NCBI RefSeq assembly: GCF_030580915.1
Contig: NZ_JAUQTA010000001.1
Span: 1,736,001 to 1,800,000, forward strand
Source: Nocardioides jiangxiensis
Lineage (GTDB): Bacteria > Actinomycetota > Actinomycetes > Propionibacteriales > Nocardioidaceae
Reading direction: 5' to 3'
Length of the DNA: 64,000 bases
Each line of letters starts with the position of its first letter. Position 1 is the stretch's first letter. Shown here piece after piece: positions 1-64,000 of the stretch. Under the pieces are notes generated by a model that was not told the DNA's origin, searched no databases, and saw only the letters and a program-made list of their open reading frames with translations. Position numbers and translations under genes: made by a program.

Positions 1-53
1 GGGGCTACTCCAACCGCCTCGTCGACCTCGTCGGCCTGCTCGCCCAGCGCTGA
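1..53 (+). CDS. 3' end of an unidentified gene (partial)
   Basis: Reading from position 3 gives about 16 in-frame residues ending NRLVDLVGLLAQR before TGA at 51-53. Codon choice is normal for the window (G or C in third positions). The fragment is too short to assign a family. It is convergent with the decayed gene at 78-274. Its role is unknown; only the existence of a coding 3' end is claimed. Confidence 0.4.
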   Translation, partial: GYSNRLVDLVGLLAQR

Positions 54-77
54 GCCGGTCCCGGCTCGACGGCCGGC

Positions 78-274
78 TCACTGGGGCTGGGTGAAGAACC
101 CGTCCGGGTCGTAGCTGCGCCGCACCTGCTGCAGGCGCGGCCAGCTCGCCCCGAAGTACGCCGTGCCCGGGTCGGGCAGCGAGGCGTCGGCGTAGGTGAC
201 GTAGGCGTGGTCCCCGACGCAGCGGCGGCGCCGGTCACCAGCAGGGCCCGGCGGCTCAGACCCGCCAGGGTCAG
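78..274 (-). pseudogene. Remnant of a Tat-exported FAD-linked (berberine bridge-type) oxidase with a large internal deletion
   Basis: The C-terminal piece reads YFGASWPRLQQVRRSYDPDGFF before TGA, the typical end of the BBE domain in FAD-linked oxidoreductases. Immediately upstream, in another frame, is LSRRALLVTGAAAA, which resembles a twin-arginine signal start. The several hundred codons expected between them (FAD-binding and substrate domains) are missing and the two pieces are out of frame, so the gene is dead. No ATG or GTG start is left. It abuts the stop codon of the DUF393 gene. Assignment of the C-terminal piece is fairly secure; that both pieces came from one gene is inferred. Confidence 0.6.
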
Positions 275-657
275 TGCCCGTCGATCCGGCAGGCGTCGGT
301 CGCGCCCGGGAGCCGGTAGCGGTTGCGCGCCACCCAGCCGTAGACCACGGCGGCCACCACCCGGACCAGCGGCAGCGTCATCAGCCAGCCCGCGAGCCGG
401 TACGGCGCGGCGCACGTGCGCAGCGCGGCCGCGATCGCCTGCGCGCCGGACGCAGTCGCCCGACCGGAGACGTCGAGCCACCAGGCCGCCGTCGTGACGT
501 CGTCCTCGGTCAGCTGGAGGGCCTCGAGGTCCTGCGACTGCCACGGCGCGACCGTGCACGTGCCGTGGCGCTCGAGCCAGCGTGCGCACGTGGTGCAGAA
601 GCCGCAGTCGGCGTCGTACAGGACGGTGCCCGCGAGGCGCGTCAACGGCGGGATCAT
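271..657 (-). CDS. DCC-family (DUF393) thiol-disulfide oxidoreductase-like protein
   Basis: A 128-residue protein starting MIPPLTRLAGTVLYDADCGFC. It carries the DxxCxxC signature of the DUF393/YuxK family near residues 14-21 (YDADCGFCTTC), then a WQSQDLEAL segment and a C-terminal YRLAGWLM...VYGWVARNRYRLPG stretch typical of the family. These proteins are thought to have a thioredoxin-like fold; a substrate is not known. The ATG at 657 was chosen because the family motif follows at the usual distance; upstream in-frame codons run into the divergent sirtuin gene. Only 34 bp separate the two divergent start codons. Confidence 0.8.
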   Translation of the reverse strand: MIPPLTRLAGTVLYDADCGFCTTCARWLERHGTCTVAPWQSQDLEALQLTEDDVTTAAWWLDVSGRATASGAQAIAAALRTCAAPYRLAGWLMTLPLVRVVAAVVYGWVARNRYRLPGATDACRIDGH

Positions 658-678
658 GCTCCGAGCGTACGTGCGGCT

Positions 679-684
679 TAGAGT
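679..684 (+). promoter_or_regulatory. -10 element of the sirtuin gene, leaderless layout
   Basis: TAGAGT lies exactly 7 nt before ATG 692, so transcription would start at the start codon. There is no purine-rich Shine-Dalgarno sequence. The same spacing recurs at many genes here. Confidence 0.5.
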
Positions 685-691
685 GCCGGTC

Positions 692-1390
692 ATGCGCATC
701 GTGGTCCTGACCGGCGCCGGCGTCTCCGCGGAGAGCGGCGTGCCGACGTTCCGTGACGCCGACGGCCTCTGGGAGGGGCACCGGGTCGAGGACGTCGCCA
801 CCCCCGAGGGGTACGACGCGGACCCGGCGCTCGTCCACGCCTTCTACGACGCGCGCCGCGCCGCGCTCGCCGACGTGGTGCCCAATGCGGCCCACCTCGC
901 GCTCGGCCGTCTCGAGTCGGTGCTCGGCGACGACCTCACCATCGTCACCCAGAACGTCGACGACCTCCACGAGCGCGGCGGCGCCCACCATGTCGTCCAC
1001 ATGCACGGTGAGCTGCTGTCGGCGCTGTGCCGCGCCTGTGGCCACCGCTTCCCGTGGATCACCGACCTCGGCGATCGTCCGGCCTGTCCCGGCTGCGGGG
1101 TGAGCGAGCTCCGCCCGGACATCGTGTGGTTCGGCGAGATGCCCTACGAGATGGACCGCATCTCCCACGCCCTCGCGGCGGCCGACCTCTTCGTCTCGAT
1201 CGGCACGTCCGGTGCGGTCTACCCGGCGGCGGGTTTCGTCATCGAGGCCCGGGCTCGTGGCATCCGCAGCCTGGAGCTCAACCTCGAGCCGTCGGAAGGC
1301 ACCCACTGGTTCGACGAGGCACGCCAGGGCAAGGCCGGCGACCTCGTGCCGCGCTGGGTCGACGAGGTCATCGCTTCCCTCGGACTCTGA
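692..1390 (+). CDS. NAD-dependent protein deacylase, class III (SIRT5-like) sirtuin
   Basis: A 232-residue protein of normal bacterial CobB length. GAGVSAESGVPTFR (residues 8-21) binds NAD, TQNVDDLHERGG (86-97) is the conserved loop, and H105 in HMHGE is the catalytic base. The zinc cysteines are C113, C116, C132 and C135. FYDARR (51-56) supplies Y52 and R55, the YxxR pair that in class III sirtuins binds succinyl or malonyl groups, so desuccinylase as well as deacetylase activity is expected from family knowledge. It removes acyl groups from lysines in the cytoplasm. The start follows the leaderless -10 at 679. Confidence 0.92.
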   Translation: MRIVVLTGAGVSAESGVPTFRDADGLWEGHRVEDVATPEGYDADPALVHAFYDARRAALADVVPNAAHLALGRLESVLGDDLTIVTQNVDDLHERGGAHHVVHMHGELLSALCRACGHRFPWITDLGDRPACPGCGVSELRPDIVWFGEMPYEMDRISHALAAADLFVSIGTSGAVYPAAGFVIEARARGIRSLELNLEPSEGTHWFDEARQGKAGDLVPRWVDEVIASLGL

Positions 1391-1396
1391 GCCACG

Positions 1397-1576
1397 TCAT
1401 CGCATGACGGCGGTGACCACCGCGTTGCCGAGCGGATCGCCGTCGTGCAGCGGGCCGCCGGTGCTGATCAGCCGTAGCTCGGGTCGCCTGGTCTGCGGGA
1501 AGACCGTGGCGGCCGGGAAGGTGCCGCGGGCGTAGTAGTCGATCCCGGTCACGTGGCAGGCACGCCATGCGGCGAA
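1397..1576 (-). pseudogene. Decayed sortase C-terminal fragment without the catalytic cysteine
   Basis: The minus strand reads AWRACHVTGIDYY...FPAATVFPQ, then PELRLISTGGPLHDGDPLGNAVVTAV and a stop. This matches the end of class E/F sortases: the FPT..VFG segment, the last barrel strand and the LDN-like element. The TC of the LxTC active site is replaced by ST, so the catalytic cysteine is gone. Upstream the frame breaks and no N-terminal half follows. It may once have served the LPQTG protein 9 kb away, but that is speculation. Family assignment rests on about 50 residues. Confidence 0.5.
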
Positions 1577-1819
1577 GGGACGGCGAGGGTGTCGTACGCA
1601 AACCCCTTGGGGACGAACAGCCAGTGCTGCGGCTCAGCTCGCCGATGTGGATCCCGTGCACCTGGCGTTGGAGGAGACGCCCCAGGAGCCCGACCAGCCG
1701 TGCAGGGAGCGGTCGGACGACGGGACCCTTGCGCCGGCGAATCTCGGGGCCGCCGTGGCTGAGGAGTTCCCGGGTTCCCAGCGGCCGGATATCCGGTCGG
1801 CGCGGGCAGGCGCCGTCGT
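1577..1819. other. Gene-free stretch with degenerate coding sequence
   Basis: No intact gene is visible. On the minus strand a short run, QHWLFVPKGFAYDTLAV, stays open for about 25 codons before a stop and may be another piece of the decayed sortase locus or of a neighbour, but I cannot assign it. Open frames on the plus strand here have no family features. Confidence 0.4.
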
Positions 1820-1825
1820 TAGGCT
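1820..1825 (+). promoter_or_regulatory. -10 element of the PhzE-like gene, leaderless layout
   Basis: TAGGCT ends 6 nt before ATG 1832; no ribosome binding site is present, which fits leaderless transcription of the chorismate amination operon. Confidence 0.45.
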
Positions 1826-1831
1826 TCGGTC

Positions 1832-3748
1832 ATGACTGACGCGCCTGCTGCCCACGTTGACGCCCGGGGACTCCTCGACGCGATCACGGGGCGCGAGGCG
1901 TGGGCGGCGATCCGGCTGCGCGACTCCGCGACGGTGACGCTCGTCGGCGGTCCCCGCTCCGAGGTCGCCAGCATCCTCGACATCCCGCTCGAGACGGGCG
2001 TGCCCGAGGCCGGCCGGCGCTTCGACCGGCTGGTCGCGATCCCCTTCCGCCAGGTGACCGAGCGCGGCTTCGAGGCGCACGACGACGGGACCCCGCTGGT
2101 CGTCGTCACCATCGACAGCGAGTCCGAGGTGCCGGTCGCCGACCTCCTGGCCGCGCTGCCCGACGTACCGGTGGAGTTCGAGGACCGCGGTGGGTTCGAG
2201 TCCAGTGACGAGGACTACGCCAAGGTCGTCGAGACGATCATCCGCGACGAGATCGGCCAGGGCGAGGGCGCCAACCTGGTGGTCGGTCGGCACTTCCGTG
2301 CGCAGGTCGCCGCCATGTCGACCGACGTGGCGCTCACCGTCTTCCGCCGCCTGCTCGAGCGCGAGCGCGGCGCCTACTGGACCTACGTCTTCTTCACCGG
2401 GGACCGCTACCTCGTGGGCGCCAGCCCGGAGCGCCATGTCTCCGTCACCGGCGGCGACGTGCGGATGAACCCGATCTCCGGCACCTTCCGCATCCCGCGT
2501 GACCCGGCGGTGGACCGCAAGGCCGCCCTCCTCGACTTCCTCAAGGACGAGAAGGAGATCTACGAGCTCTTCATGGTCGTCGACGAAGAGCTCAAGATGA
2601 TGTGCGACATCTGCAACGAGGGTGGCCAGGTGCTCGGGCCGTTCCTCAAGCCGATGACCCACCTCGTCCACACCGAGTACCTCCTCGCGGGCCGCTCGAC
2701 GCGGGACGTCCGCGAGATCCTCCGCGACACGATGTACGCCGCGACGGTCACCGGCTCCCCGGTCGAGAACGCCTGCCGCCTGATCAAGAAGTACGAGACC
2801 GAGGGCCGCGGCTACTACGCGTCCGCGCTCGCGCTGATCGGACGCGACGCGTCCGGCGAGCCCACGGCGGACAGCCCGATCATCATCCGCACGGCCGACG
2901 TCGCGCTCGACGGCCGGCTCAAGGTCACCGCCGGAGCCACCCTCGTGCGCGACTCCGACCCGGCGTACGAGGTGGCGGAGACGCACGCGAAGGCGGGCGG
3001 CATCCTGTCGGCGTTCGGGCTCGTGCCCGCCGCCCCGGCCGCACCCGAGGGGTCGATCGCCTCGCTGGCCCAGGACGAGGACGTGCTCCTCGCGCTCGGC
3101 TCGCGCAACCAGCGGCTCTCGAAGTTCTGGCTGACCGACCAGGGCGGCGCCACGCCGGACGCCGCGCTGCGCGGCAGGCGGGTCGCGATCCTCGACGGCG
3201 AGGACGACTTCGTGAACATGATCCGCCACGTCTTCGCCGTGATGGGCATGAGCTCGGACGTCGTGCAGCACGAGGACTACGCGCCCGGCTGCTTCGACGC
3301 CTACGACCTGGTGGTCATCGGCCCCGGCCCGGGTGACCCGCGCGACGGTGACCACCCCAAGATCGCGGCCTTCCGTGCGGCGACCGACGAGCTGATCGCG
3401 GCCGGCAAGCCGTTCCTCTCCATCTGCCTGGGCCACCAGACGCTCTGCGAGCGGCTCGGCATCGAGCTCGGCTACAAGGACATCGTCTTCCAGGGCACGC
3501 AGTCGCCGGTGCCGTTCAACGGGCGCACCGAGCGGGTCGGCTTCTACAACACCTTCGTCGGTCGTGTGGGGCTCGACGGCTCGGGCCTCCCGGAGGGCGT
3601 CACCGCCGAGTTCGACCCGGAGACCGGCGACATCCACGTGGTCCGGGGAGCGACCTTCCGGGGCATCCAGTTCCACGCCGAGTCGATCCTCACCGAGCAC
3701 GGCTTCGACCTGATCCACGAGCTCGTCGCCGACCTCCTGCTGGGCTGA
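1832..3748 (+). CDS. PhzE-like fused chorismate aminating synthase (ADIC/anthranilate synthase, synthase plus glutaminase)
   Basis: A 638-residue fusion. Residues 1-410 form the chorismate-binding synthase domain: GQGEGANLVVGRHF near 145, NPISGTFR near 210, the EIYELFMVVDEELKMM helix, HTEYLLAGRSTRDVREILR and ETHAKAGG. Residues 450-638 form a class I glutamine amidotransferase with SICLGHQ (Cys532) and GIQFHAES. Length, order and these motifs fit the PhzE/SgcD family, which makes 2-amino-2-deoxyisochorismate, better than TrpE. The PISGT motif lacks the lysine of aminodeoxychorismate synthases, so amination at C2 is expected. No other phenazine genes are nearby. pabA follows after 5 bp. It could still act as an anthranilate synthase. 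Confidence 0.8.
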   Translation: MTDAPAAHVDARGLLDAITGREAWAAIRLRDSATVTLVGGPRSEVASILDIPLETGVPEAGRRFDRLVAIPFRQVTERGFEAHDDGTPLVVVTIDSESEVPVADLLAALPDVPVEFEDRGGFESSDEDYAKVVETIIRDEIGQGEGANLVVGRHFRAQVAAMSTDVALTVFRRLLERERGAYWTYVFFTGDRYLVGASPERHVSVTGGDVRMNPISGTFRIPRDPAVDRKAALLDFLKDEKEIYELFMVVDEELKMMCDICNEGGQVLGPFLKPMTHLVHTEYLLAGRSTRDVREILRDTMYAATVTGSPVENACRLIKKYETEGRGYYASALALIGRDASGEPTADSPIIIRTADVALDGRLKVTAGATLVRDSDPAYEVAETHAKAGGILSAFGLVPAAPAAPEGSIASLAQDEDVLLALGSRNQRLSKFWLTDQGGATPDAALRGRRVAILDGEDDFVNMIRHVFAVMGMSSDVVQHEDYAPGCFDAYDLVVIGPGPGDPRDGDHPKIAAFRAATDELIAAGKPFLSICLGHQTLCERLGIELGYKDIVFQGTQSPVPFNGRTERVGFYNTFVGRVGLDGSGLPEGVTAEFDPETGDIHVVRGATFRGIQFHAESILTEHGFDLIHELVADLLLG

Positions 3749-3753
3749 GACCG

Positions 3754-4347
3754 ATGCCGGCGCCGGGTCCCGATCCTCGTGTGGTGCTGGTCGACCACCA
3801 CGACTCCTACACGTGGAACCTCGCGCACCTCATCGCCTCGGTCACCGGTGAGCTCCCGGACGTCGTGGCACACGACTCCGTGGGGGTCTCCGAGCTCGAG
3901 GGCTACTCGCACCTGGTGCTCTCCCCGGGCCCGGGGTCACCGCACAACCGGGCCTTCTTCGACCTCGGCCGGACACTGATCCTCGAGGATCCGAGGCCGC
4001 TCCTGGGCGTCTGCCTCGGTATGCAGGGCCTGGTCACCGCCTACGGCGGGCACGTGGGCCGCACGACGCCGGCTCACGGCGAGGTGGCCTCGGTGGTCCA
4101 CGACGGGTCGGCGCTGTTCGCGGGAGTGCCGACACCGTTCGCAGCCGTGCGGTACCACTCGCTCGAGGCGCTCGAGATGCCGGACGAGCTGACGGTCACC
4201 GCGGCCTGTCAGGCCCACGACGGCTCCTCGGTCGTCATGGCGGTCGCACACCGGACGAAGCCTCAGGTCGGGGTGCAGTTCCACCCCGAGTCGATCCTCT
4301 CCGAGTACGGCGCGAACATCGTTCGCAACTTCCTGGAGCTGCGATGA
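3754..4347 (+). CDS. pabA: Glutamine amidotransferase subunit of aminodeoxychorismate synthase
   Basis: A 197-residue class I glutaminase. VVLVDHHDSYTWNLAHLI opens the domain, LSPGPGSP is the conserved loop, GVCLGMQ carries the nucleophilic cysteine near residue 88, and VGVQFHPESILSEYG supplies the His-Glu pair. It releases ammonia from glutamine for the partner synthase. The stop overlaps the pabB start by 4 bp (ATGA), so PabB is the likely partner; TrpG-type activity cannot be excluded since the families overlap. Role: p-aminobenzoate for folate. Confidence 0.88.
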   Translation: MPAPGPDPRVVLVDHHDSYTWNLAHLIASVTGELPDVVAHDSVGVSELEGYSHLVLSPGPGSPHNRAFFDLGRTLILEDPRPLLGVCLGMQGLVTAYGGHVGRTTPAHGEVASVVHDGSALFAGVPTPFAAVRYHSLEALEMPDELTVTAACQAHDGSSVVMAVAHRTKPQVGVQFHPESILSEYGANIVRNFLELR

Positions 4348-5645
4348 CCTCGCCCGAGGAGCACTTCCGCGAGGTCGCCGCTGCCCACGACCGGGTGTTC
4401 TGGCTCGACGGCGGGGGCGGCCGCGCGTGGTCGTCGCGACGGTCGATGATCGGGTGGCTCGACGACGACGACGTCTCCCTCACGTTCGACGCGCTGCACC
4501 ACGAGGTGACCCGGCATGCGGGTGGCTCCTCGGAGGTCGTCGGCAGCGACATCTTCGACGTGCTCGAGGCCGAGATCGCGGCCGGTCCTGCCGATGCCCA
4601 GTGGGTCGGCTACTTCGGCTACGCGTGCCGCACCGACCTCCCTGCGCGCCCGGCTGCCGGGGTACCGGACGCGGTCTGGATGAGGACGACGAACCTCCGC
4701 ACCTTCGACCACGAGGTCGACGCCGTCCCAGGCGGCGCAGGGAAGGAGGCGGAGCCGTGGTGGAACTGGCAGGCCGGCGCGAGGCACGAGCGGAACCAGG
4801 GTGGACCCGCCTCCTTCCCGGAGCCGACGGTGGCCCCACGCGACTACGAGGTCGCCTTCGCGGAGGTCCAGGAGGCGCTGCGTGCGGGGCTGACGTACGA
4901 GCTGAACCTCACGTACCGCGAGGCCGTCGAGTCCGGCGTCGGCCCGGTGGCGGCGTACCTCCGGCTGCGTGAGCTCAACCCCGCGCCGTACGCCGGCTAC
5001 CTGCAGCACCGCGGCACCCACCTGCTCTCGAGCAGTCCGGAGCGCTACGCGCTGGTCGACCGGCACCGCGTGCTGGAGACCAAGCCCATCAAGGGGACGA
5101 CGCCGCGAGGCTCGACGCCCCAGGAGGACGAGCGGCTGCGCACGCACCTCGCGACGGATCCGAAGTTCCGCGCCGAGAACCTGATGATCACCGACCTCCT
5201 GCGCAACGACGTGGGGATGGTCTGCGAGGCGGGCTCGGTGGAGGTGCCGGCGCTGATGGAGGTCGAGTCCTATGCGTCGGTGCACCAGCTGGTGTCGACG
5301 GTGCGCGGCCGGCTGCGCGACGACCTGACCACCGTGGCGGCACTGCGCGCGCTCTTCCCGGCGGGATCGATGACGGGCGCGCCCAAGCTGCAGACCATGC
5401 TCGTGACCGACGACGTCGAGGAGACGCCGCGCGGGGTCTACGCCGGCGCATTCGGCTGGATCGCGGCCGATGGCAGGGCCGACCTGGGCGTCGTGATCCG
5501 GAGCCTCGTGGCGACCCCGGCCGATGCCGGCTGGCGCTACGAGCTCGGCACCGGGGGCGGCATCACGGTGCAGTCCGACTGCGGCGAGGAGTACGCCGAG
5601 ACGCGCTGGAAGGCGGAGCGCCTGCTGCGCGTGCTGGCCGACTGA
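4344..5645 (+). CDS. pabB: Aminodeoxychorismate synthase component I
   Basis: A 433-residue chorismate-binding enzyme. The C-terminal half has YELNLTYREAVESG, LLSSSPERY, the diagnostic KPIKGT motif whose lysine marks PabB (anthranilate synthases have PIAGT), ENLMITDLLRNDVG, LFPAGSMTGAPK and a GGGIT stretch near the end. It converts chorismate plus ammonia to 4-amino-4-deoxychorismate. It is translationally coupled to pabA. Its stop lies 6 bp from the convergent mprB-like stop and no terminator hairpin separates them. The contrast between PIKGT here and PISGT in the first gene of the operon suggests two chorismate amination reactions. Confidence 0.93.
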   Translation: MTSPEEHFREVAAAHDRVFWLDGGGGRAWSSRRSMIGWLDDDDVSLTFDALHHEVTRHAGGSSEVVGSDIFDVLEAEIAAGPADAQWVGYFGYACRTDLPARPAAGVPDAVWMRTTNLRTFDHEVDAVPGGAGKEAEPWWNWQAGARHERNQGGPASFPEPTVAPRDYEVAFAEVQEALRAGLTYELNLTYREAVESGVGPVAAYLRLRELNPAPYAGYLQHRGTHLLSSSPERYALVDRHRVLETKPIKGTTPRGSTPQEDERLRTHLATDPKFRAENLMITDLLRNDVGMVCEAGSVEVPALMEVESYASVHQLVSTVRGRLRDDLTTVAALRALFPAGSMTGAPKLQTMLVTDDVEETPRGVYAGAFGWIAADGRADLGVVIRSLVATPADAGWRYELGTGGGITVQSDCGEEYAETRWKAERLLRVLAD

Positions 5646-5651
5646 CCGACG

Positions 5652-7028
5652 TCAGTCCGGCGAGACCTTGCCGGGCACGCGCAGCGTGAGCATCGCGCCC
5701 CCCTCGGGAGCGCGACCGGCCTCCACGCGACCGGAGTGGCGGACCGCGATCTGGTGCACGATCGACAGGCCGAGTCCGGAACCGGGCATGCCGCGCGACT
5801 CGGGCGAGCGCCAGAAGCGGTCGAAGACGTGGGGCAGGTCCTCGTCGGAGATGCCGTGGCCCTGGTCGACGACGCGCAGCACTCCGGCGGACAGCGTCAC
5901 CGTCACGGTGCCGCCCGCAGGGGACCACTTGGCGGCGTTGTCGAGGAGGTTGAGCACGGCCCGTTCGAGAGCGGCCGCCTCGCCGGTCACCCACCACTGG
6001 TCGGTGTCCACGTCGAAGTGGACCTCGGGCGCACGGCGCCGCACGCGGACGAGGGCCCGGGCCACGACCTCGGCGAGGTCGACGGGCTCGACGACGTGGG
6101 TGAGGGACTCCTCGCGGCCGAGCTCCACCAGGTCGCCGATCAGGGTGGTCAGCTCCTCGATCTGGCCCTGCACGTCGGCGAGCAGCTCGTCGCGCGCCTC
6201 CGGCGGGATCTCCAGCTCGCCCGAGGAGGCCTGGGCGAGCAGCTCGAGGTTGGTGCGCAGCGACGTGAGCGGCGTACGCAGCTCGTGGCCGGCGTCGGCC
6301 ACCAGCTGCCGCTGCCGGTCGCGCGATGCAGCCAGGGCGGTCAGCATCTGGTTGAACGCCGTCGCCAGGCGCGCGATCTCGTCGTTGCTGCCCGTGGCCT
6401 CGATCGGGCGCAGGTCCTCGGTGCGGGCGATCTCCTCGGCGGCACGCGTGAGGCGGCGTACCGGACGGAGGCCGGAGCGGGCGACCGCCCAGCCGGCCAG
6501 GCCCGCGCCGACGACACCGGCGCCACCGAGCAGCAGCATGACCAGGCCGAGCCGCTTGAGCACCCGCTCCTGCGGTGCGAGCGACTGGACGACCACGATC
6601 GCGCGTCCGTGGTCGCCCGCCATCGGCCAGGTCACCGCGCGGTAGCGCGCACCACCTTGCGTGATGGTGCGGATCGACTGGTCGCGGCGACCAGCCGCCA
6701 CGTCGACCTCGGGGGTGCCGAAGTTGGGGGAGCCGGCCCGGTCCGCCGACCACACCAGCCCGTCCGAGGTGACCTCGAAGAGCCGCACATCGGAGGCGCC
6801 GAGCAGCCAGCCGGGCACGTTGTAGTCGGTGCCACCGACCTCGGCCTCGCGCACCGTCGCGGCGACGAGCTTCGCCCGGTCGACCAGGGAGGAGTCGAGC
6901 GAGGCCTGGGTCTGGAGCCGCACGGTCATGAAGGCGCCGAAGGCGACCACCGCGATCGCGATCGCGACCGCCATCGTGGTCAGCAGGGTGACGCGGCTGG
7001 CCAGGCTCCGGCGGTAGTGGACCTTCAC
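5652..7028 (-). CDS. mprB: MprB-like sensor histidine kinase
   Basis: A 458-residue membrane kinase. The first membrane helix (about 13-36) is followed by a 120-residue extracytoplasmic sensor with no recognisable fold, then a second helix (160-183), a HAMP domain ([23 protein letters not shown]), and the HisKA box [14 protein letters not shown] with phospho-acceptor H248. The ATPase domain has N ([11 protein letters not shown]), G1 ([22 protein letters not shown]) and G2 (GLGLSIV) boxes. The HAMP-HisKA region closely follows mycobacterial MprB, an envelope-stress sensor. The GTG start overlaps the regulator stop (GTGA). The stimulus here is unknown. Confidence 0.87.
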
Positions 7029-7732
7029 GGCCCCTCGCGCAGCACGTAGCCGACGCCGCGCACGGTGTGGATCAGCCGCTGCTCACCCTCGGCCTCGGTC
7101 TTGCGGCGCAGGTAGCCGACGTAGACCTCCAGCGAGTTGGCGGTCGTCGGGAAGTCGTAGCCCCAGACCTCCTCGAGGATGAAGGCACGCTCCAGCACCC
7201 GGCGCGGACGGCGCAGGAACATCTCGAGGAGGGCGAACTCGGTGCGGGTCAGCTCCATCCGCCGGTCGCCACGACGCACCTCGCGCGAGGCGAGCTCCAT
7301 CGTCAGGTCGGCGAAGCCGAGCACCTCCGAGCTGTCCTCCTCCGCCGGCGCCACGCGGCGCAGCAGCGCACGCAGGCGCGCCAGCAGCTCCTGCAGCGCG
7401 AACGGCTTGGTCAGGTAGTCGTCGGCGCCGGCGTCGAGCCCGTCGACGCGGTCGCCGATCGCGTCGCGCGCGGTCAGGACCAGGATCGGTACGTCGTGGC
7501 CCGCGGACCGCAGCGCACGGGTCGCCTCGATGCCGTCGAGCCGCGGCATCATCACGTCCATCACGACGACGTCGGGCTTCACCGAGCCGATGCCGGCGAG
7601 CGCCTCGGCGCCGTCGGCAGCCATCGACACCTGGTAGCCGTTGAACTCCAGCGACCGGCGCAGCGACTCGCGCACGGCGCGGTCGTCGTCGACGACGAGC
7701 ACGTGCGGCTTGGGGGCGGGCGTGGAGGGCAC
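7025..7732 (-). CDS. mprA: MprA-like OmpR-family response regulator
   Basis: A 235-residue regulator. The receiver domain (residues 10-125) has the acidic pocket DDD at 15-17, phospho-acceptor D59 in [12 protein letters not shown], and LTKPF. The C-terminal winged helix (about 140-233) has [36 protein letters not shown] and the [14 protein letters not shown] wing. The GTG start puts the receiver at the usual distance; upstream open frame belongs to shadows. It is first in a two-gene operon with the kinase. In mycobacteria MprA controls sigE and stress genes; the regulon here is unknown. Confidence 0.9.
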
Positions 7733-7791
7733 GCGCCAACAATGCCACCGGTGCCTGAAGCCGCGCTGAGAAGTCGCGCTCCCCGGGGCGG

Positions 7792-8403
7792 TCAGGAGAG
7801 GGCAGCGACCGCCACCCGCAGGTCGGCCACCAGTGCGGCCAGGCCCGCGTCGTACCCGTCCCGCCCACGCAGTCTGATGACGGCCGAGGGGTGCGTCGTC
7901 ACGACGACCTGGCGCGACCCGGCCTCCTGCAGCAGCCCGCGCTCCGCCCCGATCCGGACGGGCCGACCCAGCACCGCCCGGCCGGCCGTGGCCCCGAGGG
8001 CCACGACGACGTCCGGGGTGACGGCGTCGAGCTCGGCCTCGAGCCACGGATGGCAGGCGCTGATGTGCCGGACGTCCGGCTTCCTGTGGATCCGGCGCTT
8101 GCCGCGCTCCTCGAACCGGAAGTGCTTCACCGCGTTGGTCAGGTAGACCTCCTCGCGGCTGGTCCCGGCCTGCGTGAGGGCCTCGTCGAGCAGCCTTCCG
8201 GCAGGCCCGACGAACGGCTCGCCCTCGAGGTCCTCGTGGTCCCCGGGCTGCTCGCCGACGACCATCAGGGCGGCGCGGACCGGACCGGCGGAGAAGACCA
8301 CCTGGGTGGCCAGCTGCCACAGCTCGCAGCCGCGGCAGTCGGAGGCAGCTGTCTCGAGGCGCGGGACCGACGGGTCGTCCGGCACCCACAGGGAGGCGTC
8401 CAT
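7792..8403 (-). CDS. udgX: UdgX-type uracil-DNA glycosylase
   Basis: A 203-residue family 4-like uracil-DNA glycosylase. GEQPGDHED (50-58) is motif A, with a [13 protein letters not shown] segment and the late [10 protein letters not shown] loop. The insertion GKRRIHRKP (101-109) carries KRRIH, the signature of UdgX, in which the histidine (H106 here) attaches covalently to the uracil-excised DNA sugar. C23, C26 and C117 are candidate iron-sulfur ligands. It is the last gene of a four-gene minus-strand operon, 23 bp after the kinase-like gene. The ATG at 8403 is the only start before motif A that fits the family. Confidence 0.9.
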
Positions 8404-8426
8404 GGCGACGAGGTACCCGGGTCGGG

Positions 8427-9281
8427 TCAGAGGAACGCGTGGGCGATGCGGGCGGCTCGGTCGCCGTAACCCCCGCCGAACATCGCGGCGTGCACCAGGA
8501 GCGGGAAGAGCTGGTGGATGCCGACACGCTCCTGCCAGCCGTCGGCGAGCGGGTACACCTCGGCGTACGCCGCGAGGACGCGAGGCAGCTGGGGCAGGCC
8601 GAAGAGGGCGAGCATGGCGAGGTCGGTCTCGCGGTGACCGGCGTGCGCCGCGGGGTCGACGAGCCAGGCCCGGCCGTCGGCGCCCCACACGACGTTGCCG
8701 TTCCACAGGTCGCCGTGGAGCAGCGCCGGTGGCTCCTCCGGCACGATGTCCGCGACCCGTGCGACGACCGCTGCCACGACGGCCGCATCGTCGTGGTCGA
8801 TCGCGCCGCGCTCCATCGCGAGCCGCAGGTAGGGCTGGACCCGCCGGTGGGCGTAGAACTCGGCCCACGTCGCGCACGCCTCGTTCGGCAGCGGCAGTCG
8901 GCCGATCCACCCGTCGGCGTGGTCGCCGTACGCGGGCTGCGGCTGGTGGTGCAGCTCCGCGAGGTCGCGGCCCAGTTGCTCGGCGGCGTCGACGGTCGGT
9001 CGTCCGTGCTCGATCCAGGGCAGCACGAGGCAGGCGTCGTCCACGGCCAGCACCTCGGGTGCCGGGGCACCGGCCGCGGCGAGCTGTGCCAGGCCACGGG
9101 CCTCGCTCGCGAAGAAGCCGGCGGGCGGAGACGGCTGGGACTTGAGCAGGACGACGCGACCGTCGGCCAGCCGGAGCCGGGTGGCGGCGTTGATGTCGCC
9201 GCCGGCGACCGGTGCCGTGGAGACCACCGCCGTGCCGAGCAGCTGCTCGACGCGGCGCGCGATCGCCGACTGCCGGGTCAT
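8427..9281 (-). CDS. Fructosamine kinase family protein
   Basis: A 284-residue APH-fold kinase. The N-lobe contains [23 protein letters not shown] with the ATP-binding lysine; the catalytic loop is [13 protein letters not shown], followed by [19 protein letters not shown], where the Asp binds metal. These are hallmarks of the fructosamine-3-kinase family, which phosphorylates sugars bound to lysines and leads to deglycation. In bacteria these genes often lie beside a low-molecular-weight phosphatase, as here: the start overlaps the phosphatase stop by 4 bp (ATGA), suggesting the pair acts together. Substrate not established. Confidence 0.88.
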
Positions 9282-9763
9282 CGCTGGAGCGCCTCCACGA
9301 GGGCGTCGGCCGTGCGCTCGATCATCGCGAGGACGTCGTCGAAGCCCTGCGGGCCCCCGTAGTACGGGTCGGGGACGTCGCCCGGCCCCTCCGGGTCGAA
9401 CGCCCGGAACATCAGGAGGCGCTCCGCCGGCACCCCGAGCGCGGCGAGCTCGCGGTGGTGCGAGGAGTCCATCGCCAGGATCAGGTCGTACGCCGACGCG
9501 TGGTCGCCGACGAACTGGCGGGCGCGGTGCCTCGTGGGGTCGTAGCCGGCGCTGGTCAGGGTGGCCGCGGAGCGGCGGTCCATCGGCTCCCCGACGTGCC
9601 AGCCGCCGGTGCCGAAGGAGTCGACGCGGACGTCCAGCCCGGCGGCGGCGATGCGGTGGTTGAGGACGACGTCGGCGACCGGTGAGCGGCAGATGTTGCC
9701 GAGACAGACCACCGCGACCCGGTAGCCGGGCCCGGTGGCGGCCGGGAGCGCCGGCAGGCTCAC
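9278..9763 (-). CDS. Low-molecular-weight protein tyrosine phosphatase
   Basis: A 161-residue enzyme. VCLGNICRSP near residue 20 is the P-loop, with the catalytic Cys and the Arg of C(X)5R. VPDPYYGGPQGFDDVL near residue 130 supplies the general-acid Asp. Length is standard for LMW-PTP. The GTG start at 9763 overlaps the stop of the upstream membrane gene (GTGA), and the stop overlaps the fructosamine kinase start, so it is in the middle of a tightly coupled operon. It could dephosphorylate proteins or, by genomic association, sugar-phosphate adducts made by the kinase; the second idea is inference. Confidence 0.92.
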   Translation of the reverse strand: MSLPALPAATGPGYRVAVVCLGNICRSPVADVVLNHRIAAAGLDVRVDSFGTGGWHVGEPMDRRSAATLTSAGYDPTRHRARQFVGDHASAYDLILAMDSSHHRELAALGVPAERLLMFRAFDPEGPGDVPDPYYGGPQGFDDVLAMIERTADALVEALQR

Positions 9764-10146
9764 GAGCGGTCCTTGCCGTCGTCGTGGAGGACGGCGCGGG
9801 CGAACGACCCGACGAGCGTGATGATCACGCTGCCGAAGAGGGCGGTCCAGAAGCCCTCGACGTGGAAGCCCACGTCGAGCTGCTCTGCCAGCCACGAGGT
9901 CAGCAGCAGCATCAGTGCGTTGATCACGAGCAGGAAGAGCCCGATGGTCAGGATGATCACCGGGAACGAGAAGAACTTCACCACCGGCTCGACGAGCGTG
10001 GAGACGAGGCCGAGCAGCACGGCAGCCGCGAGGAGGGGCGGAAGCCGGTGCTGCCAGTCGGCGCCCTCGACCCGGATGCCGTCGAAGAGCCAGGCGGCGA
10101 CGGCGAGGCCGGCCATCGTGGAGGCGATCCAGATCAGCAGCTTCAC
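9760..10146 (-). CDS. YvlD-like (phage holin IV family) small membrane protein
   Basis: A 128-residue protein with four predicted membrane helices: LLIWIASTMAGLAVAAWLF, LPPLLAAAVLLGLVSTLV, FFSFPVIILTIGLFLLVINALMLLL and FWTALFGSVIITLVGSFARAVL. The PVIILTIGLFLLVINA block is characteristic of the YvlD/DUF360 family annotated as phage holin family protein. There is no phage context, so a housekeeping membrane role is more likely than lysis. The GTG at 10146 was chosen over an upstream open frame because a TACGCT -10 box lies 6 nt before it. First gene of the operon ending with udgX. Confidence 0.82.
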   Translation of the reverse strand: MKLLIWIASTMAGLAVAAWLFDGIRVEGADWQHRLPPLLAAAVLLGLVSTLVEPVVKFFSFPVIILTIGLFLLVINALMLLLTSWLAEQLDVGFHVEGFWTALFGSVIITLVGSFARAVLHDDGKDRS

Positions 10147-10152
10147 GGCACC

Positions 10153-10158
10153 AGCGTA
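10153..10158 (-). promoter_or_regulatory. -10 element of the YvlD-ptp-kinase-udgX operon
   Basis: On the minus strand TACGCT is followed by 6 nt and the GTG start at 10146, a leaderless layout. It supports the internal start of the membrane protein gene. Confidence 0.4.
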
Positions 10159-10176
10159 GGACCTCGGGGAAGGGGG

Positions 10177-10208
10177 CGGCCCGGGCGGAAGGGTCTCCGC
10201 CCGGGCCG
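10177..10208 (-). terminator. Hairpin terminator after the LPQTG surface protein gene
   Basis: A 13-bp perfect stem (CGGCCCGGGCGGA with its complement) and a 6-nt loop lie just past the stop at 10224. No U tract follows, as is usual in high-GC actinobacteria. Confidence 0.65.
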
Positions 10209-10223
10209 TCGTCGTGGGTGACC

Positions 10224-13200
10224 TCACTCCTTCCGGCGGGAGAGGCCGAGCCGGAGGCCGAGGGCCAGCAGCAGGCCACTGATCGCCGCGATCGGTCCGA
10301 GTCCGGCCGGTGCGCCGGTCTGCGGCAGCTCCGCCTTCTTCGGCACGTCACCGGGCTCGTGGTGGGTCTTCGTCGGCGGGGCCGTGACGGAGGCCCGGAC
10401 GATCACCTCGTTGGAGACCAGCGAGTGGTGCTCGGTCGGGAGGTCGACCATGGCAGCCGAGCTGAGCCGTCCGGCGGCGCCACCTGCGGCAGCCCGGCCG
10501 AAGGTCGCGGCGGTCTGCTCGATCGCCTCGTCCCAGTCCAGGAAGCCCTGGTTCCACAGTGCTGCGGTGTAGGTCTCCCCGGGCTGCAGGACCAGGTCGG
10601 CCGGCTTCTCCGGGAACTGCACCTCCATGACCGCGGTGCCGCCCTCGGTCACGCCCGCCGGAGGCGTGATGTCGCCGACGTCGAAGGTCACCAGCTGCGT
10701 CACCGGGTCGACCGTGACGGTGCAGGTCAGCCCCTCCTCGCACTTCGCGCTGTCGGGAACCAGCGTCGCCTTGACCGTCGAGACCGTGTCGGCCGGGTTG
10801 TAGCCAGGCACGTAGTCGGTGACGAGGACGTTGTGGAAGTTCTTCGGACCGGTCGCGTTGACCCGGACGACGTACCGCACGCGGTCGCCGAAGCCCACCA
10901 CTCCGTCACTCGGCTCCCAGGCGCCGTTGTGGAACTCGAACTGCTGCTTGGCCACGATCGCCAGCTGGCCCTCGGCGAAGTCCGTCACCACGATCGGGGA
11001 CATCTGTCCGCCGCCCACGAAGTTGGACTCGTCGACCTGGATGCCCATCACCGGGTGAGCCGGCAGTGCGTATCCCGGAGGTGCCGTCGTCTCGACCAGC
11101 ACGTAGCAGCCGTGCTGCAGGTCCTGGAAGAGCGCCTGGCCGATGTCGTCGGTCGTCGCCGTGCCGAGCAGCTTGTCCTCGCCGGGCACCGCCACCGGGT
11201 CGCCGAACTGGCAGCCGCCCTCGGGGATCGCGCCCGCGTCGTACAGCTGGAACGTCGCGTCCGCGAGGACCTCGTCCGACTCCAGGTCGCGCTTCTCGAC
11301 GACCATGGTGGTCACCTGCGGGGTGTCCGTCGTCGTCTCGCACTCGCTGGTGTCGTCGGTGCCGCCGGGCACGTCACCCGGAGGCACGCACTCACCGCCG
11401 TCGTCCGGGACGGGCGTCGCGATGTTGTGCAGGCTCACCCCCCAGGCACCCGGGTCGATCTCGACGACGTAGGACACCTCGACGGTGTGACCCGGCTCGA
11501 GTCCGGCGATCGACCAGGTGAAGGTCGAGCCGTCGAAGTCGAGCGCGTCGTCCTTGCTCACCAGCGACGCGTGGGCGAAGACGTCCGCTGCGTTGTCGGT
11601 GATGACCGTGTCGACGGTCGCGTTGTCGGTGTCGTTGGTGACCGTGAGCGTGTACTTGAGGTGCTCACCGGGCTCGGCCAGGCCGTCGTTGTCGCCGGGA
11701 GAGGCGAGCAGCTGCACGGCCTTGTCGAGCGTGTAGTGCGGCGTGAAGTGCTCGGTGTGGCCGCAGTCGGCACCCAGCGTCTCCTCACAGGGCACCGGTC
11801 CCGGCGTGACGACGTTGTCGATCTCGGAGTTCCAGGCGTCCGCCCCGACGGTGACCGTGTAGGTCAGCGTCAGCGGGGTGGTCCCGAGCTCGGCGACCGG
11901 CCAGGTGATCACGCCGTTGCTGATGCTCGCACCCTCGTCCTCGAGGCCGGAGACCCAGCTGTCCTCCACACCGGTGATGGTGTCGGTGACGTCGAAGTCC
12001 TCGACCGGCACTCCGTCGCCCACCTTCGTCAGCGTGACCGTGTAGTCGATCTGCTCACCGGGCTGGACCGTCGACCCGCTCGGCGGGTCGGAGGTCTTGG
12101 AGACCATCCACTCGCTCGGGATCGCGTGGTTGGTGATCGTGCAGGTCACCGAGGTGGCCAGCGGCACCGTCACGGTCGACGCGGTCACCGGCACGGAGTC
12201 CTCGTCGGCGGAGCAGGTCCAGCCTGCTTCGTCCGCGGCGTACGTCGACGGTCCGTCCTCGCTGAGCACGTAGTCGCCGGCGCTGACCGCCGAGCTGGCG
12301 CCACCCGCACCGCTGAGGGTCGGCTCGTCCGGGATGCCGGACGGCGTCGCCGTGAGCGTGAACGCCGAGGCGTCGGTCTCGTCGCCGGTGGTGCCGTGGT
12401 CGACGACCTTGACCAGGGTCAGCCGCGAGGCGCAGGTGACCTCGTTGGTGATCGTGTAGTGGTTGGCGCCCGCGAGCACGGTCGTCGCGAACGGCACGGC
12501 CTCGTCGGCGGCGGAGCCGTTGACCTCGACCACGGACGCTCCCGTCTCGCGGCAGAGGTCGTTGCCGATGGTCACGTCCTCGTCGAGCGTCACCGGGGCC
12601 CCACGGAGGAAGCCCCCGATGGCGGTGTTCCAGGAGTGGTCGTCGCCGTTGACGGTGAGCTGGGCCCCGAGCTGCAGGTAGCCAGGCTGCGTGCCGTCGA
12701 GCATCGGCTCGCCGCCGTTGACCACCCAGTACTTGTCGACCTCCACGGTCGCCGGGACGGCGACGTTGGTGATGGTGCAGGTGACGTGCTGGGCCAGTGC
12801 CAGGGTGACGGCGTCAGCGGTGACGGACACCGGGTCCTGGTTCTGGTCGACGCAGGACCAGCCGGCCTCGCTCGGGTCGTAGCCCACCGGGCCCGACTCG
12901 GAGAGGTCGTAGGTGCCCACCTTGACGGTCGCGCTGACCGACGGGCCGGGGCCGCTCACCGGGTCCTGCCCGTCGATGCCGTCGGGCGTCGCGGTCAGCG
13001 TGAACGCGCTGGGCTGGGTCAGGTCGCCGGTGTCGAGCGGGTCGACGATCTTGACGAGGGTCAGCTGCGGGGCGATCGCGGTGTTGGTGATCGTGCAGGT
13101 GACGTCGTCATCGGGCGCAACGGTGACCGAGCCGTCGGTCACGGCCACGGAGCCGCCGCTGTCGGCACAGGTCCACAGGCCGGCGGTGTGCGTGGCCGGA

Positions 13201-15287
13201 CCGCTCTCGGACAGGTCGTACGTGCCGGCCTTCGTGGCGCCCGAGACACCCGTCGTGCCGCTGATCGTGGACTGGCCGGCGATGCCGTCAGGCGTCGCGC
13301 TCAGGGTCCACGCGGTGGCCGGCGTGGTGTCGCCGGTGTCGTTGTGGTCCACGACCTTGACCAGCGTCAGGCTGCCGGGGTTGTCGTGGTTGGTGAACGT
13401 GCAGGTGCGCGTCTCGCCCGCAGGCACCTGCACGCTCGTGACCGGTCCGGCACCGCAGTCGATGCCGCTCAGGTCGTATCCGGACGGGCCGCCGGTCTCC
13501 GACAGGTCGTACGACGTGCCCGCCGTGACCGTCAGGGAGTGTCCGGCAGTCGAGCCCGGGGTGGTCAGGTCGGCACCGCCGCCGGCGGGGGATGCGACGA
13601 GTGTGAAGTCGCCCGGTACGGCGGTGCCGCCGTTCGAGTTGTCCACGACCTTCTTCAGCACGAGCTCACCGGCACAGGTGACCTCGTTGGTGATGGTGGC
13701 GTGGTTGGCTCCGCTGCCGAGCGCGACGCTGTCGGGCAGCGCGGCGTCCGTGGCGGTGCCGTTGACCTCGGTGACGTGGCCGTGGGTGGTGCCCGCCCAG
13801 TCACAGAGGTCGTTGCTGAAGGTGACGCTCTCGCCGAGCGACACGCTCGTGCCGTGCAGGTAGCCGCCGATCGCGGTGTCCCAGGGCTTGTCGGCGCCGT
13901 CGATGGTGAGCTGGGCGCCGAGGCCGAGGACCGCGGGCTCGCTGCCCTCCTGGACCGGGGTGCCGCCGTTGATCACCCAGTACTTGTCGACCTCGATCGT
14001 CGAGGTGCGGCTGTTGGTGAAGGTGCAGGTCACCGCCTCGTCGTCCGCGATCGAGACGCTGGCGGAGGTGGCCGTCTCGGTGGCCGCCTTCGAGCAGGTG
14101 ATGTCGGTGAGGGTCCACCCGTCGGGGATGGCGAGCTCGCTGACGGTGGTCGTGCCCGGCGGCACCCGGTAGGTCACCGTGTTGGCGGTGCCTCCGTCGT
14201 CGACCAGGTCGAAGGTGGTGTCGAGGCTGTTCGGCGCGGTGATGCCGAAGTGGAAGGGCTGCGAGGAGTCCGGCTGGGCGTCCTTGACGACCGTGATCGT
14301 GCCGGCGTCGACGGCGTCCGCCATCAGCTGGTTGTCGCGGTTGCCGGCGTCGCAGCCGAAGTCGCCCGTCGTGCTGGTGAGGGAGAAGTGGTACGGCGCA
14401 CCGCTGATCGACCCGGCGCCCGTGCCGGGGCCGTAGTCGAGCTCGGAGGCGACGTGGCCGCTCCAGCGGAGCGTCGCCGTCGGGTCGCTGGCGTCGGTGA
14501 TGGTGAACTCGATGGTGACCGCCACCGTGTACGTGCCACCGGGGCTGTTGGTGGGGGCGGGGCCGTCGAAGTCGGCGACCGGGCTCGACCACGAGACGCT
14601 CGCGCCGGCGCTGCCGGTGATGGCGAGGTCGGCGACGTAGTCGTAGGCGTACTTGCCATTCTTGGTGCGGTCGAAGGTGAACCCGAGCGTGTAGGTGCCG
14701 GGCACCAGGCCACCGAGCTCCACCTTCTGCGGCACGAAGTCGCCCTCGGCGTAGTTGCTGTTGTTCTGGTTGAGGGCGCCGTTGATCCAGCTTCCGCTGC
14801 TGTCCTCCTGGGTGTTCTGGTCGAAGTCCGTGACCGAGCAGTCTGCTGCAGGAGTCGGGCTCGCCTGGGGGGAGAGCTTCAGCGCCGTCGTGGCGCCCGA
14901 GCCGCCCTTGCCGGAACCACCGGAACCGCTGGTGTCCCCGGAGCCGCTGGTGTCCGTCGTGGACGTGTCGGTGGTGGCTGCCGGGTCGGGCGAGGACGTG
15001 TCAGGTGCCGGCGACTCGGGGGCTGGCGCCTCCTGTGCCGCGGGGGCAGGCTCGGGAGCCGCCGACGTGTCCGTCGGCGGCTGGTCCGTGGATGTATCCG
15101 GGGGCGGGTCCACCACCTCCGTCGAGACGACCGCCGTCGACGTCGTGGCCGGGTCGTCGGCGTACGCCGGGACGAGCGTCAGGAACGGCACTGTCAGGAA
15201 GCCCATCGCCATCGCGAGGACCGCCCGGAACAGGCGTACGACGGGCCGCGCGGAGCTGCTGCCCGCGCGAGGAGAGGTGGTGCTCAC
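10224..15287 (-). CDS. Giant LPXTG-anchored repeat surface protein with prealbumin-like and DUF11 domains
   Basis: A 1687-residue exported protein. Signal peptide about 1-43; a Pro/Thr/Ser/Glu linker to 130; a beta-rich head domain 149-327 (SGSWINGALNQNNSNYAEGD); prealbumin-like/SpaA-type repeats to 1057; two DUF11-like domains 1058-1300; a SpaA-type domain near 1325-1440 (VVEKRDLESDEVLADATFQLYD); another DUF11-like unit near 1455-1590; then LPQTG at 1654-1658, a hydrophobic helix and RRKE. That tail is a sortase signal, so it is predicted to be wall-linked. The GTG start at 15287 has GGGGGAAG about 5 nt upstream. Likely adhesive or structural; ligand unknown. No intact sortase is in the window. 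Confidence 0.87.
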   Translation of the reverse strand: MSTTSPRAGSSSARPVVRLFRAVLAMAMGFLTVPFLTLVPAYADDPATTSTAVVSTEVVDPPPDTSTDQPPTDTSAAPEPAPAAQEAPAPESPAPDTSSPDPAATTDTSTTDTSGSGDTSGSGGSGKGGSGATTALKLSPQASPTPAADCSVTDFDQNTQEDSSGSWINGALNQNNSNYAEGDFVPQKVELGGLVPGTYTLGFTFDRTKNGKYAYDYVADLAITGSAGASVSWSSPVADFDGPAPTNSPGGTYTVAVTIEFTITDASDPTATLRWSGHVASELDYGPGTGAGSISGAPYHFSLTSTTGDFGCDAGNRDNQLMADAVDAGTITVVKDAQPDSSQPFHFGITAPNSLDTTFDLVDDGGTANTVTYRVPPGTTTVSELAIPDGWTLTDITCSKAATETATSASVSIADDEAVTCTFTNSRTSTIEVDKYWVINGGTPVQEGSEPAVLGLGAQLTIDGADKPWDTAIGGYLHGTSVSLGESVTFSNDLCDWAGTTHGHVTEVNGTATDAALPDSVALGSGANHATITNEVTCAGELVLKKVVDNSNGGTAVPGDFTLVASPAGGGADLTTPGSTAGHSLTVTAGTSYDLSETGGPSGYDLSGIDCGAGPVTSVQVPAGETRTCTFTNHDNPGSLTLVKVVDHNDTGDTTPATAWTLSATPDGIAGQSTISGTTGVSGATKAGTYDLSESGPATHTAGLWTCADSGGSVAVTDGSVTVAPDDDVTCTITNTAIAPQLTLVKIVDPLDTGDLTQPSAFTLTATPDGIDGQDPVSGPGPSVSATVKVGTYDLSESGPVGYDPSEAGWSCVDQNQDPVSVTADAVTLALAQHVTCTITNVAVPATVEVDKYWVVNGGEPMLDGTQPGYLQLGAQLTVNGDDHSWNTAIGGFLRGAPVTLDEDVTIGNDLCRETGASVVEVNGSAADEAVPFATTVLAGANHYTITNEVTCASRLTLVKVVDHGTTGDETDASAFTLTATPSGIPDEPTLSGAGGASSAVSAGDYVLSEDGPSTYAADEAGWTCSADEDSVPVTASTVTVPLATSVTCTITNHAIPSEWMVSKTSDPPSGSTVQPGEQIDYTVTLTKVGDGVPVEDFDVTDTITGVEDSWVSGLEDEGASISNGVITWPVAELGTTPLTLTYTVTVGADAWNSEIDNVVTPGPVPCEETLGADCGHTEHFTPHYTLDKAVQLLASPGDNDGLAEPGEHLKYTLTVTNDTDNATVDTVITDNAADVFAHASLVSKDDALDFDGSTFTWSIAGLEPGHTVEVSYVVEIDPGAWGVSLHNIATPVPDDGGECVPPGDVPGGTDDTSECETTTDTPQVTTMVVEKRDLESDEVLADATFQLYDAGAIPEGGCQFGDPVAVPGEDKLLGTATTDDIGQALFQDLQHGCYVLVETTAPPGYALPAHPVMGIQVDESNFVGGGQMSPIVVTDFAEGQLAIVAKQQFEFHNGAWEPSDGVVGFGDRVRYVVRVNATGPKNFHNVLVTDYVPGYNPADTVSTVKATLVPDSAKCEEGLTCTVTVDPVTQLVTFDVGDITPPAGVTEGGTAVMEVQFPEKPADLVLQPGETYTAALWNQGFLDWDEAIEQTAATFGRAAAGGAAGRLSSAAMVDLPTEHHSLVSNEVIVRASVTAPPTKTHHEPGDVPKKAELPQTGAPAGLGPIAAISGLLLALGLRLGLSRRKE
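10314..10328 (-). other. LPQTG sorting motif codons
   Basis: These bases encode residues 1654-1658 (LPQTG), followed by a hydrophobic segment and a basic RRKE end, the three parts of a cell-wall sorting signal. Confidence 0.85.
12117..14003 (-). repeat. Internal domain repeats in the surface protein (four type A, two type B)
   Basis: Type A units of about 100 residues begin LTLVKVVD and end TCTITN; they lie at residues 541-637, 639-740, 741-845 and 954-1057. Type B units of about 107 residues begin IEVDKYWVINGG or VEVDKYWVVNGG and end TITNEVTC; they lie at 429-537 and 846-952. The order is B-A-A-A-B-A, so a B-A block seems to have duplicated after the A units. Units differ at many positions, pointing to old duplications. 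Confidence 0.85.
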
Positions 15288-15712
15288 GATCTTCCCCCAA
15301 GAAGATGCGATCGCCGGCGCCCGAGCAGCGGTGACCTGGACTGAGAAGCGGGCTCCCGCGCGCCCTCGGTGGAGGACGGCGAAGGAGCCAGACGCGCCGA
15401 TCCGAGAGGAGCCCCATGGCTCCCAGCGACGACATGTCCAGCGCCTCGATCCTGTGTCGCCCTACCCTCGGGCCGCACTGGGGTCGAACCCCTGACCCCA
15501 CCCGGTGGTCGCAGGCCCCGGGGTACCCCAGTGCCGACCGGACGATCCCGTCCCTCGGGTCGGACGACACCTCCGCAGCCCACCCTCCGATCAGCCTGCG
15601 GAGTCGCTCGTCTGCTGGGTACCGTTGACCCGTGGCCTGGGTCACACCCTTGTTCCGGCCACGAACGACCGCGGTCGGTGATCCCGGCCGCGGCAGACCC
15701 GAGGGAGTCACC
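15288..15712. other. Gene-free divergent region between the surface protein and bkd operon
   Basis: About 425 bp with no credible gene. It holds the two hairpins at 15475-15563 and probably promoters for both directions. TTGACC at 15625-15630 could be a -35 for the bkd operon, but no clear -10 follows. Small open frames here have no family features. Confidence 0.5.
15475..15563. other. Two adjacent strong hairpins, possible structured RNA
   Basis: GCACTGGGGT (15475-15484) pairs perfectly with ACCCCAGTGC (15525-15534) around a 40-nt interior that contains a further GGGG-TCGAA-CCCC hairpin. Directly next, CCGACC-GGACG-ATCC-CGTCC-CTCG-GGTCGG (15534-15563) forms a second two-part stem. On the plus strand this lies 150 nt upstream of bkdA; on the minus strand it is 190 nt upstream of the surface protein. 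It matches no riboswitch class I recognise. Confidence 0.45.
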
Positions 15713-16831
15713 GTGTCTGACCTGATCCAGCTGCTCACCGCCGACGGAGTCCGGGTCGAGCACCCCGACGTCGCCTTCTCGCCCGACCCGTCCCTGCTCG
15801 ACACCTACGGCGACGAGCCCGGCGTCCTCAGGGCGCTGCTGCGCGACATGACGCTTGTGCGACGGTTCGACGTCGAGGCCACGGCGCTCCAGCGGCACGG
15901 CGAGCTCGGCCTGTGGCCGTCCAGCCTGGGGCAGGAGGCTGCGCAGATCGGCGCCGGCCGGGCCCTCGCGCCGGGCGACTACGTCTTTCCGACCTACCGC
16001 GACCACGGCATCGCCTGGTGCCGGCGGATCGACCCGGTCGACCTCCTCGGCGTCTTCCGGGGGACCGACCACGTCGGCTGGGATCCCGAGGAGAAGCGCT
16101 ACGCGCCCGTCACGATCGTCATCGGCGCCCACACCCTGCACGCGGTGGGCTACGCCCTCGGCGCCCTGCACGACGGTGCCGTGGGCACGGGCGACGCCTC
16201 GCGCGACACCGCGGTCCTGGCCTGCTTCGGCGACGGGGCGACCTCGCAGGGCGATGTGAACGAGGCGATGGTCTTCGCGGCGTCCTACCACGTGCCGGTC
16301 GTCTTCTTCCTCCAGAACAACCACTGGGCGATCTCGGAGCCGGTGACCCGCCAGTCCCGGATCCCGTTGGTGCAGCGCGCCGCGGGTTTCGGGTTCCCCG
16401 GCTACCGCGTCGACGGCAACGACGTGCTCGCGACGTACGCCGTGGTCCAGCGCGCGCTCGAGCACGCCCGCACCGGCCAGGGGCCGGTGCTGGTCGAGGC
16501 GGTGACCTACCGGATGGGTGCGCACACGACCACCGACGACCCCACCCGCTACCGCACCGACGACGACCTCGAGGTGTGGCGCCGTCGCGACCCGATCGAC
16601 CGGCTCGCCCGGTACCTGCGCACGACGGGTGGGGCCGACGACGCGTGGTTCGCCGCCCTGGAGGCGGAGGCGGACGAGCTCGGCGCGGACGTCCGCGCCC
16701 GCTGCCATGCCCTGCCGGACCCGTCCCCGCTGGTCTCCTTCGACGCGACCTATGCGGAGATCACCCCGACCCTCGCCGCGCAGCGGGCCGAGGTGGCCGC
16801 GCTCCTCGACGGGACGGAGGTGGCGCGATGA
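15713..16831 (+). CDS. bkdA: Branched-chain 2-oxoacid dehydrogenase E1 alpha subunit
   Basis: A 372-residue thiamine-diphosphate subunit. MTLVRRFDVEATALQRHGELGLWPSSLGQEA opens the E1 alpha fold. The ThDP motif runs from CFGDGATSQGDVNEAM near residue 180 to NNHWAIS. Phosphorylation-loop-like HTTTDDPTRYR comes late. GTG 15713 was chosen over upstream open frame because GAGGGAG lies 6 nt before it. With bkdB and bkdC it decarboxylates branched-chain 2-oxoacids from Val, Leu and Ile to acyl-CoA, used in catabolism and as primers for branched fatty acids. A pyruvate role is less likely given the BkdABC-type order. Confidence 0.88.
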   Translation: MSDLIQLLTADGVRVEHPDVAFSPDPSLLDTYGDEPGVLRALLRDMTLVRRFDVEATALQRHGELGLWPSSLGQEAAQIGAGRALAPGDYVFPTYRDHGIAWCRRIDPVDLLGVFRGTDHVGWDPEEKRYAPVTIVIGAHTLHAVGYALGALHDGAVGTGDASRDTAVLACFGDGATSQGDVNEAMVFAASYHVPVVFFLQNNHWAISEPVTRQSRIPLVQRAAGFGFPGYRVDGNDVLATYAVVQRALEHARTGQGPVLVEAVTYRMGAHTTTDDPTRYRTDDDLEVWRRRDPIDRLARYLRTTGGADDAWFAALEAEADELGADVRARCHALPDPSPLVSFDATYAEITPTLAAQRAEVAALLDGTEVAR

Positions 16832-17805
16832 CCACGCTGACCCTGGCCAAGGCGCTCAACGCCGGCCTGCGACGGGCGATGGAGCAAGACGGCAAGGTCG
16901 TGCTGCTCGGCGAGGACATCGGACGCCTGGGTGGCGTCTTCCGGATCACCGAAGGGCTGCAGAAGGACTTCGGCGAGCAGCGGGTCCTCGACACCCCGCT
17001 CGCCGAGTCCGGCATCGTCGGCACGGCGGTGGGCCTGGCGCTCCGCGGCTACCGACCTGTCGTGGAGATCCAGTTCGACGGGTTCGTCTACCCGGCGTAC
17101 GACCAGATCGTCTGCCAGGTCGCGAAGCTGCGCACCCGCTCCGGCGGGCAGCGGGCGCTGCCGATCGTCATCCGGATCCCGTACGGCGGCGGCATCGGCG
17201 CGGTCGAGCACCACAGCGAGTCACCGGAGGCGCAGTTCGCGCACACACCCGGCCTGAAGGTGGTGACCTGCTCCAACCCGGTCGACGGCTACTGGATGCT
17301 CCAGCAGGCGATCGCCCACGACGACCCGGTGGTCTTCCTCGAGCCGAAGCGGCTCTACCACTCGACCAGGGCCGAGCTCGATCCGGCGCTGGAGCCCGGT
17401 CCGCTCTTCGCCTCGCGGGTGGTCCGCTCCGGCACGGACGCCACGCTGATCGCCTACGGCCCCACGGTGCAGACCTGCCTCGCCGCCGCCGACCAGGCCG
17501 CGGAGGAGGGACGCTCGCTGGAGGTCGTCGACCTCCGCACCATCTCGCCGCTCGACCTCGGCCCGGTCGCCGAGTCGGTACGCCGCACCGGTCGCGCGGT
17601 CGTCGTCCACGAGGCGCATGTGTCGTTCGGCGTGGGGGCCGAGGTGGCGGCGGCGATCACCGAGCAGTGCTTCTTCTCGCTCGAGGCCCCGGTGCTGCGC
17701 GTCTGCGGCTACGACACCCCCTACCCGCTCTCGCGGGTCGAGCACGAGTGGCTCCCCACCGTGGACCGCGTCCTGGACGCCGTCGACCGGGCAGTGGGGT
17801 TCTGA
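16828..17805 (+). CDS. bkdB: Branched-chain 2-oxoacid dehydrogenase E1 beta subunit
   Basis: A 325-residue transketolase-type subunit. LGEDIGRLGGVFRITEGL, DTPLAESGIVGTAVGLALRGYRPVVEIQF, and RIPYGGGIGAVEHHSES match E1 beta, with the conserved Glu of LAESG contributing to ThDP activation. The C-terminal half carries the SLEVVDLRTISPLD strand and HEAHVSFGVGAEVAA. The ATG overlaps the bkdA stop (ATGA) and its own stop overlaps the bkdC ATG by one base, so the three are coupled. It forms the alpha2beta2 E1 heterotetramer. Confidence 0.92.
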   Translation: MTTLTLAKALNAGLRRAMEQDGKVVLLGEDIGRLGGVFRITEGLQKDFGEQRVLDTPLAESGIVGTAVGLALRGYRPVVEIQFDGFVYPAYDQIVCQVAKLRTRSGGQRALPIVIRIPYGGGIGAVEHHSESPEAQFAHTPGLKVVTCSNPVDGYWMLQQAIAHDDPVVFLEPKRLYHSTRAELDPALEPGPLFASRVVRSGTDATLIAYGPTVQTCLAAADQAAEEGRSLEVVDLRTISPLDLGPVAESVRRTGRAVVVHEAHVSFGVGAEVAAAITEQCFFSLEAPVLRVCGYDTPYPLSRVEHEWLPTVDRVLDAVDRAVGF

Positions 17806-19118
17806 TGGCGGACTACCTCCTCCCCGACGTCGGCGAGGGACTGACCGAGGCCGAGATCGTCAGCTGGCACGTCGCCGTGGGCGACACGGTGACGGTCAAC
17901 CAGGTGCTGCTCGAGATCGAGACCGCCAAGTCGGTCGTCGAGCTGCCCTCGCCGTTCGCGGGGGAGGTGCACGAGCTCCTGGTCGAGGTCGGGCAGACGG
18001 TCACCGTGGGCACCCCGCTCATCCGTATCGGCGATCCGGGCGCTCCGGCCGGCGCCGCTCCCGCGCACACCGCCGATGTCGTCGCGAGCACGGGCGAGGT
18101 CGGCGCGGACCTCGGTACCGAGTCGGATGGTCCACGGACCCTGGTCGGCTACGGCCCGCGCGAGACGGTCTCCCGGCGGCGGCGCGGCGGCCCCGTGCAG
18201 GGCGGCGTCCTCGCGCCCGGCCACCGCGCCCCGATGGCGCCGGCCTCGCCGGCGGCCCGCCCGCTCGCGCCGCCCCCGGTGCGCCTGCGTGCGCGCGAGC
18301 TCGGCATCGACCTCAACCAGGTCCGCGCCTCGCGCGCCGACGGGGTGATCTCCCTGGCGGACCTGACGGCTGCAGCGACGTCGGCTCCGGCTCCCGAGCT
18401 GCCGCCGCTGAAGGACCGCGAGTACCGCGAGCCGGTCAAGGGTGTCCGCAGGCTGATGGCGCAGGCCATGGTCGACTCGGCGTTCTCCGCTCCCCATGTG
18501 ACGCTGACGGTCGAGATCGACACGACCCACGCGGTCGACCTCGTCCGCGAGCTGCGTACGGACCCGCGCTACGCCGGCATCCGGGTCACCGCCCTGCTGC
18601 TCATCGCCCGCGCGTGCATCCTGGCCCTGCGCGACCACCCCGAGCTCAATGCGCGCTGGGATGGCGAGGCAGTCACCTTCCGGCGCTACGTCAACCTCGG
18701 CATCGCCGCCGCGACGCCGCGTGGCCTGATCGTGCCGAACATCAAGGACGCCGCGGACCTCAACGGTCCCGAGCTCGCGCGGGCGATCGAGGCACTGACC
18801 GAGATCTCCCGGGAGGGCAAGGCGCAGCCGGCCGACCAGACCGGCGGCACGTTCACGATCACGAACATCGGTGTGCTCAAGGTCGACTCGGGCACCCCGA
18901 TCATCAACCCGGGGGAGTCGGCGATCCTGGCCGTCGGCGCCATCCGCCGCAAGCCGTGGGTGATCACCACCCGGGACGGCTCCGAGGCGATCGCGATCCG
19001 TGACGTGGTGACCTTCTCGCTCTCGGTGGACCACCGCTTCATCGACGGCGCGACCGCGTCGATGTTCCTGGCCCGGATCGCGGCGTACTCCCAGGACCCG
19101 TCCGGTCTCGGTCTCTGA
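17805..19118 (+). CDS. bkdC: Dihydrolipoyl acyltransferase E2 of the branched-chain complex
   Basis: A 437-residue E2. Lipoyl domain 1-75 with EIETAKSVVEL carrying the lipoyl lysine; an Ala/Pro/Gly hinge; a peripheral-subunit binding domain (VRLRARELGIDLNQVRAS...GVISLADL) near 160-190; then the catalytic core with KGVRRLMAQAMVDSAFSAPHVTL and the C-terminal DHRFIDGATASMF that supplies the catalytic His and Asp. Only one lipoyl domain is present. No E3 (lpd) gene is in the window, so the common E3 is presumed elsewhere. Transcription ends at the hairpin from 19125. Confidence 0.93.
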   Translation: MADYLLPDVGEGLTEAEIVSWHVAVGDTVTVNQVLLEIETAKSVVELPSPFAGEVHELLVEVGQTVTVGTPLIRIGDPGAPAGAAPAHTADVVASTGEVGADLGTESDGPRTLVGYGPRETVSRRRRGGPVQGGVLAPGHRAPMAPASPAARPLAPPPVRLRARELGIDLNQVRASRADGVISLADLTAAATSAPAPELPPLKDREYREPVKGVRRLMAQAMVDSAFSAPHVTLTVEIDTTHAVDLVRELRTDPRYAGIRVTALLLIARACILALRDHPELNARWDGEAVTFRRYVNLGIAAATPRGLIVPNIKDAADLNGPELARAIEALTEISREGKAQPADQTGGTFTITNIGVLKVDSGTPIINPGESAILAVGAIRRKPWVITTRDGSEAIAIRDVVTFSLSVDHRFIDGATASMFLARIAAYSQDPSGLGL

Positions 19119-19124
19119 CGCGCT

Positions 19125-19156
19125 GGACGCCGGCCCCTGGTGCGGGGCCGGCGTCC
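19125..19156 (+). terminator. Terminator of the bkd operon
   Basis: A 13-bp perfect stem (GGACGCCGGCCCC and complement) with a TGGTGC loop, 7 bp past the bkdC stop. No U tract. Confidence 0.75.
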
Positions 19157-19163
19157 CTGGGGC

Positions 19164-19215
19164 GGATCCGGCGACGGGCCCGCACCGGTTGAGGATCGGG
19201 ACCGTCGCCGGATCC
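19164..19215. terminator. Second hairpin in the bkdC-accD3 convergent gap
   Basis: A 14-bp perfect inverted repeat (GGATCCGGCGACGG with its complement at 19202-19215) around a 24-nt loop. It may be a back-up terminator for either strand. The remaining bases to 19344 hold nothing recognisable. Confidence 0.5.
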
Positions 19216-19344
19216 AGCGGAGGGGTCGGGCACCGTGCGTGACGTGTGCGGGGCCCCGCCGCGGGTCCGGTGTGGCTGACGCCAGCGGCGCAGTACCCGG
19301 TGCCCGAGGGTGCTAACTCGGGAGTGCGGATTTCTTTCGCGGAA

Positions 19345-20814
19345 TCAGAAGGCGTAGCGCTGCGAACGGGCGGAGGCCGTGCCGGCGCCCGCCGCGTGCA
19401 GCCGCGACAGCTCCTCGGCGAGCACACCGCCCAGCCGCGCGAGGAACGCCGGGGACTCGTCCGCTGCGTCGGGCACCTCCGCCACGACGCGGTCGACGAC
19501 ACCGCGCCCGGCGAGGCCGACGGCCAGCACCTGCTGGGCCTCGGCCATCTCGGCCGCGTGGTCGGTGTCGCGGTGGACGATCGCCGAAGCACCCTCGGGC
19601 GGGAGCGGCGAGAGCCAGGCGTGCTGGGCTGCCACGATCCGGTCGGCCGGGAGGAACGCGAGCGCCGCGCCGCCGTTGCCCTCGCCGAGCATCAGGCCCA
19701 GCGTCGGGGCGCCGCAGGTGACCAGGTCGCCGAGGCAGCGTGCGATCTCGCCGGCCATGGCGCCCTCCTCGGCCGCGGCCGAGAGCTCCCCGCCACGGGT
19801 GTCGATGACGGTGAGGACGGGGATCCGGAGCTCGGCCGCGAGCGCGAAGCCGCGCCGGGCGACGCGCAGGGCCGCCGGCCCGAGCTTGTGCCCCTCCGCC
19901 TCGGCTGCGCGGTCCTGGCCGACCACGACGCACGGCTGGCCGCCGATGCGCGCGATCGCGAGGAGCAGCGCGGACGCGGACTCGCCGGCCTGCGTGCCGG
20001 AGAGCTCGACGACGTCGGTCGCCTGCGCGGCCAGCAGGTCGCGGACGCCGGGGCGCTCCGCTCGCCGTGTGCGCGTGACGGCGTCCCAGGTGTCCAGCGT
20101 CGCGGGAACGGTGCCGGCGTCGGAAGGAGCCGCCTCGCCGTCGCGGGTCAGGGCGCGCAGCACCGTCGCCAGCCGGTCGCGCAGGTCGTGCGGCGCGACG
20201 ACGCCGTCGATGACGCCCACCTCGGCGAGGTGCTCGGCGACCTGGACCCCGGGCGGGAACTCCTCGCCGTAGAGCGCCGAGTAGACGCGGGGGCCGAGGA
20301 AGCCGGCGAGCGCGCCGGGCTCGGCGTACGTGATCTGGCCGAGGGAGCCCCAGGTGGCCATGACGCCGCCGGTCGTGGGGTTGCGGAGGTAGGCGACGTA
20401 GGCCAGGCCGGCAGCGCGGTGGGCGGCGATCGCCGCACCGATCCGCACCATCTGCACGAACGCCGGCGTGCCCTCCTGCATCCGGGTGCCGCCGGAGCAG
20501 GTCAGGCCGACCAGGGGCAGGCCCTCGGCCGTCGCCCGCTCGATGCCGGCGACGAGGCGGTCGGAGGCAGCGCGGCCGACAGAGCCCGCAAGGAAGGAGA
20601 ACTCGCCGGCGATGACCGCGACGGGCTGGCCGTCCAGGGTGCCCCGGCCGGTCAGGATCGACTCGTCGAGGCCGGACTTCTGCTCCGCGCGCTCCAGCTC
20701 CGCGACGTACGCCGGGTCGAGGCCGCCGCGGTCGGGCGCGGCGTCCCAGCTGGTCCAGGAGCCGTCGTCGAGGAGCTGGTCGATCAGGTCGGGAGCGGTG
20801 AGTCGGTCGGCCAC
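19345..20814 (-). CDS. accD3: AccD3-like acyl-CoA carboxyltransferase (fused beta and alpha halves)
   Basis: A 489-residue carboxyltransferase. The N half has GEFSFLAGSVGRAASDRLV, CSGGTRMQEGTPAFVQM and NPTTGGVMATWGSLG; the C half has VTCGAPTLGLMLGEGNGGAALAFLPADR and PPEGASAIVHRDTDHAAEMA, the alpha-type crotonase half. This one-chain layout, length and several blocks match M. tuberculosis AccD3 (Rv0904c). It would transfer carboxyl groups from biotin to acyl-CoA; no biotin carboxylase subunit is adjacent, and the substrate is unproven. The GTG at 20814 is 6 nt behind TAGGGT. There is no zinc ribbon at the N terminus. Confidence 0.85.
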   Translation of the reverse strand: MADRLTAPDLIDQLLDDGSWTSWDAAPDRGGLDPAYVAELERAEQKSGLDESILTGRGTLDGQPVAVIAGEFSFLAGSVGRAASDRLVAGIERATAEGLPLVGLTCSGGTRMQEGTPAFVQMVRIGAAIAAHRAAGLAYVAYLRNPTTGGVMATWGSLGQITYAEPGALAGFLGPRVYSALYGEEFPPGVQVAEHLAEVGVIDGVVAPHDLRDRLATVLRALTRDGEAAPSDAGTVPATLDTWDAVTRTRRAERPGVRDLLAAQATDVVELSGTQAGESASALLLAIARIGGQPCVVVGQDRAAEAEGHKLGPAALRVARRGFALAAELRIPVLTVIDTRGGELSAAAEEGAMAGEIARCLGDLVTCGAPTLGLMLGEGNGGAALAFLPADRIVAAQHAWLSPLPPEGASAIVHRDTDHAAEMAEAQQVLAVGLAGRGVVDRVVAEVPDAADESPAFLARLGGVLAEELSRLHAAGAGTASARSQRYAF

Positions 20815-20820
20815 GCGCTC

Positions 20821-20826
20821 ACCCTA
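20821..20826 (-). promoter_or_regulatory. -10 element of the accD3-like gene, leaderless
   Basis: Minus-strand TAGGGT, then 6 nt, then the GTG start. No ribosome binding site. Confidence 0.4.
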
Positions 20827-20927
20827 AGCGCCGGTGCGCGACGGTCGGGTCGTCCAGCCGCTCCGTGTGCCCGGCGTCTCACGATCGTCCATACTGGCGA
20901 CACCGTCACGATCTCGGGGGACATGAC

Positions 20928-22664
20928 ATGGGGCGACTTCCCGTCGTTGGTGAGACCTTTGGCCGCTACCGCCTGCTGGAGCTGCTCGGCGAGGGTGGGA
21001 TGGGTGTCGTCCACGTCGCGCACGACGAGCAGCTCAACCGCAAGGTGGCGCTCAAGCTGGTGCTGCCGCGCCATGCGGCCGACCCGGAGTTCCGGAGCCG
21101 CTTCGCGCGGGAGGCGGAGGCGCAGGCGCGGCTGGAGTCCTCGCACGTGGTCCGGGTCTACGACTACGGGGAGCACGACGGCGTCCTCTTCCTCTGCACC
21201 CAGTACGTCGAGGGCGGCGACCTGGCGGCACAGGTCGCCGCTGCCGGTCCCCTGGCGCCGGCGCTCGCGGTCGACCTCACCCAGCAGGTGCTCTCCGGCC
21301 TCGAGGAGGCGCACCAGGCGGGCGTCGTCCACCGCGACGTGAAGCCGGCCAACGTCCTGCTCCGCCGCCGCGGGGAGGGGGTGCAGGCCTACCTCTGCGA
21401 CTTCGGCATCGCCACGATGGCAGGGCAGGGCCTCACCCGCACCGGTCAGGTCATCGGGTCCCTGCCGTGGATGGCGCCCGAGCGCCACTACGGCACCGAG
21501 CCGGGTGAGGTGGGCGACGTGTACTCCGCGGGGTGCGTGCTCTGGTTCGCCCTGACCGGCAGCGCGCCCTACGTCGGCAGCGACGGCGAGGTGATGATGG
21601 GCCACATCGAGGGCCCGGTGCCGCAGCTGCCGGGCCGGTCGGCGTTCGTCAGGCGGGCCAACGCCGTGCTCGTGAAGGCGCTCGCCAAGCACCCTCAGGA
21701 CCGCTACCCGTCCGCGGCCGCGATGGCGGCCGACCTGCGCGGTCTCGCTGCGATCGCGCCCGGCGCGATCCGGCTGGCCGACGCCACCGTCATCCGGCCG
21801 GTGGCGACGACGCCCGCCACCGCGCCGCGCACGGTCCCGCGCCGCGCGGCCGTCCTGCGCCGCCACTGGCTGCTGCCGGCCGTCGCCACGGTGAGCCTCC
21901 TCGCCGCTGTCGCAGGCGGGCTGGCCGTGCGCTCGTTCGTCGAGGACGACCCGCAGCTGGCCGCGGGTGCCACCCGGGTCGACCTCGGTGGTCGGACGGT
22001 CACGCTGCAGCCGCGCCGGACGCTGAGCCCGGTACCGGCCACGCACACGCGCCACGAGGGGGGCGCCGCCCGTGACGTCGCCGGCAGCATCGCCGGGCCG
22101 GCTCCGGTGGTGGGCGACGTGGAGGTGGCCGGCTCGGCCGGCGGCTCCGGGGGTGGTGCACGGTCGGTGCCGACCGGTGCGGCAGCGCCCGTCGACCGCT
22201 ACCGCTGCTGGAACGGCTCGACTGCGGTCACGCTCGGTGACTGTGGCTGGCCCACCGGCGTCGCGGGCGCGACCTGGATGGTCGACAACGTCGGCAGCTG
22301 CTACCACGCGACGCCCAATGACCCCCGCGTCCCCAACGACGACTCGTGGGGCTGTCACGTGTCGGGGCTCTCGACCACGATCTACGTCGATCGCGCCACG
22401 AGCGTCAGCGCCGCGCGCAGCTACCTCCTCTCGGCGATCAAGGACCCCGACAAGTCCTGGGCGTGGTCCGACGGATGGCAGTTCTCGTCGAACGCCACCG
22501 ACAGCTCGCCCCGGTGGCGGTTCGGTCGCTACTGGCAGGGTCCCGACGGTGCCGCGTGGTTCATCTACGTCTCGACCACGACCGCCGCGGAGCGCGACGA
22601 CGCGGTCAACGCCGTGAAGTACCACTGTCGCCCGCGCAGCGACATCCAGGGAGTGCCCCTCTGA
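20928..22664 (+). CDS. Membrane Ser/Thr protein kinase (PknB family) with unusual extracellular domain
   Basis: A 578-residue kinase. Kinase domain 10-275: glycine loop GEGGMGVV (21-28), K43, HRD at 135-137 in VVHRDVKPANVLL, DFG at 158-160, and APE at 183-185. One membrane helix at about 313-336 puts the C-terminal half outside. That half has no PASTA repeats; after a Gly/Ser linker it holds a Cys-containing domain (YRCWNGSTAVTLGDCGWP to YHCRPRSD) with six cysteines that I cannot assign. It may sense an envelope signal. ATG 20928 has GGGGGA about 7 nt upstream; an ATG at 20923 is out of frame. Confidence 0.9.
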   Translation: MGRLPVVGETFGRYRLLELLGEGGMGVVHVAHDEQLNRKVALKLVLPRHAADPEFRSRFAREAEAQARLESSHVVRVYDYGEHDGVLFLCTQYVEGGDLAAQVAAAGPLAPALAVDLTQQVLSGLEEAHQAGVVHRDVKPANVLLRRRGEGVQAYLCDFGIATMAGQGLTRTGQVIGSLPWMAPERHYGTEPGEVGDVYSAGCVLWFALTGSAPYVGSDGEVMMGHIEGPVPQLPGRSAFVRRANAVLVKALAKHPQDRYPSAAAMAADLRGLAAIAPGAIRLADATVIRPVATTPATAPRTVPRRAAVLRRHWLLPAVATVSLLAAVAGGLAVRSFVEDDPQLAAGATRVDLGGRTVTLQPRRTLSPVPATHTRHEGGAARDVAGSIAGPAPVVGDVEVAGSAGGSGGGARSVPTGAAAPVDRYRCWNGSTAVTLGDCGWPTGVAGATWMVDNVGSCYHATPNDPRVPNDDSWGCHVSGLSTTIYVDRATSVSAARSYLLSAIKDPDKSWAWSDGWQFSSNATDSSPRWRFGRYWQGPDGAAWFIYVSTTTAAERDDAVNAVKYHCRPRSDIQGVPL

Positions 22665-22671
22665 GGCTGCG

Positions 22672-24105
22672 TCAGCCCTTCGGTGTCGTCGCGCCGTCGA
22701 GCCACGCGGCCGCCGATGCGGTCATGTCGACGCCGGTCTGCCGGCGCACCCACTGGAGGACGTCGGCGCGGGTGACGCTGCGGTCGGCGAACGCCTTCGG
22801 AAGGCCCTTCAGGACCTTCGCGAACTCCTCGTCGCCGACCTGGGCGCGGAGGTTCTGCCACATCAGCGCGCTCCCGTACTCGACGCTGGCCGGGCCGAAG
22901 CTGGTCGGGGCGAAGCGGGTCGGGCCGCCCGAGTGGCGACGGTTGAGCCCGTCGGCCTCGCGCCAGCTCGAGGTGATGTAGTCCCACGGGGTGTCCGTCC
23001 GGGCGACGCGCCAGTCGCCGTCCGCGACCAGCCACGGGACGCCCTCGGCGATCCACAGGTCGTGCCAGTCCGCCGGGGTGACCTCGTTGCCCCACCACTG
23101 GTGGGCGAGCTGGTCGACCAGGGCAGGCGCGGAGCGGCTGTCGGCGCTCGTCGGGACGATGAGGGTCTCCTGCGTGTCCGACCCGGCCTCACCCGGGATG
23201 ACGACGGCTCCGACGGTCGCGAACGGATACGGGCCGAGCTGCTTCTCCAGCCAGTCCACGAGCGAGGGCAGCACCGTGAGCGCGCCGGCCGAGATCTCGT
23301 CGCCCTCGTGCACCCAGGTCGTGACCGGCGTGCCCGACGCGGTCTTCGCCGTCGTCGACGCGTAGGGCCCGATCGCCACGGTCATGGCCGAAGGGGCGGC
23401 CGGGGCGCTGCCGTGCCAGGAGGTGGTGGTCTGGCTCCCCGCGGTCGACCGCGAGGTGAGCGCACCGTTGGAGATGCCCACCCAGCCCTTCGGGACCCGC
23501 AGGGTGACGTCGTGGAACGCCTTGTCGGACGGGGTGTCGTTGACCGCCATCCACGTGAATGCCCCGTAGGGCTGCTGGATCGAGGTGACCTCGCCGTTGC
23601 TCGCCGGGTTCCACCCCAGGTACGGCAGCGTTCCACGCTCGGTCGGTGCGTCGACGGCGGCCGGGCTGCCGGAGTACTCGAGGCGGAGCACGGCGTCGAC
23701 ACCCTTGTCGACGCGTGCGGTGAGGATCAGCTTGTCGTCCTCGTGGTCGTCGGGGACCGAGGCACCGTCGATCTCCGCGCGGTTGACGTGCAGTCCGCTG
23801 CCGAAGTCGAGCACGACCCGCTTCAGGTTGGCGGTCGGGCGGAAGGTGAGCGTCTCGACACCGGTGAGCTGGCGCTCGTCGGGGTCCCACGTGACGTCGA
23901 GCTGGTACGAGCGCGCGTCGATCCCGGCGTTGCCGAACCGGGGGTAGACGGTGTCCGCCTGCGGCGTGGATGCCGCCCGGGACAGGTCGGTGGGTGGGCC
24001 GGAAGCGGTCCCGTCCGCGTCGTCGGAGCAGGCCGCGAGGCCGGTGCCGAGCAGGGCGGTGGCCAGGAACGCGGCCGCGGTGCGGCGTACGACGGGGGTC
24101 CCCAT
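22672..24105 (-). CDS. M1-aminopeptidase-like lipoprotein with lost zinc site (pseudoenzyme)
   Basis: A 477-residue lipoprotein with the lipobox LAAC (C26). The N-terminal beta saddle (YQLDVTWDPDERQLTGVETLTFRP) and the M1 peptidase core are recognisable. In place of HELAHQWFGN the protein reads DQLAHQWWGN at residues 331-340, so the first zinc His and the catalytic Glu are Asp and Gln. The third-ligand region is IAEGVPWL, and GAMEN is reduced to TQETLIV. It should be inactive as a peptidase and may bind peptides or scaffold. The start lies 6 nt behind a CATGAT -10 box. Convergent with the kinase, 7 bp apart. Confidence 0.85.
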   Translation of the reverse strand: MGTPVVRRTAAAFLATALLGTGLAACSDDADGTASGPPTDLSRAASTPQADTVYPRFGNAGIDARSYQLDVTWDPDERQLTGVETLTFRPTANLKRVVLDFGSGLHVNRAEIDGASVPDDHEDDKLILTARVDKGVDAVLRLEYSGSPAAVDAPTERGTLPYLGWNPASNGEVTSIQQPYGAFTWMAVNDTPSDKAFHDVTLRVPKGWVGISNGALTSRSTAGSQTTTSWHGSAPAAPSAMTVAIGPYASTTAKTASGTPVTTWVHEGDEISAGALTVLPSLVDWLEKQLGPYPFATVGAVVIPGEAGSDTQETLIVPTSADSRSAPALVDQLAHQWWGNEVTPADWHDLWIAEGVPWLVADGDWRVARTDTPWDYITSSWREADGLNRRHSGGPTRFAPTSFGPASVEYGSALMWQNLRAQVGDEEFAKVLKGLPKAFADRSVTRADVLQWVRRQTGVDMTASAAAWLDGATTPKG

Positions 24106-24176
24106 GCGCTCATCATGCGCCCGGGTGCCGGGCCCCCGTGGCAGAACCCCCGCACGCAGGCCGTGCGGAAATGCGT

Positions 24177-24209
24177 GACGCCCCGGCTGCCAGGAGCAGC
24201 CGGGGCGTC
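24177..24209 (-). terminator. Terminator after fadE5
   Basis: A 14-bp perfect stem (GACGCCCCGGCTGC and complement) with a CAGGA loop, 48 bp past the fadE5 stop. Confidence 0.75.
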
Positions 24210-24257
24210 GTGCCGGGGTCCGCGCGACCCGGGGCGGGTCAGGCGTTCACCCGTGGA

Positions 24258-26111
24258 TCAGAAGGCGTCCTCGGACAGCTCCATGATGTCGAGCGTGGTC
24301 GCCTTGGCGATCTCGAGCTCGGAGGCGATCTTCGGCAGGACCTGCGCGGCGAAGAACTTCGCAGCGGCGACCTTGCCCTCGTAGAACGCCTTGTCCTTCT
24401 CCGAGGCGCCGGCGGCGAGGGCGTTGAGCGCGACCTCGGCCTGGCGGACCAGCAGCCAGGCGCAGACGACGTCGCCGAGGGCCATCAGGACGCGGGTGGT
24501 GTTCAGGCCGACCTTGTAGATCGACTTGATCTCGTTCATCGCGTTCATCAGGTCGTTGACCGAGAGGGTCACGAGCTCGCCGGCCTGGGCCAGGGCGGTG
24601 CCGAGCAGCTCGCGCTCGACCTTGAGCTCCTCGGAGCCGTTGTCGATCGTGGCCTGGATCTCGGCCTGGATGTGGCCGAGCGCGACGCCCTGGTCCTTGA
24701 CGATCTTGCGGAAGAAGAAGTCCATGCCCTGGATCGCCGTGGTGCCCTCGTAGAGGGTGTCGATCTTGGCGTCACGGATGTACTGCTCGATCGGGTACTC
24801 CTGCAGGAAGCCGGAGCCACCGAGGGTCTGGAGCGACTCGGTGCCGAGCAGCGTCCAGGCCTTCTCCGAGCCGTAGCCCTTGACGATCGGCAGGAGCAGG
24901 TCGTTGACCTTGGCGGCCAGCTCGGCGTTCTCGCCACCGATGAGGACCTGGTCCTTCCAGTACGCCGTGTAGACGTACAGCGCGCGCATGGCCTCGGCGT
25001 ACGCCTTCTGCGTCATGAGCGAGCGACGGACGTCGGGGTGGTGCGTGATGGTGACCTTGGGGGCGTTCTTGTCGGCGGCCTGCGAGAGGTCCGGGCCCTG
25101 CACGCGCTGCTTGGCGTACTCGAGGGCGTTGAGGTAGCCGGTCGAGAGCGTGCCGATGGCCTTCGTGCCGACGAGCATGCGGGCGTTCTCGATGACGTCG
25201 AACATCTGGCGGATGCCGTCGTGGACCTCGCCGAGGAGGTAGCCGACGGCCTTCTCGCCGCCGCCGATCTGCGGGTCGCCGAAGGTGACCTCACAGGTGT
25301 TGGACGACTTGATGCCCATCTTGTGCTCGACGTTGGTGACGTAGGCGCCGTTGCGCTCGCCGGTCAGCTCACCGGTCTCGAGGTCGAAGTGGAACTTCGG
25401 GACGAGGAAGAGGGAGAGGCCCTTGGTGCCCGGGCCACCGATGCCCTCGATGCCGCGCGGACGCGCGAGCACGAGGTGCATGATGTTCTCCTGCAGGTCC
25501 GACTCACCGTTGGTGATGAAGCGCTTGACGCCGTAGACGTTCCAGGTGCCGTCCTCGTTCTGCTCGGCGTAGGTCTTGCCGGCGCCGACGTCGGAGCCCG
25601 CGTCGGGCTCGGTGAGGACCATGGTGGCGCCCCACTGGCGCTCGACCATGTGCTTGGCGATCTTCACGTCACGCTCGACGCCGTTGGCGTTGTGGTAGAC
25701 GACCGAGGCGAAGAACGGGCCGGCGGCGAACATGTAGATCGGGGCGTGCGCGCCGAGGACCATCTCGGCGAGCGACCACACGAGGGCGGCCGGAGCCGGC
25801 TGGCAGCCGATCTCCTCGGGCAGGCCGACGGCCCAGAAGCCCGACTCCATGTAGGCGTCGTAGGACTTCTTGAACGACGCGGGCACCGGCGCGGTGTTGG
25901 TCTTGGGGTCGAAGACCGGCGGGTTGCGGTCGGAGTCGACGAAGGAAGCGGCCAGGTCCTCGCGGGAGAGGCGCTCGACCTCCTTGAGCGTCTCGCGGGC
26001 GGTCTCGACGTCGAAGCCGCCGAACGCCTCGGCGTCGATGTAGTCCTGGACGTTGAAGACCTCGAAGAGGTTGAACTCGAGGTCACGCAGGTTGCTCTTG
26101 TAGTGGCTCAC
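24258..26111 (-). CDS. fadE5: Acyl-CoA dehydrogenase, FadE5 type
   Basis: A 617-residue flavoprotein. The start [21 protein letters not shown] and blocks such as [102 protein letters not shown] and the end [10 protein letters not shown] match M. tuberculosis FadE5, a broad-range enzyme for the first step of beta-oxidation. It is longer than ordinary FadE proteins because of the C-terminal helical extension. Electrons would pass through EtfBA to EtfD, encoded at 42365. An operator-like palindrome lies 44 bp upstream. Divergent from an Rrf2 regulator. Confidence 0.93.
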
Positions 26112-26154
26112 TGATCCGCCTTCGCGTGGTGGAGATTGGGAAGTGGGCGATTGA

Positions 26155-26168
26155 TTACTCGCCAGTAA
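26155..26168. promoter_or_regulatory. Operator-like palindrome in the fadE5 promoter region
   Basis: TTACT-CGCC-AGTAA has perfect 5-bp arms and lies 44 bp upstream of the fadE5 start in the 161-bp gap shared with the Rrf2 gene. The shape resembles TetR-family operators of actinobacterial lipid genes; the actual binder is unknown. Confidence 0.5.
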
Positions 26169-26260
26169 CAAAATGATGCAACGCCGTGTCACGCCGTGCA
26201 AGATCCGGGGGTGCATGATCTGGGCCACCTTCGGTTCGCACAAAGTCGAGCGATTGCTGC

Positions 26261-26266
26261 GACAAT
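26261..26266 (+). promoter_or_regulatory. -10 element of the Rrf2 gene
   Basis: GACAAT lies 6 nt before ATG 26273; leaderless layout. Confidence 0.4.
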
Positions 26267-26272
26267 GCCCGC

Positions 26273-26731
26273 ATGCGAGTCTCCGCCAAGTCCGACTACG
26301 CCCTGCGTGCGCTCATCGAGATCGCCTCGCGCGACGACGCCCGGCCGGTGTCCGCCGAGGAGCTCGGCCGACTCCAGGAGATCCCGCACGGCTTCCTCCA
26401 GGCGATCCTCGCGGACATGCGCCGAGCCGACATCGTCGTGTCCCAGCGAGGCCAGTCCGGCGGCTGGCGCCTCGCGCGCGACGCCTCGACGGTCACCATC
26501 GCCGACGTGATCCGCGCCGTCGACGGCCCGCTCGTCTCGGTCTACGGCCTGCGCCCGGAGGCGGTCACCTACAACGACAAGGCCGACGTGCTGCAGCACG
26601 TCTGGATCGCCGCCCGCTCGTCCCTGCGTGACGTCTTCGAGAAGGTCACCATCGCCTCGCTCGCCGGTCGTGACCTGCCCGAGGAGGTCACGAGTCGCAC
26701 CGCCGACGAGGACGCCTGGCAGCCTCACTGA
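26273..26731 (+). CDS. Rrf2-family transcription regulator without cysteines
   Basis: A 152-residue regulator. [18 protein letters not shown] and [43 protein letters not shown] form the Rrf2 winged helix. The protein contains no cysteine at all, so it cannot hold the iron-sulfur cluster of IscR or NsrR and must sense something else or be constitutive. It is divergent from fadE5 and may regulate it, but the palindrome at 26155 is not a known Rrf2 site. Its 3' end overlaps the convergent neighbour by 7 bp. Confidence 0.88.
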
Positions 26732-27318
26732 TCCGCTGAGCGGATCTCCTCGAGCTGCTCCATGAGCGCCGAGCGCTTCTTCTTCAGCTTCACGATCCGC
26801 TTCTCGAGGTCGGCCTCGCGGGTGACCCGCGCCAGCTCGACCACGCGCGCGAGCAGTCCCTCGAGCGGCTCGCCCTCCTCGAGGGTGAGGACGTGGACGC
26901 GGCTCGGCTTGAGCTGGGCGGCCCAGCCGTCGATCAGGTCGTCGAGGCCCGGCGCGCCCCGCTCGGCCGTGATCACCACGTGCGTGCGGAAGCCGCTCAT
27001 GGCATCGAGAAGGAGCGCGCGCTGGGCCTCGTCGGCGCCGGCGTACGCGTCGCTGCCGAAGAGGACGGCGGCCTTGCGCTTCTCCGCGCGGCGTACGACG
27101 CGGGCGAAGCTGCCCTCGACGTCCTTGCGCTTGAGGCCCTCGTCCTTGTGCGTGCGCAGCACCTCGACGGCGGAGCGGTAGAGGTCCGCCTGGGTGACGT
27201 CGGGGGTGGTCAGTGCCGCGTCCGCGAGGAGTGTGCCCTCGCGCAGCAGCACGTCGTGGAGCTCGTCGGCCCGGGGGATCGTGGGGCCCACGAGCAGGAA
27301 GGCGTGGTTCTTGGCCAT
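26725..27318 (-). CDS. Conserved hypothetical protein
   Basis: A 197-residue soluble protein (MAKNHAFLLVGPTIPRADEL...) that I do not recognise. The first 140 residues alternate hydrophobic strands and helices (HAFLLVGP, THVVITAERG, RVHVLTLEEGEPLEG), like a Rossmann-type fold; the C-terminal 45 residues (VVELARVTREADLEKRIVKLKKKRSALMEQLEEI) should form a coiled coil. ATG 27318 follows a GACGCT box by 6 nt. No operon partner: the next gene is 147 bp away. Function unknown. Confidence 0.7.
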   Translation of the reverse strand: MAKNHAFLLVGPTIPRADELHDVLLREGTLLADAALTTPDVTQADLYRSAVEVLRTHKDEGLKRKDVEGSFARVVRRAEKRKAAVLFGSDAYAGADEAQRALLLDAMSGFRTHVVITAERGAPGLDDLIDGWAAQLKPSRVHVLTLEEGEPLEGLLARVVELARVTREADLEKRIVKLKKKRSALMEQLEEIRSADQ

Positions 27319-27465
27319 GGGGCCAGCGTCGCACCGATCGGGGGCCGTGGGGTGAACGGCGCGAGAACGGACATCGCGTGCGGGTGTGACGTGGCCCGCG
27401 GTGTTCGTCACCGCCCTGCGGAAGGGGGACCCCCGACCTGCCATCCGTCGGCCGTCGGGCAGGGC

Positions 27466-28089
27466 TCAGAGTGCGGCGAGCCAGTCGACGAGCGGGCGCA
27501 CCCGGCGCCAGTCGTCGCGGACGACGTCGACCAGCTCGGCGGTGTGGATGACGGGCTCGAAGCCGATCATCCGGCCGGCGAAGAGCTGCTTGTGCCGCAG
27601 CAGCTCGATCCGTGGGTGCTCCTTGTCGTAGCCGCGCGGCGCGGTCTTGAGGGTCTCGCCGCCGATCTCAAAGCCGTCGGCCTCGAGGGCCTTCACGATC
27701 GAGGCCAGGCGCCCGCCCTTCTTCTCGTCCGCGACTGCCTCGCGGAAGGCGGCCATCCGCTCGCCGCTCGCCTCGTAGAAGCCGGCGCCCGTGCGGACGC
27801 CGCGTGCCGACAGCTCGACGTACCAGCCGGTCGCGGGGGCCGATCCGACGAAGGCGCCCTGGTGGGTCTTGTAGGGGGTCTTGTCCTTCGCGAAGCGGAC
27901 GTCGCGGTAGGGGCGGAACACCTTCGCCGTGCCGAACTCGGGGCCGAGCGCTTCGGTCAGCGCCTTCATCGGCGCCTCGACGGCCTCCTTGTAGACCGCC
28001 TTGTGCGCCTCCCAGAACGACTTGGTGTTGTCGACCTCGAGGTCGTCGTAGAAGTCGAGGGCGGCGGTCGGGAAGCCGGTGAAGGTCAT
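27466..28089 (-). CDS. DUF2461 (TIGR02453) family protein
   Basis: A 207-residue protein with the family hallmarks FPTAALDFYDDLEVDNTKSFWEAHKAVYKEAVEAPM near the start, then RDVRFAKDKTPYKTHQGAFVG and GWYVELSARGVRTGAGFYEA. The family is widespread and its biochemical role is not known. ATG 28089 sits 7 nt behind TAGGCT on the minus strand, a leaderless start. The epimerase gene upstream ends 24 bp before it, so the two could also be cotranscribed. Confidence 0.88.
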   Translation of the reverse strand: MTFTGFPTAALDFYDDLEVDNTKSFWEAHKAVYKEAVEAPMKALTEALGPEFGTAKVFRPYRDVRFAKDKTPYKTHQGAFVGSAPATGWYVELSARGVRTGAGFYEASGERMAAFREAVADEKKGGRLASIVKALEADGFEIGGETLKTAPRGYDKEHPRIELLRHKQLFAGRMIGFEPVIHTAELVDVVRDDWRRVRPLVDWLAAL

Positions 28090-28096
28090 GGCGCCG

Positions 28097-28102
28097 AGCC
28101 TA
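28097..28102 (-). promoter_or_regulatory. -10 element of the DUF2461 gene
   Basis: Minus-strand TAGGCT followed by 7 nt and the ATG; leaderless layout. Confidence 0.45.
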
Positions 28103-28113
28103 GGCGTCGACGA

Positions 28114-28965
28114 TCACGGGTGCCGCGTGCCCACCCCGGAGAGGATCGCGCAGTATCCCTCGGCGTACGTCGGGAAGGTGGGGGCCCAGCCCGTCGTCCG
28201 GAGGCGGGCGTTGCTGCAGGCACGGTCGGCGCCGCGGGTGCTGGGTCGCTCCGCCTGCTGCGGCGTGGGCGCGTCCATCGCGGCGGCGAGCCAGCGCACC
28301 ACCTCGCCGTACGTCGCGGGCGCGTCGTCGACCCCGAGGTGGATCCCCTCGGCCGTGCCGTGCGTGGTCAGGTGGACGATCGCCGTCGCCGCGTCGTCGC
28401 GGTGGATCCGGGCGGTACGCCGGTCCGGCGTCGGGATCGTCGCCGCGCCGGCGCGGACCAGGTCGAGCAGGCGCGTGCGACCCGGGCCGTAGATGCCGCC
28501 GAGGCGGAGCACCGTCGCGAGCGTGCCGGTGCCGGCCAGTCGCTGCAGGAAGAGCTCCTCGGCCTCGAGCATCACGCGACCGTTGAAGGCGATGGGCTCG
28601 GTGGGGGAGTCCTCGTCGACCTCCCCGGAAAGCGCTCCGTAGACCGCGGTCGAGGAGACGAAGAGCGCCCGCCTCGGTGTGACGCCGTCACGGTCGAAGG
28701 CATCGAGGACGTGCGTGGTGCCCCCGAGGTACGCCGCGCGGTAGGCGTCCTCGTCATGACCGTCGGCCGCGAGCGCGACGACCAGGACCTCGGTGTCGGC
28801 CGGCACGGTCGGTGCGTCGGTGCGCAGGTCCGCAGCGACGCCGGAGATCGCAGCGGGCAGCCGCTCCGGCGAACGGCGCCAGCCGGTGACGTGGTGGCCG
28901 GCGGCGGCGTACCGCAGACCGGCCTCGGTGCCGAGGTCTCCGCAGCCGGCGATGAGGACCGACAT
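28114..28965 (-). CDS. NAD-dependent epimerase/dehydratase-like (YeeZ-type) protein
   Basis: A 283-residue extended-SDR relative. It begins MSVLIAGCGDLGTEAG, a nucleotide-binding GxGxxG-type loop, followed by VTGWRRSPERLP, LFVSSTAVYG, GRVMLEAEE where the active-site YxxxK is not evident, and LRLGGIYGPGR. It resembles YeeZ-type NAD(P)-binding proteins, whose substrate is unknown. The start at 28965 is set by AGGAGGTGATCC six bases upstream, a full match to the 16S anti-Shine-Dalgarno end, which stands out in a window rich in leaderless genes. Confidence 0.82.
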   Translation of the reverse strand: MSVLIAGCGDLGTEAGLRYAAAGHHVTGWRRSPERLPAAISGVAADLRTDAPTVPADTEVLVVALAADGHDEDAYRAAYLGGTTHVLDAFDRDGVTPRRALFVSSTAVYGALSGEVDEDSPTEPIAFNGRVMLEAEELFLQRLAGTGTLATVLRLGGIYGPGRTRLLDLVRAGAATIPTPDRRTARIHRDDAATAIVHLTTHGTAEGIHLGVDDAPATYGEVVRWLAAAMDAPTPQQAERPSTRGADRACSNARLRTTGWAPTFPTYAEGYCAILSGVGTRHP

Positions 28966-28970
28966 GAGCG

Positions 28971-28981
28971 GATCACCTCCT
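28971..28981 (-). promoter_or_regulatory. Perfect extended ribosome binding site of the epimerase-like gene
   Basis: Minus-strand AGGAGGTGATC, complementary to the 3' end of 16S rRNA over its whole length, ends a few bases before ATG 28965 and decides that start. Confidence 0.75.
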
Positions 28982-29097
28982 GGCCGTCTCTCGATGGTCT
29001 GTGTCGTTCGGGACAGTGCGGGGTCGTGCTGGCTGACGACGGTAGCGCCACGGCGTGACTGCCGCATGGCCGGCATCAGGTCGCGGGCATCAGTTGG

Positions 29098-29149
29098 GGG
29101 AGTCTGGCCGGGGAGTCAGGCCGGGGAGTCAGGCCGGGGAGTCAGGCCG
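29098..29149. repeat. Four 13-bp tandem repeats at the 3' end of the CarH-like gene
   Basis: The unit GGGAGTCAGGCCG occurs at 29111, 29124 and 29137, and once as GGGAGTCTGGCCG at 29098. The stop codon of the regulator (29142-29144) falls inside the last copy, so the array overlaps the end of the gene. Confidence 0.8.
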
Positions 29150-30038
29150 GGCGGCCTGGCGCGAGGCGCCCGGCGAGCAGGGCGGCGCCGGGGCCCACGT
29201 GGTGCCCGAGCTTGAGGCACCAGGGCGGCGCCGACTCCTGCGCCGAGCCGCCGACGGCCACGAGCAGGTCCGGTCTGGCCGCGCGCAGGGCCTCTGCGAC
29301 CTCCCGCACGGAGCCGCCGTCGGCCTCGGTGGGTGCAGCCAGGACCGCGCAGGCCACCTCGCCGAACGCGCCGGTGGTGGCCGCGGTGATCCACTCCGCG
29401 GTGGGCACATCGGCGCCGAGGTAGACCGTCGAGAGACCGGCCCGCCGGGCCGCCGTGGCGAAGGCGAGGAGCCCGAGCTCGTGCCGGGCGCCCGGAGGCA
29501 GGCCGATCAGGAGCCGGGGGCCCATCGGGTTGTCTCCCGCGGCGTCGTAGGCGGCTGCGAGGCGACGGGTGATCGCGTGGGCGACCATGTGCTCGCCGGC
29601 GACGCTGACGTGCTGGGCCTTCCAGGCCGCCCCCAGGGCATGGAGCGCCGGCAGCAGCCACCGGTCCGCGACGGCCTCGAAGGACGCCGAGCCGAACTGC
29701 CGGTCGAGGAGTGCGCCGAGTGCCGGGGCGTCCAGCGCTGCAGCGGTGCGGATCAGCGCCGCCGTGGCGTCGGTGTCGGCGCCGTCGGGCTCGACGGTAG
29801 TCGGGCGAGGGGCCTCGGACGCCATCCGGCGACGCATCTCGTCGGCGGCGGCCTGCGCCGGCCACCCGTCGTCGATGAGCGCGCGCATCAGGCCCAGCGC
29901 ATGCAGGTCGCGTCCGTCGTACAGGCGGTAGCCGGACTCCGTGCGCTGCGTGGCGCCGACCCCGTAGCGCCGCTCCCATGCGCGCAGGGTCGACTCGCTG
30001 ACGCCGAGCTGCTCTGCAGCGCGCTTGATCGTGTACAC
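29142..30038 (-). CDS. CarH/LitR-type MerR regulator with a cobalamin-binding photoreceptor domain
   Basis: A 298-residue regulator. The MerR helix-turn-helix is residues 1-70 (YTIKRAAEQLGVSESTLRAWERRYG). The B12 cap helices hold W139-x9-E149-H150 (AAWKAQHVSVAGEH), the Wx9EH signature of adenosylcobalamin photoreceptors. The Rossmann part has PPGARHELGLLAF with H186 as the likely cobalt ligand, then VYLGADVP. Known CarH proteins repress in the dark as B12-bound tetramers and fall apart in light. The residue after the Trp is Lys140, not the His that ligates cobalt after photolysis in Thermus CarH. It faces the operon at 30266 across 11-bp repeats. Confidence 0.87.
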   Translation of the reverse strand: MYTIKRAAEQLGVSESTLRAWERRYGVGATQRTESGYRLYDGRDLHALGLMRALIDDGWPAQAAADEMRRRMASEAPRPTTVEPDGADTDATAALIRTAAALDAPALGALLDRQFGSASFEAVADRWLLPALHALGAAWKAQHVSVAGEHMVAHAITRRLAAAYDAAGDNPMGPRLLIGLPPGARHELGLLAFATAARRAGLSTVYLGADVPTAEWITAATTGAFGEVACAVLAAPTEADGGSVREVAEALRAARPDLLVAVGGSAQESAPPWCLKLGHHVGPGAALLAGRLAPGRPA

Positions 30039-30047
30039 GGGCCCCGC

Positions 30048-30095
30048 TCAGCCGATCGCCGCGGAGCGAGCAGAAGCCACACCGGAGATGCTCAT
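30048..30095 (-). other. Possible 15-codon leader ORF before the CarH-like gene
   Basis: ATG at 30095 opens MSISGVASARSAAIG and a stop that ends 9 bp before GTG 30038. It could couple translation of the regulator, or be chance. No codon-bias argument is possible at this length. Confidence 0.2.
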
Positions 30096-30104
30096 GCTTG
30101 CTCC

Positions 30105-30115
30105 AACCTTGGACA
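30105..30115. promoter_or_regulatory. Distal 11-bp CarH-type operator repeat
   Basis: AACCTTGGACA, identical to the copy at 30204-30214 and in the same orientation, 67 bp upstream of the regulator start. It could serve autoregulation of the CarH-like gene. Confidence 0.55.
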
Positions 30116-30192
30116 ACTCTTCCGCAAAGCATACGTGGCGGTGGCCTTTCCCCGCGTGGTCGGCGGAGATGTGCACCGAACTAGTCCGTGCA

Positions 30193-30214
30193 AACCTTTG
30201 ACAAACCTTGGACA
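30193..30214. promoter_or_regulatory. Tandem 11-bp operator repeats over the divergent promoter
   Basis: AACCTTTGACA and AACCTTGGACA are directly adjacent, differ at one base and cover the -35 box and half the spacer of the promoter of the 30266 operon. Tandem 11-bp direct repeats overlapping a -35 are the published layout of CarH operators. Confidence 0.7.
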
Positions 30215-30226
30215 TACTCGTACGTT
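30198..30226 (+). promoter_or_regulatory. Consensus promoter of the putative light-regulated operon
   Basis: TTGACA (30198-30203), 17 bp, TACGTT (30221-30226). It is the best -35/-10 pair I see in the window, which suits control by repression. Predicted transcripts would have a leader of about 30 nt with AAGGAG before ATG 30266. Confidence 0.7.
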
Positions 30227-30265
30227 CAACGGAAAGGACCCGTGCACGTCAACCAAGGAGTCGAG

Positions 30266-30505
30266 ATGAACCTGAGCAGCCAGCGCCCCGACAACGGGAG
30301 CGACGAGATCGTCGACTGGACCGACCTCGGCATGCGGATGTGGAACTTCCTCACCGGTCGGGAGGCAGCGATCAACTACGAGTTCCACGACATGGTCGTC
30401 GAGGTGCCGCGCGACACCGGCAGCAACGCGCCCCGGGCCACCTGGCGCGTCGACGGTCTGCTCCGGGTCACCACCGACGACAACGCGACCCCGCGGCCGG
30501 CCTGA
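30266..30505 (+). CDS. Small conserved-looking protein of unknown function, first gene of the CarH-controlled operon
   Basis: A 79-residue acidic protein (MNLSSQRPDNGSDEIVDWTDLGMRMWNFLTGREAAINYEFHDMVVEVPRDTG...). I do not recognise the family. A central amphipathic region (DWTDLGMRMWNFLTGREAAINYEF) precedes a beta-rich segment (MVVEVPRD, ATWRVDGLLRVTT). No signal peptide or membrane helix. The start at 30266 is fixed by AAGGAG 5 nt upstream; the longer open frame begins before the promoter. The next gene starts 1 bp after its stop, so they are cotranscribed. Light control is inferred from the promoter. Confidence 0.7.
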   Translation: MNLSSQRPDNGSDEIVDWTDLGMRMWNFLTGREAAINYEFHDMVVEVPRDTGSNAPRATWRVDGLLRVTTDDNATPRPA

Positions 30506-30506
30506 G

Positions 30507-31367
30507 ATGTCCATGCGTGTCACGGCGGACCTCCGCTTCAGCGTGGGGACGGCCGACGGCCGGACGATCGACGGTCGTGTGCACGGCGACGGGCGCCGGC
30601 TGCAGCTGGAGATGGCCGACCCGGCAGCGTTTGCCGGCTTCGCGGACGCTCCCGGCGTGGCCGGCATCGCGGAGGCCCTGGCCGTCCGTGGCCTGGTGCT
30701 CGACGTGATGGAAGGCCCGGGCCGGCGACTGCTCTCGCTCGGTGCGGTCCATGCGCCGTGGTGGCAGCGCAGGATCACCGGCTCGAGGCGGATCCGCCTC
30801 GCCGGATGGCGGGCACTGCGTGCTCCCAGCCGTGCCCGGCTGCGGGAGCTGGCCGGCCGCGTCCAGGGCAAGGAGCCGACGGGTGGTCTGCTACCGCCTG
30901 CCACGCCGTTCCCGCTGGCGCCGACGTTCGCCCGGCGGGTCCGCGTTCGTCCGACGGGCACCAACGACCCCGCCCGTGGCGGGCAGCCGCGGCTGGTGCT
31001 GGTCCGTGACTCCTACCGGCCCGGGGAGCGCCAGCCCATCTTCTGGCTGGGTGAGGGGACCTGCCGCATCGGCAGCGGCGCTGACTGCGACATCCGGCTG
31101 CCCGGCCTGCGTGAGCTGCACGCCGAGGTCGTCCACGACGCCAACGACGAGTTCGTCGTGATGGCCCATGCTCCGGCCACCTACGTCCATGGTGCGCCGG
31201 CGATCCGTGCGGTCCTGCGGACCGGAGCCCGGCTCCGGGTAGGCGAGTGGACGCTGGCCTTCGCACGCGCCGAGTACGCCGACCACGGCCGTCCGTTCGC
31301 CGGCCGGGTCGGCGGGGAGCTCGGCCACCAGCGTCCGCAGCCGAGTCAGACGCGGTGGTCGGGATGA
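30507..31367 (+). CDS. Protein with a C-terminal degenerate FHA domain
   Basis: A 286-residue protein. Residues 1-150 are unassigned (MSMRVTADLRFSVGTADGRTIDGRV...) with a beta-rich start and a very basic middle. About residues 185-275 resemble an FHA domain: GTCRIGSGADCDIRLPGLRELHAEVV, then LRTGARLRVGEWTLAF. The usual GR of the phosphothreonine pocket is GS and the NG turn is absent, so phosphopeptide binding is doubtful. Second gene of the operon; an alternative ATG at 30513 is possible. Its stop overlaps the next start (ATGA). Function unknown. Confidence 0.72.
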   Translation: MSMRVTADLRFSVGTADGRTIDGRVHGDGRRLQLEMADPAAFAGFADAPGVAGIAEALAVRGLVLDVMEGPGRRLLSLGAVHAPWWQRRITGSRRIRLAGWRALRAPSRARLRELAGRVQGKEPTGGLLPPATPFPLAPTFARRVRVRPTGTNDPARGGQPRLVLVRDSYRPGERQPIFWLGEGTCRIGSGADCDIRLPGLRELHAEVVHDANDEFVVMAHAPATYVHGAPAIRAVLRTGARLRVGEWTLAFARAEYADHGRPFAGRVGGELGHQRPQPSQTRWSG

Positions 31368-31666
31368 GCGCCGCGCGGCGGCCGGGGGCTTGTCCCCTGG
31401 CCGCGTGCGGTGGGCTCCTGCTGCAGTCAGGCCGCGGCGACCCTGACGCCTTCGCACAGCTGTACGACGTCACGTGCGGCCCGGTGTACCGGCTCGCCGT
31501 GAGCCTCGTCGGCGAGGCGAACGCCGACGAGGTGCTCGTGCAGGCCTACGTGGAGGCCTGGCGCACCGCGCCCCGGTTCGACCCGGCGCAGGGCACTGCT
31601 CTCGCGTGGCTCCTGCGCCATGTGCAGCGGGTCGCCGGTGAGCAGTTCTCGGGGGAGGTCGCGTGA
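31364..31666 (+). CDS. Orphan sigma-70 region 2 protein lacking region 4
   Basis: A 100-residue protein. DPDAFAQLYDVTCGPVYRLAVSLVGEANADEVLVQAYVEAWRTAPRFDPAQGTALAWLLRHVQRVAGE matches regions 2.1-2.4 of ECF sigma factors. The protein stops there; the DNA beyond is a tRNA gene on the other strand, so no region 4 remains in any frame. It could be an anti-sigma-like decoy, a partner of another sigma factor, or a truncated relict. In Streptomyces, LitR controls a neighbouring ECF sigma factor (LitS), which makes this position notable. It is coupled to the FHA gene by ATGA. Confidence 0.72.
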   Translation: MSAARRPGACPLAACGGLLLQSGRGDPDAFAQLYDVTCGPVYRLAVSLVGEANADEVLVQAYVEAWRTAPRFDPAQGTALAWLLRHVQRVAGEQFSGEVA

Positions 31667-31680
31667 CCTGCGGTGGAGCG

Positions 31681-31756
31681 TGGAGCGGATGACGAGACTC
31701 GAACTCGCGACATCGACCTTGGGAAGGTCGCGCTCTACCAACTGAGCTACATCCGC
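31681..31756 (-). tRNA. tRNA-Gly (anticodon CCC)
   Basis: A 76-nt cloverleaf on the minus strand: acceptor GCGGATG/CATCCGC, D arm GCTC...GAGC, anticodon stem CGACC/GGTCG around loop TTCCCAA, and T arm GCGAG-TTCGACT-CTCGT. CCA is encoded. Discriminator base U fits glycine. Confidence 0.95.
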
Positions 31757-31783
31757 GTGCCCCGCGAGCGGGACGGTGGGAGC

Positions 31784-32545
31784 CTACTTGATCGGCTCCA
31801 GTGTCGGGCGCTTCGGGTCGATACCGTCGCCGGACGACTTCCCGGTGAGCCGGCGGCCGACCCACGGCACCGCGTGCTCGCGCACCCAGACCGCGTTGGT
31901 CCGGAGCGCCGCGCGGGCGGTTGACACCGGGTCGGGAACGACGGGCAGCGGCGCGAGGCCGTGCTCGATGCCGAGGGCGTCGAGGACGGCGATCGCCATC
32001 AGCTGGTGACCGGCAGCGTTGAGGTGGAGCCGGTCGACGTCCATGATCTCGGCGACCTTCCAGCCGCGCATCCGCCACATGTCGACGAGGGTCGCATCGT
32101 GCCGCTCGGCGATCTCGCGGGCGAACTCGTTGAAGATCGCCACACGGCCGCGGATCAGCTTGAAGACCGGGTTGAGGCCCGGGTCCGCGATCGTGAACAG
32201 GACCACCTTCGCCCCGCTCGCGGTGAGCCGCTCGATGGCGGCGTCGTACGCCGCCGCGAGCGCGTCGAGGTCGACCTGCGGGCGGAGGACGTCGTTGCCA
32301 CCGCCGTGGATCGTGACCAGGTCGGGTCCGAGCGCGAGCGCCGGCTCGAGCTGCTCGTCGAGGATGGCCGGGAGCTTGCGCCCACGGATCGCGAGGTTGG
32401 CGTAGCCGAAGTCGTCGGCCTGCGTGGCCAGCACCTCGGCCACCCGGTCGGCCCATCCGCGCAGCCCGTTGGGTCGCGACGTGTCGGCGTCGCCCACCCC
32501 TTCGGTGAACGAATCCCCCAGAGCGACGTACCGGTGGAAGGTCAT
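31784..32545 (-). CDS. SGNH/GDSL-family hydrolase
   Basis: A 253-residue esterase-like enzyme. YVALGDSFTEGVG (block I, nucleophile S12), a FGYANLAIRGRKL stretch, HGGGNDVLRP (block III, Asn of the oxyanion hole) and DVDRLHLNAAGHQLMA (block V, Asp and His of the triad). No signal peptide, so it is probably cytoplasmic. Substrate unknown. ATG 32545 is chosen because block I follows directly; upstream open frame overlaps the divergent gene. Only 17 bp separate the two divergent starts. Confidence 0.88.
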   Translation of the reverse strand: MTFHRYVALGDSFTEGVGDADTSRPNGLRGWADRVAEVLATQADDFGYANLAIRGRKLPAILDEQLEPALALGPDLVTIHGGGNDVLRPQVDLDALAAAYDAAIERLTASGAKVVLFTIADPGLNPVFKLIRGRVAIFNEFAREIAERHDATLVDMWRMRGWKVAEIMDVDRLHLNAAGHQLMAIAVLDALGIEHGLAPLPVVPDPVSTARAALRTNAVWVREHAVPWVGRRLTGKSSGDGIDPKRPTLEPIK

Positions 32546-32562
32546 GGGGCCATGATGCCGCC

Positions 32563-33432
32563 ATGGGGCAACGGGGCGTCGGGCGAGGGGTCGGTCTGGC
32601 GGCGCTGGCCGCCGGCGTCCTCGGGACGCTCGTGGCGACGACCGTCGCCGGGGCGCCACCGGAACGCTCCGGGGAGCCCGGCCCCTCCCATGTGGCACCG
32701 CCCGAGACGAGGTCGCAGGCTGCGCTCTTCTCCTGCCCCGAGAAGCACCCGGTCTTCACGCGCCACGCCCCGCCGGTCATGCACGTCCAGGAGGAGCGGG
32801 CGAAGGCGGAGCGGATCGCGTCGATGGCCGGGGGTGCGTGGTCGGTCGCGTTCGCGGAGCCCACCCGGCTCGGTGTGATCGCGTTCGTGGACGGCGACCT
32901 CGCAGCAGCGCGTCCGGTCCTGCTCGCCGCCGGGGCCGGCCACGTCTACCGGCGGGACGCGGGGCCCGAGCTCGGCGACGGCAAGGACCACCAGGCTCTC
33001 GTCGAGTCGGCCCTCGGATGGGCACTCGAGAAGCCGATGCGCGACGTGCGCCGGCGGCTGCGCGGGCTGCCGCACGACGGGGAGCTCGCCTACTGGAACG
33101 AGGCCGGCGCGGTCTACGTCCAGTGGAAGCCGACGCAGGTCGCCGCGCTCGCCGAGACCTACGTCGACGGTGCCCTGGTCGTCGTCGGCGAGACCCCGTA
33201 CTCGCCCCGTGAGGTGACCGCGGCCATGAACCGGATCTTCGCCCCGCGGTATGAGCGGCTGACCGGGGCGAGGTTCACCTTCGGCGCCACGTGTGGCGAC
33301 CTCTCCGGCGTGCTCCTCGGCGTGGACCCGGCAACGCTGGGCGATCGCGGTCCACGGATCCAGGAGCTCCTGGCCAGGGCCGCGGGCATGCCCGTGCACG
33401 TCGTGCCTGCCGAGCCCGTGAAGCTGCAGTGA
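32563..33432 (+). CDS. Exported protein of unknown function, first of two tandem paralogues
   Basis: A 289-residue protein with an N-terminal signal-like helix (VGLAALAAGVLGTLVATTVAGA). The mature part contains LGVIAFVDGDLAAARPVL, AVYVQWKPTQVAALAE and a TCGDLSGVLLGVDP segment, each with a counterpart in the next gene. Family not recognised. The two are 49 bp apart and probably cotranscribed, although the second has its own -10-like GATGAT. Two mature cysteines (in FSCPEKH and ATCGDL) could form a disulfide in the extracytoplasmic space. Confidence 0.68.
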   Translation: MGQRGVGRGVGLAALAAGVLGTLVATTVAGAPPERSGEPGPSHVAPPETRSQAALFSCPEKHPVFTRHAPPVMHVQEERAKAERIASMAGGAWSVAFAEPTRLGVIAFVDGDLAAARPVLLAAGAGHVYRRDAGPELGDGKDHQALVESALGWALEKPMRDVRRRLRGLPHDGELAYWNEAGAVYVQWKPTQVAALAETYVDGALVVVGETPYSPREVTAAMNRIFAPRYERLTGARFTFGATCGDLSGVLLGVDPATLGDRGPRIQELLARAAGMPVHVVPAEPVKLQ

Positions 33433-33481
33433 TCTGCCCGAGTGGCGCACCTGCGCACACGGGACGGGCGATGATGCAGCC

Positions 33482-34351
33482 ATGCAGTTCCAGGGGAAGC
33501 GGCTGACGGTCCTCCGCGGTGTCGTCGGCGCCGCCGCGCTCGCGGCGGTGCTCGGGACCACCGCGGGCTGTGGTGTCGCGGTCGCGGGAGCCGCCTGGCG
33601 CGAGGACCCGGCGGCCTCGCGTCAGGTCGAGCAGAACCCGGTGGGCTTCTCCTGCGCGGCGATGCAGCGCTGGGACGCGCAGCCGAGTCCGGAGCTGCCT
33701 GACCGTGACGAGCAGGACCGGATCGAGGAGGCCGTCGCGCAGGCATCCGGCCCCGGCTGGCGGGTGCTGGCGACGATGTCCACCCACCTCGGCGTCGTCG
33801 CTCTCGTCGACGGGGATGTGACCGCAGCGCGCGGGGCTCTGGCGCCGCGCGGCGTGGCACGGGTGGTTCGCCCCTCCCGTAGGCCCGACGTCACGTTCGT
33901 CGACCAGGTGGACGCCCTGCAGGCCGCGCCGCTGGGCCCTGTCGTCCGCCGTCTCGAGCGCGGGCTGCGTGGCCGCCCCGGCTGGGGGGACGTGACCCCG
34001 TGGGCCGAGAAGGAGGCCGTGGTCATCCAGTGGAAGGCGCCTGTGCCGAAGTACGTGCGGGCCCTGGCGGGTCGCCTTCCGGACGGGGTGAACGTCGCCG
34101 TCCTCGAGGCCCGGTTCAGCCAGGTCGACCTGCTGTGGGCGGCGCGGCGCATCCACGGAGCCGCCGACACCCTCGATGCGAAGGTCGTGCGGATCGGCCA
34201 GTGTGACGACCTGTCGGGCCTCCGGGTCGGTATGCCGCCCGAGGAGGTCCGCGTGCGGCGGGACGAGCTGGCGGCCGAGCTGACGCACCTGGCGGGACTT
34301 CCGGTGGAGGTCGTCGCCGACGACGGCCGCGGCCCCGGCGCCGCCGCCTGA
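33482..34351 (+). CDS. Exported protein of unknown function, second tandem paralogue
   Basis: A 289-residue protein, the same length as its upstream neighbour. It shares LGVVALVDGDVTAARGAL, AVVIQWKAPVPKYVRALAG and QCDDLSGLRVGMPP at matching positions, with the conserved cysteines (FSCAAMQ and GQCDDL). The signal region VVGAAALAAVLGTTAGCG includes a weak lipobox (TAGC). It therefore arose with the first gene by tandem duplication, long ago given the divergence. Function unknown; no catalytic motif is visible. Confidence 0.68.
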   Translation: MQFQGKRLTVLRGVVGAAALAAVLGTTAGCGVAVAGAAWREDPAASRQVEQNPVGFSCAAMQRWDAQPSPELPDRDEQDRIEEAVAQASGPGWRVLATMSTHLGVVALVDGDVTAARGALAPRGVARVVRPSRRPDVTFVDQVDALQAAPLGPVVRRLERGLRGRPGWGDVTPWAEKEAVVIQWKAPVPKYVRALAGRLPDGVNVAVLEARFSQVDLLWAARRIHGAADTLDAKVVRIGQCDDLSGLRVGMPPEEVRVRRDELAAELTHLAGLPVEVVADDGRGPGAAA

Positions 34352-34410
34352 GCGCGACCCACGACCCTGCCCGATCACCGGGCACCCCGCCGGACGCCGC
34401 GGCGTACGAC

Positions 34411-34416
34411 TAATCT
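34411..34416 (+). promoter_or_regulatory. -10 element of dcd, leaderless
   Basis: TAATCT, then 7 nt, then ATG 34424. A close match to the -10 consensus. Confidence 0.55.
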
Positions 34417-34423
34417 GCTGGCC

Positions 34424-34999
34424 ATGCTGCTCTCCGACCGGGACATCCTCAGCGAGATCGACGCTGAGCGGATCAAGATCGAGCCCTACGACCCCGCGAT
34501 GGTGCAGCCGTCGTCGATCGACTTCCGGCTGGACAAGTTCTTCCGGGTCTTCGACAACCACAAGTACCCCGCGATCGACCCGGCGGTGGACCAGTCCGAC
34601 CTGACCCGCATGGTCGAGGTCGAGGGCGACGAGCCGTTCATCCTGCACCCGGGGGAGTTCGTGCTCGGCTCGACGTTCGAGGTCGTCACGCTGCCTGACG
34701 ACCTTGCCGCACGCGTCGAGGGCAAGTCCTCGCTGGGCCGTCTCGGCCTGCTCACGCACGCGACCGCCGGCTTCGTCGACCCGGGCTTCTCGGGCCACGT
34801 CACCCTGGAGCTGGCCAACGTCGCGACGCTGCCGATCAAGCTCTACCCGGGCATGAAGATCGGCCAGCTCTGCTTCTTCAAGCTCTCCTCGGCCGCTCTC
34901 CACCCCTACGGCTCGGAGAAGTACGGCTCGCGCTACCAGGGCCAGCGCGGCCCGACCGCGTCCCGCTCCTTCGCGAACTTCCACCGCACCGAGATCTGA
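34424..34999 (+). CDS. dcd: dCTP deaminase (probably dUMP-forming)
   Basis: A 191-residue enzyme of standard length. [12 protein letters not shown] start, [72 protein letters not shown] with the catalytic Glu, and [15 protein letters not shown] at the nucleotide-binding end. Actinobacterial Dcd is commonly bifunctional, taking dCTP to dUMP in one step and so combining deaminase and dUTPase activity; this is inferred from kin such as M. tuberculosis Dcd. It feeds dTMP synthesis. Confidence 0.95.
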
Positions 35000-35052
35000 T
35001 CACCCGGGCCGTCGAGGGCGCTCGCTGGCGCAGGTCACGGAGCGCGGCGCAC

Positions 35053-35910
35053 TCACCGCGCCGAGCTCCTGAACGCCGCCGGCGTCTGGCCGGCACGCAA
35101 CCGGAACCACGTCCCGAAGTTCGACGCGTCGTCGAACCCGACGGCCTCCCCGACGCGCGCCACGCTGAGATCGCTGTGCGCCAGCAGGCGGCGTGCCTCG
35201 AGCAGCACGCGCTCGTCCACCAGCTCCTTCGGAGTGCGCCCGGTGGCGGCCCGCGTCGCCCGGGCGAGGGTCCGCGGTGACCAGCCCAGCCGGGCGGCGT
35301 ACCAGGCGACGTCGTGGTGGTGCGCGTGCTCGGCCTCGAGCAGCTCACGGAAGGCCAGCCAGGGCTCGGAGCCGCGCGGCGCCCCGGGACGCGTGCTCGC
35401 CTGCGCGGTCAGGCGCAGCAGCATCGCCGAGAGCAGGTGCGTGAGGGCGGGGCCCCGGAGCTCGCGCGGCACGGTCGCGTCGTCGGCGAGGTCGGCGATC
35501 TCCTCCACCAGCGCCGGTACGCCGGCGGCCCGCGCGTCGTCCGGGGCCCACCAGCACGGAGCCGCGGGGGAGGTCGCCGCGACGAGCTCGGCGGTCGCCG
35601 GGTCGAGCAGGCCGGCGGGGAAGATCAGCACCCATCCGTCGTACCGGTGGACGTCGCCCCAGCGCTGCACCTGGCCGGGGCGCACCCAGAGCACGGCGCC
35701 GGGCTCGAGCGCGTGGTCGGCGAAGTCGAGCATGTGGGTGCCGTGGCCGGACGTCGGGAGCAGCAGGAAGTGGAACTCGGGGCGCTGGACGTCGACGAAG
35801 CCGTCGGGTCCGCCGCGCTCGAGCATCGCCCTGACGGTCGTCGCCTCGACCTCGCCGGCCTTGCCCTCGGGTGGGTGGTAGCCGACGGCGGCGATGGGGG
35901 TGTGTCGCAT
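35053..35910 (-). CDS. AraC-family transcription regulator
   Basis: A 285-residue regulator. Residues 1-150 form a cupin-like AraC sensor (HFLLLPTSGHGTHMLDFADHALEPGAVLWVRPGQVQRW). The C-terminal 100 residues hold two helix-turn-helix units (DVAWYAARLGWSPRTLARATRAATGRTPKELVDER and LSVARVGEAVGFDDASNFGTWFRLRAGQTPAAFR). ATG 35910 is 7 nt behind TAAGCT, leaderless. It is divergent from the reductase at 36013 with a 102-bp gap and most likely controls it; the inducer is unknown. Confidence 0.9.
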   Translation of the reverse strand: MRHTPIAAVGYHPPEGKAGEVEATTVRAMLERGGPDGFVDVQRPEFHFLLLPTSGHGTHMLDFADHALEPGAVLWVRPGQVQRWGDVHRYDGWVLIFPAGLLDPATAELVAATSPAAPCWWAPDDARAAGVPALVEEIADLADDATVPRELRGPALTHLLSAMLLRLTAQASTRPGAPRGSEPWLAFRELLEAEHAHHHDVAWYAARLGWSPRTLARATRAATGRTPKELVDERVLLEARRLLAHSDLSVARVGEAVGFDDASNFGTWFRLRAGQTPAAFRSSAR

Positions 35911-35917
35911 ATTCACC

Positions 35918-35923
35918 AGCTTA
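35918..35923 (-). promoter_or_regulatory. -10 element of the AraC gene
   Basis: Minus-strand TAAGCT, 7 nt before the ATG at 35910; leaderless layout. Confidence 0.45.
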
Positions 35924-36012
35924 GGTCGCGCCGAGACCGTGAGTACACGGCAAGCCGACACCAGAATGGTGACACATCAAGGAATTGATCCACCAGCGCA
36001 AAGGACACCGAC

Positions 36013-36627
36013 ATGACCACCATCGCAATCTTCGGCGGCACCGGCTACGCGGGCGGCCACATCGCCCGCGAGGCGCAGGCCCGTGGCCACGAGGTCACCA
36101 TCGTCTCCCGCTCCGCCGAGACGCCCGGCGCGATCACGGGCTCGTTTGCCGACGAGGCCTTCGTGAAGCAGCTCGCCGCCGACCACGACCACATCGTCGT
36201 CGCCACGCAGCCCGACGGTCTCCTCGAGGCCCTGCCCACGCTGGTGGGCGCGGCCCGCGACGGCGGCGCCCGTCTGAGCTTCGTCGGTGGCGCCGGCTCG
36301 ACCCTCGTCGCCGAGGGTGGCCCGCAGCTCGTCGAGACGCCGGACTTCCCCGAGGAGTACAAGGGCGTCGCCCTCCAGCACGGTGCCGTGCTCGAGGCGC
36401 TGCGTTCCGACGACAACGGTGCGGACTGGTTCTACGTGTCGCCGGCTGCGGTCTTCGGCGCCTGGGCCGAGGGCACGGCCACCGGGTCCTACCGCACCTC
36501 CGACGACGTGCTGCTCGTCGACGCCGCGGGCGAGTCGAAGATCGGCGGCGCCGACTACGCGAAGGCCTATGTCGACGAGATCGAGAACCGCGCCCACGTC
36601 AACAAGCGCTTCCACGTCGCCTACTGA
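36013..36627 (+). CDS. NAD(P)-binding NmrA/YwnB-like oxidoreductase
   Basis: A 204-residue Rossmann protein. IAIFGGTGYAGGHIAREAQARGHEVTIVSRS is the GxxGxxG dinucleotide fold; FVGGAGSTLVAEGG and WFYVSPAAVFG are typical of the YwnB/NADH-flavin reductase-like atypical SDR group. There is no YxxxK catalytic pair. It may reduce a quinone or flavin or act as a redox sensor; not known. AAAGGA lies 6 nt before the ATG. Controlled probably by the divergent AraC regulator. A hairpin terminator follows. Confidence 0.85.
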   Translation: MTTIAIFGGTGYAGGHIAREAQARGHEVTIVSRSAETPGAITGSFADEAFVKQLAADHDHIVVATQPDGLLEALPTLVGAARDGGARLSFVGGAGSTLVAEGGPQLVETPDFPEEYKGVALQHGAVLEALRSDDNGADWFYVSPAAVFGAWAEGTATGSYRTSDDVLLVDAAGESKIGGADYAKAYVDEIENRAHVNKRFHVAY

Positions 36628-36652
36628 CGACGCGCCTCGCGCTCCGTAGCCG

Positions 36653-36686
36653 GAGGCCGCCGCACCCGTGAGGGGACGGCGGCCTC
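36653..36686 (+). terminator. Terminator of the YwnB-like gene
   Basis: A 10-bp perfect stem (GAGGCCGCCG and CGGCGGCCTC) with a 14-nt loop, 25 bp past the stop. Confidence 0.65.
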
Positions 36687-36728
36687 TGCCGTGTCTTGAG
36701 GGCGGGCGCTGACGAAATTACCCAACAT

Positions 36729-36756
36729 TTGACTTTCGTTATTCAATCCATACAAG
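36729..36756 (+). promoter_or_regulatory. Promoter of the siderophore uptake operon
   Basis: TTGACT (36729-36734), 16 bp, TACAAG (36751-36756). The -10 lies under the iron box, so a bound repressor would block RNA polymerase. The flank is AT-rich against the rest of the window. Confidence 0.5.
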
Positions 36757-36771
36757 GTAAGCCTTACCTAA
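36753..36771. promoter_or_regulatory. DtxR/IdeR iron box
   Basis: AGGTAAG-C-CTTACCT is a perfect palindrome and fits the DtxR/IdeR operator consensus (TTAGGTTAGSCTAACCTAA) at most positions. It lies 27 bp before the start of the binding-protein gene, as expected for iron-repressed siderophore uptake. Confidence 0.88.
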
Positions 36772-36797
36772 GTTTGATCGACGGAAGTGATCTCCAG

Positions 36798-37839
36798 ATG
36801 AAGCTCCGCATGACCGCCCCCGCCACGGCGGCCGCTCTCCTCACCGGCCTGACCGCGTGTGGTGCCTCGGGCGCCGACACCGGCCACACCACCGGCACTG
36901 GACCCTCGGCTGCGGCTGCCGGTGCGTTCCCGGTGACCATCGAGCACGCCTACGGCGAGACGGTCATCGACGAGAAGCCGGTCCGGGTCGCGACGGTCGC
37001 CTGGGCGAACCAGGAAGTCCCGCTCGCCCTCGGCCTCGTGCCGGTCGGCATGAGCAAGGCGGCCTGGGGCGACGACGACGGCGACGGCGTGCTCCCGTGG
37101 GTCGAGGAGCGGCTCACCGAGCTGCACGCGGAGACGCCGGTCCTCTTCGACGAGTCCGAGGGCATCGACTACGAGGCCGTCGCCGACACCGAGCCCGACG
37201 TCATCCTCGCGTCGTACTCCGGCCTGACGAAGGAGGAGTACGACAGGCTCTCCCGGATCGCCCCGGTCGTCGCCGAGCCCGGCGTGCCCTGGGGCACGTC
37301 GATGGATGACATGGTCCGCATGAACAGCACCGCCCTCGGCCTCGCGAGGGAGGGCGTCGCGCTCGTCGCGCGGCTCGACTCCGAGATCCGGGAGTCGCTC
37401 GCCGAGCACCCGTCGCTCGAGGGCAGGAAGGTCCTCTTCAGCTACGTCGACCCGACCGACATGAGCAAGGTCGGCTTCTACACGACCCACGACACGCGTC
37501 CGGGGTTCCTCGCCGGTCTCGGCCTCCCGCAGCCCTCCGTCGTGACGGCCACCTCGGCGACGTCGACGAGCTTCTACGAGACGGTCAGCTCCGAGCAGGC
37601 GGCGAAGTTCGCGGACGTCGACGTCGTCGTCGCCTACGGCAACCCTGACGGCTCCACCCTCGAGGCGCTCCAGGCCGACCCGCTGATCGGCAAGATCCCG
37701 GCGATCCGCAAGGGCGCGGTCGCGGTCCTGCCGGACGCGACCCCGCTCGCCGCCTCCGCCAACCCGTCGCCCCTCTCGATCGGCTGGGGCATCGACCGGT
37801 ACTTCGACCTCCTCGCCTCCGCAGCCGACAAGGCCTTAG
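36798..37839 (+). CDS. Ferric-siderophore binding lipoprotein; stop codon lost by a one-base shift
   Basis: A periplasmic-binding (FecB/FepB-like) lipoprotein of about 346 residues. Lipobox LTAC, then HAYGETVIDEKPVRVATVAWANQEVPLALGLVPVG, an EPDVILASYSGLTKEEYDRLSRIAPVV clamp segment, and the usual end IGWGIDRYFDLLASAADKA. A stop is expected there: the DNA reads GCCTTAGATG, where GCC-TAG-ATG would be natural. The extra T removes the stop and the frame stays open to 39917, through permease 1 out of frame and permease 2 in frame. The true product end is uncertain. It captures ferric siderophores for the transporter that follows. Confidence 0.8.
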
Positions 37840-38889
37840 ATGTCCCTGCAGCTCACCCGACCCGGTCCGTCGCTCGCCGCGGTCGCCACACCGCGGCGAG
37901 CGACGGGTCGTCCTGCCTGGCTCCTCGCGGCGCTGCTGGTCGCGGGAGCTGCGTCGGTCGCGTCGGTCGCCCTCGGCCTCGCCGCCGTCAGCTGGTCCGA
38001 CATCGGCCGGGGCCTGACCGGAGACGACGCCACGCTCGGCGCAGCGGCGGTCGCGCGGCGCGTGCCCCGCACAGCCCTCGCCCTCCTGGTCGGTGGCGCG
38101 CTCGGCCTGGCCGGCGCCGTCATGCAAGGGGTCACGCGGAACCCGCTGGCCGATCCGGCCATGCTCGGCATCACGAACGGCGCATCCCTGGCCGTCGTCT
38201 CCGGCATCGCGTTCTTCGGGCTCTCCTCGCCCACCGCCTACATCGCGGTCGCGATCACCGGAGCCGCGGTGACCGCAGTCGTGGTCTGGACGATCGGGTC
38301 GCTCGGTCGCGGCGGCGCCACACCGCTCAAGCTCGCGCTCGCCGGAGCCGCGACAGCGGCCGCCCTCTCCTCGCTCGTCAGCGCCGTGCTGCTGCCCCGC
38401 CTCGACGTGATGAACACCTTCCGCTTCTGGCAGGTCGGCGGCGTCGGCGGTGCCACCTGGGACCGCATCGGGCTGGTGCTGCCGTTCCTTCTCGCCGGAA
38501 CCGGCGGCTGCCTGGCGATGGCCCGCGGGCTGAACGCTCTCGCGCTCGGCGACGACGTGGCGGCCGGTCTGGGGCTGCACGTCGGCCGGACCCGTCTGGC
38601 CGCGGGCGCCGCGGCTGTCGTCCTGTGTGGCGCTGCCACCGCGATCGCCGGGCCGATCGCCTTCGTGGGCCTCGTCGTCCCCCACCTCTGCCGTCTCCTC
38701 GTCGGTGTCGACCACCGCTGGGTGCTGCCCCTGGCCATCGTGGTGGGCGGCGCGCTGCTCACCAGCGCCGACGTGGCCGGACGACTGGTGGCCCGGCCCG
38801 ACGAGGTCGAGGTCGGCATCGTCACGGCGCTGATCGGTGCGCCCGTGCTGATCGGCATCGTTCGCCGTACCCGGATGCGTGCGCTGTGA
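37840..38889 (+). CDS. FecCD-type siderophore ABC transporter permease 1
   Basis: A 349-residue permease with about nine to ten membrane helices. RRVPRTALALLVGGALGLAGAVMQGVTRNPLADPAMLGITNGASLAVV is the family block near residues 74-120, and IAGPIAFVGLVVPHLCRLLVGVDHRWVLP near 270 is the second. It pairs with the next permease (overlap GTGA) to form the heterodimeric channel for ferric siderophores. Its ATG follows at once after the expected end of the binding protein. Confidence 0.92.
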   Translation: MSLQLTRPGPSLAAVATPRRATGRPAWLLAALLVAGAASVASVALGLAAVSWSDIGRGLTGDDATLGAAAVARRVPRTALALLVGGALGLAGAVMQGVTRNPLADPAMLGITNGASLAVVSGIAFFGLSSPTAYIAVAITGAAVTAVVVWTIGSLGRGGATPLKLALAGAATAAALSSLVSAVLLPRLDVMNTFRFWQVGGVGGATWDRIGLVLPFLLAGTGGCLAMARGLNALALGDDVAAGLGLHVGRTRLAAGAAAVVLCGAATAIAGPIAFVGLVVPHLCRLLVGVDHRWVLPLAIVVGGALLTSADVAGRLVARPDEVEVGIVTALIGAPVLIGIVRRTRMRAL

Positions 38890-39917
38890 GCACCACGGTC
38901 AGCGTGCTGGGCGCCGGTCGTCGGCGTCGCGCGCAGCGGCGTACGACGGTGGTGGCGGTGCTCGCCGTGCTGGTGGTCGCCGCGTGGTTCACCAGCCTGA
39001 TGGTGGGGCACCGCTTCTACGGACCCGGTGACGTCCTCCAGGTCCTGCTCGGCCAGCCGGTGCCCGGCGCCTCGTTTACCGTCGGAGACCTCCGGTTGCC
39101 GCGCGCCTTCCTCGCGGCGCTCACGGGAGCGGCGTTCGGGCTGGGCGGGGCGACCTTCCAGACGATGCTGCGCAACCCCCTCGCGTCGCCGGACGTCATC
39201 GGCATCAGCACGGGCGCGTCCGCGGCGGGTGTCTTCGCCATCGTGGTGCTGGGACTCAGCGGGCCGGCGGTCTCGGGCATCGCCGTGGTCGCGGCGCTCG
39301 GTGTCGCCCTCGGCATCCACGTGCTCGCCTGGCAGGACGGCGTCGTCGGCTCGCGGCTCGTCCTCATCGGCATCGGTGTCGCGGCGATGCTGCACGCCGT
39401 CGTCTCGTGGGTGCTCATCCAGGCCTCGGAGTGGGACGTGCAGGCGGCGATGCGCTGGTTCACGGGCAACCTCAACAGCGCGGACTGGCCCCTCGTGGTC
39501 CCGCTCGCGGTGGTCATGGTCGTGGTCGTCCCGGTGCTCCTGGCGCAGGCTGCCTCGCTCGACCTGCTGCACCTCGGCGACGACACAGCCGCCGCCCTCG
39601 GCGTGCCCGTGGAGCGGACCCGGCTGGTCTGCGTGATCGCGGCGGCCGTCCTAGTCGCCTGCGCCACGGCCGCCGCCGGTCCCATCGCCTTCGTGGCGTT
39701 CCTGGCCGGACCGATCGCCGCCCGGCTGGTGGGTGGGGCGCGGTCCCTGCTCGTTCCCGCTGCGCTGGTCGGCGCGCTGATCGTGCTCCTCGGTGACCAG
39801 GCGGGGCAGTGGGCGCTCGGTGTCCGCTACCCGGTGGGTGTCGTCACCGGGGCGCTGGGAGCGCCGTACCTCGTCCACCTGCTCATCCGCACCAACCGGA
39901 CGGGAGGCGGCCTGTGA
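38886..39917 (+). CDS. FecCD-type siderophore ABC transporter permease 2
   Basis: A 343-residue permease starting at GTG. LRLPRAFLAALTGAAFGLGGATFQTMLRNPLASPDVIGISTGASAAGVF and AGPIAFVAFLAGPIAARLVGG are the family blocks; about nine to ten helices. The frame is the same as that of the binding-protein reading frame, so sequence-based gene callers may fuse the two. GTGA overlaps on both sides show it is translated from its own start, coupled to its neighbours. Confidence 0.92.
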   Translation: MSTTVSVLGAGRRRRAQRRTTVVAVLAVLVVAAWFTSLMVGHRFYGPGDVLQVLLGQPVPGASFTVGDLRLPRAFLAALTGAAFGLGGATFQTMLRNPLASPDVIGISTGASAAGVFAIVVLGLSGPAVSGIAVVAALGVALGIHVLAWQDGVVGSRLVLIGIGVAAMLHAVVSWVLIQASEWDVQAAMRWFTGNLNSADWPLVVPLAVVMVVVVPVLLAQAASLDLLHLGDDTAAALGVPVERTRLVCVIAAAVLVACATAAAGPIAFVAFLAGPIAARLVGGARSLLVPAALVGALIVLLGDQAGQWALGVRYPVGVVTGALGAPYLVHLLIRTNRTGGGL

Positions 39918-40711
39918 GGCTCACGGCCCACTCACTCACCCTCGCGTACGACGGCCGGCCGGTCGCCACGGACCTCTCGCTCGACCTGCCGGAGGGCCAG
40001 GTCACGGTCATCGTCGGCGCCAACGCCTGCGGCAAGTCGACGCTTCTCCGGGCACTCGCCCGCCTGCTGCGGCCCACGGCCGGCCAGGTGGTGCTCGACG
40101 GGCGCGACATCCACGGGGTCCCGACGCGGGAGCTGGCCCGGTCCCTCGGGTTGCTGCCGCAGACACCGCTCGCCCCCGAGGGGATCGTCGTCGGCGACCT
40201 CGTCGCGCGAGGCCGCCATCCGCACCAGGGGCTGCTCCGCCGCTGGACGTCGCAGGACGCCGCAGCCGTCGCTGCTGCCCTCGACGCGACCGGCACGGCC
40301 GCCCTCGTGGACCGCCCCGTCGACGAGCTCTCGGGCGGCCAGCGCCAGCGGGTCTGGATCGCGATGGCGCTCGCGCAGCAGACGTCGGTGCTGCTGCTCG
40401 ACGAGCCCACGACGTACCTCGACCTGAGCCACCAGGTCGACGTGCTCGACCTGCTGACCGACCTCAACCGGTCGCGCGGCGTCACGATCGGGATGGTGCT
40501 CCACGACCTCAACCTGGCGGCGCGGTACGCCGACCACGTCGTCGCCCTGCGTGCCGGCGAAATCGTGGCAGCCGGGCCTCCCTCCGACGTGGTCACCGCG
40601 GAGCTGGTCCGGGACGTCTTCGGGATGGAGGCGCAGGTCATCGAGGACCCCGTCGCCCGCACGCCGCTCGTGGTCCCGGTGGGCCGCCACCACTGCAAGG
40701 AGCCCGCATGA
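39914..40711 (+). CDS. FepC-type ABC transporter ATP-binding protein
   Basis: A 265-residue ATPase. Walker A VIVGANACGKSTLL near residue 33-46 (Ala-Cys replace the common Pro-Asn-Gly), LPQTPLAP Q-loop, signature LSGGQRQRVWIAMALAQ, Walker B VLLLDEPTTYLDL, and H-loop VLHDLNLAARYADHV. It energises ferric-siderophore import with the two permeases. GTG start overlaps the permease 2 stop. Confidence 0.94.
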   Translation: MRLTAHSLTLAYDGRPVATDLSLDLPEGQVTVIVGANACGKSTLLRALARLLRPTAGQVVLDGRDIHGVPTRELARSLGLLPQTPLAPEGIVVGDLVARGRHPHQGLLRRWTSQDAAAVAAALDATGTAALVDRPVDELSGGQRQRVWIAMALAQQTSVLLLDEPTTYLDLSHQVDVLDLLTDLNRSRGVTIGMVLHDLNLAARYADHVVALRAGEIVAAGPPSDVVTAELVRDVFGMEAQVIEDPVARTPLVVPVGRHHCKEPA

Positions 40712-41682
40712 CGACCAGCACCGCGTTGCCGATGCTGCTGACCGAGGTCACGGTCGCCGCTGTGGAGCGGCTCTCCCCGTCGTTCGTCCGCGTCGAGCTG
40801 GCCTCGCGCGAGCTCGCCGACTTCGGCGTCGACGGACCGCTGCTCGACCAGCGGATCAAGCTCGTCTTCCCGAACGACGCCGGTGAGCTCCCCTCCCTCG
40901 AGGGGGCCGACGCGTCCTGGCTGGGCACGTGGCTGCAGCAGCCGGCCGGCGAGCGTGGCCCGATGCGGACCTACACGGTGCGCGATGTCGTCGGCTCCGG
41001 CGCGTGCACGCGGGTCGTCGTGGACATCGTCGTCCACGAGCCGCCGTGCGGCCCGGGGTCGACCTGGGCGCGATCCGCCCGCGTGGGCGACCGGCTGGTG
41101 GTGCTGGGTCCACGGCGAGGGGTGCCCTTCGCTGGCATCGAGTTCGCGCCGCACGAGGCGATGGACGAGATGGTGCTGGTCGGCGACGAGACCGCCGTGC
41201 CGGCCATCGCCGCCATCCTGCGCGACCTCCCGGGGACGGCCGTCGGTCGCGTCCTGCTGGAGGTGCCCGTCGCCGGGGACGTCCAGGACCTCACGGCCCC
41301 GCCGGGCATGGTCGTGACCTGGCTGCCGCGCAACGGCGCCGCCCACGGCACCCGGATCCTGGCCGCGGCGGCCGAGCGACTCGGCGTACGGGTGGCGGGG
41401 GAGCCTGCGCGGTCGGCCGCGGCAGCGGAGCCGGCCCGGCTGGCGCTGGCGGCTGACGACGAGGTCGACCCGGAGCTATGGGAGACGCCCGGATACTCCT
41501 CCTCGGGGGAGCCGCTCGACGGAGGCGGGGCGGCGGTGCTGCCCGGTGTGTACGCGTGGGTCGCAGGGGAGTCCGCGATGGTCACCGCCCTCCGCCGCTA
41601 CCTGGTCAGGGAGCTCGGCATCGACCGCTCGCAGGTGGCCTTCATGGGCTACTGGCGCCGCGGCGTCTCGATGCGCTCCTGA
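40708..41682 (+). CDS. Siderophore-interacting protein (ferric-siderophore reductase)
   Basis: A 324-residue flavoprotein of the ViuB/SIP family. MRTYTVRDV near residue 90 is the RxYT flavin motif; VLGPRRGVPFAG and EMVLVGDETAVPAIAAILRDLP mark the FAD and NAD(P)H halves; WVAGESAMVTALRRYLVRELG and FMGYWRRG end the domain. Residues 225-255 (ARSAAAAEPARLALAADDE) form a low-complexity insert. It should reduce the Fe(III) complex in the cytoplasm to release iron. Last gene of the iron operon. Confidence 0.92.
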   Translation: MTTSTALPMLLTEVTVAAVERLSPSFVRVELASRELADFGVDGPLLDQRIKLVFPNDAGELPSLEGADASWLGTWLQQPAGERGPMRTYTVRDVVGSGACTRVVVDIVVHEPPCGPGSTWARSARVGDRLVVLGPRRGVPFAGIEFAPHEAMDEMVLVGDETAVPAIAAILRDLPGTAVGRVLLEVPVAGDVQDLTAPPGMVVTWLPRNGAAHGTRILAAAAERLGVRVAGEPARSAAAAEPARLALAADDEVDPELWETPGYSSSGEPLDGGGAAVLPGVYAWVAGESAMVTALRRYLVRELGIDRSQVAFMGYWRRGVSMRS

Positions 41683-41694
41683 CCCGGGGAAGCC

Positions 41695-41730
41695 GAACGC
41701 CGCCGCACCGATCTCGGGGCGGCGGCGTTC
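41695..41730. terminator. Bidirectional terminator after the iron uptake operon
   Basis: A 12-bp perfect stem (GAACGCCGCCGC and complement) with a 12-nt loop between the convergent siderophore reductase and SRPBCC genes. Confidence 0.75.
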
Positions 41731-41743
41731 CCTCCGGTGGGTC

Positions 41744-42196
41744 TCAGGACTCGGCGGCGGCCTTCAGCTTCGTCAGGCCCTTGTCGAAGTCCTTGGCGAT
41801 CGCCTTGTCGAAGAAGAGCTTGCCGAGGATGGCGAACGCGAGGTTGCGCTCGCCGGACATCGTCCAGTCGACACGCGTGCCGGTGCCCTGCGGGGTCAGC
41901 GTGAAGACGGTCTTGTTGCTCGCCTTGAACGGCTTGAGGAACTCCAGGTCGATGTCGATCCGCTCCGGGGTCGAGGCGGTGATCTCCATGGAGCCCTGGC
42001 CGACCTTGTTGTTGCCCTCCCAGGCGTAGTGCGCGCCGACGCCGGCCTCGGCGCCCGTGTAGCTCCGCTTCACTGCGGGGTCGAGCTCCTCCCACGGCGA
42101 CCACGCCGTCCAGTTGCGGAAGTCGTCGATATGCGTGTGGACGACGGCCGGCGCGGCGTCGATGCCGATGCTGCGGGAGTTCTCGAAGTGAGGCAT
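41744..42196 (-). CDS. SRPBCC (polyketide cyclase/Bet v1-like) family protein
   Basis: A 150-residue ligand-binding fold protein. MPHFENSRSIGIDAAPAVVHTHIDDFRNWTAWSPWEELDP is the standard SRPBCC start, followed by YTGAEAGVGAHYAWEGNNKVGQGSMEI and TRVDWTMSGERNLAFAILGKLFFDKAIAKDFDKGLTKLKA. Such proteins bind hydrophobic ligands; none is known here. ATG 42196 lies 7 nt behind TAGCCT on the minus strand, so the longer GTG-started frame is not used. Confidence 0.85.
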   Translation of the reverse strand: MPHFENSRSIGIDAAPAVVHTHIDDFRNWTAWSPWEELDPAVKRSYTGAEAGVGAHYAWEGNNKVGQGSMEITASTPERIDIDLEFLKPFKASNKTVFTLTPQGTGTRVDWTMSGERNLAFAILGKLFFDKAIAKDFDKGLTKLKAAAES

Positions 42197-42203
42197 GGCG
42201 AGA

Positions 42204-42209
42204 AGGCTA
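42204..42209 (-). promoter_or_regulatory. -10 element of the SRPBCC gene
   Basis: Minus-strand TAGCCT, 7 nt before the ATG; leaderless layout. Confidence 0.4.
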
Positions 42210-42312
42210 GTCCTCGGTGCCGGACGGCTCTCGGCGTACGGCGGTGCCGGCTCGATGGTGGCGAGACGCGCTGACGGCACGTGCGGGAGCTCGCTCGTGC
42301 CGAGGGGAAATG

Positions 42313-42349
42313 CACGACGGCCGCCCGGTCAGGCCGGGCGGCCGTCGTG
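42313..42349 (-). terminator. Terminator of etfD
   Basis: A 16-bp perfect stem (CACGACGGCCGCCCGG and complement) with a TCAGG loop, 16 bp past the etfD stop; the strongest hairpin in the window. Confidence 0.85.
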
Positions 42350-42364
42350 TTCAGCGGCTGATCG

Positions 42365-45300
42365 TCAGAGGTCGAACAGCGAGGACGCGCCGTGGATGTC
42401 GGCGTCCGTACGCGGCGTGTGCGTCGCTCCGCTGGACTTCGGGGCCTCCGCGGGCGCGGCGGGCGCGGCCGGGGCCGGCTCCTCCGCAGCGGGGGCCTCG
42501 ACGACCGGCTCCTCGGCCGAAGCCTGCTCGGCAGGAGCCTCCGGCGCGTCGTCGGCCTCGAGGATCGTCTCCGCGGCCTCCGCCTCTGCAGCAGGTGCCT
42601 CCTCGGCGACCGGCTCGGCAGCCGGAGCGGCCTCCGCCGGAGCGGACTCGACGGGAGCAGCCGGAGCAGCGGCGGCGGGAGCCGCAGCGGCAGCCGGGGC
42701 GCCACCCTCGGGCCACGGGATGTCGAAGAGCGACGAGGCGCCGTGGATGTCGACATCCGTACGCGGCGTGGTCGCCGCACCACTCGAGGCCGGGGCAGCC
42801 GGGACGGCCGGGGCAGCGGCGGGCGCAGCGGCCTCCTCGGCAGCGGCCTCCTCGACCGGCGCGGCCTCGACCGGTGCGGCCTCGACCTGGGCGGCCGCGG
42901 CCTCCTCGGGCGCAGCCGGAGCGGCCGCGGCCGGGGCGGCCGGAGCGGCCGGAGCGGCAGCCGGGATGTCGAAGAGCGAGCCGCCGGCGTTGAGGTCCTG
43001 GGCCGGGGCAGCCGGAGCCGCCTCCGCCTTCGGAGCCTCGGCCGGAGCAGCCTCAGCCGGCGCAGCGGCGGCGGGAGCAGCCGGAGCGGCCTCCGTCGGT
43101 GCCACGTCGAAGAGCGAGCCGCCGGCGTTGAGGTCCTGGGCCGGGGCAGCCGGAGCCGCCTCCGCCTTCGGGGCCTCGGTCGGTGCCACGTCGAAGAGCG
43201 AGCCGCCGGCAGCAGGGGCAGCCGGAGCGGCCGGCTCAGCCGGAGCAGGCGTGTCGAAGAGCGAGCCACCGGACGCGGGCTTCGACTCGGCCGGAGCCGG
43301 GGTGTCGAAGAGCGAGCCACCCGAAGCCGGGGCGGCCTCGGCCGGAGCAGCGGGGGCGTCACCGAAGAGCGAGCCACCCGACGCCGGCGCAGCCGGAGCG
43401 GCAGGCGCGTCACCGAAGAGCGACGAGCCACCCGCGGCGGTCGAGCCCGCACCACCGGCGGTCTCGGCGCCGGCGACGCCGGACGCAGCCGGCTCACCCT
43501 CGGCGGCCGGAGCCGGAGCGGCAGCCTTCGCGGCCGGGGCGTCGACCGGAGCCTCGCCCGGCTTGAACTTCGTGGCGACCTCGCCCTTGACCGACGCGAG
43601 CAGCATCTGCGCGACGTCGAGCACCTCGACCTCCGTGCGGGCCGTCTCGTCGGCCTGCATCTTGGTGAGGCCGTCGGCCAGCATCACGCGGCAGAACGGG
43701 CAGCCGACGGCGATCTGGTCGGCACCGGTGCCGACCGCCTCTTCCGTGCGGTTCAGGTTGATGCGCGAGCCGATGGTCTCTTCCATCCACATGCGGGCAC
43801 CACCGGCGCCACAGCAGAAGGACTTCTCCTGCGACCGCTCCATCTCCTTGTACTCCGCACCCGGGAGGATCTGGAGGAGGTCACGCGGCGGCGAGTAGAC
43901 CTGGTTGTGGCGACCCAGGAAGCACGGGTCGTGGTAGGTGATGGAGCGCTTGTGGGCGCCCTCGCCGGTCTTGACCGGGGTCAGCTTGCCCTCGCGCACG
44001 AGGCGGTTGAGAAGCTGCGTGTGGTGCACGACCTCGAGCTCGATGCCGAGGTCCTTGTACTCGTTCTTCAGGGTGTTGAAGCAGTGCGCACAGGTCGAGA
44101 CGACCTTCTTGACCTTGAACTCCTTGAAGGTCTCGATGTTCTGCTGCGCCAGGCCCTGGAAGACGAACTCGTTGCCGGCACGACGAGCGGAGTCACCGGT
44201 GCAGGTCTCGCCGTTGCCCAGGACGCCGAACGACACGTCGGCCATGTGGAGCAGCTCGGCGACGGCGCGCGTCGTCTTCTTGGCACGGTCCTCGTAGGCA
44301 CCGGCACAGCCGACCCAGAAGAGCCACTCGACGGAGTCGAGGTCCTCGATGTCCTCGCCGACGACCTTGACGTCGAAGTCGAGACCCTGCGCCCAGTCCA
44401 TGCGGGCGTTCGGGTTCATGTTCCAGGGGTTGCCCTTGTTCTCCAGGCCCTTGAACAGACCGTTGAGCTCGGCCGGGAAGTTGGACTCGACGAGCACCTG
44501 GTAGCGGCGCATGTCGACGAAGTGGTCGACGTGCTCGATGTCGACCGGGCACTGCTGGACGCACGCGCCGCAGTTGGTGCAGGACCACAGGGCGTCCTCG
44601 GAGATGACGAAGTCGCCACCCTCCGGGTTGTAGAACCAGTCCTGCGCGTCCTCGAGGTGACCACCGTCGAGGTCGACGGAGCCGACCAGCGAGCGGTCAG
44701 CCGCACCCTCGACGCCGGCAGCGACGTCGTACGCGTGCTGGCGCAGGCCCATCATCATGAGCTTCGGGGAGAGCGGCTTCTCGGTGTTCCACGCGGGGCA
44801 CTGCGACTGGCAGCGACCACACTCGGTACACGTCGTGAAGTCGAGGATGCCCTTCCACGAGAAGTCGTTGATCGAGCCGACACCGAGGACGGAGTCCTCG
44901 TCGAGGTCGTCGATGTCCTCGAGCGTGATCGCCTTGCCGTTGGACGTCAGCGGCTTGAGGCCGCCCAGCGCCGTACCGCCGGAGGACTCACGCTTGAAGA
45001 AGATGTTGAACCACGCGGTGAAGCGGTGCCACGCGACACCCATCGTGAGGTTCGAGGAGATGACGATCAGCCACAGCATCGCGGAGGTGACCTTGAACAT
45101 CGCGATGGCGAAGACCCAGTTCTCGGCGCCGTGGTGCGACGTCGGGAAGAGGTGCGAGAAGTACTGCGAGAGCGGGAAGTGGAAGCCCGTCGCGTGCTCG
45201 GCGTGCTCGCCACCCATGGCCTTGGCCATGTTGTACTCCGCGCCGCGGATGAAGAGGATCGCGGCCGACTCGAGGAAGACCATCGCCTCGACGAAGTAGG

Positions 45301-45766
45301 CCTGCCACATCGTCGAGCCGTAGAAGCGCGTCTTGCGCGACGGGGTGTTCGACGGGCGGTGCGTCAGGCGGTACGCGATCAGCGGGAGGATCGCCAGGGC
45401 GCCGAGGAGGCCGATGAACTCGGAGAACCACTCGAAGCCGAAGAAGGTGCCGATGACCGGCCAGGCGAACGTCGGCGCGAAGAGCTGCACGACGCCCTGC
45501 ATGACGGCGGTCGAGAGCACCAGGAACGCCATGTAGGCGAACCAGTGCAGGCCGCCGACCCACCAGATCTGGAACATGCGCGTGTGGAGGAAGGTCTCCT
45601 TCAGCATGTTCAGACCGCGGGCGATCGGGCGGTCGGTGCGGTTCAGCGCAGGCTGACCCTGGCGGATCACCTTCAGCATCGCGCGCACGGCGCGGGTGGT
45701 CAGTGCAACCGCGACGACGGTGAACGAGAGGCTCACCACGATCGCGATGATCTGCATCAAAGACAT
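42365..45766 (-). CDS. etfD: EtfD: membrane iron-sulfur electron-transfer-flavoprotein:menaquinone oxidoreductase with a long SLFD-repeat tail
   Basis: A 1133-residue protein. Several membrane helices to residue 245 (about 5-25, 68-98, 112-133, 155-175, 215-240). Two [4Fe-4S] motifs: CTECGRCQSQCP (313-324) and CTNCGACVQQCP (396-407). Two CCG-type domains: WVGCAGAYED to CAHCF, and HDPCFLGRH to CCGAGGARMWME (651). This matches Rv0338c/EtfD of M. tuberculosis, which passes acyl-CoA dehydrogenase electrons to menaquinone in beta-oxidation. Residues 735-1133 are an Ala/Pro/Glu tail with nine SLF[DG] motifs, far longer than needed for the enzyme. FadE5 here is a plausible upstream donor. No partner etf genes are adjacent. 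Confidence 0.93.
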   Translation of the reverse strand: MSLMQIIAIVVSLSFTVVAVALTTRAVRAMLKVIRQGQPALNRTDRPIARGLNMLKETFLHTRMFQIWWVGGLHWFAYMAFLVLSTAVMQGVVQLFAPTFAWPVIGTFFGFEWFSEFIGLLGALAILPLIAYRLTHRPSNTPSRKTRFYGSTMWQAYFVEAMVFLESAAILFIRGAEYNMAKAMGGEHAEHATGFHFPLSQYFSHLFPTSHHGAENWVFAIAMFKVTSAMLWLIVISSNLTMGVAWHRFTAWFNIFFKRESSGGTALGGLKPLTSNGKAITLEDIDDLDEDSVLGVGSINDFSWKGILDFTTCTECGRCQSQCPAWNTEKPLSPKLMMMGLRQHAYDVAAGVEGAADRSLVGSVDLDGGHLEDAQDWFYNPEGGDFVISEDALWSCTNCGACVQQCPVDIEHVDHFVDMRRYQVLVESNFPAELNGLFKGLENKGNPWNMNPNARMDWAQGLDFDVKVVGEDIEDLDSVEWLFWVGCAGAYEDRAKKTTRAVAELLHMADVSFGVLGNGETCTGDSARRAGNEFVFQGLAQQNIETFKEFKVKKVVSTCAHCFNTLKNEYKDLGIELEVVHHTQLLNRLVREGKLTPVKTGEGAHKRSITYHDPCFLGRHNQVYSPPRDLLQILPGAEYKEMERSQEKSFCCGAGGARMWMEETIGSRINLNRTEEAVGTGADQIAVGCPFCRVMLADGLTKMQADETARTEVEVLDVAQMLLASVKGEVATKFKPGEAPVDAPAAKAAAPAPAAEGEPAASGVAGAETAGGAGSTAAGGSSLFGDAPAAPAAPASGGSLFGDAPAAPAEAAPASGGSLFDTPAPAESKPASGGSLFDTPAPAEPAAPAAPAAGGSLFDVAPTEAPKAEAAPAAPAQDLNAGGSLFDVAPTEAAPAAPAAAAPAEAAPAEAPKAEAAPAAPAQDLNAGGSLFDIPAAAPAAPAAPAAAAPAAPEEAAAAQVEAAPVEAAPVEEAAAEEAAAPAAAPAVPAAPASSGAATTPRTDVDIHGASSLFDIPWPEGGAPAAAAAPAAAAPAAPVESAPAEAAPAAEPVAEEAPAAEAEAAETILEADDAPEAPAEQASAEEPVVEAPAAEEPAPAAPAAPAEAPKSSGATHTPRTDADIHGASSLFDL
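42368..43564 (-). repeat. Low-complexity tail of EtfD with nine SLF[DG] motifs
   Basis: Motifs start near residues 782, 799, 818, 835, 856, 884, 930, 1012 and 1129. Spacers are Ala/Pro/Glu-rich. A unit APTEAPKAEAAPAAPAQDLNAGG-like is duplicated around 861-883 and 907-929. The two last motifs share TPRTD[VA]DIHGASSLFD, and the protein ends SLFDL. Confidence 0.85.
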
Positions 45767-45793
45767 GGAGGGACGGCTCCTTGCGAGTCGGTT

Positions 45794-45807
45794 CTACCCA
45801 TGGGTAG
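45794..45807. promoter_or_regulatory. Perfect palindrome upstream of etfD
   Basis: CTACCCATGGGTAG is a 14-bp perfect palindrome 28 bp upstream of the etfD start, where an operator would overlap the promoter. The binder is unknown. Confidence 0.45.
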
Positions 45808-45883
45808 GGCTGGCGGCATCCTAGCCCGCGCAGCGGCCCCGTCTCGCGTGAGAGCGGTCGCTTAGGAGACCCTTACCCGCAGG

Positions 45884-47095
45884 TCAGCGGCCCGGTCGGA
45901 GGCCGAGCCAGCCGGCGGCGAGGCAGGCGACAGCGGCCAGCCCGGCGAACCACGGGTAGATCGCGTCCAGTCCCCAGGTCGTCGCCGCCCAGCCCGCGCC
46001 GATCGTCGGGAAGGCCATCGTGGAGTAGGCCAGCAGGTAGTAGGCCGACATCGTCTCGCCACGCCGGCCCGCGGGCACGACGTTGGAGAGGTGCCGCAGC
46101 GAGCCGCCGAAGCTCAGCCCGAACGCGCCGCCGAGGACCGCTGAGATCACGAAGACGGCGTACGGGTCGTGGCTGGCGAGGGCGGGGATCGTGAGCAGCA
46201 GGGAGGCTGCCATCCCGACGTCGCCGACGAGGGCGGAGCGTCGGGCCTCGAGGTCGGTGGCCGCGAGCTGGACCAGTGCGGCGGCGAGCGCGGAGACCGC
46301 GACGACGGCACCGCCGAAGACGAGGTTGTGCACGCCGGTCTTCTGGGCGGCCAGCGTGGGGAAGAGCGAGAGCAGCACACCGAGGACGGACCAGGCGGCC
46401 ATCACGCCGAGCGCGGCGAACCAGAAGTCCACGCGGATCTCCGCGGGCACCGACGGCCTGGCGATGCGGATCGCCCCCCGGGTGGGGGCGGCGTGGGTCT
46501 CGCGCAGCGCGAGAAGGCCGATGCCCATCGCGACGACGAGCGCGCCGATGACGACGAACGGCAGCCGCAGCGGGTGGGGTGCGTACTGGGCGAGCAGCGA
46601 GGAGGCCAGGATCGCGACGGTGATGCCGATGTTGAACGCCGCCCCGCTGAGCTGGCCGGTCCGGCGGCCGTGGTCGGGACGCAGGTCCATCAGGGCGGCA
46701 GCGCCGGCCACGACGATCGACCCGACGGCGGCGCCGTGCAGCACCCGCGCGGCCAGCAGCATCCAGACGTTGGTCGCGAACAGGAAGATCACCAGGCCGA
46801 CGACCAGCGTCGCGGTCGCGGCGAGCAGCACCGGCTTGCGCCCGACGGCGTCGGAGATCGTGCCGGAGACGAGCACGGCCGCGAGCGCGGCGAAGGCGTA
46901 GACCGCGAAGATCACGGTCGTGGTCAGCGGGGTCAGGTGCCACTCGGACTGGTAGATGCCGTAGAGCGGCGCCGGCATGCCGGAGACGCCGAGGGCGATG
47001 CCGGTCAGCGTGAGGACGAGCGAGTACGCCCAGCGCTGGCCGGTGTGGGGGTCGGACAAGGCGTGGATGCCGGGTGTGGCTGCTGCGCTCGTCAC
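45884..47095 (-). CDS. MFS transporter
   Basis: A 403-residue protein with twelve predicted helices. The A-motif loop is GTISDAVGRKPVLLAATATLVVG between helices 2 and 3, and RVLHGAAVGSIVVAGAAALMDL is the helix 4 region of drug/metabolite exporters. It is divergent from an ArsR-type regulator across 59 bp containing two matching operators, so export is probably induced by a compound the regulator senses. Substrate unknown. GTG start at 47095. Confidence 0.9.
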   Translation of the reverse strand: MTSAAATPGIHALSDPHTGQRWAYSLVLTLTGIALGVSGMPAPLYGIYQSEWHLTPLTTTVIFAVYAFAALAAVLVSGTISDAVGRKPVLLAATATLVVGLVIFLFATNVWMLLAARVLHGAAVGSIVVAGAAALMDLRPDHGRRTGQLSGAAFNIGITVAILASSLLAQYAPHPLRLPFVVIGALVVAMGIGLLALRETHAAPTRGAIRIARPSVPAEIRVDFWFAALGVMAAWSVLGVLLSLFPTLAAQKTGVHNLVFGGAVVAVSALAAALVQLAATDLEARRSALVGDVGMAASLLLTIPALASHDPYAVFVISAVLGGAFGLSFGGSLRHLSNVVPAGRRGETMSAYYLLAYSTMAFPTIGAGWAATTWGLDAIYPWFAGLAAVACLAAGWLGLRPGR

Positions 47096-47116
47096 CGCGT
47101 ACCTGCTTCCGGTAGG

Positions 47117-47132
47117 TTTGATGTACGTCGAA
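47117..47132. promoter_or_regulatory. ArsR operator copy 1
   Basis: TTTGATGTACGTCGAA, an imperfect palindrome (12 of 16 positions symmetric) between the MFS and ArsR genes; 13 of 16 bases match the copy at 47151. Confidence 0.55.
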
Positions 47133-47150
47133 CTCCTACGGTACGCCTGG

Positions 47151-47166
47151 TTCGATGAACGTCAAA
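47151..47166. promoter_or_regulatory. ArsR operator copy 2, over the regulator start codon
   Basis: TTCGATGAACGTCAAA covers ATG 47155. Consensus with copy 1: TTYGATGWACGTCRAA. A site here would autorepress the regulator and suggests that the true start may be ATG 47188. Confidence 0.55.
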
Positions 47167-47532
47167 CCTGATTTCGAGGTGAGCGACATGACGCCCGACC
47201 CCGCTACGGCCGCCGCGCCCGCCGCGCAGGATGCCGCGATCCCTGTCGCCGGCATCCAGCAGCTGCTCGCAGCCCTGCAGGATCCGGTGCGCCTCGAGAT
47301 GGTTCGCCGCCTCGTCGACGCGGGTGGCGAGGCGCAGTGCAAGCTCCTCTACGACGGCGTCGGCAAGTCGACTGCCGCCCACCACTTCAAGATCCTGCGT
47401 GAGGCGGGCATCACCGAGCGCCTCACCGTCGAGGGCACGACCTACCAGCGACTGCGCTCGGCCGACCTGGCGGAGGCCGCACCGGGGCTGCTCGACGCCG
47501 TCGTCGGTGCCGCCCAGCGCGAGACGGGGTGA
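47155..47532 (+). CDS. ArsR-family winged-helix regulator
   Basis: A 125-residue regulator (or 114 from ATG 47188). IQQLLAALQDPVRLEMVRRLVDAGGEAQC, then KSTAAHHFKILREAGITERLTVEGTTYQRLR, is the ArsR-type winged helix. Metal-binding cysteine pairs are absent (one Cys only), so it is more likely to sense an organic ligand. It is divergent from the MFS exporter and two shared operators lie between them. A hairpin terminator follows. Confidence 0.88.
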   Translation: MNVKPDFEVSDMTPDPATAAAPAAQDAAIPVAGIQQLLAALQDPVRLEMVRRLVDAGGEAQCKLLYDGVGKSTAAHHFKILREAGITERLTVEGTTYQRLRSADLAEAAPGLLDAVVGAAQRETG

Positions 47533-47534
47533 CG

Positions 47535-47571
47535 ACGGCCGCCGCTCCTCGGGGGAAGGAGCGGCGGCCGT
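47535..47571. terminator. Bidirectional terminator between ArsR and the M19-like gene
   Basis: A 14-bp perfect stem (ACGGCCGCCGCTCC and complement) with a 9-nt loop in the convergent gap. Confidence 0.8.
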
Positions 47572-47608
47572 TGCGTCCGGGTCCGGCTGGCTCGCCGGAG
47601 TCGGGGCC

Positions 47609-50116
47609 TCAGCCGACCCGTCGTACGCCGGTGACGACGCCGGCCGCCGAGAAGTCCACGGCCATCCGGGCAGCGGAACCGTCGCGGTCCGTCGCGCAGG
47701 TCGTGTACGTGTGGCCGAGGCGCTCGTAGGGCTGGCCCACCGCGTCCAGCACCTGTCGGGTCGTCATGCCGGTGCTGACCGCCGCACGGAAGGCGTCCAC
47801 GCTCCGGCGCTGGTCGGCGTTGCGGCACGCGTCGGGTGCGATGCCGACGGCGCGCTCCCACATCTCCAGGTACGCCTCCGCACCGCGGCTCATGTCCTCC
47901 TTGAAGCCCACGCCCTCGGTGCCCGCGACGTGCGCGGCGTCCTCGATCCAGTCGGGGTAGAGGCCGTACTGCGCCACGCCGTCGGTGTTGATGTCCCACA
48001 CGCGCTGGCCGCTGACGCCCTTGTCGACCGTCACGCCGCCGAGGCCGGTGAACGGGTAGGTCACCGGGTTGGTCGCGTTCGCGCCGCGCGGGGAGCCCTG
48101 GGCGCCGAAGCCGTTCATGTCCGCGCCGTAGCCGAAGCCGAAGTAGTAGCGCGGGTCCGCCCAGCCCAGGTGCTGCCTCCACTTGTCGACGAAGCCGGGG
48201 GAGTCGCCGGCGTACGGCGTGACGAAGCCGCCCAGCTTGTAGATCCGCGGGTAGGCGTCCGGCGTCGACCACGAGTGGCTGGACAGGATCCCCGGGTGGC
48301 GGCCGTCGGCGGCTGCCTTCTCGTAGAGGTCGAGGGCGGCGTTGCGGCCGTTGACGCTCATGTGGTCGGGGTCGAAGAGGATCCCGTTGTCGATCATCTC
48401 GTTGAGCAGGCGCTTGCCGAGGTCGGTCAGGCCACGGGCGTTGCAGTGCGGGCCCGGCGGGTACGCCGGCACCGGCTGGGTGCCGCCGAGCCCGTAGAGC
48501 TCGCCGATCGCCCCGAAGATCGCGTCCTGCTGGGGCAGGGCGCCCTCCGGGGCGGTGAGCGGGCCCTGCAGCTTGTCGTGCTCGTCCTCGTCGTACGTCG
48601 ACGGGCAGGTCCGCATCTGCAGGAACGAGCCGGTGTTGATGAAGTTGCCGAGGTTCGTGATGGTGCCCGTCGTGCCCTCGTCGCCCGCGACGCCGGTCAG
48701 GGCGTTGTCGAACTTGTTGGTGATCTCCATCTGGCGCACGCCCATCGCCTTCACCTCGGCGAGGCCGGCGTCGAGCTGCTGCTGGGAGCAGGTCGGCTGC
48801 CCGGCGACCACGTTGCACCCGAACGGCACGGACGTCTCGATGCCCATGATCACCGCGAGCTTGCCGCTGTTGATCACCTGACGGGCCTGGAAGGGGTCGG
48901 TGACGATGCGGTACCAGCCGCGGCCCGGGCCGCCGTACTGCGCGTCGATGTAGTCCTGCATCTTCCACATGTCCTTCGCCTGGCGGCGGATGGACTCCAT
49001 GTCGTTGCAGGAGTTCTTCTTGAGCGGGTAGAGCTCACAGAGCACGTTGTTCTCGACGAGCAGGTTCGTGTAGACGCGCAGGCCGCCGCGCCACGAGCGC
49101 TCGAGCCACTTCCAGTAGACGCCCTGGTGGGTCAGCGAGTGCGGGTTGGGCCAGTCCTTGAAGGTCGGCCAGCCGACGGGGTCGTGACCGGTGCCGGGAG
49201 CCCGGCCGGCCAGGAAGTCGTCGAGCACCGCGCCCTTGCCGTTGGCGACCTGGTGGTCCGGACAGTCGACGAGGGCGTACGGCGCGCCGTAGCGGTGCCA
49301 CGGCGGGCTGCAGATCACGCGACCGCCGAGGAACTCGTGGCTCATGCCGTGCGTGTGCGGGTCGACGTAGCCGCGCACCTCCTGGAAGGAGCTGGTGCCG
49401 GCGAACGGGCCGCCGCTGATGTCGACGTCGACCTCGGGGTACGCCGTGCAGCCCGTGGTCCGCGCCAGCGGGAAGGCCGAGGCGGTGCCGGTGGAGAGGC
49501 CGCCGGTCAGCGTGCGGTGCAGCGCCTTGCCGTTGGCCAGCGTGAAGGTGAAGCCGCCGGAGCTCGTGCGCTGGACCGTCCAGTCGGTCGTCGTCGACGG
49601 CTTGTCGACGCGGGTGACCCCGCCGAGGAGCGTGACGCCCAGGAACTTCCGGTCCGGCGTGTAGAGCAGGTAGCTGCCCAGGTCGGTGGCCTGGAAGAGG
49701 TAGGGCTTGCCGTTGAGCGTGTAGCAGCCGCCGGCCATCGCGTAGCGGTCCTCGGGGACCGCGAGGCGGGGACGGCCGAGGGTGGCGGTGGTCAGCTGCG
49801 GGTCGGGCATGGCGCGCTCGGACTCGACGTACGCCTCGGAGGCGGCGCGCTGCGCGTCGGTCGTCGGGTCGGTGACCAGGGCCGCCTCGGGGGAGCGGCT
49901 GAGCGCGTTCTTGACCGTGAGGTCGTTCTCGTCGTGGTCGGCGGCCGCGTGGATCGCGGCGAGCGTGCCGGCGACCTCGTGCATGGACCCGACCGGGTTG
50001 CCCGGAGCGGCGGCGTCGCTGCCACTGCCGAGCCCGCCGAACGCCGCCGCGAGGACGGTGGTCAGGGCGACGGCGCTGGAGACTCCGAGGCGGAGGAGGC
50101 GCGGGTCGGGGCGCAT
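47609..50116 (-). CDS. Large secreted protein resembling membrane dipeptidase/amidohydrolase (M19-like)
   Basis: An 835-residue protein with a signal peptide (LLRLGVSSAVALTTVLAAAFGGLG). The first 260 residues include a beta-rich domain (GGCYTLNGKPYLFQATDLGSYLLYTPDRKFLG). An amidohydrolase-like region begins DPHTHGMSHEFLGG near 268; later metal-site candidates are VIMGIETS, DPDHMSVNGRNAAL and LSSHSW. M19 dipeptidases are about 400 residues, so the protein is twice that size. ATG 50116 is set by AAGGAG 5 nt upstream; a GTG at 50122 overlaps that site. Substrate unknown. Confidence 0.75.
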   Translation of the reverse strand: MRPDPRLLRLGVSSAVALTTVLAAAFGGLGSGSDAAAPGNPVGSMHEVAGTLAAIHAAADHDENDLTVKNALSRSPEAALVTDPTTDAQRAASEAYVESERAMPDPQLTTATLGRPRLAVPEDRYAMAGGCYTLNGKPYLFQATDLGSYLLYTPDRKFLGVTLLGGVTRVDKPSTTTDWTVQRTSSGGFTFTLANGKALHRTLTGGLSTGTASAFPLARTTGCTAYPEVDVDISGGPFAGTSSFQEVRGYVDPHTHGMSHEFLGGRVICSPPWHRYGAPYALVDCPDHQVANGKGAVLDDFLAGRAPGTGHDPVGWPTFKDWPNPHSLTHQGVYWKWLERSWRGGLRVYTNLLVENNVLCELYPLKKNSCNDMESIRRQAKDMWKMQDYIDAQYGGPGRGWYRIVTDPFQARQVINSGKLAVIMGIETSVPFGCNVVAGQPTCSQQQLDAGLAEVKAMGVRQMEITNKFDNALTGVAGDEGTTGTITNLGNFINTGSFLQMRTCPSTYDEDEHDKLQGPLTAPEGALPQQDAIFGAIGELYGLGGTQPVPAYPPGPHCNARGLTDLGKRLLNEMIDNGILFDPDHMSVNGRNAALDLYEKAAADGRHPGILSSHSWSTPDAYPRIYKLGGFVTPYAGDSPGFVDKWRQHLGWADPRYYFGFGYGADMNGFGAQGSPRGANATNPVTYPFTGLGGVTVDKGVSGQRVWDINTDGVAQYGLYPDWIEDAAHVAGTEGVGFKEDMSRGAEAYLEMWERAVGIAPDACRNADQRRSVDAFRAAVSTGMTTRQVLDAVGQPYERLGHTYTTCATDRDGSAARMAVDFSAAGVVTGVRRVG

Positions 50117-50159
50117 GGGCACTCCTTGGCAGGGCGAATTGTGACGACGGTCATATCGC

Positions 50160-51434
50160 TCAACGCCCTGCGCCTGCGCCGGTGACGCGGTAATTCACAA
50201 ACGTTGGGACCGCGATTGACGCAATCACCACCAGTGCCACGACGAGTACGCCGCCGCCCGCCGCCGCGGCAGCTGCGCCGGTCAGCGCGGCAGCCCCGCC
50301 GTGTGCCACGTCCGCGATGCGCGGCCCCCCGGCCACGACGACCACGAAGACACCCTGCAGCCGGCCCCGCATCTCGTCGGTCGCGGCGGTCTGCAGCATG
50401 GAGGTGCGGAACGCCGCCGACACGATGTCGGCCGCGCCGCCGACCGCCAGGAACGCGGCCGCCACCCAGATCACCACGTGCGGCGACCACGCGGCGAAGA
50501 GGCAGGCGATGCCGAAACCGGTCATCGCCAGGCCCCACACGACGATCGCCGCCACCACCGCGACGCCCTGGCGGGTGACCCGGGAGACCCAGCCGCTGAG
50601 GATGCCGCCGACCACCGCTCCCGCGGGGATCGCTGCGAAGAGCAGCGCGAACGCGAAGCCGCCGCCGTCGTGCGGGCCCTCGAATGCCTGGTCGGCCAGC
50701 TGCGGGAAGAGCGCCCGCGGCATGCCGAAGACCATCGCGATCAGGTCGACGACGAACGACATCAGGAGCACCGGCTGTGTGGCGAGGTAGGAGAAGCCGT
50801 CGACGACGCTGCGCAGGCCCGGGCTCCCGCTGACACCCTCGACGGGCATCCGCGGGAAGCTGCTCACCGCCCAGAGCGGCGCCAGCAGGAAGAGCGCGTC
50901 GATCGCGTAGAGGCAGGCGTAGCCGGTGAGGGGGAGCAGCACGCCCGCGAGGAGCGGTCCGGCCACGGCGCCGGCGGTGAACACGGTCATGCCCAGCGCG
51001 TTGGCGGCGGGCAGGAGCTCCTCGGGGAGCAGTCGCGGGAGCACGGCGCCGAGCGTCGGGGACGACACCGCGAAGAACGCCTGCTGGACCGCGAAGACGG
51101 CCAGAAGGGACCACGGCCCCGCCGTACCCGTCGCGGCGAGGAGCCAGAAGAGAGCACTCGTCGCCATCAGGCCGAGCGTCGTGACCTGCAGGATCGTGCG
51201 GCGGTCGAGGTGGTCGGCGAGCGCGCCGCCCCAGAGGCCGAACACCACGAGCGGGACCAGGCCGAAGAGGCCGGTCAGGCCGACGTACGCGCTGGAGCCG
51301 GTGAGGGCGTAGATCTGTGCGGGGACCGCGACCACGGTCAGCTGGGCGCCGACCATGCTGACCAGGTTGGCGGTGAAGAGACGGCGGTAGGCGGGCACGC
51401 GCAGCGGCCGGACGTCGGCGAGCAGGCCCTTCAC
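50160..51434 (-). CDS. MFS transporter (enterobactin-exporter-like)
   Basis: A 424-residue protein with twelve helices. YRRLFTANLVSMVGAQLTVVAVPAQIYALTGSSAYVGL and GLWGGALADHLDRRTILQ are typical of the EntS-like MFS_3 group of exporters. GTG start overlaps the stop of the upstream MFS gene (GTGA), so two transporters form one operon. An export role for a siderophore or drug is possible; the siderophore uptake operon is 9 kb away and no siderophore synthesis is in the window. Confidence 0.88.
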   Translation of the reverse strand: MKGLLADVRPLRVPAYRRLFTANLVSMVGAQLTVVAVPAQIYALTGSSAYVGLTGLFGLVPLVVFGLWGGALADHLDRRTILQVTTLGLMATSALFWLLAATGTAGPWSLLAVFAVQQAFFAVSSPTLGAVLPRLLPEELLPAANALGMTVFTAGAVAGPLLAGVLLPLTGYACLYAIDALFLLAPLWAVSSFPRMPVEGVSGSPGLRSVVDGFSYLATQPVLLMSFVVDLIAMVFGMPRALFPQLADQAFEGPHDGGGFAFALLFAAIPAGAVVGGILSGWVSRVTRQGVAVVAAIVVWGLAMTGFGIACLFAAWSPHVVIWVAAAFLAVGGAADIVSAAFRTSMLQTAATDEMRGRLQGVFVVVVAGGPRIADVAHGGAAALTGAAAAAAGGGVLVVALVVIASIAVPTFVNYRVTGAGAGR

Positions 51435-52627
51435 GCGAGCGGCCTCTCGCCGCGCACGGGCACCAGCGGGATCGCCGCGAGTGGGAAGAGGGCCGACAGG
51501 GCGAACGTCGCCGGGTGGCCGACGTGGGTGATGCTCGCGCCCGCGACCGGTGCGCAGAGGGCGGCGGTGAGGTACTGCGCCGTGTTCTGGAGGCCGAGGG
51601 CCCGGCCGCTCCAGTAGGGCCCCGCGCGCTCGGCCGTGGCGGTGAAGGCAAGGCCGTTGTCGGCGACGGTGATGACGGTGGCGGCTGTCAGCAGGAGGAT
51701 GCTGACCGCCCACCCCAGCCAGGCGGTGAGGCCGAGGAGCGCCATCGTGACGACCGCGGCCACGGCGATCCAGCGCATCGGCCGCATGCGTCCGCCGACC
51801 ACGTCGGAGAGCTGGCCGCTGGCGATCCGGCCGAGGGCGCCGAGCAGCTGGGTGCCGGCGACCAGCAGACCGGCGGTGCCGGGATCCCAGCCGCGGTCGT
51901 CCAGGAGCCAGACCAGCGCGTAGGTCCAGACGAGGAACTGCGGCACCACCAGCAGGATGGAGGCGACGTGGATGCGCGCGAGGTAGGTGTTGCCGCGGTA
52001 GGGGTTGGCGGTGTGCTCGACGGCCCGCTCCGGACGGGGAGGGTCGACGACGGTGACCGCGACCGCGAGCGCCGCGACAGCGGCGACCACCGGCGACACG
52101 GCCAGTGCCGCCGAGACTCCCTCGTGGGCGGAGACCACCGGGATCGAGACGGCCGCGATGCCGACGCCGGCCGGCTGTGCCATCTGCCGGATCCCCATCG
52201 CCAGCCCACGGCGCTCGGGCGGGAACCAGCCCACGACCACGCGCCCGCCGGCGCTCGAGGTGCTGGCGGCGAAGGCCCCGGCGGCGAACAGCGAGGCCCC
52301 CAGTGCGGCGGTGCCGTGCACGGCGGTCGCGGCGACACCCGCCAGCGCCGTGCCGCCGAGGCCCGCGAGCAGGACCGCGCGCTCACCGACCCGGTCGACC
52401 GCGGCGCCCCAGAGCAGCAGGGTGCAGAGGACGCCGATCAGCGGAAGCGCGGCGACCGTGCCGGCCTGCGTGAGGCTCAGCCCCCGGTCGTGCACCAGCA
52501 CCGGGATCAGGAACGCCGCGCCGTTGATCGCGACGCTCGCGGCCGCCTGCGCCGCCGTGCTCACCGCCAGCATCGCCCAGCGCCGTCGCTCGCTCACCGC
52601 CCGTGCGGAGGCGGTGACGGTGGACAT
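51431..52627 (-). CDS. MFS transporter
   Basis: A 398-residue protein with twelve helices (AMLAVSTAAQAAASVAINGAAFLIPVLV start; LLLWGAAVDRVGERAVLLAGLGG motif A loop; VVGWFPPERRGLAMGIRQMAQPAGVGIAAV, the NarK/oxalate-formate-type segment). The ATG at 52627 is preferred to one at 52636 because the second lies inside a GACAAT -10 box, 7 nt before 52627. First gene of a two-transporter operon. Substrate unknown. Confidence 0.88.
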   Translation of the reverse strand: MSTVTASARAVSERRRWAMLAVSTAAQAAASVAINGAAFLIPVLVHDRGLSLTQAGTVAALPLIGVLCTLLLWGAAVDRVGERAVLLAGLGGTALAGVAATAVHGTAALGASLFAAGAFAASTSSAGGRVVVGWFPPERRGLAMGIRQMAQPAGVGIAAVSIPVVSAHEGVSAALAVSPVVAAVAALAVAVTVVDPPRPERAVEHTANPYRGNTYLARIHVASILLVVPQFLVWTYALVWLLDDRGWDPGTAGLLVAGTQLLGALGRIASGQLSDVVGGRMRPMRWIAVAAVVTMALLGLTAWLGWAVSILLLTAATVITVADNGLAFTATAERAGPYWSGRALGLQNTAQYLTAALCAPVAGASITHVGHPATFALSALFPLAAIPLVPVRGERPLA

Positions 52628-52634
52628 GGCAACC

Positions 52635-52640
52635 ATTGTC
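52635..52640 (-). promoter_or_regulatory. -10 element of the MFS pair
   Basis: Minus-strand GACAAT, 7 nt before ATG 52627; leaderless layout and the reason for the start choice. Confidence 0.45.
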
Positions 52641-52690
52641 CGACCTGCGTCCACCGGTTTGTGCGCCGGGCCCGCCGCGAACCGGTCAGC

Positions 52691-52722
52691 AGGCACCGAT
52701 CGTCGGAGCGGGATCGGTGCCT
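52691..52722 (-). terminator. Hairpin at the sixA stop codon
   Basis: An 11-bp perfect stem (AGGCACCGATC and complement) with a 10-nt loop; its outer bases overlap the sixA TAG. Confidence 0.6.
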
Positions 52723-53203
52723 ACTGCTCGGTTCGCCGATCCTCGGGCGGTCGGCCGTGCGCGACGACCCGCGCGTCGCCGGTCCAGCCGTCGGCGAACG
52801 CGAGCACGGCGACCGCCGACGTCGGCAGCTCCACGCCCTCGCCGGTCAGCTCGGCGACGAGCTCCTCGAGGCCGGGGTTGTGGCCGACCAGGGCCACCGT
52901 CGTCATGGTCGCGGGGAGCGCCCGGACGAGGGGGACGAGGTCGCGTCCCCACGCGGCGTACACGCGCTCGTCGGTGACCACCTCGGGCTGGCCGTCGAGC
53001 GACTCCGCCACGACGTCCCAGGTCTGCTGCGCGCGCAGTGCTGGGGAGACGACGGCGAGGTCGACCACCGGGTGGTGCTCCGCGATCCATGCGGCTGACG
53101 CGGGCAGCTGGCGGCGTCCCCTCTTCGCGAGCGGCCGCTCGCGGTCGGGCTCGTCGCCGGACCAGTCCGACTTCCCGTGCCGTACGACGATCAGCGTCCG
53201 CAT
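52721..53203 (-). CDS. sixA: SixA-like phosphohistidine phosphatase
   Basis: A 160-residue histidine phosphatase. MRTLIVVRHGKSDW has the RHG catalytic motif with the nucleophilic His at the extreme N terminus, RERPLAKRGRRQ is the second Arg region, VVSPALRAQQTW follows, and VALVGHNPGLEELV supplies the second His. Short length and the KSDW start fit the SixA group, which removes phosphate from phosphohistidine proteins; a general phosphatase role is also possible. The 17-bp array lies in its upstream region. Confidence 0.88.
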   Translation of the reverse strand: MRTLIVVRHGKSDWSGDEPDRERPLAKRGRRQLPASAAWIAEHHPVVDLAVVSPALRAQQTWDVVAESLDGQPEVVTDERVYAAWGRDLVPLVRALPATMTTVALVGHNPGLEELVAELTGEGVELPTSAVAVLAFADGWTGDARVVAHGRPPEDRRTEQ

Positions 53204-53228
53204 GGCAGAAGCCTGCCACGCGCATCCC

Positions 53229-53415
53229 GCCGAGACGGGGCCTGTGCCGAGACGGGGCGTGTGCCGAGACGGGGCGTGTGCCGAGACGGGGCCTGTGCCG
53301 AGACGGGGCGTGTGCCGAGACGGGGCGTGTGCCGAGACGGGGCGTGTGCCGAGACGGGGCCTGTGCCGAGACGGGGCCTGTGCCGAGACGGGGCGTGTGC
53401 CGAGACGGGGCCTGT
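53229..53415. repeat. Tandem array of eleven 17-bp units
   Basis: Eleven exact-length copies of GCCGAGACGGGGCSTGT (S = C or G). The only variation is at that one base: C,G,G,C,G,G,G,C,C,G,C in order. It fills the gap between sixA (start 53203) and the amidase stop (53422). Reading frames through it on either strand are by-products of the repeat. A related single copy is inverted at 55047. Confidence 0.95.
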
Positions 53416-53421
53416 GCCGCG

Positions 53422-54759
53422 CTAGACCGGTGCGACGCGCTGCCAGGGACGGAGCCGCTCTATCTGGGCGGCGACGCCGAGCAGGGTTCGCTCGGAGCCG
53501 GGCCGGCCGACGAGCTGGACGCCGACCGGGCGACCTCCCGCGTCGAGGCCAGCCGGGACGCTCATCGCCGGCCATCCGGCGACGTTCCACGGCGCAGCGA
53601 AGGGGGCATAGCGGGCATTGGCGAGCATGGTCCGGGTCCAGCCGGTGCGATGCCAGTCGCGCGCCTTGACAGGCGGCTGGGCCAGGGTCGGCGTGACGAG
53701 CACGTCGACGTCCTGGAAGAACTCCTCGGCGATCCGGCGCCAGGCCTCGCGGGGACCCGGCGTGGGGAGCCCGCGCCCCGCCAGTGCCCGCCCGAGCCCG
53801 GTGTGGACCTTGTTGCGCCGTTCCATCAGCGAGGGGGCGGCGAGCAGGGCCGCCTCCTCCGCCGAGCCGGTGGTCCAGAGCGCCAGGGCGGTCGAGGTCA
53901 TCAGCGTGGCCGGATACCTCGGGGTACGCCGCGCGACCTCGTGCACCTGCGCGAGGAGCCGACCCGTGTCCTCGGCCGCTGCTCGCCATGCGGCAGCGAC
54001 CGGGATGCCGGGCGCGGGCGCCTTGGTCGAGATCGCGATCCGCAGCCGGCAGGGCTCCTCGACCTGGGCGTACGACGGATCGCCGGCGAGCACGGAGAAC
54101 ATCAGCGCCGTGTCAGCGACCGTGGTCGCGAGCGGACCCTGTTCGGCCATGTCGTTCCAGGCGGAGGTCTCGGTGTCACGCGGCACGACGCCTCGTCCGG
54201 GCTTGATGCCGACCAGGCCGCAGGCGGCCGCCGGGATCCGGATCGAGCCCATGCCGTCGTTGCCGTGGCCGATCGGCACGTCGCCCGCGGCCACGACGGC
54301 GGCGGTGCCGCCCGACGACCCGCCCGGGGTCCGGCTGGTGTCCCAGGGGTTCCGGGTGATCCCGAAGGCGGAGTCGGTGGCGCCCCAGATGCACAGCTCG
54401 GGGACCCGGGTCAGGCCCACCACGACGGCTCCCGCATCGCGCAGGCGGCGTACCAGCAGGTGGTCGGCGGGCTGCAGCGCGTCGTCGGTGGCGCGGGAGC
54501 CACAGCGCATCGGCTCGCCGGCGACAGGGATGTTGTCCTTGATCGCGACCGGTACGCCGGCCAGCGGCAGCGCGTCGCGGTCGGCGCGGGCGTCGACCAG
54601 GTCGGCTTCGGCGCGGGCCGCCTCGCGGCGTACCACCTGCCATCCTTCGGTGACACCAGCCGTGCGCTCGATCCGGGCGAGCGCCTCCTCGAGTGCCTCG
54701 CGTGCCGTCAGGTGCCCCGCGCGGACGTCGGCGCTGATGGCGGTTGCGGTCCACTCCAT
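53422..54759 (-). CDS. Amidase-signature family hydrolase
   Basis: A 445-residue amidase. The Ser-Ser-Lys triad is visible: VPVAIKDNIPV (Lys), TPGGSSGGTAAVVAAGDVPIGHGNDGMGSIRIPAAACG (both serines). VGIKPGRGVVP and the C-terminal NVAGWPAMSVPAGLDAGGRPVGVQLVGRPGSE are typical. It is not part of a gatCAB cluster, so it probably acts on a small amide rather than tRNA. ATG 54759 lies 6 nt behind TAGTGT. Substrate unknown. Confidence 0.9.
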   Translation of the reverse strand: MEWTATAISADVRAGHLTAREALEEALARIERTAGVTEGWQVVRREAARAEADLVDARADRDALPLAGVPVAIKDNIPVAGEPMRCGSRATDDALQPADHLLVRRLRDAGAVVVGLTRVPELCIWGATDSAFGITRNPWDTSRTPGGSSGGTAAVVAAGDVPIGHGNDGMGSIRIPAAACGLVGIKPGRGVVPRDTETSAWNDMAEQGPLATTVADTALMFSVLAGDPSYAQVEEPCRLRIAISTKAPAPGIPVAAAWRAAAEDTGRLLAQVHEVARRTPRYPATLMTSTALALWTTGSAEEAALLAAPSLMERRNKVHTGLGRALAGRGLPTPGPREAWRRIAEEFFQDVDVLVTPTLAQPPVKARDWHRTGWTRTMLANARYAPFAAPWNVAGWPAMSVPAGLDAGGRPVGVQLVGRPGSERTLLGVAAQIERLRPWQRVAPV

Positions 54760-54765
54760 GGAGCG

Positions 54766-54771
54766 ACACTA
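54766..54771 (-). promoter_or_regulatory. -10 element of the amidase gene
   Basis: Minus-strand TAGTGT, 6 nt before the ATG; leaderless layout. Confidence 0.45.
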
Positions 54772-54859
54772 GCCCCGGCCGGGGCCCGGATCGGCCGCTC
54801 GCGCACCGGAGAAGATGCAGTGAGGGGCCGGACCCTCGCGGATCCGGCCCCTCGACCTG

Positions 54860-54933
<74 letters not shown>

Positions 54934-55023
54934 ATCGTGAACCACTTGGGCTCACGAGCAGTGGAGCATACCGGGTCCGGAGCCATGCCCTGAAATCGGG
55001 TCTGCGCGGGGCCTGTGTGAGTG

Positions 55024-55066
55024 CGGCACGAGCCTCGTCTCGGCGCGGCACAGGCCCCGTCTCGGC
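55024..55066. repeat. Inverted copies of the 17-bp array unit
   Basis: 55047-55066 is the exact reverse complement of one array unit plus three bases. A diverged copy (with CTCGTCTCGG) precedes it from about 55024. They lie between tRNA-Pro and the metallophosphoesterase stop. Confidence 0.7.
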
Positions 55067-55074
55067 GGGGAGGG

Positions 55075-55998
55075 TCAGCGCTCGACGAGGGTCATCAGGG
55101 TCGTCTCGGGCCGGCAGGCGACGCGGAAGCGGACGAACGGGTTGGTCCCCAGGCCCGCCGAGACGTGGAGCCACGCGGAGCCGGGGTCGCCGGGGAGGGA
55201 GTCGGCCGGGTGGCGGTGCAGACCCTTGACCCGGGCCGGCTCGAGGTCGCAGTTCGTGGTGAGCGCGCCGTAGAACGGGAGGCAGACCTGCCCGCCATGC
55301 GTGTGCCCGGCGATGATCGCGTCGTAGCCCTGCTCCGTGAACCGGTCCAGCGCGCGGAGGTACGGCGCGTGGACGACACCGAGCCGCAGGTCGGCGTCAC
55401 GGGGCGCCGGTCCGACTGCCGCCAGGTCGTCGCGGCTGATGTGGGGGTCGTCGAGCCCGGCGAAGGCGATCTCCTCCCCGTTGACCCTCAGCCGGCCCGC
55501 CCGGTTGGAGAGGTCCAGCCAGCCAGCGTCCACGAACCCCGAGACGAGCTCGCCCCAGGGCAGCTGGGCGCCGTCGGTGTGCCGCACGCCGTCGTCGGGC
55601 AGCAGGTAGCGGAACGGGTTGCGCACGCCCGGGTCGAAGTAGTCGTTGGAGCCCAGCACGAAGACACCCGGCCGCTCCATCAGCGGGGCGAAGGCGTCGA
55701 GCGCGAACGGCACGGCGCGCATGTGCGCCAGGTTGTCGCCGGTGTTGACCACGAGATCCGGCGCGAGGTGGACGAGTGAGCGGACGAAGTCGCGCTTCCG
55801 TGTCTGGCCCGGGGTGAGGTGCATGTCGCTGACGTGGAGGACCCGTAGCGGAGCGTGGCCCGCCGGGAGGACCGGCACCGTCACGCGCCGCACCGTGTAC
55901 GCCCGCGCCTCGCAGGCGGCGTACGTCGCCAGGGCGGCGCCGGCGGCCGCGCCGGCTGCCAGGACACCGCCAGCGAGCTGCAAACCGCTGGGGGACAT
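55075..55998 (-). CDS. Metallophosphoesterase (YkuE-like, Rv3683-type)
   Basis: A 307-residue protein with an N-terminal membrane anchor (LAGGVLAAGAAAGAALATYAA) and a calcineurin-like domain: VLHVSDMHLTPG (block 1), VVNTGDNLAH (block 2), LGSNDYF (block 3), GVVHAPY and IIAGHTHGGQV (His blocks). The anchor suggests an active site outside the membrane. It neighbours ponA2 in the same way as Rv3683 does in M. tuberculosis, which hints at an envelope function. The start is 27 bp from the divergent yqeY start. Confidence 0.9.
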   Translation of the reverse strand: MSPSGLQLAGGVLAAGAAAGAALATYAACEARAYTVRRVTVPVLPAGHAPLRVLHVSDMHLTPGQTRKRDFVRSLVHLAPDLVVNTGDNLAHMRAVPFALDAFAPLMERPGVFVLGSNDYFDPGVRNPFRYLLPDDGVRHTDGAQLPWGELVSGFVDAGWLDLSNRAGRLRVNGEEIAFAGLDDPHISRDDLAAVGPAPRDADLRLGVVHAPYLRALDRFTEQGYDAIIAGHTHGGQVCLPFYGALTTNCDLEPARVKGLHRHPADSLPGDPGSAWLHVSAGLGTNPFVRFRVACRPETTLMTLVER

Positions 55999-56012
55999 GC
56001 CGGCAAGGCTGC

Positions 56013-56018
56013 CACAAT
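56013..56018 (+). promoter_or_regulatory. -10 element of the GatB/YqeY gene
   Basis: CACAAT, 7 nt before ATG 56026; leaderless layout. Confidence 0.4.
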
Positions 56019-56025
56019 GGCCCCC

Positions 56026-56487
56026 ATGAGTGCTCTGAAGGACAAGCTCCGCGCCGACCTGACCACCGCGATGAAGGCGCGCGACACCGACACGTCCGCG
56101 ACGCTCCGGATGATCATGACCGCCATCGGCAACGCCGAGGTCGCGGGCAAGGAGAAGGTCGAGCTCACCGACGAGCAGGTCCTCGGTGTCCTCACCACCG
56201 AGGCGAAGAAGCGCCGTGAGGCCGCTGCCGCGTTCGACGAGGCCGGCCGCACGGAGATGGCGGAGAAGGAGCGCACCGAGCTCGCCGTCATCGTGACGTA
56301 CCTGCCGGAGCAGCTCAGCACGGAGGAGATCGCGAAGATCGTCGCCGACGCCATCGAGAAGACCGGGGCCGCCGCCGAGGGGCCGCGGGCCATGGGCAAG
56401 GTCATGGGCGTCGTCCAGCCCCAGGTCAAGGGGCGTGCCGACGGTGGCGCTGTCGCCGCCGAGGTGAAGAAGCAGCTCTCCGCCTGA
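56026..56487 (+). CDS. GatB/YqeY domain protein
   Basis: A 153-residue, highly charged helical protein. MSALKDKLRADLTTAMKARDTDTSATLRMIMTAIGNAEV, VLTTEAKKRREAAAAFDEAGR, VTYLPEQLSTEEIAKIVADAI and MGKVMGVVQPQVKGRADGGAVAAEVKKQL span the full YqeY family, which is related to the tRNA-binding tail of GatB. It may act in tRNA or ribosome-linked processes; the exact role is unknown. A strong terminator follows. Confidence 0.92.
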   Translation: MSALKDKLRADLTTAMKARDTDTSATLRMIMTAIGNAEVAGKEKVELTDEQVLGVLTTEAKKRREAAAAFDEAGRTEMAEKERTELAVIVTYLPEQLSTEEIAKIVADAIEKTGAAAEGPRAMGKVMGVVQPQVKGRADGGAVAAEVKKQLSA

Positions 56488-56507
56488 GGGCACGCGATCA
56501 CGCACGA

Positions 56508-56538
56508 AGGGGCGCGGACCTGTGTGGTCCGCGCCCCT
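56508..56538. terminator. Bidirectional terminator between yqeY and ponA2
   Basis: A 13-bp perfect stem (AGGGGCGCGGACC and complement) with a TGTGT loop in the convergent gap. Confidence 0.85.
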
Positions 56539-56552
56539 GCGCGCTCAGTGCC

Positions 56553-58916
56553 TCAGTGGCCTGGCTTGGGCTTGCCGCCCCCGTTGGTCGGTGACGGCTT
56601 GTCGCCGCCCTTGGTCTTCTTCGGCTTCGGCTTCACGTACGGCGTGCCGTCACTGATGTAGATCGTGATCAGGTCGCCGCTGCCGGTGGTGGCTCCGCCG
56701 CCCGGGCTGGTGTACGCGACCGTGCCCTGCGGGTAGCTCGAGTCGACCTGGCCGCCCGAGATCGTGACGTTGAACCCGGCCTTCTCCAGGACCTTCTGCG
56801 CGTCGTCGGGGTTCATGCCCCCGACCGACGGCACCTGGACCAGCACGCCCTTGATGTCGGCGCTGTCGGGCTTGTGGAAGTCGAGGTCGGGCAGCCACTG
56901 CGCGATCGCGCTCATGGCCGCGGACCACATGGGACCGGTCGTGCCGGCACCCGAGCCGTTGGAGATGTAGCGCCCGCCGACGGACTGGCCGTTGAGGGAG
57001 ATCGGGTGGCCGGCGCTGTTGACGCCGCCGATGAACGCCGACATCGCGAGGTTCGGCGTGAAGCCGGTCAGCCAGGTCGCCCACGACTTCGTCTCGGTAC
57101 CGGTCTTGCCCGCCGTCGGCTGGCTGATCGGGATGCCGTACGCCGTGCCGCCGGGCTTGAACGCACCCTGGAGCACGTCGTCGACCGCGTCGGCCACCGG
57201 GCTGGGCAGCACCTGCGTGCAGTCCTTCGCGTAGGTCTTGACGACGTTCTTGTTGGCGTCGAGCAGGGCGGTCACCGGACGTGCGTCGCAGTGGACACCG
57301 CGCGCGGCGAACGTCGCGTAGGCCTCGGCCACCTCAAGCGGCGAGGTGACCGACGTGCCGAGCACCATCGCCGGCTGGCGCTCGTGCACGGGCACGTGGA
57401 CGCCGAGCTTGTTGGCGATCTGCCAGGGCTCGCAGACCCCGGTCTTGCGCTCGAGCTGTGCGTAGAACGTGTTGATCGAGCCGGCGGTGCCCGTGTAGAG
57501 GTTCCGGGCACCGGCGTTCTGGCCACCGGCGTTGTGCACCGGCCACGTGCCCACGAAGTTGCCGGCGCCGGGGCAGTTGGCGAAGTCGGCCTGCGGGAGG
57601 TCAAGGAAGGGCGGTGCGTTGAAGGTCGTGGTCAGCGGGATGCCCTGGCGGATCGCCGCCGCGAGCACGAACGGCTTGAACGTGGAGCCCGGCAGGAAGC
57701 CGCCGGAGCCGCCGTACTCCTTGGGGACCACGTAGTTGATCATCGACTCGCCGCGCTTGGTGTTCAGGCCCATGGGTCGCGACTGGGCGATCGCGCGGAC
57801 CGCGCCGGTGCCGGGCTCGACCATCGCCATGCCGCCGATGGCGTTGTCGGTGGGGTAGACGTAACGCTCGACTGCCGCGTCGGCCGCATCCTGGAAGCGC
57901 GGGTCGAGGGTGGTCTTGATGGTGAGGCCGCCGGACTGGAGCAGCGCCTTGCGCTCCTCCACGCTCGTGCCGAGGGACGGATCCTTCAGCAGGTAGTTGA
58001 CGACGTAGTCGCAGAAGAACGGTGCGCGGCTGAACATGCAGCCGTTGCGGTTGGCCGTGATGTCGAGGCCGAGCGGCTTCTTGGCCTCGGCCTTCGCCTT
58101 GTCGAGCGGGATCGCGCGGAGCTGTGCCATCCGCTCGAGGACGATGTTGCGCCGGTCGAACGCCTTGTTGGGGTTGCGCGTCGGGTCGTAGCCGACCGGG
58201 TTCTTGACCAGGCCGGCGAGGAGCGCCGCCTGGCCGAGCGTGAGCCGCTTGGCGTCGGTCGAGAAGTAGTGGCGCGCGGCCGCCTGGATGCCGTAGACGC
58301 CGTCGCCGAAGTAGGCGAGGTTCAGGTAGCGCTCGAGGATCCAGTCCTTGCTGTGCTCCTGCTCGAAGGCGATCGCGTAGCGCAGCTCCTTGATCTTGCG
58401 CGCGACGCTCTCCTCCACGGCGGCGCGCTGCTCCGCCTTGGTCTTCGCCTGCGACAGCAGGGTCAGCTTGACCATCTGCTGCGTGATCGACGAGCCACCC
58501 TGGACGGTCTCGCCGGCCGCCTGGTTGGTGACGAGGGCACGCAGCGTGCCCTTCAGGTCGATCGCGCCGTGCTGGTAGAAGCGGTAGTCCTCGATGGAGA
58601 TGATCGCCTCGCGCATCACCGGCGCGACCTGGGTCAGCGGCACGTTGACGCGGTTCTCGTCGTACAGCGTGGCGATCGGGGTGCCGTCCTTCGCGACGAT
58701 GCGCGAGGCCTGCGCCAGCGGCTTCGTCTCGAGCCCCTGCGGAAGGTTGCTCATCGAGTCGGAGACGTCCCGTGCGGCGAAGCCGAGGACGCCGGCGAAC
58801 GGGATGGCGAGGCCGGCGACGACGATGCCGAGGGCGACCGAGACGAGCGCCATCACCCACAGGTGTCCGAGCACCTGGTTGGGCGGAATGCGGTCGTCGT
58901 CCAAGGGATCAGACAT
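56553..58916 (-). CDS. ponA2: Bifunctional class A penicillin-binding protein with PASTA domain
   Basis: A 787-residue membrane enzyme. One helix near 18-46; glycosyltransferase 51 domain with E109 in SIEDYRFYQHGAID and GGSSITQQMVK; transpeptidase domain with PGSTFKPF (nucleophile Ser411), GSIN, and KTGTE near 605; one PASTA domain about 690-760 (VLVQVPSVGGMNPDDAQKVLEKAGFNV); and a Lys/Pro/Gly tail. It polymerises and cross-links peptidoglycan. Position beside whiB4 and the PASTA domain match PonA2 of mycobacteria. ATG 58916 is 6 nt behind TACGCT. Confidence 0.94.
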   Translation of the reverse strand: MSDPLDDDRIPPNQVLGHLWVMALVSVALGIVVAGLAIPFAGVLGFAARDVSDSMSNLPQGLETKPLAQASRIVAKDGTPIATLYDENRVNVPLTQVAPVMREAIISIEDYRFYQHGAIDLKGTLRALVTNQAAGETVQGGSSITQQMVKLTLLSQAKTKAEQRAAVEESVARKIKELRYAIAFEQEHSKDWILERYLNLAYFGDGVYGIQAAARHYFSTDAKRLTLGQAALLAGLVKNPVGYDPTRNPNKAFDRRNIVLERMAQLRAIPLDKAKAEAKKPLGLDITANRNGCMFSRAPFFCDYVVNYLLKDPSLGTSVEERKALLQSGGLTIKTTLDPRFQDAADAAVERYVYPTDNAIGGMAMVEPGTGAVRAIAQSRPMGLNTKRGESMINYVVPKEYGGSGGFLPGSTFKPFVLAAAIRQGIPLTTTFNAPPFLDLPQADFANCPGAGNFVGTWPVHNAGGQNAGARNLYTGTAGSINTFYAQLERKTGVCEPWQIANKLGVHVPVHERQPAMVLGTSVTSPLEVAEAYATFAARGVHCDARPVTALLDANKNVVKTYAKDCTQVLPSPVADAVDDVLQGAFKPGGTAYGIPISQPTAGKTGTETKSWATWLTGFTPNLAMSAFIGGVNSAGHPISLNGQSVGGRYISNGSGAGTTGPMWSAAMSAIAQWLPDLDFHKPDSADIKGVLVQVPSVGGMNPDDAQKVLEKAGFNVTISGGQVDSSYPQGTVAYTSPGGGATTGSGDLITIYISDGTPYVKPKPKKTKGGDKPSPTNGGGKPKPGH

Positions 58917-58922
58917 GGCGTC

Positions 58923-58928
58923 AGCGTA
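58923..58928 (-). promoter_or_regulatory. -10 element of ponA2
   Basis: Minus-strand TACGCT, 6 nt before ATG 58916; leaderless layout. Confidence 0.45.
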
Positions 58929-58953
58929 CGGGAGCCGGCTGAGAGCGCCCGTT

Positions 58954-58963
58954 GGACTAGTCC
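58954..58963. promoter_or_regulatory. Palindrome cluster between ponA2 and whiB4
   Basis: GGACTAGTCC is a perfect 10-bp palindrome; GACTA or TAGTC halves recur at 58968-58973 and near 58981. It lies in the divergent gap and could be an operator for either gene. Confidence 0.35.
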
Positions 58964-59087
58964 GAACTGACTACCCCGGTCTAGTCGTCTCGTGTCTGGT
59001 TAGGCCAACTGTCCAGATCTACGTTGCATGTGGGGAAAGACATGGGGCTCACTGGGGGACCCCTTCTTCTCGGAACGGGGTCAGGTC

Positions 59088-59369
59088 ATGTGGGTTGAGG
59101 ACTGGTCGATGCAGGCGGCGTGTCGCGAGACGCAGCCGGACTCGCTCTTCGTCAAGGGCGCGGAGCAGAACAAGGCCAAGCAGGTCTGCGCCAGCTGCCT
59201 CGTCCGCTCCGAGTGCCTCGCCGAAGCCCTCGAGAACCGCATCGAGTGGGGAGTCTGGGGCGGCATGACCGAGCGCGAGCGCCGTGCGCTGCTCCGCAAC
59301 AACCCCGGCGCGTCGTGGGCCGATGTGCTCCGCGCCGCGAAGAGCGCCGGCGTGCGCGTCACCGCCTGA
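59088..59369 (+). CDS. whiB4: WhiB4-type iron-sulfur regulator
   Basis: A 93-residue WhiB protein. Four cluster cysteines: AACRETQP, then CASCLVRSEC (C-x2-C-x5-C). GVWGGMTERERRALLRNNP is the WhiB turn and basic tail. FVKGAEQNKAKQVC and the position between ponA2 and two ATPases fit WhiB4, a redox-responsive DNA-binding regulator. ATG 59088 (MWVEDWSMQAAC) is preferred; an in-frame ATG at 59028 would add 20 residues (MWGKTWGSLGDPFFSERGQV) that are not typical. Confidence 0.92.
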   Translation: MWVEDWSMQAACRETQPDSLFVKGAEQNKAKQVCASCLVRSECLAEALENRIEWGVWGGMTERERRALLRNNPGASWADVLRAAKSAGVRVTA

Positions 59370-59393
59370 CGGCTGCCCTTCGGCGGTGGGACC

Positions 59394-60593
59394 TCACTGG
59401 TCGGCCAGGAGCTGACCCACGCGACGCAGGCCGTCGAGGTCGTGGACGTCACCGGCCAGCGCCGGCACGACTGCCGTCGCCACACCGGGGTGGGCCGTGG
59501 CGAAGCGTGCGCGCAGGACGCGTTCGCGCTCGACGATCCGCACCCTGTCCGCGTGCAGCCGCAGCAGGCCCGCCGTGAGCTCGGCGGCGTCGCCCGGCGT
59601 GCCGGACCGCAGCCTCTCGGCGGCAGCCATCGCGGCATCGGCCGAGAGGTCGCCCGCGGGCTTCGGGCTGGCCCGGTTGACGACCAGGCCGGCGAGCGGC
59701 ATCTGGTCGCCGGTCAGCCGCTCGACGAAGTACGCCGCCTCGCGCAGCGCGTCGGGCTCCGGTGCCGCCACGACGAGGAACGCCGTGCCGCGGTGCTGCA
59801 GCAGGGCGTAGGTCTGCTGTGCGCGCTGCCGGAAGCCGCCGAAGAGCGTGTCGAAAGCGGTCACGAACATCTTCAGGTCGGTGAGCACCTGCGCGCCGAT
59901 CAGCTTCGTCAGTGCGTTGACGACGAGCGAGAAGCCGGCGCCCATGACCCGTGCCGGCCCCTTCGCGGGAGCGAGGAGGAGGCGGATGAAGCGGCCGTCG
60001 AGGAAGCTCGAGAGCCGCTCGGGGGCGTCGAGGAAGTCGAGAGCCGACCGCGAGGGCGGGGTGTCGACGACGATGAGATCCCAGGTGCCCTGCTCCTGCG
60101 AGTCGCGGTGCAGCTGGCCGAGCTTCTCCATCGCCATGTACTCCTGCGTGCCCGCGAACGAGCTCGACAGCGCGATGTAGAAGGGGTTCTCCAGGATCGC
60201 CCTGGCCTTCTCGGGGCCGGCCTGGGCGAGCACCACCTCGTCGAAGGTGCTCTTCATGTCGAGCATCATCGCGTCGAGCGAGCCGGTGCCGCCGACCCCC
60301 GGCACGGGCCGCGGGGTGTTGTCGAGCTGCTCGATGCCCATCGACTGGGCCAGTCGGCGGGCGGGGTCGATGGTGAGGACGACGACCTTCCGGCCGAGCT
60401 CGGCGGCGCGCAGCGCGAGCGCCGCCGACGTCGTCGTCTTGCCGACGCCGCCGGAGCCGCAGCAGACGAGGATGTGGGTCTGCGGGTCGTTGAGGAGCGC
60501 GTCGACGTCGAGCGCGGCCGCGGCTGCCGGAGCGCCGGGTGAGGTGGCGAGGGGGCCCAGCCGGGCGGAGTCGCGCGTCGTCGTGGTGATCAT
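59394..60593 (-). CDS. Get3/ArsA-like ATPase (Rv3680-type)
   Basis: A 399-residue ATPase. The deviant Walker A CGSGGVGKTTTSAALALRAA near residue 45, TIDPARRLAQSMG, MMLDMKSTFDEVV, VVDTPPSRSALDFLDAPERL and VLQHRG...VAAPEPDALREAAYFVERL follow the ArsA/Get3 family. It has no arsenite-binding cysteines like those of ArsA. In mycobacteria the homologues Rv3679-Rv3680 act as a pair. Its start overlaps the upstream ATPase stop by 4 bp (ATGA), so a heteromeric complex is likely. Client unknown; a membrane-protein targeting or envelope role is inferred. Confidence 0.9.
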   Translation of the reverse strand: MITTTTRDSARLGPLATSPGAPAAAAALDVDALLNDPQTHILVCCGSGGVGKTTTSAALALRAAELGRKVVVLTIDPARRLAQSMGIEQLDNTPRPVPGVGGTGSLDAMMLDMKSTFDEVVLAQAGPEKARAILENPFYIALSSSFAGTQEYMAMEKLGQLHRDSQEQGTWDLIVVDTPPSRSALDFLDAPERLSSFLDGRFIRLLLAPAKGPARVMGAGFSLVVNALTKLIGAQVLTDLKMFVTAFDTLFGGFRQRAQQTYALLQHRGTAFLVVAAPEPDALREAAYFVERLTGDQMPLAGLVVNRASPKPAGDLSADAAMAAAERLRSGTPGDAAELTAGLLRLHADRVRIVERERVLRARFATAHPGVATAVVPALAGDVHDLDGLRRVGQLLADQ

Positions 60594-61603
60594 GCGAGTC
60601 CCTGCTCCCTGAGGCTGCCGGCCAGCTCGTAGAGCGCGCCGAGGTCGAGTCCGCCGGCGATCCGCCCGAGCTCGTAGACCTTGGTGCCCATCTCCTGGAC
60701 CAGGGCGCGCTGGCTGTCCTCGAGGGCACGGCGCTCCGCGTGGTCGCGGGCCTCGGAGAGCAGGCCGTCGACGAGCGCGTCCGTGCCGGCGACGCCGGCG
60801 CCCGCGAGCTCCGTCGCGATCGCGCCGCGGTCCACGGTGTCGCTGCGGATCGAGGCGAGGTCCGCCTCGTCGAGGTCGCGCGGACGCACCAGGTTGACGA
60901 TCACGCCGCCGACGGGAAGCTTCGCCTGGTGCAGCTCGGCGATGCCGTCGGCGGTCTCCTGGACCGGCATCTCCTCGAGCACGGTGACCAGGTGCACCGC
61001 GGTCTGGGGCGACCGGAAGAGCGTCATGACGGTGTCGGCCTGGGCCTTCACCGGACCGACCTTGGCCAGCCCCGCGAGCTCGCGGTTGACGTTGAGGAAC
61101 TGCGTGATGCGGCCGGTCGGCGGGGCATCGAGGACGATCGCGTCGTAGCCGCGACGGTCCTTCGACGAGGTGCCCTTGCGACGGTCGGTCTTGGCCGCCT
61201 CGAAGACCTTGCCGGTCAGCAGGACATCCCGGACGCCGGGGGCGATCGTCGTCGCGAACTCGATGACGCCGAAGCGGTCGAGCGCCTTCCCGGCGCGACC
61301 CAGCTTGTAGTACATCGCCAGGTACTCCAGGAAGGCCGACTCGGCGTCGATGTGCAGCGCGTGCACCTCGCCGGGCTGCCCGCCCTCGGTGCTCGGCAGG
61401 CCGGCCGCGATCCGGCGCTCCTCGTAGGGGAGCGGCGGTACGTCGAAGAGCTGCGCGATGCCCTGGCGTCCCTCGACCTCGCAGAGGAGCACCCGCTTGC
61501 CGGTGCTGGCCAGGGCGAGCGCGAGGGCAGCGGCGACCGTCGACTTGCCGGTGCCGCCCTTGCCGGTCACGACGTGCAGTCGCACCTGGGGCCAGTCGCT
61601 CAT
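60590..61603 (-). CDS. Get3/ArsA-like ATPase (Rv3679-type)
   Basis: A 337-residue ATPase. Walker A VVTGKGGTGKSTVAAALALAL (residues 11-31), LCEVEGRQGIAQLFD, VLDAPPTGRITQFLN and VIVNLVRPRD. It is shorter than its partner and shares the family core. ATG 61603 is 7 nt behind TAACCT on the minus strand, so it is first of the two-gene operon. Probably works with the 399-residue ATPase; there are no metal-binding Cys clusters. Confidence 0.9.
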   Translation of the reverse strand: MSDWPQVRLHVVTGKGGTGKSTVAAALALALASTGKRVLLCEVEGRQGIAQLFDVPPLPYEERRIAAGLPSTEGGQPGEVHALHIDAESAFLEYLAMYYKLGRAGKALDRFGVIEFATTIAPGVRDVLLTGKVFEAAKTDRRKGTSSKDRRGYDAIVLDAPPTGRITQFLNVNRELAGLAKVGPVKAQADTVMTLFRSPQTAVHLVTVLEEMPVQETADGIAELHQAKLPVGGVIVNLVRPRDLDEADLASIRSDTVDRGAIATELAGAGVAGTDALVDGLLSEARDHAERRALEDSQRALVQEMGTKVYELGRIAGGLDLGALYELAGSLREQGLA

Positions 61604-61610
61604 GCGCTCG

Positions 61611-61616
61611 AGGTTA
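61611..61616 (-). promoter_or_regulatory. -10 element of the ATPase pair
   Basis: Minus-strand TAACCT, 7 nt before ATG 61603; leaderless layout. Confidence 0.5.
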
Positions 61617-61679
61617 GCGGTCCCGCCTCACGTCGTGTCCACGGATCGGGCGCAACGTGGTGGGGGTCATGATGTCTCC

Positions 61680-62138
61680 GTGGACGCCCTCTACCTCGAC
61701 AAGGCCAACCCCGACGTGTACGCCGGCTTCCGGGCCGCCGCGGACGCCATCGCCGCCGCTGCCCGCGACGCCGGCCTGCCCCGGCTGCTCACCGAGCTGG
61801 TGAGTGTCCGCGTGTCCCAGGTCAACGGCTGCGCCTACTGCCTCAACGTCCACACGAAGAAGCTGATGGACGCGGGGGAGACGGTGCAGCGCCTCGGTGC
61901 GCTGACCGCGTGGCGGGAGACGGAGCTCTTCGACGAGACCGAGCGGGCGGCGCTGGAGATCGCCGAGGCGATCACGACCCTCCCCGCCCCGGAGGAGCGG
62001 ATCGCGGTCGAGTACCGGGTTCGCGAGGTGCTCAGCGACGCGGAGTTCGCGGCCGTCTCGTGGGTGGCGATCTCGATGAACGCGATGAACCGGCTCTCGA
62101 TCACGAGTCGTCACCCGGTGCGGCCGCCCCGCGCCTGA
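61680..62138 (+). CDS. AhpD-like (carboxymuconolactone decarboxylase family) protein
   Basis: A 152-residue protein. LLTELVSVRVSQVNGCAYCLNVHTKKLMDAGET contains CxxCxxxH, the redox core of AhpD-type peroxidase reductases. WRETELFDETERAALEIAEAIT is the next family block. It may relay electrons to a peroxidase or act directly on peroxides. GTG 61680 is the best in-frame start; ATGs just upstream are out of frame, and a GTG at 61634 is a less likely alternative. The divergent ATPase gene starts 76 bp away. Confidence 0.85.
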   Translation: MDALYLDKANPDVYAGFRAAADAIAAAARDAGLPRLLTELVSVRVSQVNGCAYCLNVHTKKLMDAGETVQRLGALTAWRETELFDETERAALEIAEAITTLPAPEERIAVEYRVREVLSDAEFAAVSWVAISMNAMNRLSITSRHPVRPPRA

Positions 62139-62157
62139 CGTGGCGCAGCACGGGGGC

Positions 62158-62163
62158 TAGCCT
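62158..62163 (+). promoter_or_regulatory. -10 element of the DUF4177-RidA transcript
   Basis: TAGCCT, 7 nt before ATG 62171; leaderless layout. Confidence 0.45.
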
Positions 62164-62170
62164 CGGATCC

Positions 62171-62326
62171 ATGACCAAGTGGGAATACCAGGTGGCGCCC
62201 GTGCTCAACCACGTCGCGGGCCAGATCCTCAACAACTTCGGCCAGGACGGCTGGGAGCTCGTGACCATCACGGACAACGGCTCCGGCAACCTCGTCGGCT
62301 ACTTCAAGCGTCCCGTCGAGGCCTGA
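62171..62326 (+). CDS. DUF4177 small protein
   Basis: A 51-residue protein, MTKWEYQVAPVLNHVAGQILNNFGQDGWELVTIT and a GYFKRP end, typical of DUF4177 (KWEY start, GWELV core). The same tiny gene sits between the ATPase pair and RidA in mycobacteria (Rv3678A). Function unknown. It starts 32 bp after the AhpD-like stop and 4 bp before the RidA ATG. Confidence 0.88.
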   Translation: MTKWEYQVAPVLNHVAGQILNNFGQDGWELVTITDNGSGNLVGYFKRPVEA

Positions 62327-62330
62327 GCCG

Positions 62331-62792
62331 ATGACGGTCGAGGCACGTCTGGCAGAGCTCGGGCTGACCGTCCCTGGCGTGGTGCCGCCGGTGGCGGCGT
62401 ACGTCCCGGCGGTGCGCTCGGGCAACCAGGTCTTCACCGCGGGCCAGCTGCCCATGCGCGACGGTGCGCTCCTGGCCACCGGCAAGGTCGGCGACGGTGT
62501 CCCGGCCGAGCAGGCCACCGAGTGCGCCCGCCAGTGTGCCCTCAACGCGATCGCGGCCGTGAAGTCCGTCGTCGGCGACCTCGAGAAGGTCGTGCGCGTG
62601 GTCAAGGTCGTCGTCTTCGTGGCGTCGACCCCCGACTTCACCGGCCAGCCGGCGGTCGCCAACGGTGCCTCCGAGCTGCTCGCCGCCGCTTTCGGGGACG
62701 CCGGCGTGCACGCCCGTTCCGCGGTCGGCGTTCCGGTGCTGCCGCTCGACGCGCCGGTCGAGGTCGAGATCCTCGTCGAGATCGCCGGCTGA
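62331..62792 (+). CDS. RidA/YjgF-family deaminase (Rv3678c-type)
   Basis: A 153-residue protein of the larger RidA subgroup. VPPVAAYVPAVRSGNQVFTAGQLPMRDGALLATGKVG, ARQCALNAIAAVKSVVGDLEKVVRVVKVVVFVAS and GVHARSAVGVPVLPLDAPVEVEILVEI. The conserved catalytic Arg is in HARSAVG near residue 127. Family members hydrolyse reactive enamine/imine intermediates. It follows DUF4177 by 4 bp and precedes the NUDIX gene by 14 bp. Confidence 0.9.
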   Translation: MTVEARLAELGLTVPGVVPPVAAYVPAVRSGNQVFTAGQLPMRDGALLATGKVGDGVPAEQATECARQCALNAIAAVKSVVGDLEKVVRVVKVVVFVASTPDFTGQPAVANGASELLAAAFGDAGVHARSAVGVPVLPLDAPVEVEILVEIAG

Positions 62793-62806
62793 CGGCTTCT
62801 TCGTCG

Positions 62807-63739
62807 ATGGACGCGCGCAGCCTGCCGCCGCACCTCGTCGAGCACGCTCGGGCGTACGCCGACGGCAGCCGCGTCGCTGCCGAACCGCGCGCCGCGTCGA
62901 CCGTGGTGCTGCTGCGCAACGGTCCCGCGTCCCCGGCGCCGGGCGGCCTGGAGGCCTACCTGCTGCGGCGCCACGTGGGCATGGAGTTCGCGGCCGGCAT
63001 GTCGGTCTTCCCCGGTGGCGGGGTGGACGCGCGCGACAGCGAGTTCGACGACGCCCTGTGGGCGGGGCCGTCCGTGGCCGAGTGGGCGGCCCGGCTGGAG
63101 TGCTCGGAGGCGGAGGCGCGCGAGCTGGTCTGCGCCGCGGTCCGGGAGACCTTCGAGGAGTCGGGCGTGCTGCTGGCCGGCACGGTGGACGCCGTGGTCG
63201 GCGACACCACCGGTGAGGACTGGGAGGCCGAGCGCGTCGCGCTCGAGACGCGTCAGCTCTCTCTGACCGACCTGCTGACGCGCCGCGGTCTGGTCCTGCG
63301 CACGGACCTGCTCGCCGGCCTGAGTGGCTGGCTGACCCCGAAGTTCGAGCCGAAGCGCTACCGGACCTGGTTCTTCGTCGCCGCGCTGCCGCCGGGACAG
63401 GTCACCCGTGACGTCTCGACGGAGTCGGACGCCGTCGCGTGGTGGTCGCTCCGCGACGCCATCTCCGCGGTGGCCGCCGGCGACATGCTGATGCTGCCCC
63501 CGACCGTGATCACCCTCGCCGAGCTGTACGACGCCGGCTCGGTGGACGAGGCGCTCGCGACCGCCCGGGCACTGCCGTGGGAGATGGCGGAGCCGGTCTT
63601 CGACCTCGCGACCGACCAGCTGGTGATCCCGGAGCGCTTCGGCGCCCTGGCCGCCGACGTGCTCGCCCGCGTGGCCGACGCGACGGCCGGTTCAGCGGCG
63701 GACGCGACGGCGGAGGCGACGGCGGAGGCCGGCGCATGA
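62807..63739 (+). CDS. NUDIX hydrolase
   Basis: A 310-residue protein. AASTVVLLRNG...LEAYLLRRHVGMEFAAGMSVFPGGGVD begins the NUDIX fold. The Nudix helix core is VRETFEESGVLLAG (REtfEEsG), with an imperfect upstream Gly. TKFEPKRYRTWFFVAALPPGQ fits the long NUDT19/RNPP-like group that may act on CoA esters. The last 30 residues are Ala/Thr/Asp repeats. Its stop overlaps the next start (ATGA). Confidence 0.88.
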   Translation: MDARSLPPHLVEHARAYADGSRVAAEPRAASTVVLLRNGPASPAPGGLEAYLLRRHVGMEFAAGMSVFPGGGVDARDSEFDDALWAGPSVAEWAARLECSEAEARELVCAAVRETFEESGVLLAGTVDAVVGDTTGEDWEAERVALETRQLSLTDLLTRRGLVLRTDLLAGLSGWLTPKFEPKRYRTWFFVAALPPGQVTRDVSTESDAVAWWSLRDAISAVAAGDMLMLPPTVITLAELYDAGSVDEALATARALPWEMAEPVFDLATDQLVIPERFGALAADVLARVADATAGSAADATAEATAEAGA

Positions 63740-64000
63740 GCTGGAGGGGTGGGGACTTCGGCGTGCACGGCACGTGCGTGCTCGCACCCAACGCCAACCT
63801 GATGACCCTCGACGGCACCAACACCTGGGTGCTCCGCGTGCCCGGCTCCGAGCGGTCGGTCGTGGTGGACCCCGGGCCGCTCGACGAGGGCCACCTCGGC
63901 GCGGTCGCGGAGGTCGCCGGTGACGTCCAGGCCGTGCTGCTGACCCACCACCACGCCGACCACTCCGAGGCGGCGCGGGCGTTCGCCGAGCGGTTCGGCT
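63736..64000 (+). CDS. Metallo-beta-lactamase-fold hydrolase (partial, cut by window end)
   Basis: The first 88 residues: a start of MSWRGGDFGVHGTCVLAPNANLMT-type sequence, LDGTNTWVL, VVVDPGPLDEGHL and LLTHHHADHSEAA. HxHxDH (HHHADH) is the metal site of the MBL superfamily. The TNTW/DPGP pattern fits the LACTB2/Rv3677c group, probable nucleases or thioesterases. Coupled to the NUDIX gene. In the mycobacterial order, Rv3677c sits next to RidA in the same way. Confidence 0.9.
   Translation, partial: MSWRGGDFGVHGTCVLAPNANLMTLDGTNTWVLRVPGSERSVVVDPGPLDEGHLGAVAEVAGDVQAVLLTHHHADHSEAARAFAERFG

Follow-up and report, generated by a model that had tools for sequence, protein, structure and literature searches.

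A family of B12-binding MerR proteins, the CarH/LitR regulators, is known for light-controlled repression, and a gene for such a protein lies in the 64-kb window (the whole stretch of DNA analysed), transcribed divergently from a three-gene operon (30266-31666) that encodes a 79-aa protein, a protein with an FHA domain, and a sigma-region-2 protein. The 227-bp intergenic region between them carries repeated 11-mers. We asked whether these repeats constitute an operator of the CarH type, whether the operon is likely to be under the control of light, and how this regulator relates to those found at the same operon in other genomes.

Tandem 11-bp repeats overlap the operon promoter

The initial annotation had placed two contiguous 11-mers at 30193-30214 and a further copy from 30105, and all three were found at these positions: AACCTTTGACA (30193-30203) abuts AACCTTGGACA (30204-30214), and the third copy, AACCTTGGACA, occupies 30105-30115. 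Exact AACCTTNGACA matched three times in the 3,009,457-base genome, each time inside the 227-bp intergenic region, and its reversed control gave no match in the whole genome. At two mismatches, a single 11-mer is not distinctive in the window (20 matches vs 12.65 expected, a count equalled in 4 of 100 shuffles), and the exact single 11-mer matched 23 times in the genomes of 15 relatives, as compared with 6 times for the reversed control. Since the single 11-mer is ordinary in the window and unspecific in relatives, the evidential weight rests on the tandem. Besides the pair at 30193-30214, the 64-kb window contains no tandem of 11-mers with at least 10/11 identity, and shuffling the single bases of the intergenic region 20,000 times produced such a tandem 21 times. 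These shuffles, like those used below for the spacing of TnnACA motifs, preserve base composition and not dinucleotide composition.

The CarH repeat has been described as an 11-bp nnnnTnnACAn element, with the -35 hexamer lying within one repeat; the full operators contain three repeats in Thermus and four in Bacillus, and operators with one or two full repeats and degenerate flanks are still bound (PMC9304148). A shift of one base places the window 11-mers in this published register, giving two full direct repeats (DR1 and DR2, Table 1) with the -35 within DR1, in agreement with the CarH-style operator that had been annotated. The promoter thus resembles those of Thermus and Bacillus CarH in its tandem 11-bp TnnACA repeats and in having the -35 inside a repeat, but it has two full repeats, the third being degenerate. 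The assignment of 30216-30226 as this third repeat is putative; its counterparts are AGATCGTACGT in N. phosphati, in register and degenerate, and AGATTGTACGT in the relative G011. At the DR2 position, N. phosphati has ACCTTGTACGT, a repeat ending in ACG.

The description of the promoter as a consensus one was upheld in part. TTGACA-17-TACGTT is present and its -35 scores 6/6, but its -10 is weak (3/6 vs TATAAT), and a stricter scan called no promoter at 30198-30226. In N. phosphati and at several orthologue loci, the corresponding promoter reads TTGACA-18-TAC(G/A)TT. The tandem site that overlaps the operon -35, 51-72 bp ahead of the operon start codon, is the better of two. In the second, near merR, the partner repeat at 30117-30127 is degenerate in the window and a full repeat, CTCCTCGACAG, in N. 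phosphati; autoregulation through this site is likely. A genome scan at three mismatches found the merR-proximal pair in the window genome and in N. phosphati alike. As three mismatches is the control level (one control match per genome in both), the pair is supported by its recurrence at the same place in N. phosphati. In the window genome, the scan returned the two intergenic sites and one other match, against one control match. The convincing sites seem to be the one at the operon promoter and the one near merR, which would make this intergenic region the single target.

Table 1. Features of the regulator/operon locus in the window.
Feature	Position	Strand	Description
CarH-like MerR regulator with B12-binding domains, 298 aa (merR)	29142..30038	-	Pfam MerR_1, B12-binding_2, B12-binding
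merR-proximal site	30106..30127	+	direct repeat ACCTTGGACAA, then degenerate CTCTTCCGCAA
DR1, ACCTTTGACAA	30194..30204	+	nnnnTnnACAn register; holds -35 TTGACA
DR2, ACCTTGGACAT	30205..30215	+	adjoins DR1; between -35 and -10
Putative degenerate third repeat	30216..30226	+	over the -10; one base out of register (short)
Promoter TTGACA-17-TACGTT	30198..30226	+	-35 at 30198-30203, 17 bp, -10 at 30221-30226
Ribosome-binding site AAGGAG	30255..30260	+	from the sequence
79-aa conserved protein	30266..30505	+	dN/dS estimate 0.04 vs N. phosphati
286-aa protein, N-terminal region and FHA domain (about 173-250)	30507..31367	+	profile match to FHA structures
100-aa sigma-70 region-2-only protein, SigK-like	31364..31666	+	start overlaps FHA stop (ATGA)

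The regulator is CarH-like

The divergent gene had been annotated as encoding a MerR-B12 protein with W139-x9-E149-H150 and H186, and both its Pfam domains and its alignment with CarH, its closest relative in the PDB, agree with this description. The four residues align to W131, E141, H142, and H177 of CarH and are invariant in all 34 aligned clade members, the window protein counted. In common with CarH of Thermus thermophilus and Bacillus megaterium, and in the domain order of the CarH/LitR B12-MerR family, the protein has a MerR HTH, a helical bundle, and a B12-binding domain, together with the Wx9EH motif and the lower axial His of that family. The published light signature consists of the motifs GxxW, EH, GxxH, and GxxxP (PMC11796333). 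All four are present in the window protein; the strict signature was found in 28 of the 34 clade members and R185 in 27.

In two respects the protein differs from CarH. His132 of Thermus CarH becomes a cobalt ligand after light, and the H132A variant of TtCarH is largely tetrameric even in light (PMC10442372). The window protein has K140 at this position, and so lacks the light-state ligand of the TtCarH type; His is absent from it in all 34 aligned clade members. Light-responsive B12 proteins carrying Arg, Gln, or Tyr at the His132 position are known. The score against the NCBIfam CarH equivalog NF052513 was 124.8 bits, far under the cut-off of 400. Given this score and the Lys in place of His132, we call the protein CarH-like rather than a CarH equivalog.

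The window genome encodes a cobalamin adenosyltransferase, and the dN/dS estimate for merR between the window and N. phosphati is 0.16. A search for the DICT domain (PF10069) gave no match in the window genome or in N. phosphati, so that a MerR-DICT identity for the protein was rejected.

Operator and regulator occur together across relatives

Conserved 11-mers were sought upstream of other orthologues of the regulator, and they were found there as 11-bp-spaced TnnACA repeats. TnnACA pairs were counted over 600 bp of upstream sequence in a set of 18 non-redundant orthologues, to which 28 listed loci had been reduced and from which the window and N. phosphati (L051) were excluded. In this set, 18 pairs were spaced at 11 bp (shuffle mean 0.05, maximum 1), and the next-commonest spacings of 21, 22, and 26 bp had 3 pairs each. 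Counted by locus among the matches listed, an 11-bp pair was present at 19 of the 28 (shuffle maximum 2/28), and the strict pair was missing from 9, the carotenoid-facing locus included.

At one mismatch or fewer, the tandem pattern had 43 sites in 34 of 195 genomes, and the reversed control had 1 site. The regulator was present in 33 of these 34 genomes, as compared with 82 of the 195 overall (Fisher p 9e-14); the exception is G076. Measured to the regulator positions among the matches listed, 28 of the 43 sites are no more than 2 kb from a regulator and 15 are farther away. Some of the distant sites adjoin or fall within genes that have no obvious connection to light, and some are beside genes for sigma factors or, judged by eye, fasciclin-like proteins; the 15 may be regulon members or chance occurrences. 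Three tandem CarH-type sites with no B12-MerR gene near them (L113 in G007, L116 in G117, and L114 in G026) adjoin, by eye, an ECF-sigma-like/lipoprotein pair or a secreted fasciclin-like gene and are possible extra regulon members.

N. phosphati is the sole relative found with the identical divergent regulator/operon pair. Its intergenic region is 269 bp long as against 227 bp in the window, and much of the sequence has diverged while the repeats are kept. The initial annotation had named absence of the 11-mers from relatives with the gene pair as evidence against its reading; no such absence was seen, N. phosphati being the one relative of this kind. In the distant genome G160, from another family of the order, a weak B12-MerR match lies downstream of 79-aa and FHA-like genes on the same strand (L026), possibly a second, independent association of a B12-MerR with the operon; the 3.2-kb locus contains no 11-bp-spaced TnnACA pair.

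Some orthologous regulators face light-related genes

Gene contexts were established with an in-house gene finder and by similarity, with Pfam confirmation for the tested genes only. The orthologue in G023 faces a polyprenyl synthase, a phytoene synthase, and a phytoene-desaturase-like gene; that in G116 faces a photolyase; and those in G010, G011, and G054 face a cluster of FAD oxidase, DUF1365, CFA synthase, and photolyase genes. Of the 43 tandem sites, the loci of 30 were examined, and at 12 of these a homologue of the FAD oxidase adjoins the regulator; several orthologue contexts hold no evident light gene. Between the B12-MerR orthologue and the carotenoid-type cluster of G023 (L137, 7390-7540), there are four contiguous 11-bp repeats, one of which has a strict TnnACA, the rest ending in TCA or ACG.

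In Pseudomonas, the neighbours of LitR include photolyase, FAD oxidoreductase, and furan-fatty-acid genes, and the class II LitR site is TGTACA-N12-TGTACA, with repression relieved by a LOV partner (PMC9758184). Orthologues in Nocardioides and other families of its order face genes similar to those of the Pseudomonas class II clusters, with tandem repeats, whereas the window regulator faces a different operon.

The claim that the target in the window is neither a carotenoid nor a photolyase gene was sustained at genome level: in the window genome (99.45% completeness), neither phytoene synthase (PF00494) nor photolyase (PF00875) had a match, so that a hidden copy of either gene elsewhere in this genome was rejected. 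In this the window regulator differs from Thermus and Bacillus CarH, its target not being carotenoid synthesis. N. phosphati (G104) does encode a photolyase, and the 19 kb around that gene contain no tandem site under a loose pattern.

The predicted target operon

The first gene of the operon is common: the 79-aa protein has 1310 homologues. None of the 27 sequences of its family that were scanned contained a Pfam family, and a profile search of the family against the PDB gave one match, which was non-significant. In the 286-aa protein, the FHA domain scores under the Pfam cut-off. The dN/dS estimates between the window and N. phosphati are 0.12 for the FHA gene and 0.32 for the third gene. 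The product of the third gene has sigma-70 region 2 alone, where an ECF sigma factor has regions 2 and 4; with region 4 missing, a complete ECF or LitS-like sigma factor was rejected. It is possibly a polymerase-binding fragment or a decoy; a sigma fragment of this kind, without region 4, might associate with core polymerase yet not recognise promoters in the normal way. In LitR/LitS of Streptomyces coelicolor, a B12-MerR is also found beside a sigma-like gene; the window locus shares this arrangement but differs in that its sigma-like protein lacks region 4.

Region-2-only sigma-70 proteins of about 88-116 aa follow the FHA gene separately in five other loci (L031, L032, L033, L048, and L050), and in two (L173 and L174) a second partial match to the FHA protein lies about 1.2-1.3 kb past the small gene. 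Immediately past the operon in the window, a convergent tRNA-Gly (CCC) occupies 31681-31756 on the minus strand. Farther along, a 1073-codon open frame (36696-39917) spans apparent siderophore-transport genes in other frames; it is probably not one gene but an annotation hazard of high-GC DNA.

In Nocardioides sp. JQ2195 (G003) and Nocardioides sp. Root140 (G105, Pfam-confirmed), the operon runs on into a photolyase, and it is therefore not foreign to light genes. Of 73 named loci, only 2 have a photolyase 5 kb or less from the operon, and 19 have homologues of amine-oxidase, CFA, or carotenoid-type genes near it. Judged by this company, the operon may belong to a light or photo-oxidative response. 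In a search of the open-licence literature, no title concerned the 79-aa/FHA/sigma operon, which is weak evidence of its being unstudied.

MerR-DICT regulators occupy the same position in other genomes

The 79-aa gene is faced by a divergent MerR-DICT gene at 33 of its 73 named loci and by a B12-MerR at one, that of N. phosphati. At the remaining 39, which include loci near contig ends, the 1.5 kb upstream contained neither a DICT nor a B12 homologue on the opposite strand; one of these 39 (L153) does have a DICT gene, farther along its cluster. For the genes next to the operon, the DICT assignment was Pfam-confirmed (PF10069) in G105 and G003 and was made by similarity at the other loci. An inverted site, ACCTnAACA..TGTTnAG, lies upstream in 17 of the 33 DICT loci and in none of the 39 others or the 2 B12 loci, whereas the tandem repeat lies upstream of the operon in both B12 loci and in no DICT or other locus. 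The two kinds of locus therefore share the divergent position, the operon, and a half-site with a TnnACA core, and they differ in the sensor domain (B12 instead of DICT) and in the operator (direct repeats instead of an inverted site).

In a midpoint-rooted tree of the FHA protein (58 rows), the window pairs with N. phosphati (100/100); an Aeromicrobium MAG and the Root140 locus, which is under DICT control, join this pair (100/98), within a wider, mostly DICT clade of weaker support. Read from the sequences, a B12-MerR probably replaced a MerR-DICT protein at this operon in the window lineage, and the operator was probably swapped with it; given the midpoint root and a single relative sharing the B12 state, the direction of this exchange is one that we infer.

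Discussion

We consider it probable that the operon at 30266-31666 is under CarH-like light control, a reading drawn from sequence comparison. The steps would be those known for the family, from which binding, oligomeric state, B12 loading, repression, and release by light are all inferred. In the dark, an AdoCbl-bound oligomer of the CarH-like repressor would bind the tandem repeats over the -35 and the spacer (30194-30226) and would also occupy the second tandem site near merR (30106-30127); the bound oligomer would block RNA polymerase at the promoter. Light would break the Co-C bond, the oligomer would leave the DNA, and the genes for the 79-aa, FHA, and sigma-region-2 proteins would then be transcribed.

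The same repressor might instead sense AdoCbl status, binding the repeats when AdoCbl is plentiful and leaving them when it is scarce, with light not the physiological signal. The missing His132 equivalent in 34 of 34 clade members, in view of the impaired light disassembly of TtCarH H132A, and the failure to find a phytoene synthase or photolyase in the window genome would fit such a sensor. Against it, orthologues of the same clade stand at photolyase and carotenoid genes, the light-signature motifs are intact, and an unsystematic inspection by eye recognised no B12-metabolism genes among the neighbours listed; we regard this explanation as unlikely. The protein could also be a classical MerR-type activator that binds and remodels the promoter spacer, as its MerR HTH, the location of DR2 inside the -35/-10 spacer, and the weak -10 might suggest. 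Yet promoters remodelled by MerR proteins have spacers of 19-20 bp, as against 17 bp in the window and 18 bp in relatives, and MerR activator sites are dyads, whereas the window sites are direct repeats with no dyad. Where characterised CarH/LitR proteins have their sites over the -35, they act as repressors. Activation appears quite improbable here.

That the repeats serve merR alone, leaving the operon promoter independent, would account for the tandem site near merR, but the better site overlaps the operon -35 just ahead of the operon genes, and we give this explanation very little credence. As for chance, single 11-mers are indeed common in the window at two mismatches; exact copies are nevertheless confined to this intergenic region of the genome, the tandem is kept in N. 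phosphati, and independent orthologues show the 11-bp peak. A fortuitous repeat was ruled out by the genome-wide counts and the orthologue spacing test, and its probability is negligible. Light control by the CarH-like repressor thus remains the reading that we prefer.

If it is correct, B12 photoreception would extend to an organism in which neither phytoene synthase nor photolyase was found, and the locus would be a natural case of the replacement of a sensor and its operator at a fixed operon. The stimulus of MerR-DICT and the light response of CarH-like proteins without His132 would also become testable questions; on DICT sensing, a search of the open-licence literature returned nothing useful by title. 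More broadly, and only tentatively, a dedicated, single-locus B12 light switch may have displaced MerR-DICT at a widely conserved actinobacterial operon, with an inverted operator giving way to direct repeats that keep the TnnACA core. Should the displacement be real, light or photo-oxidative stress would be the stimulus for MerR-DICT proteins as well, and the operon would serve as a light-response module whose effectors are the FHA protein and the standalone sigma-region-2 protein, the latter possibly engaging RNA polymerase.
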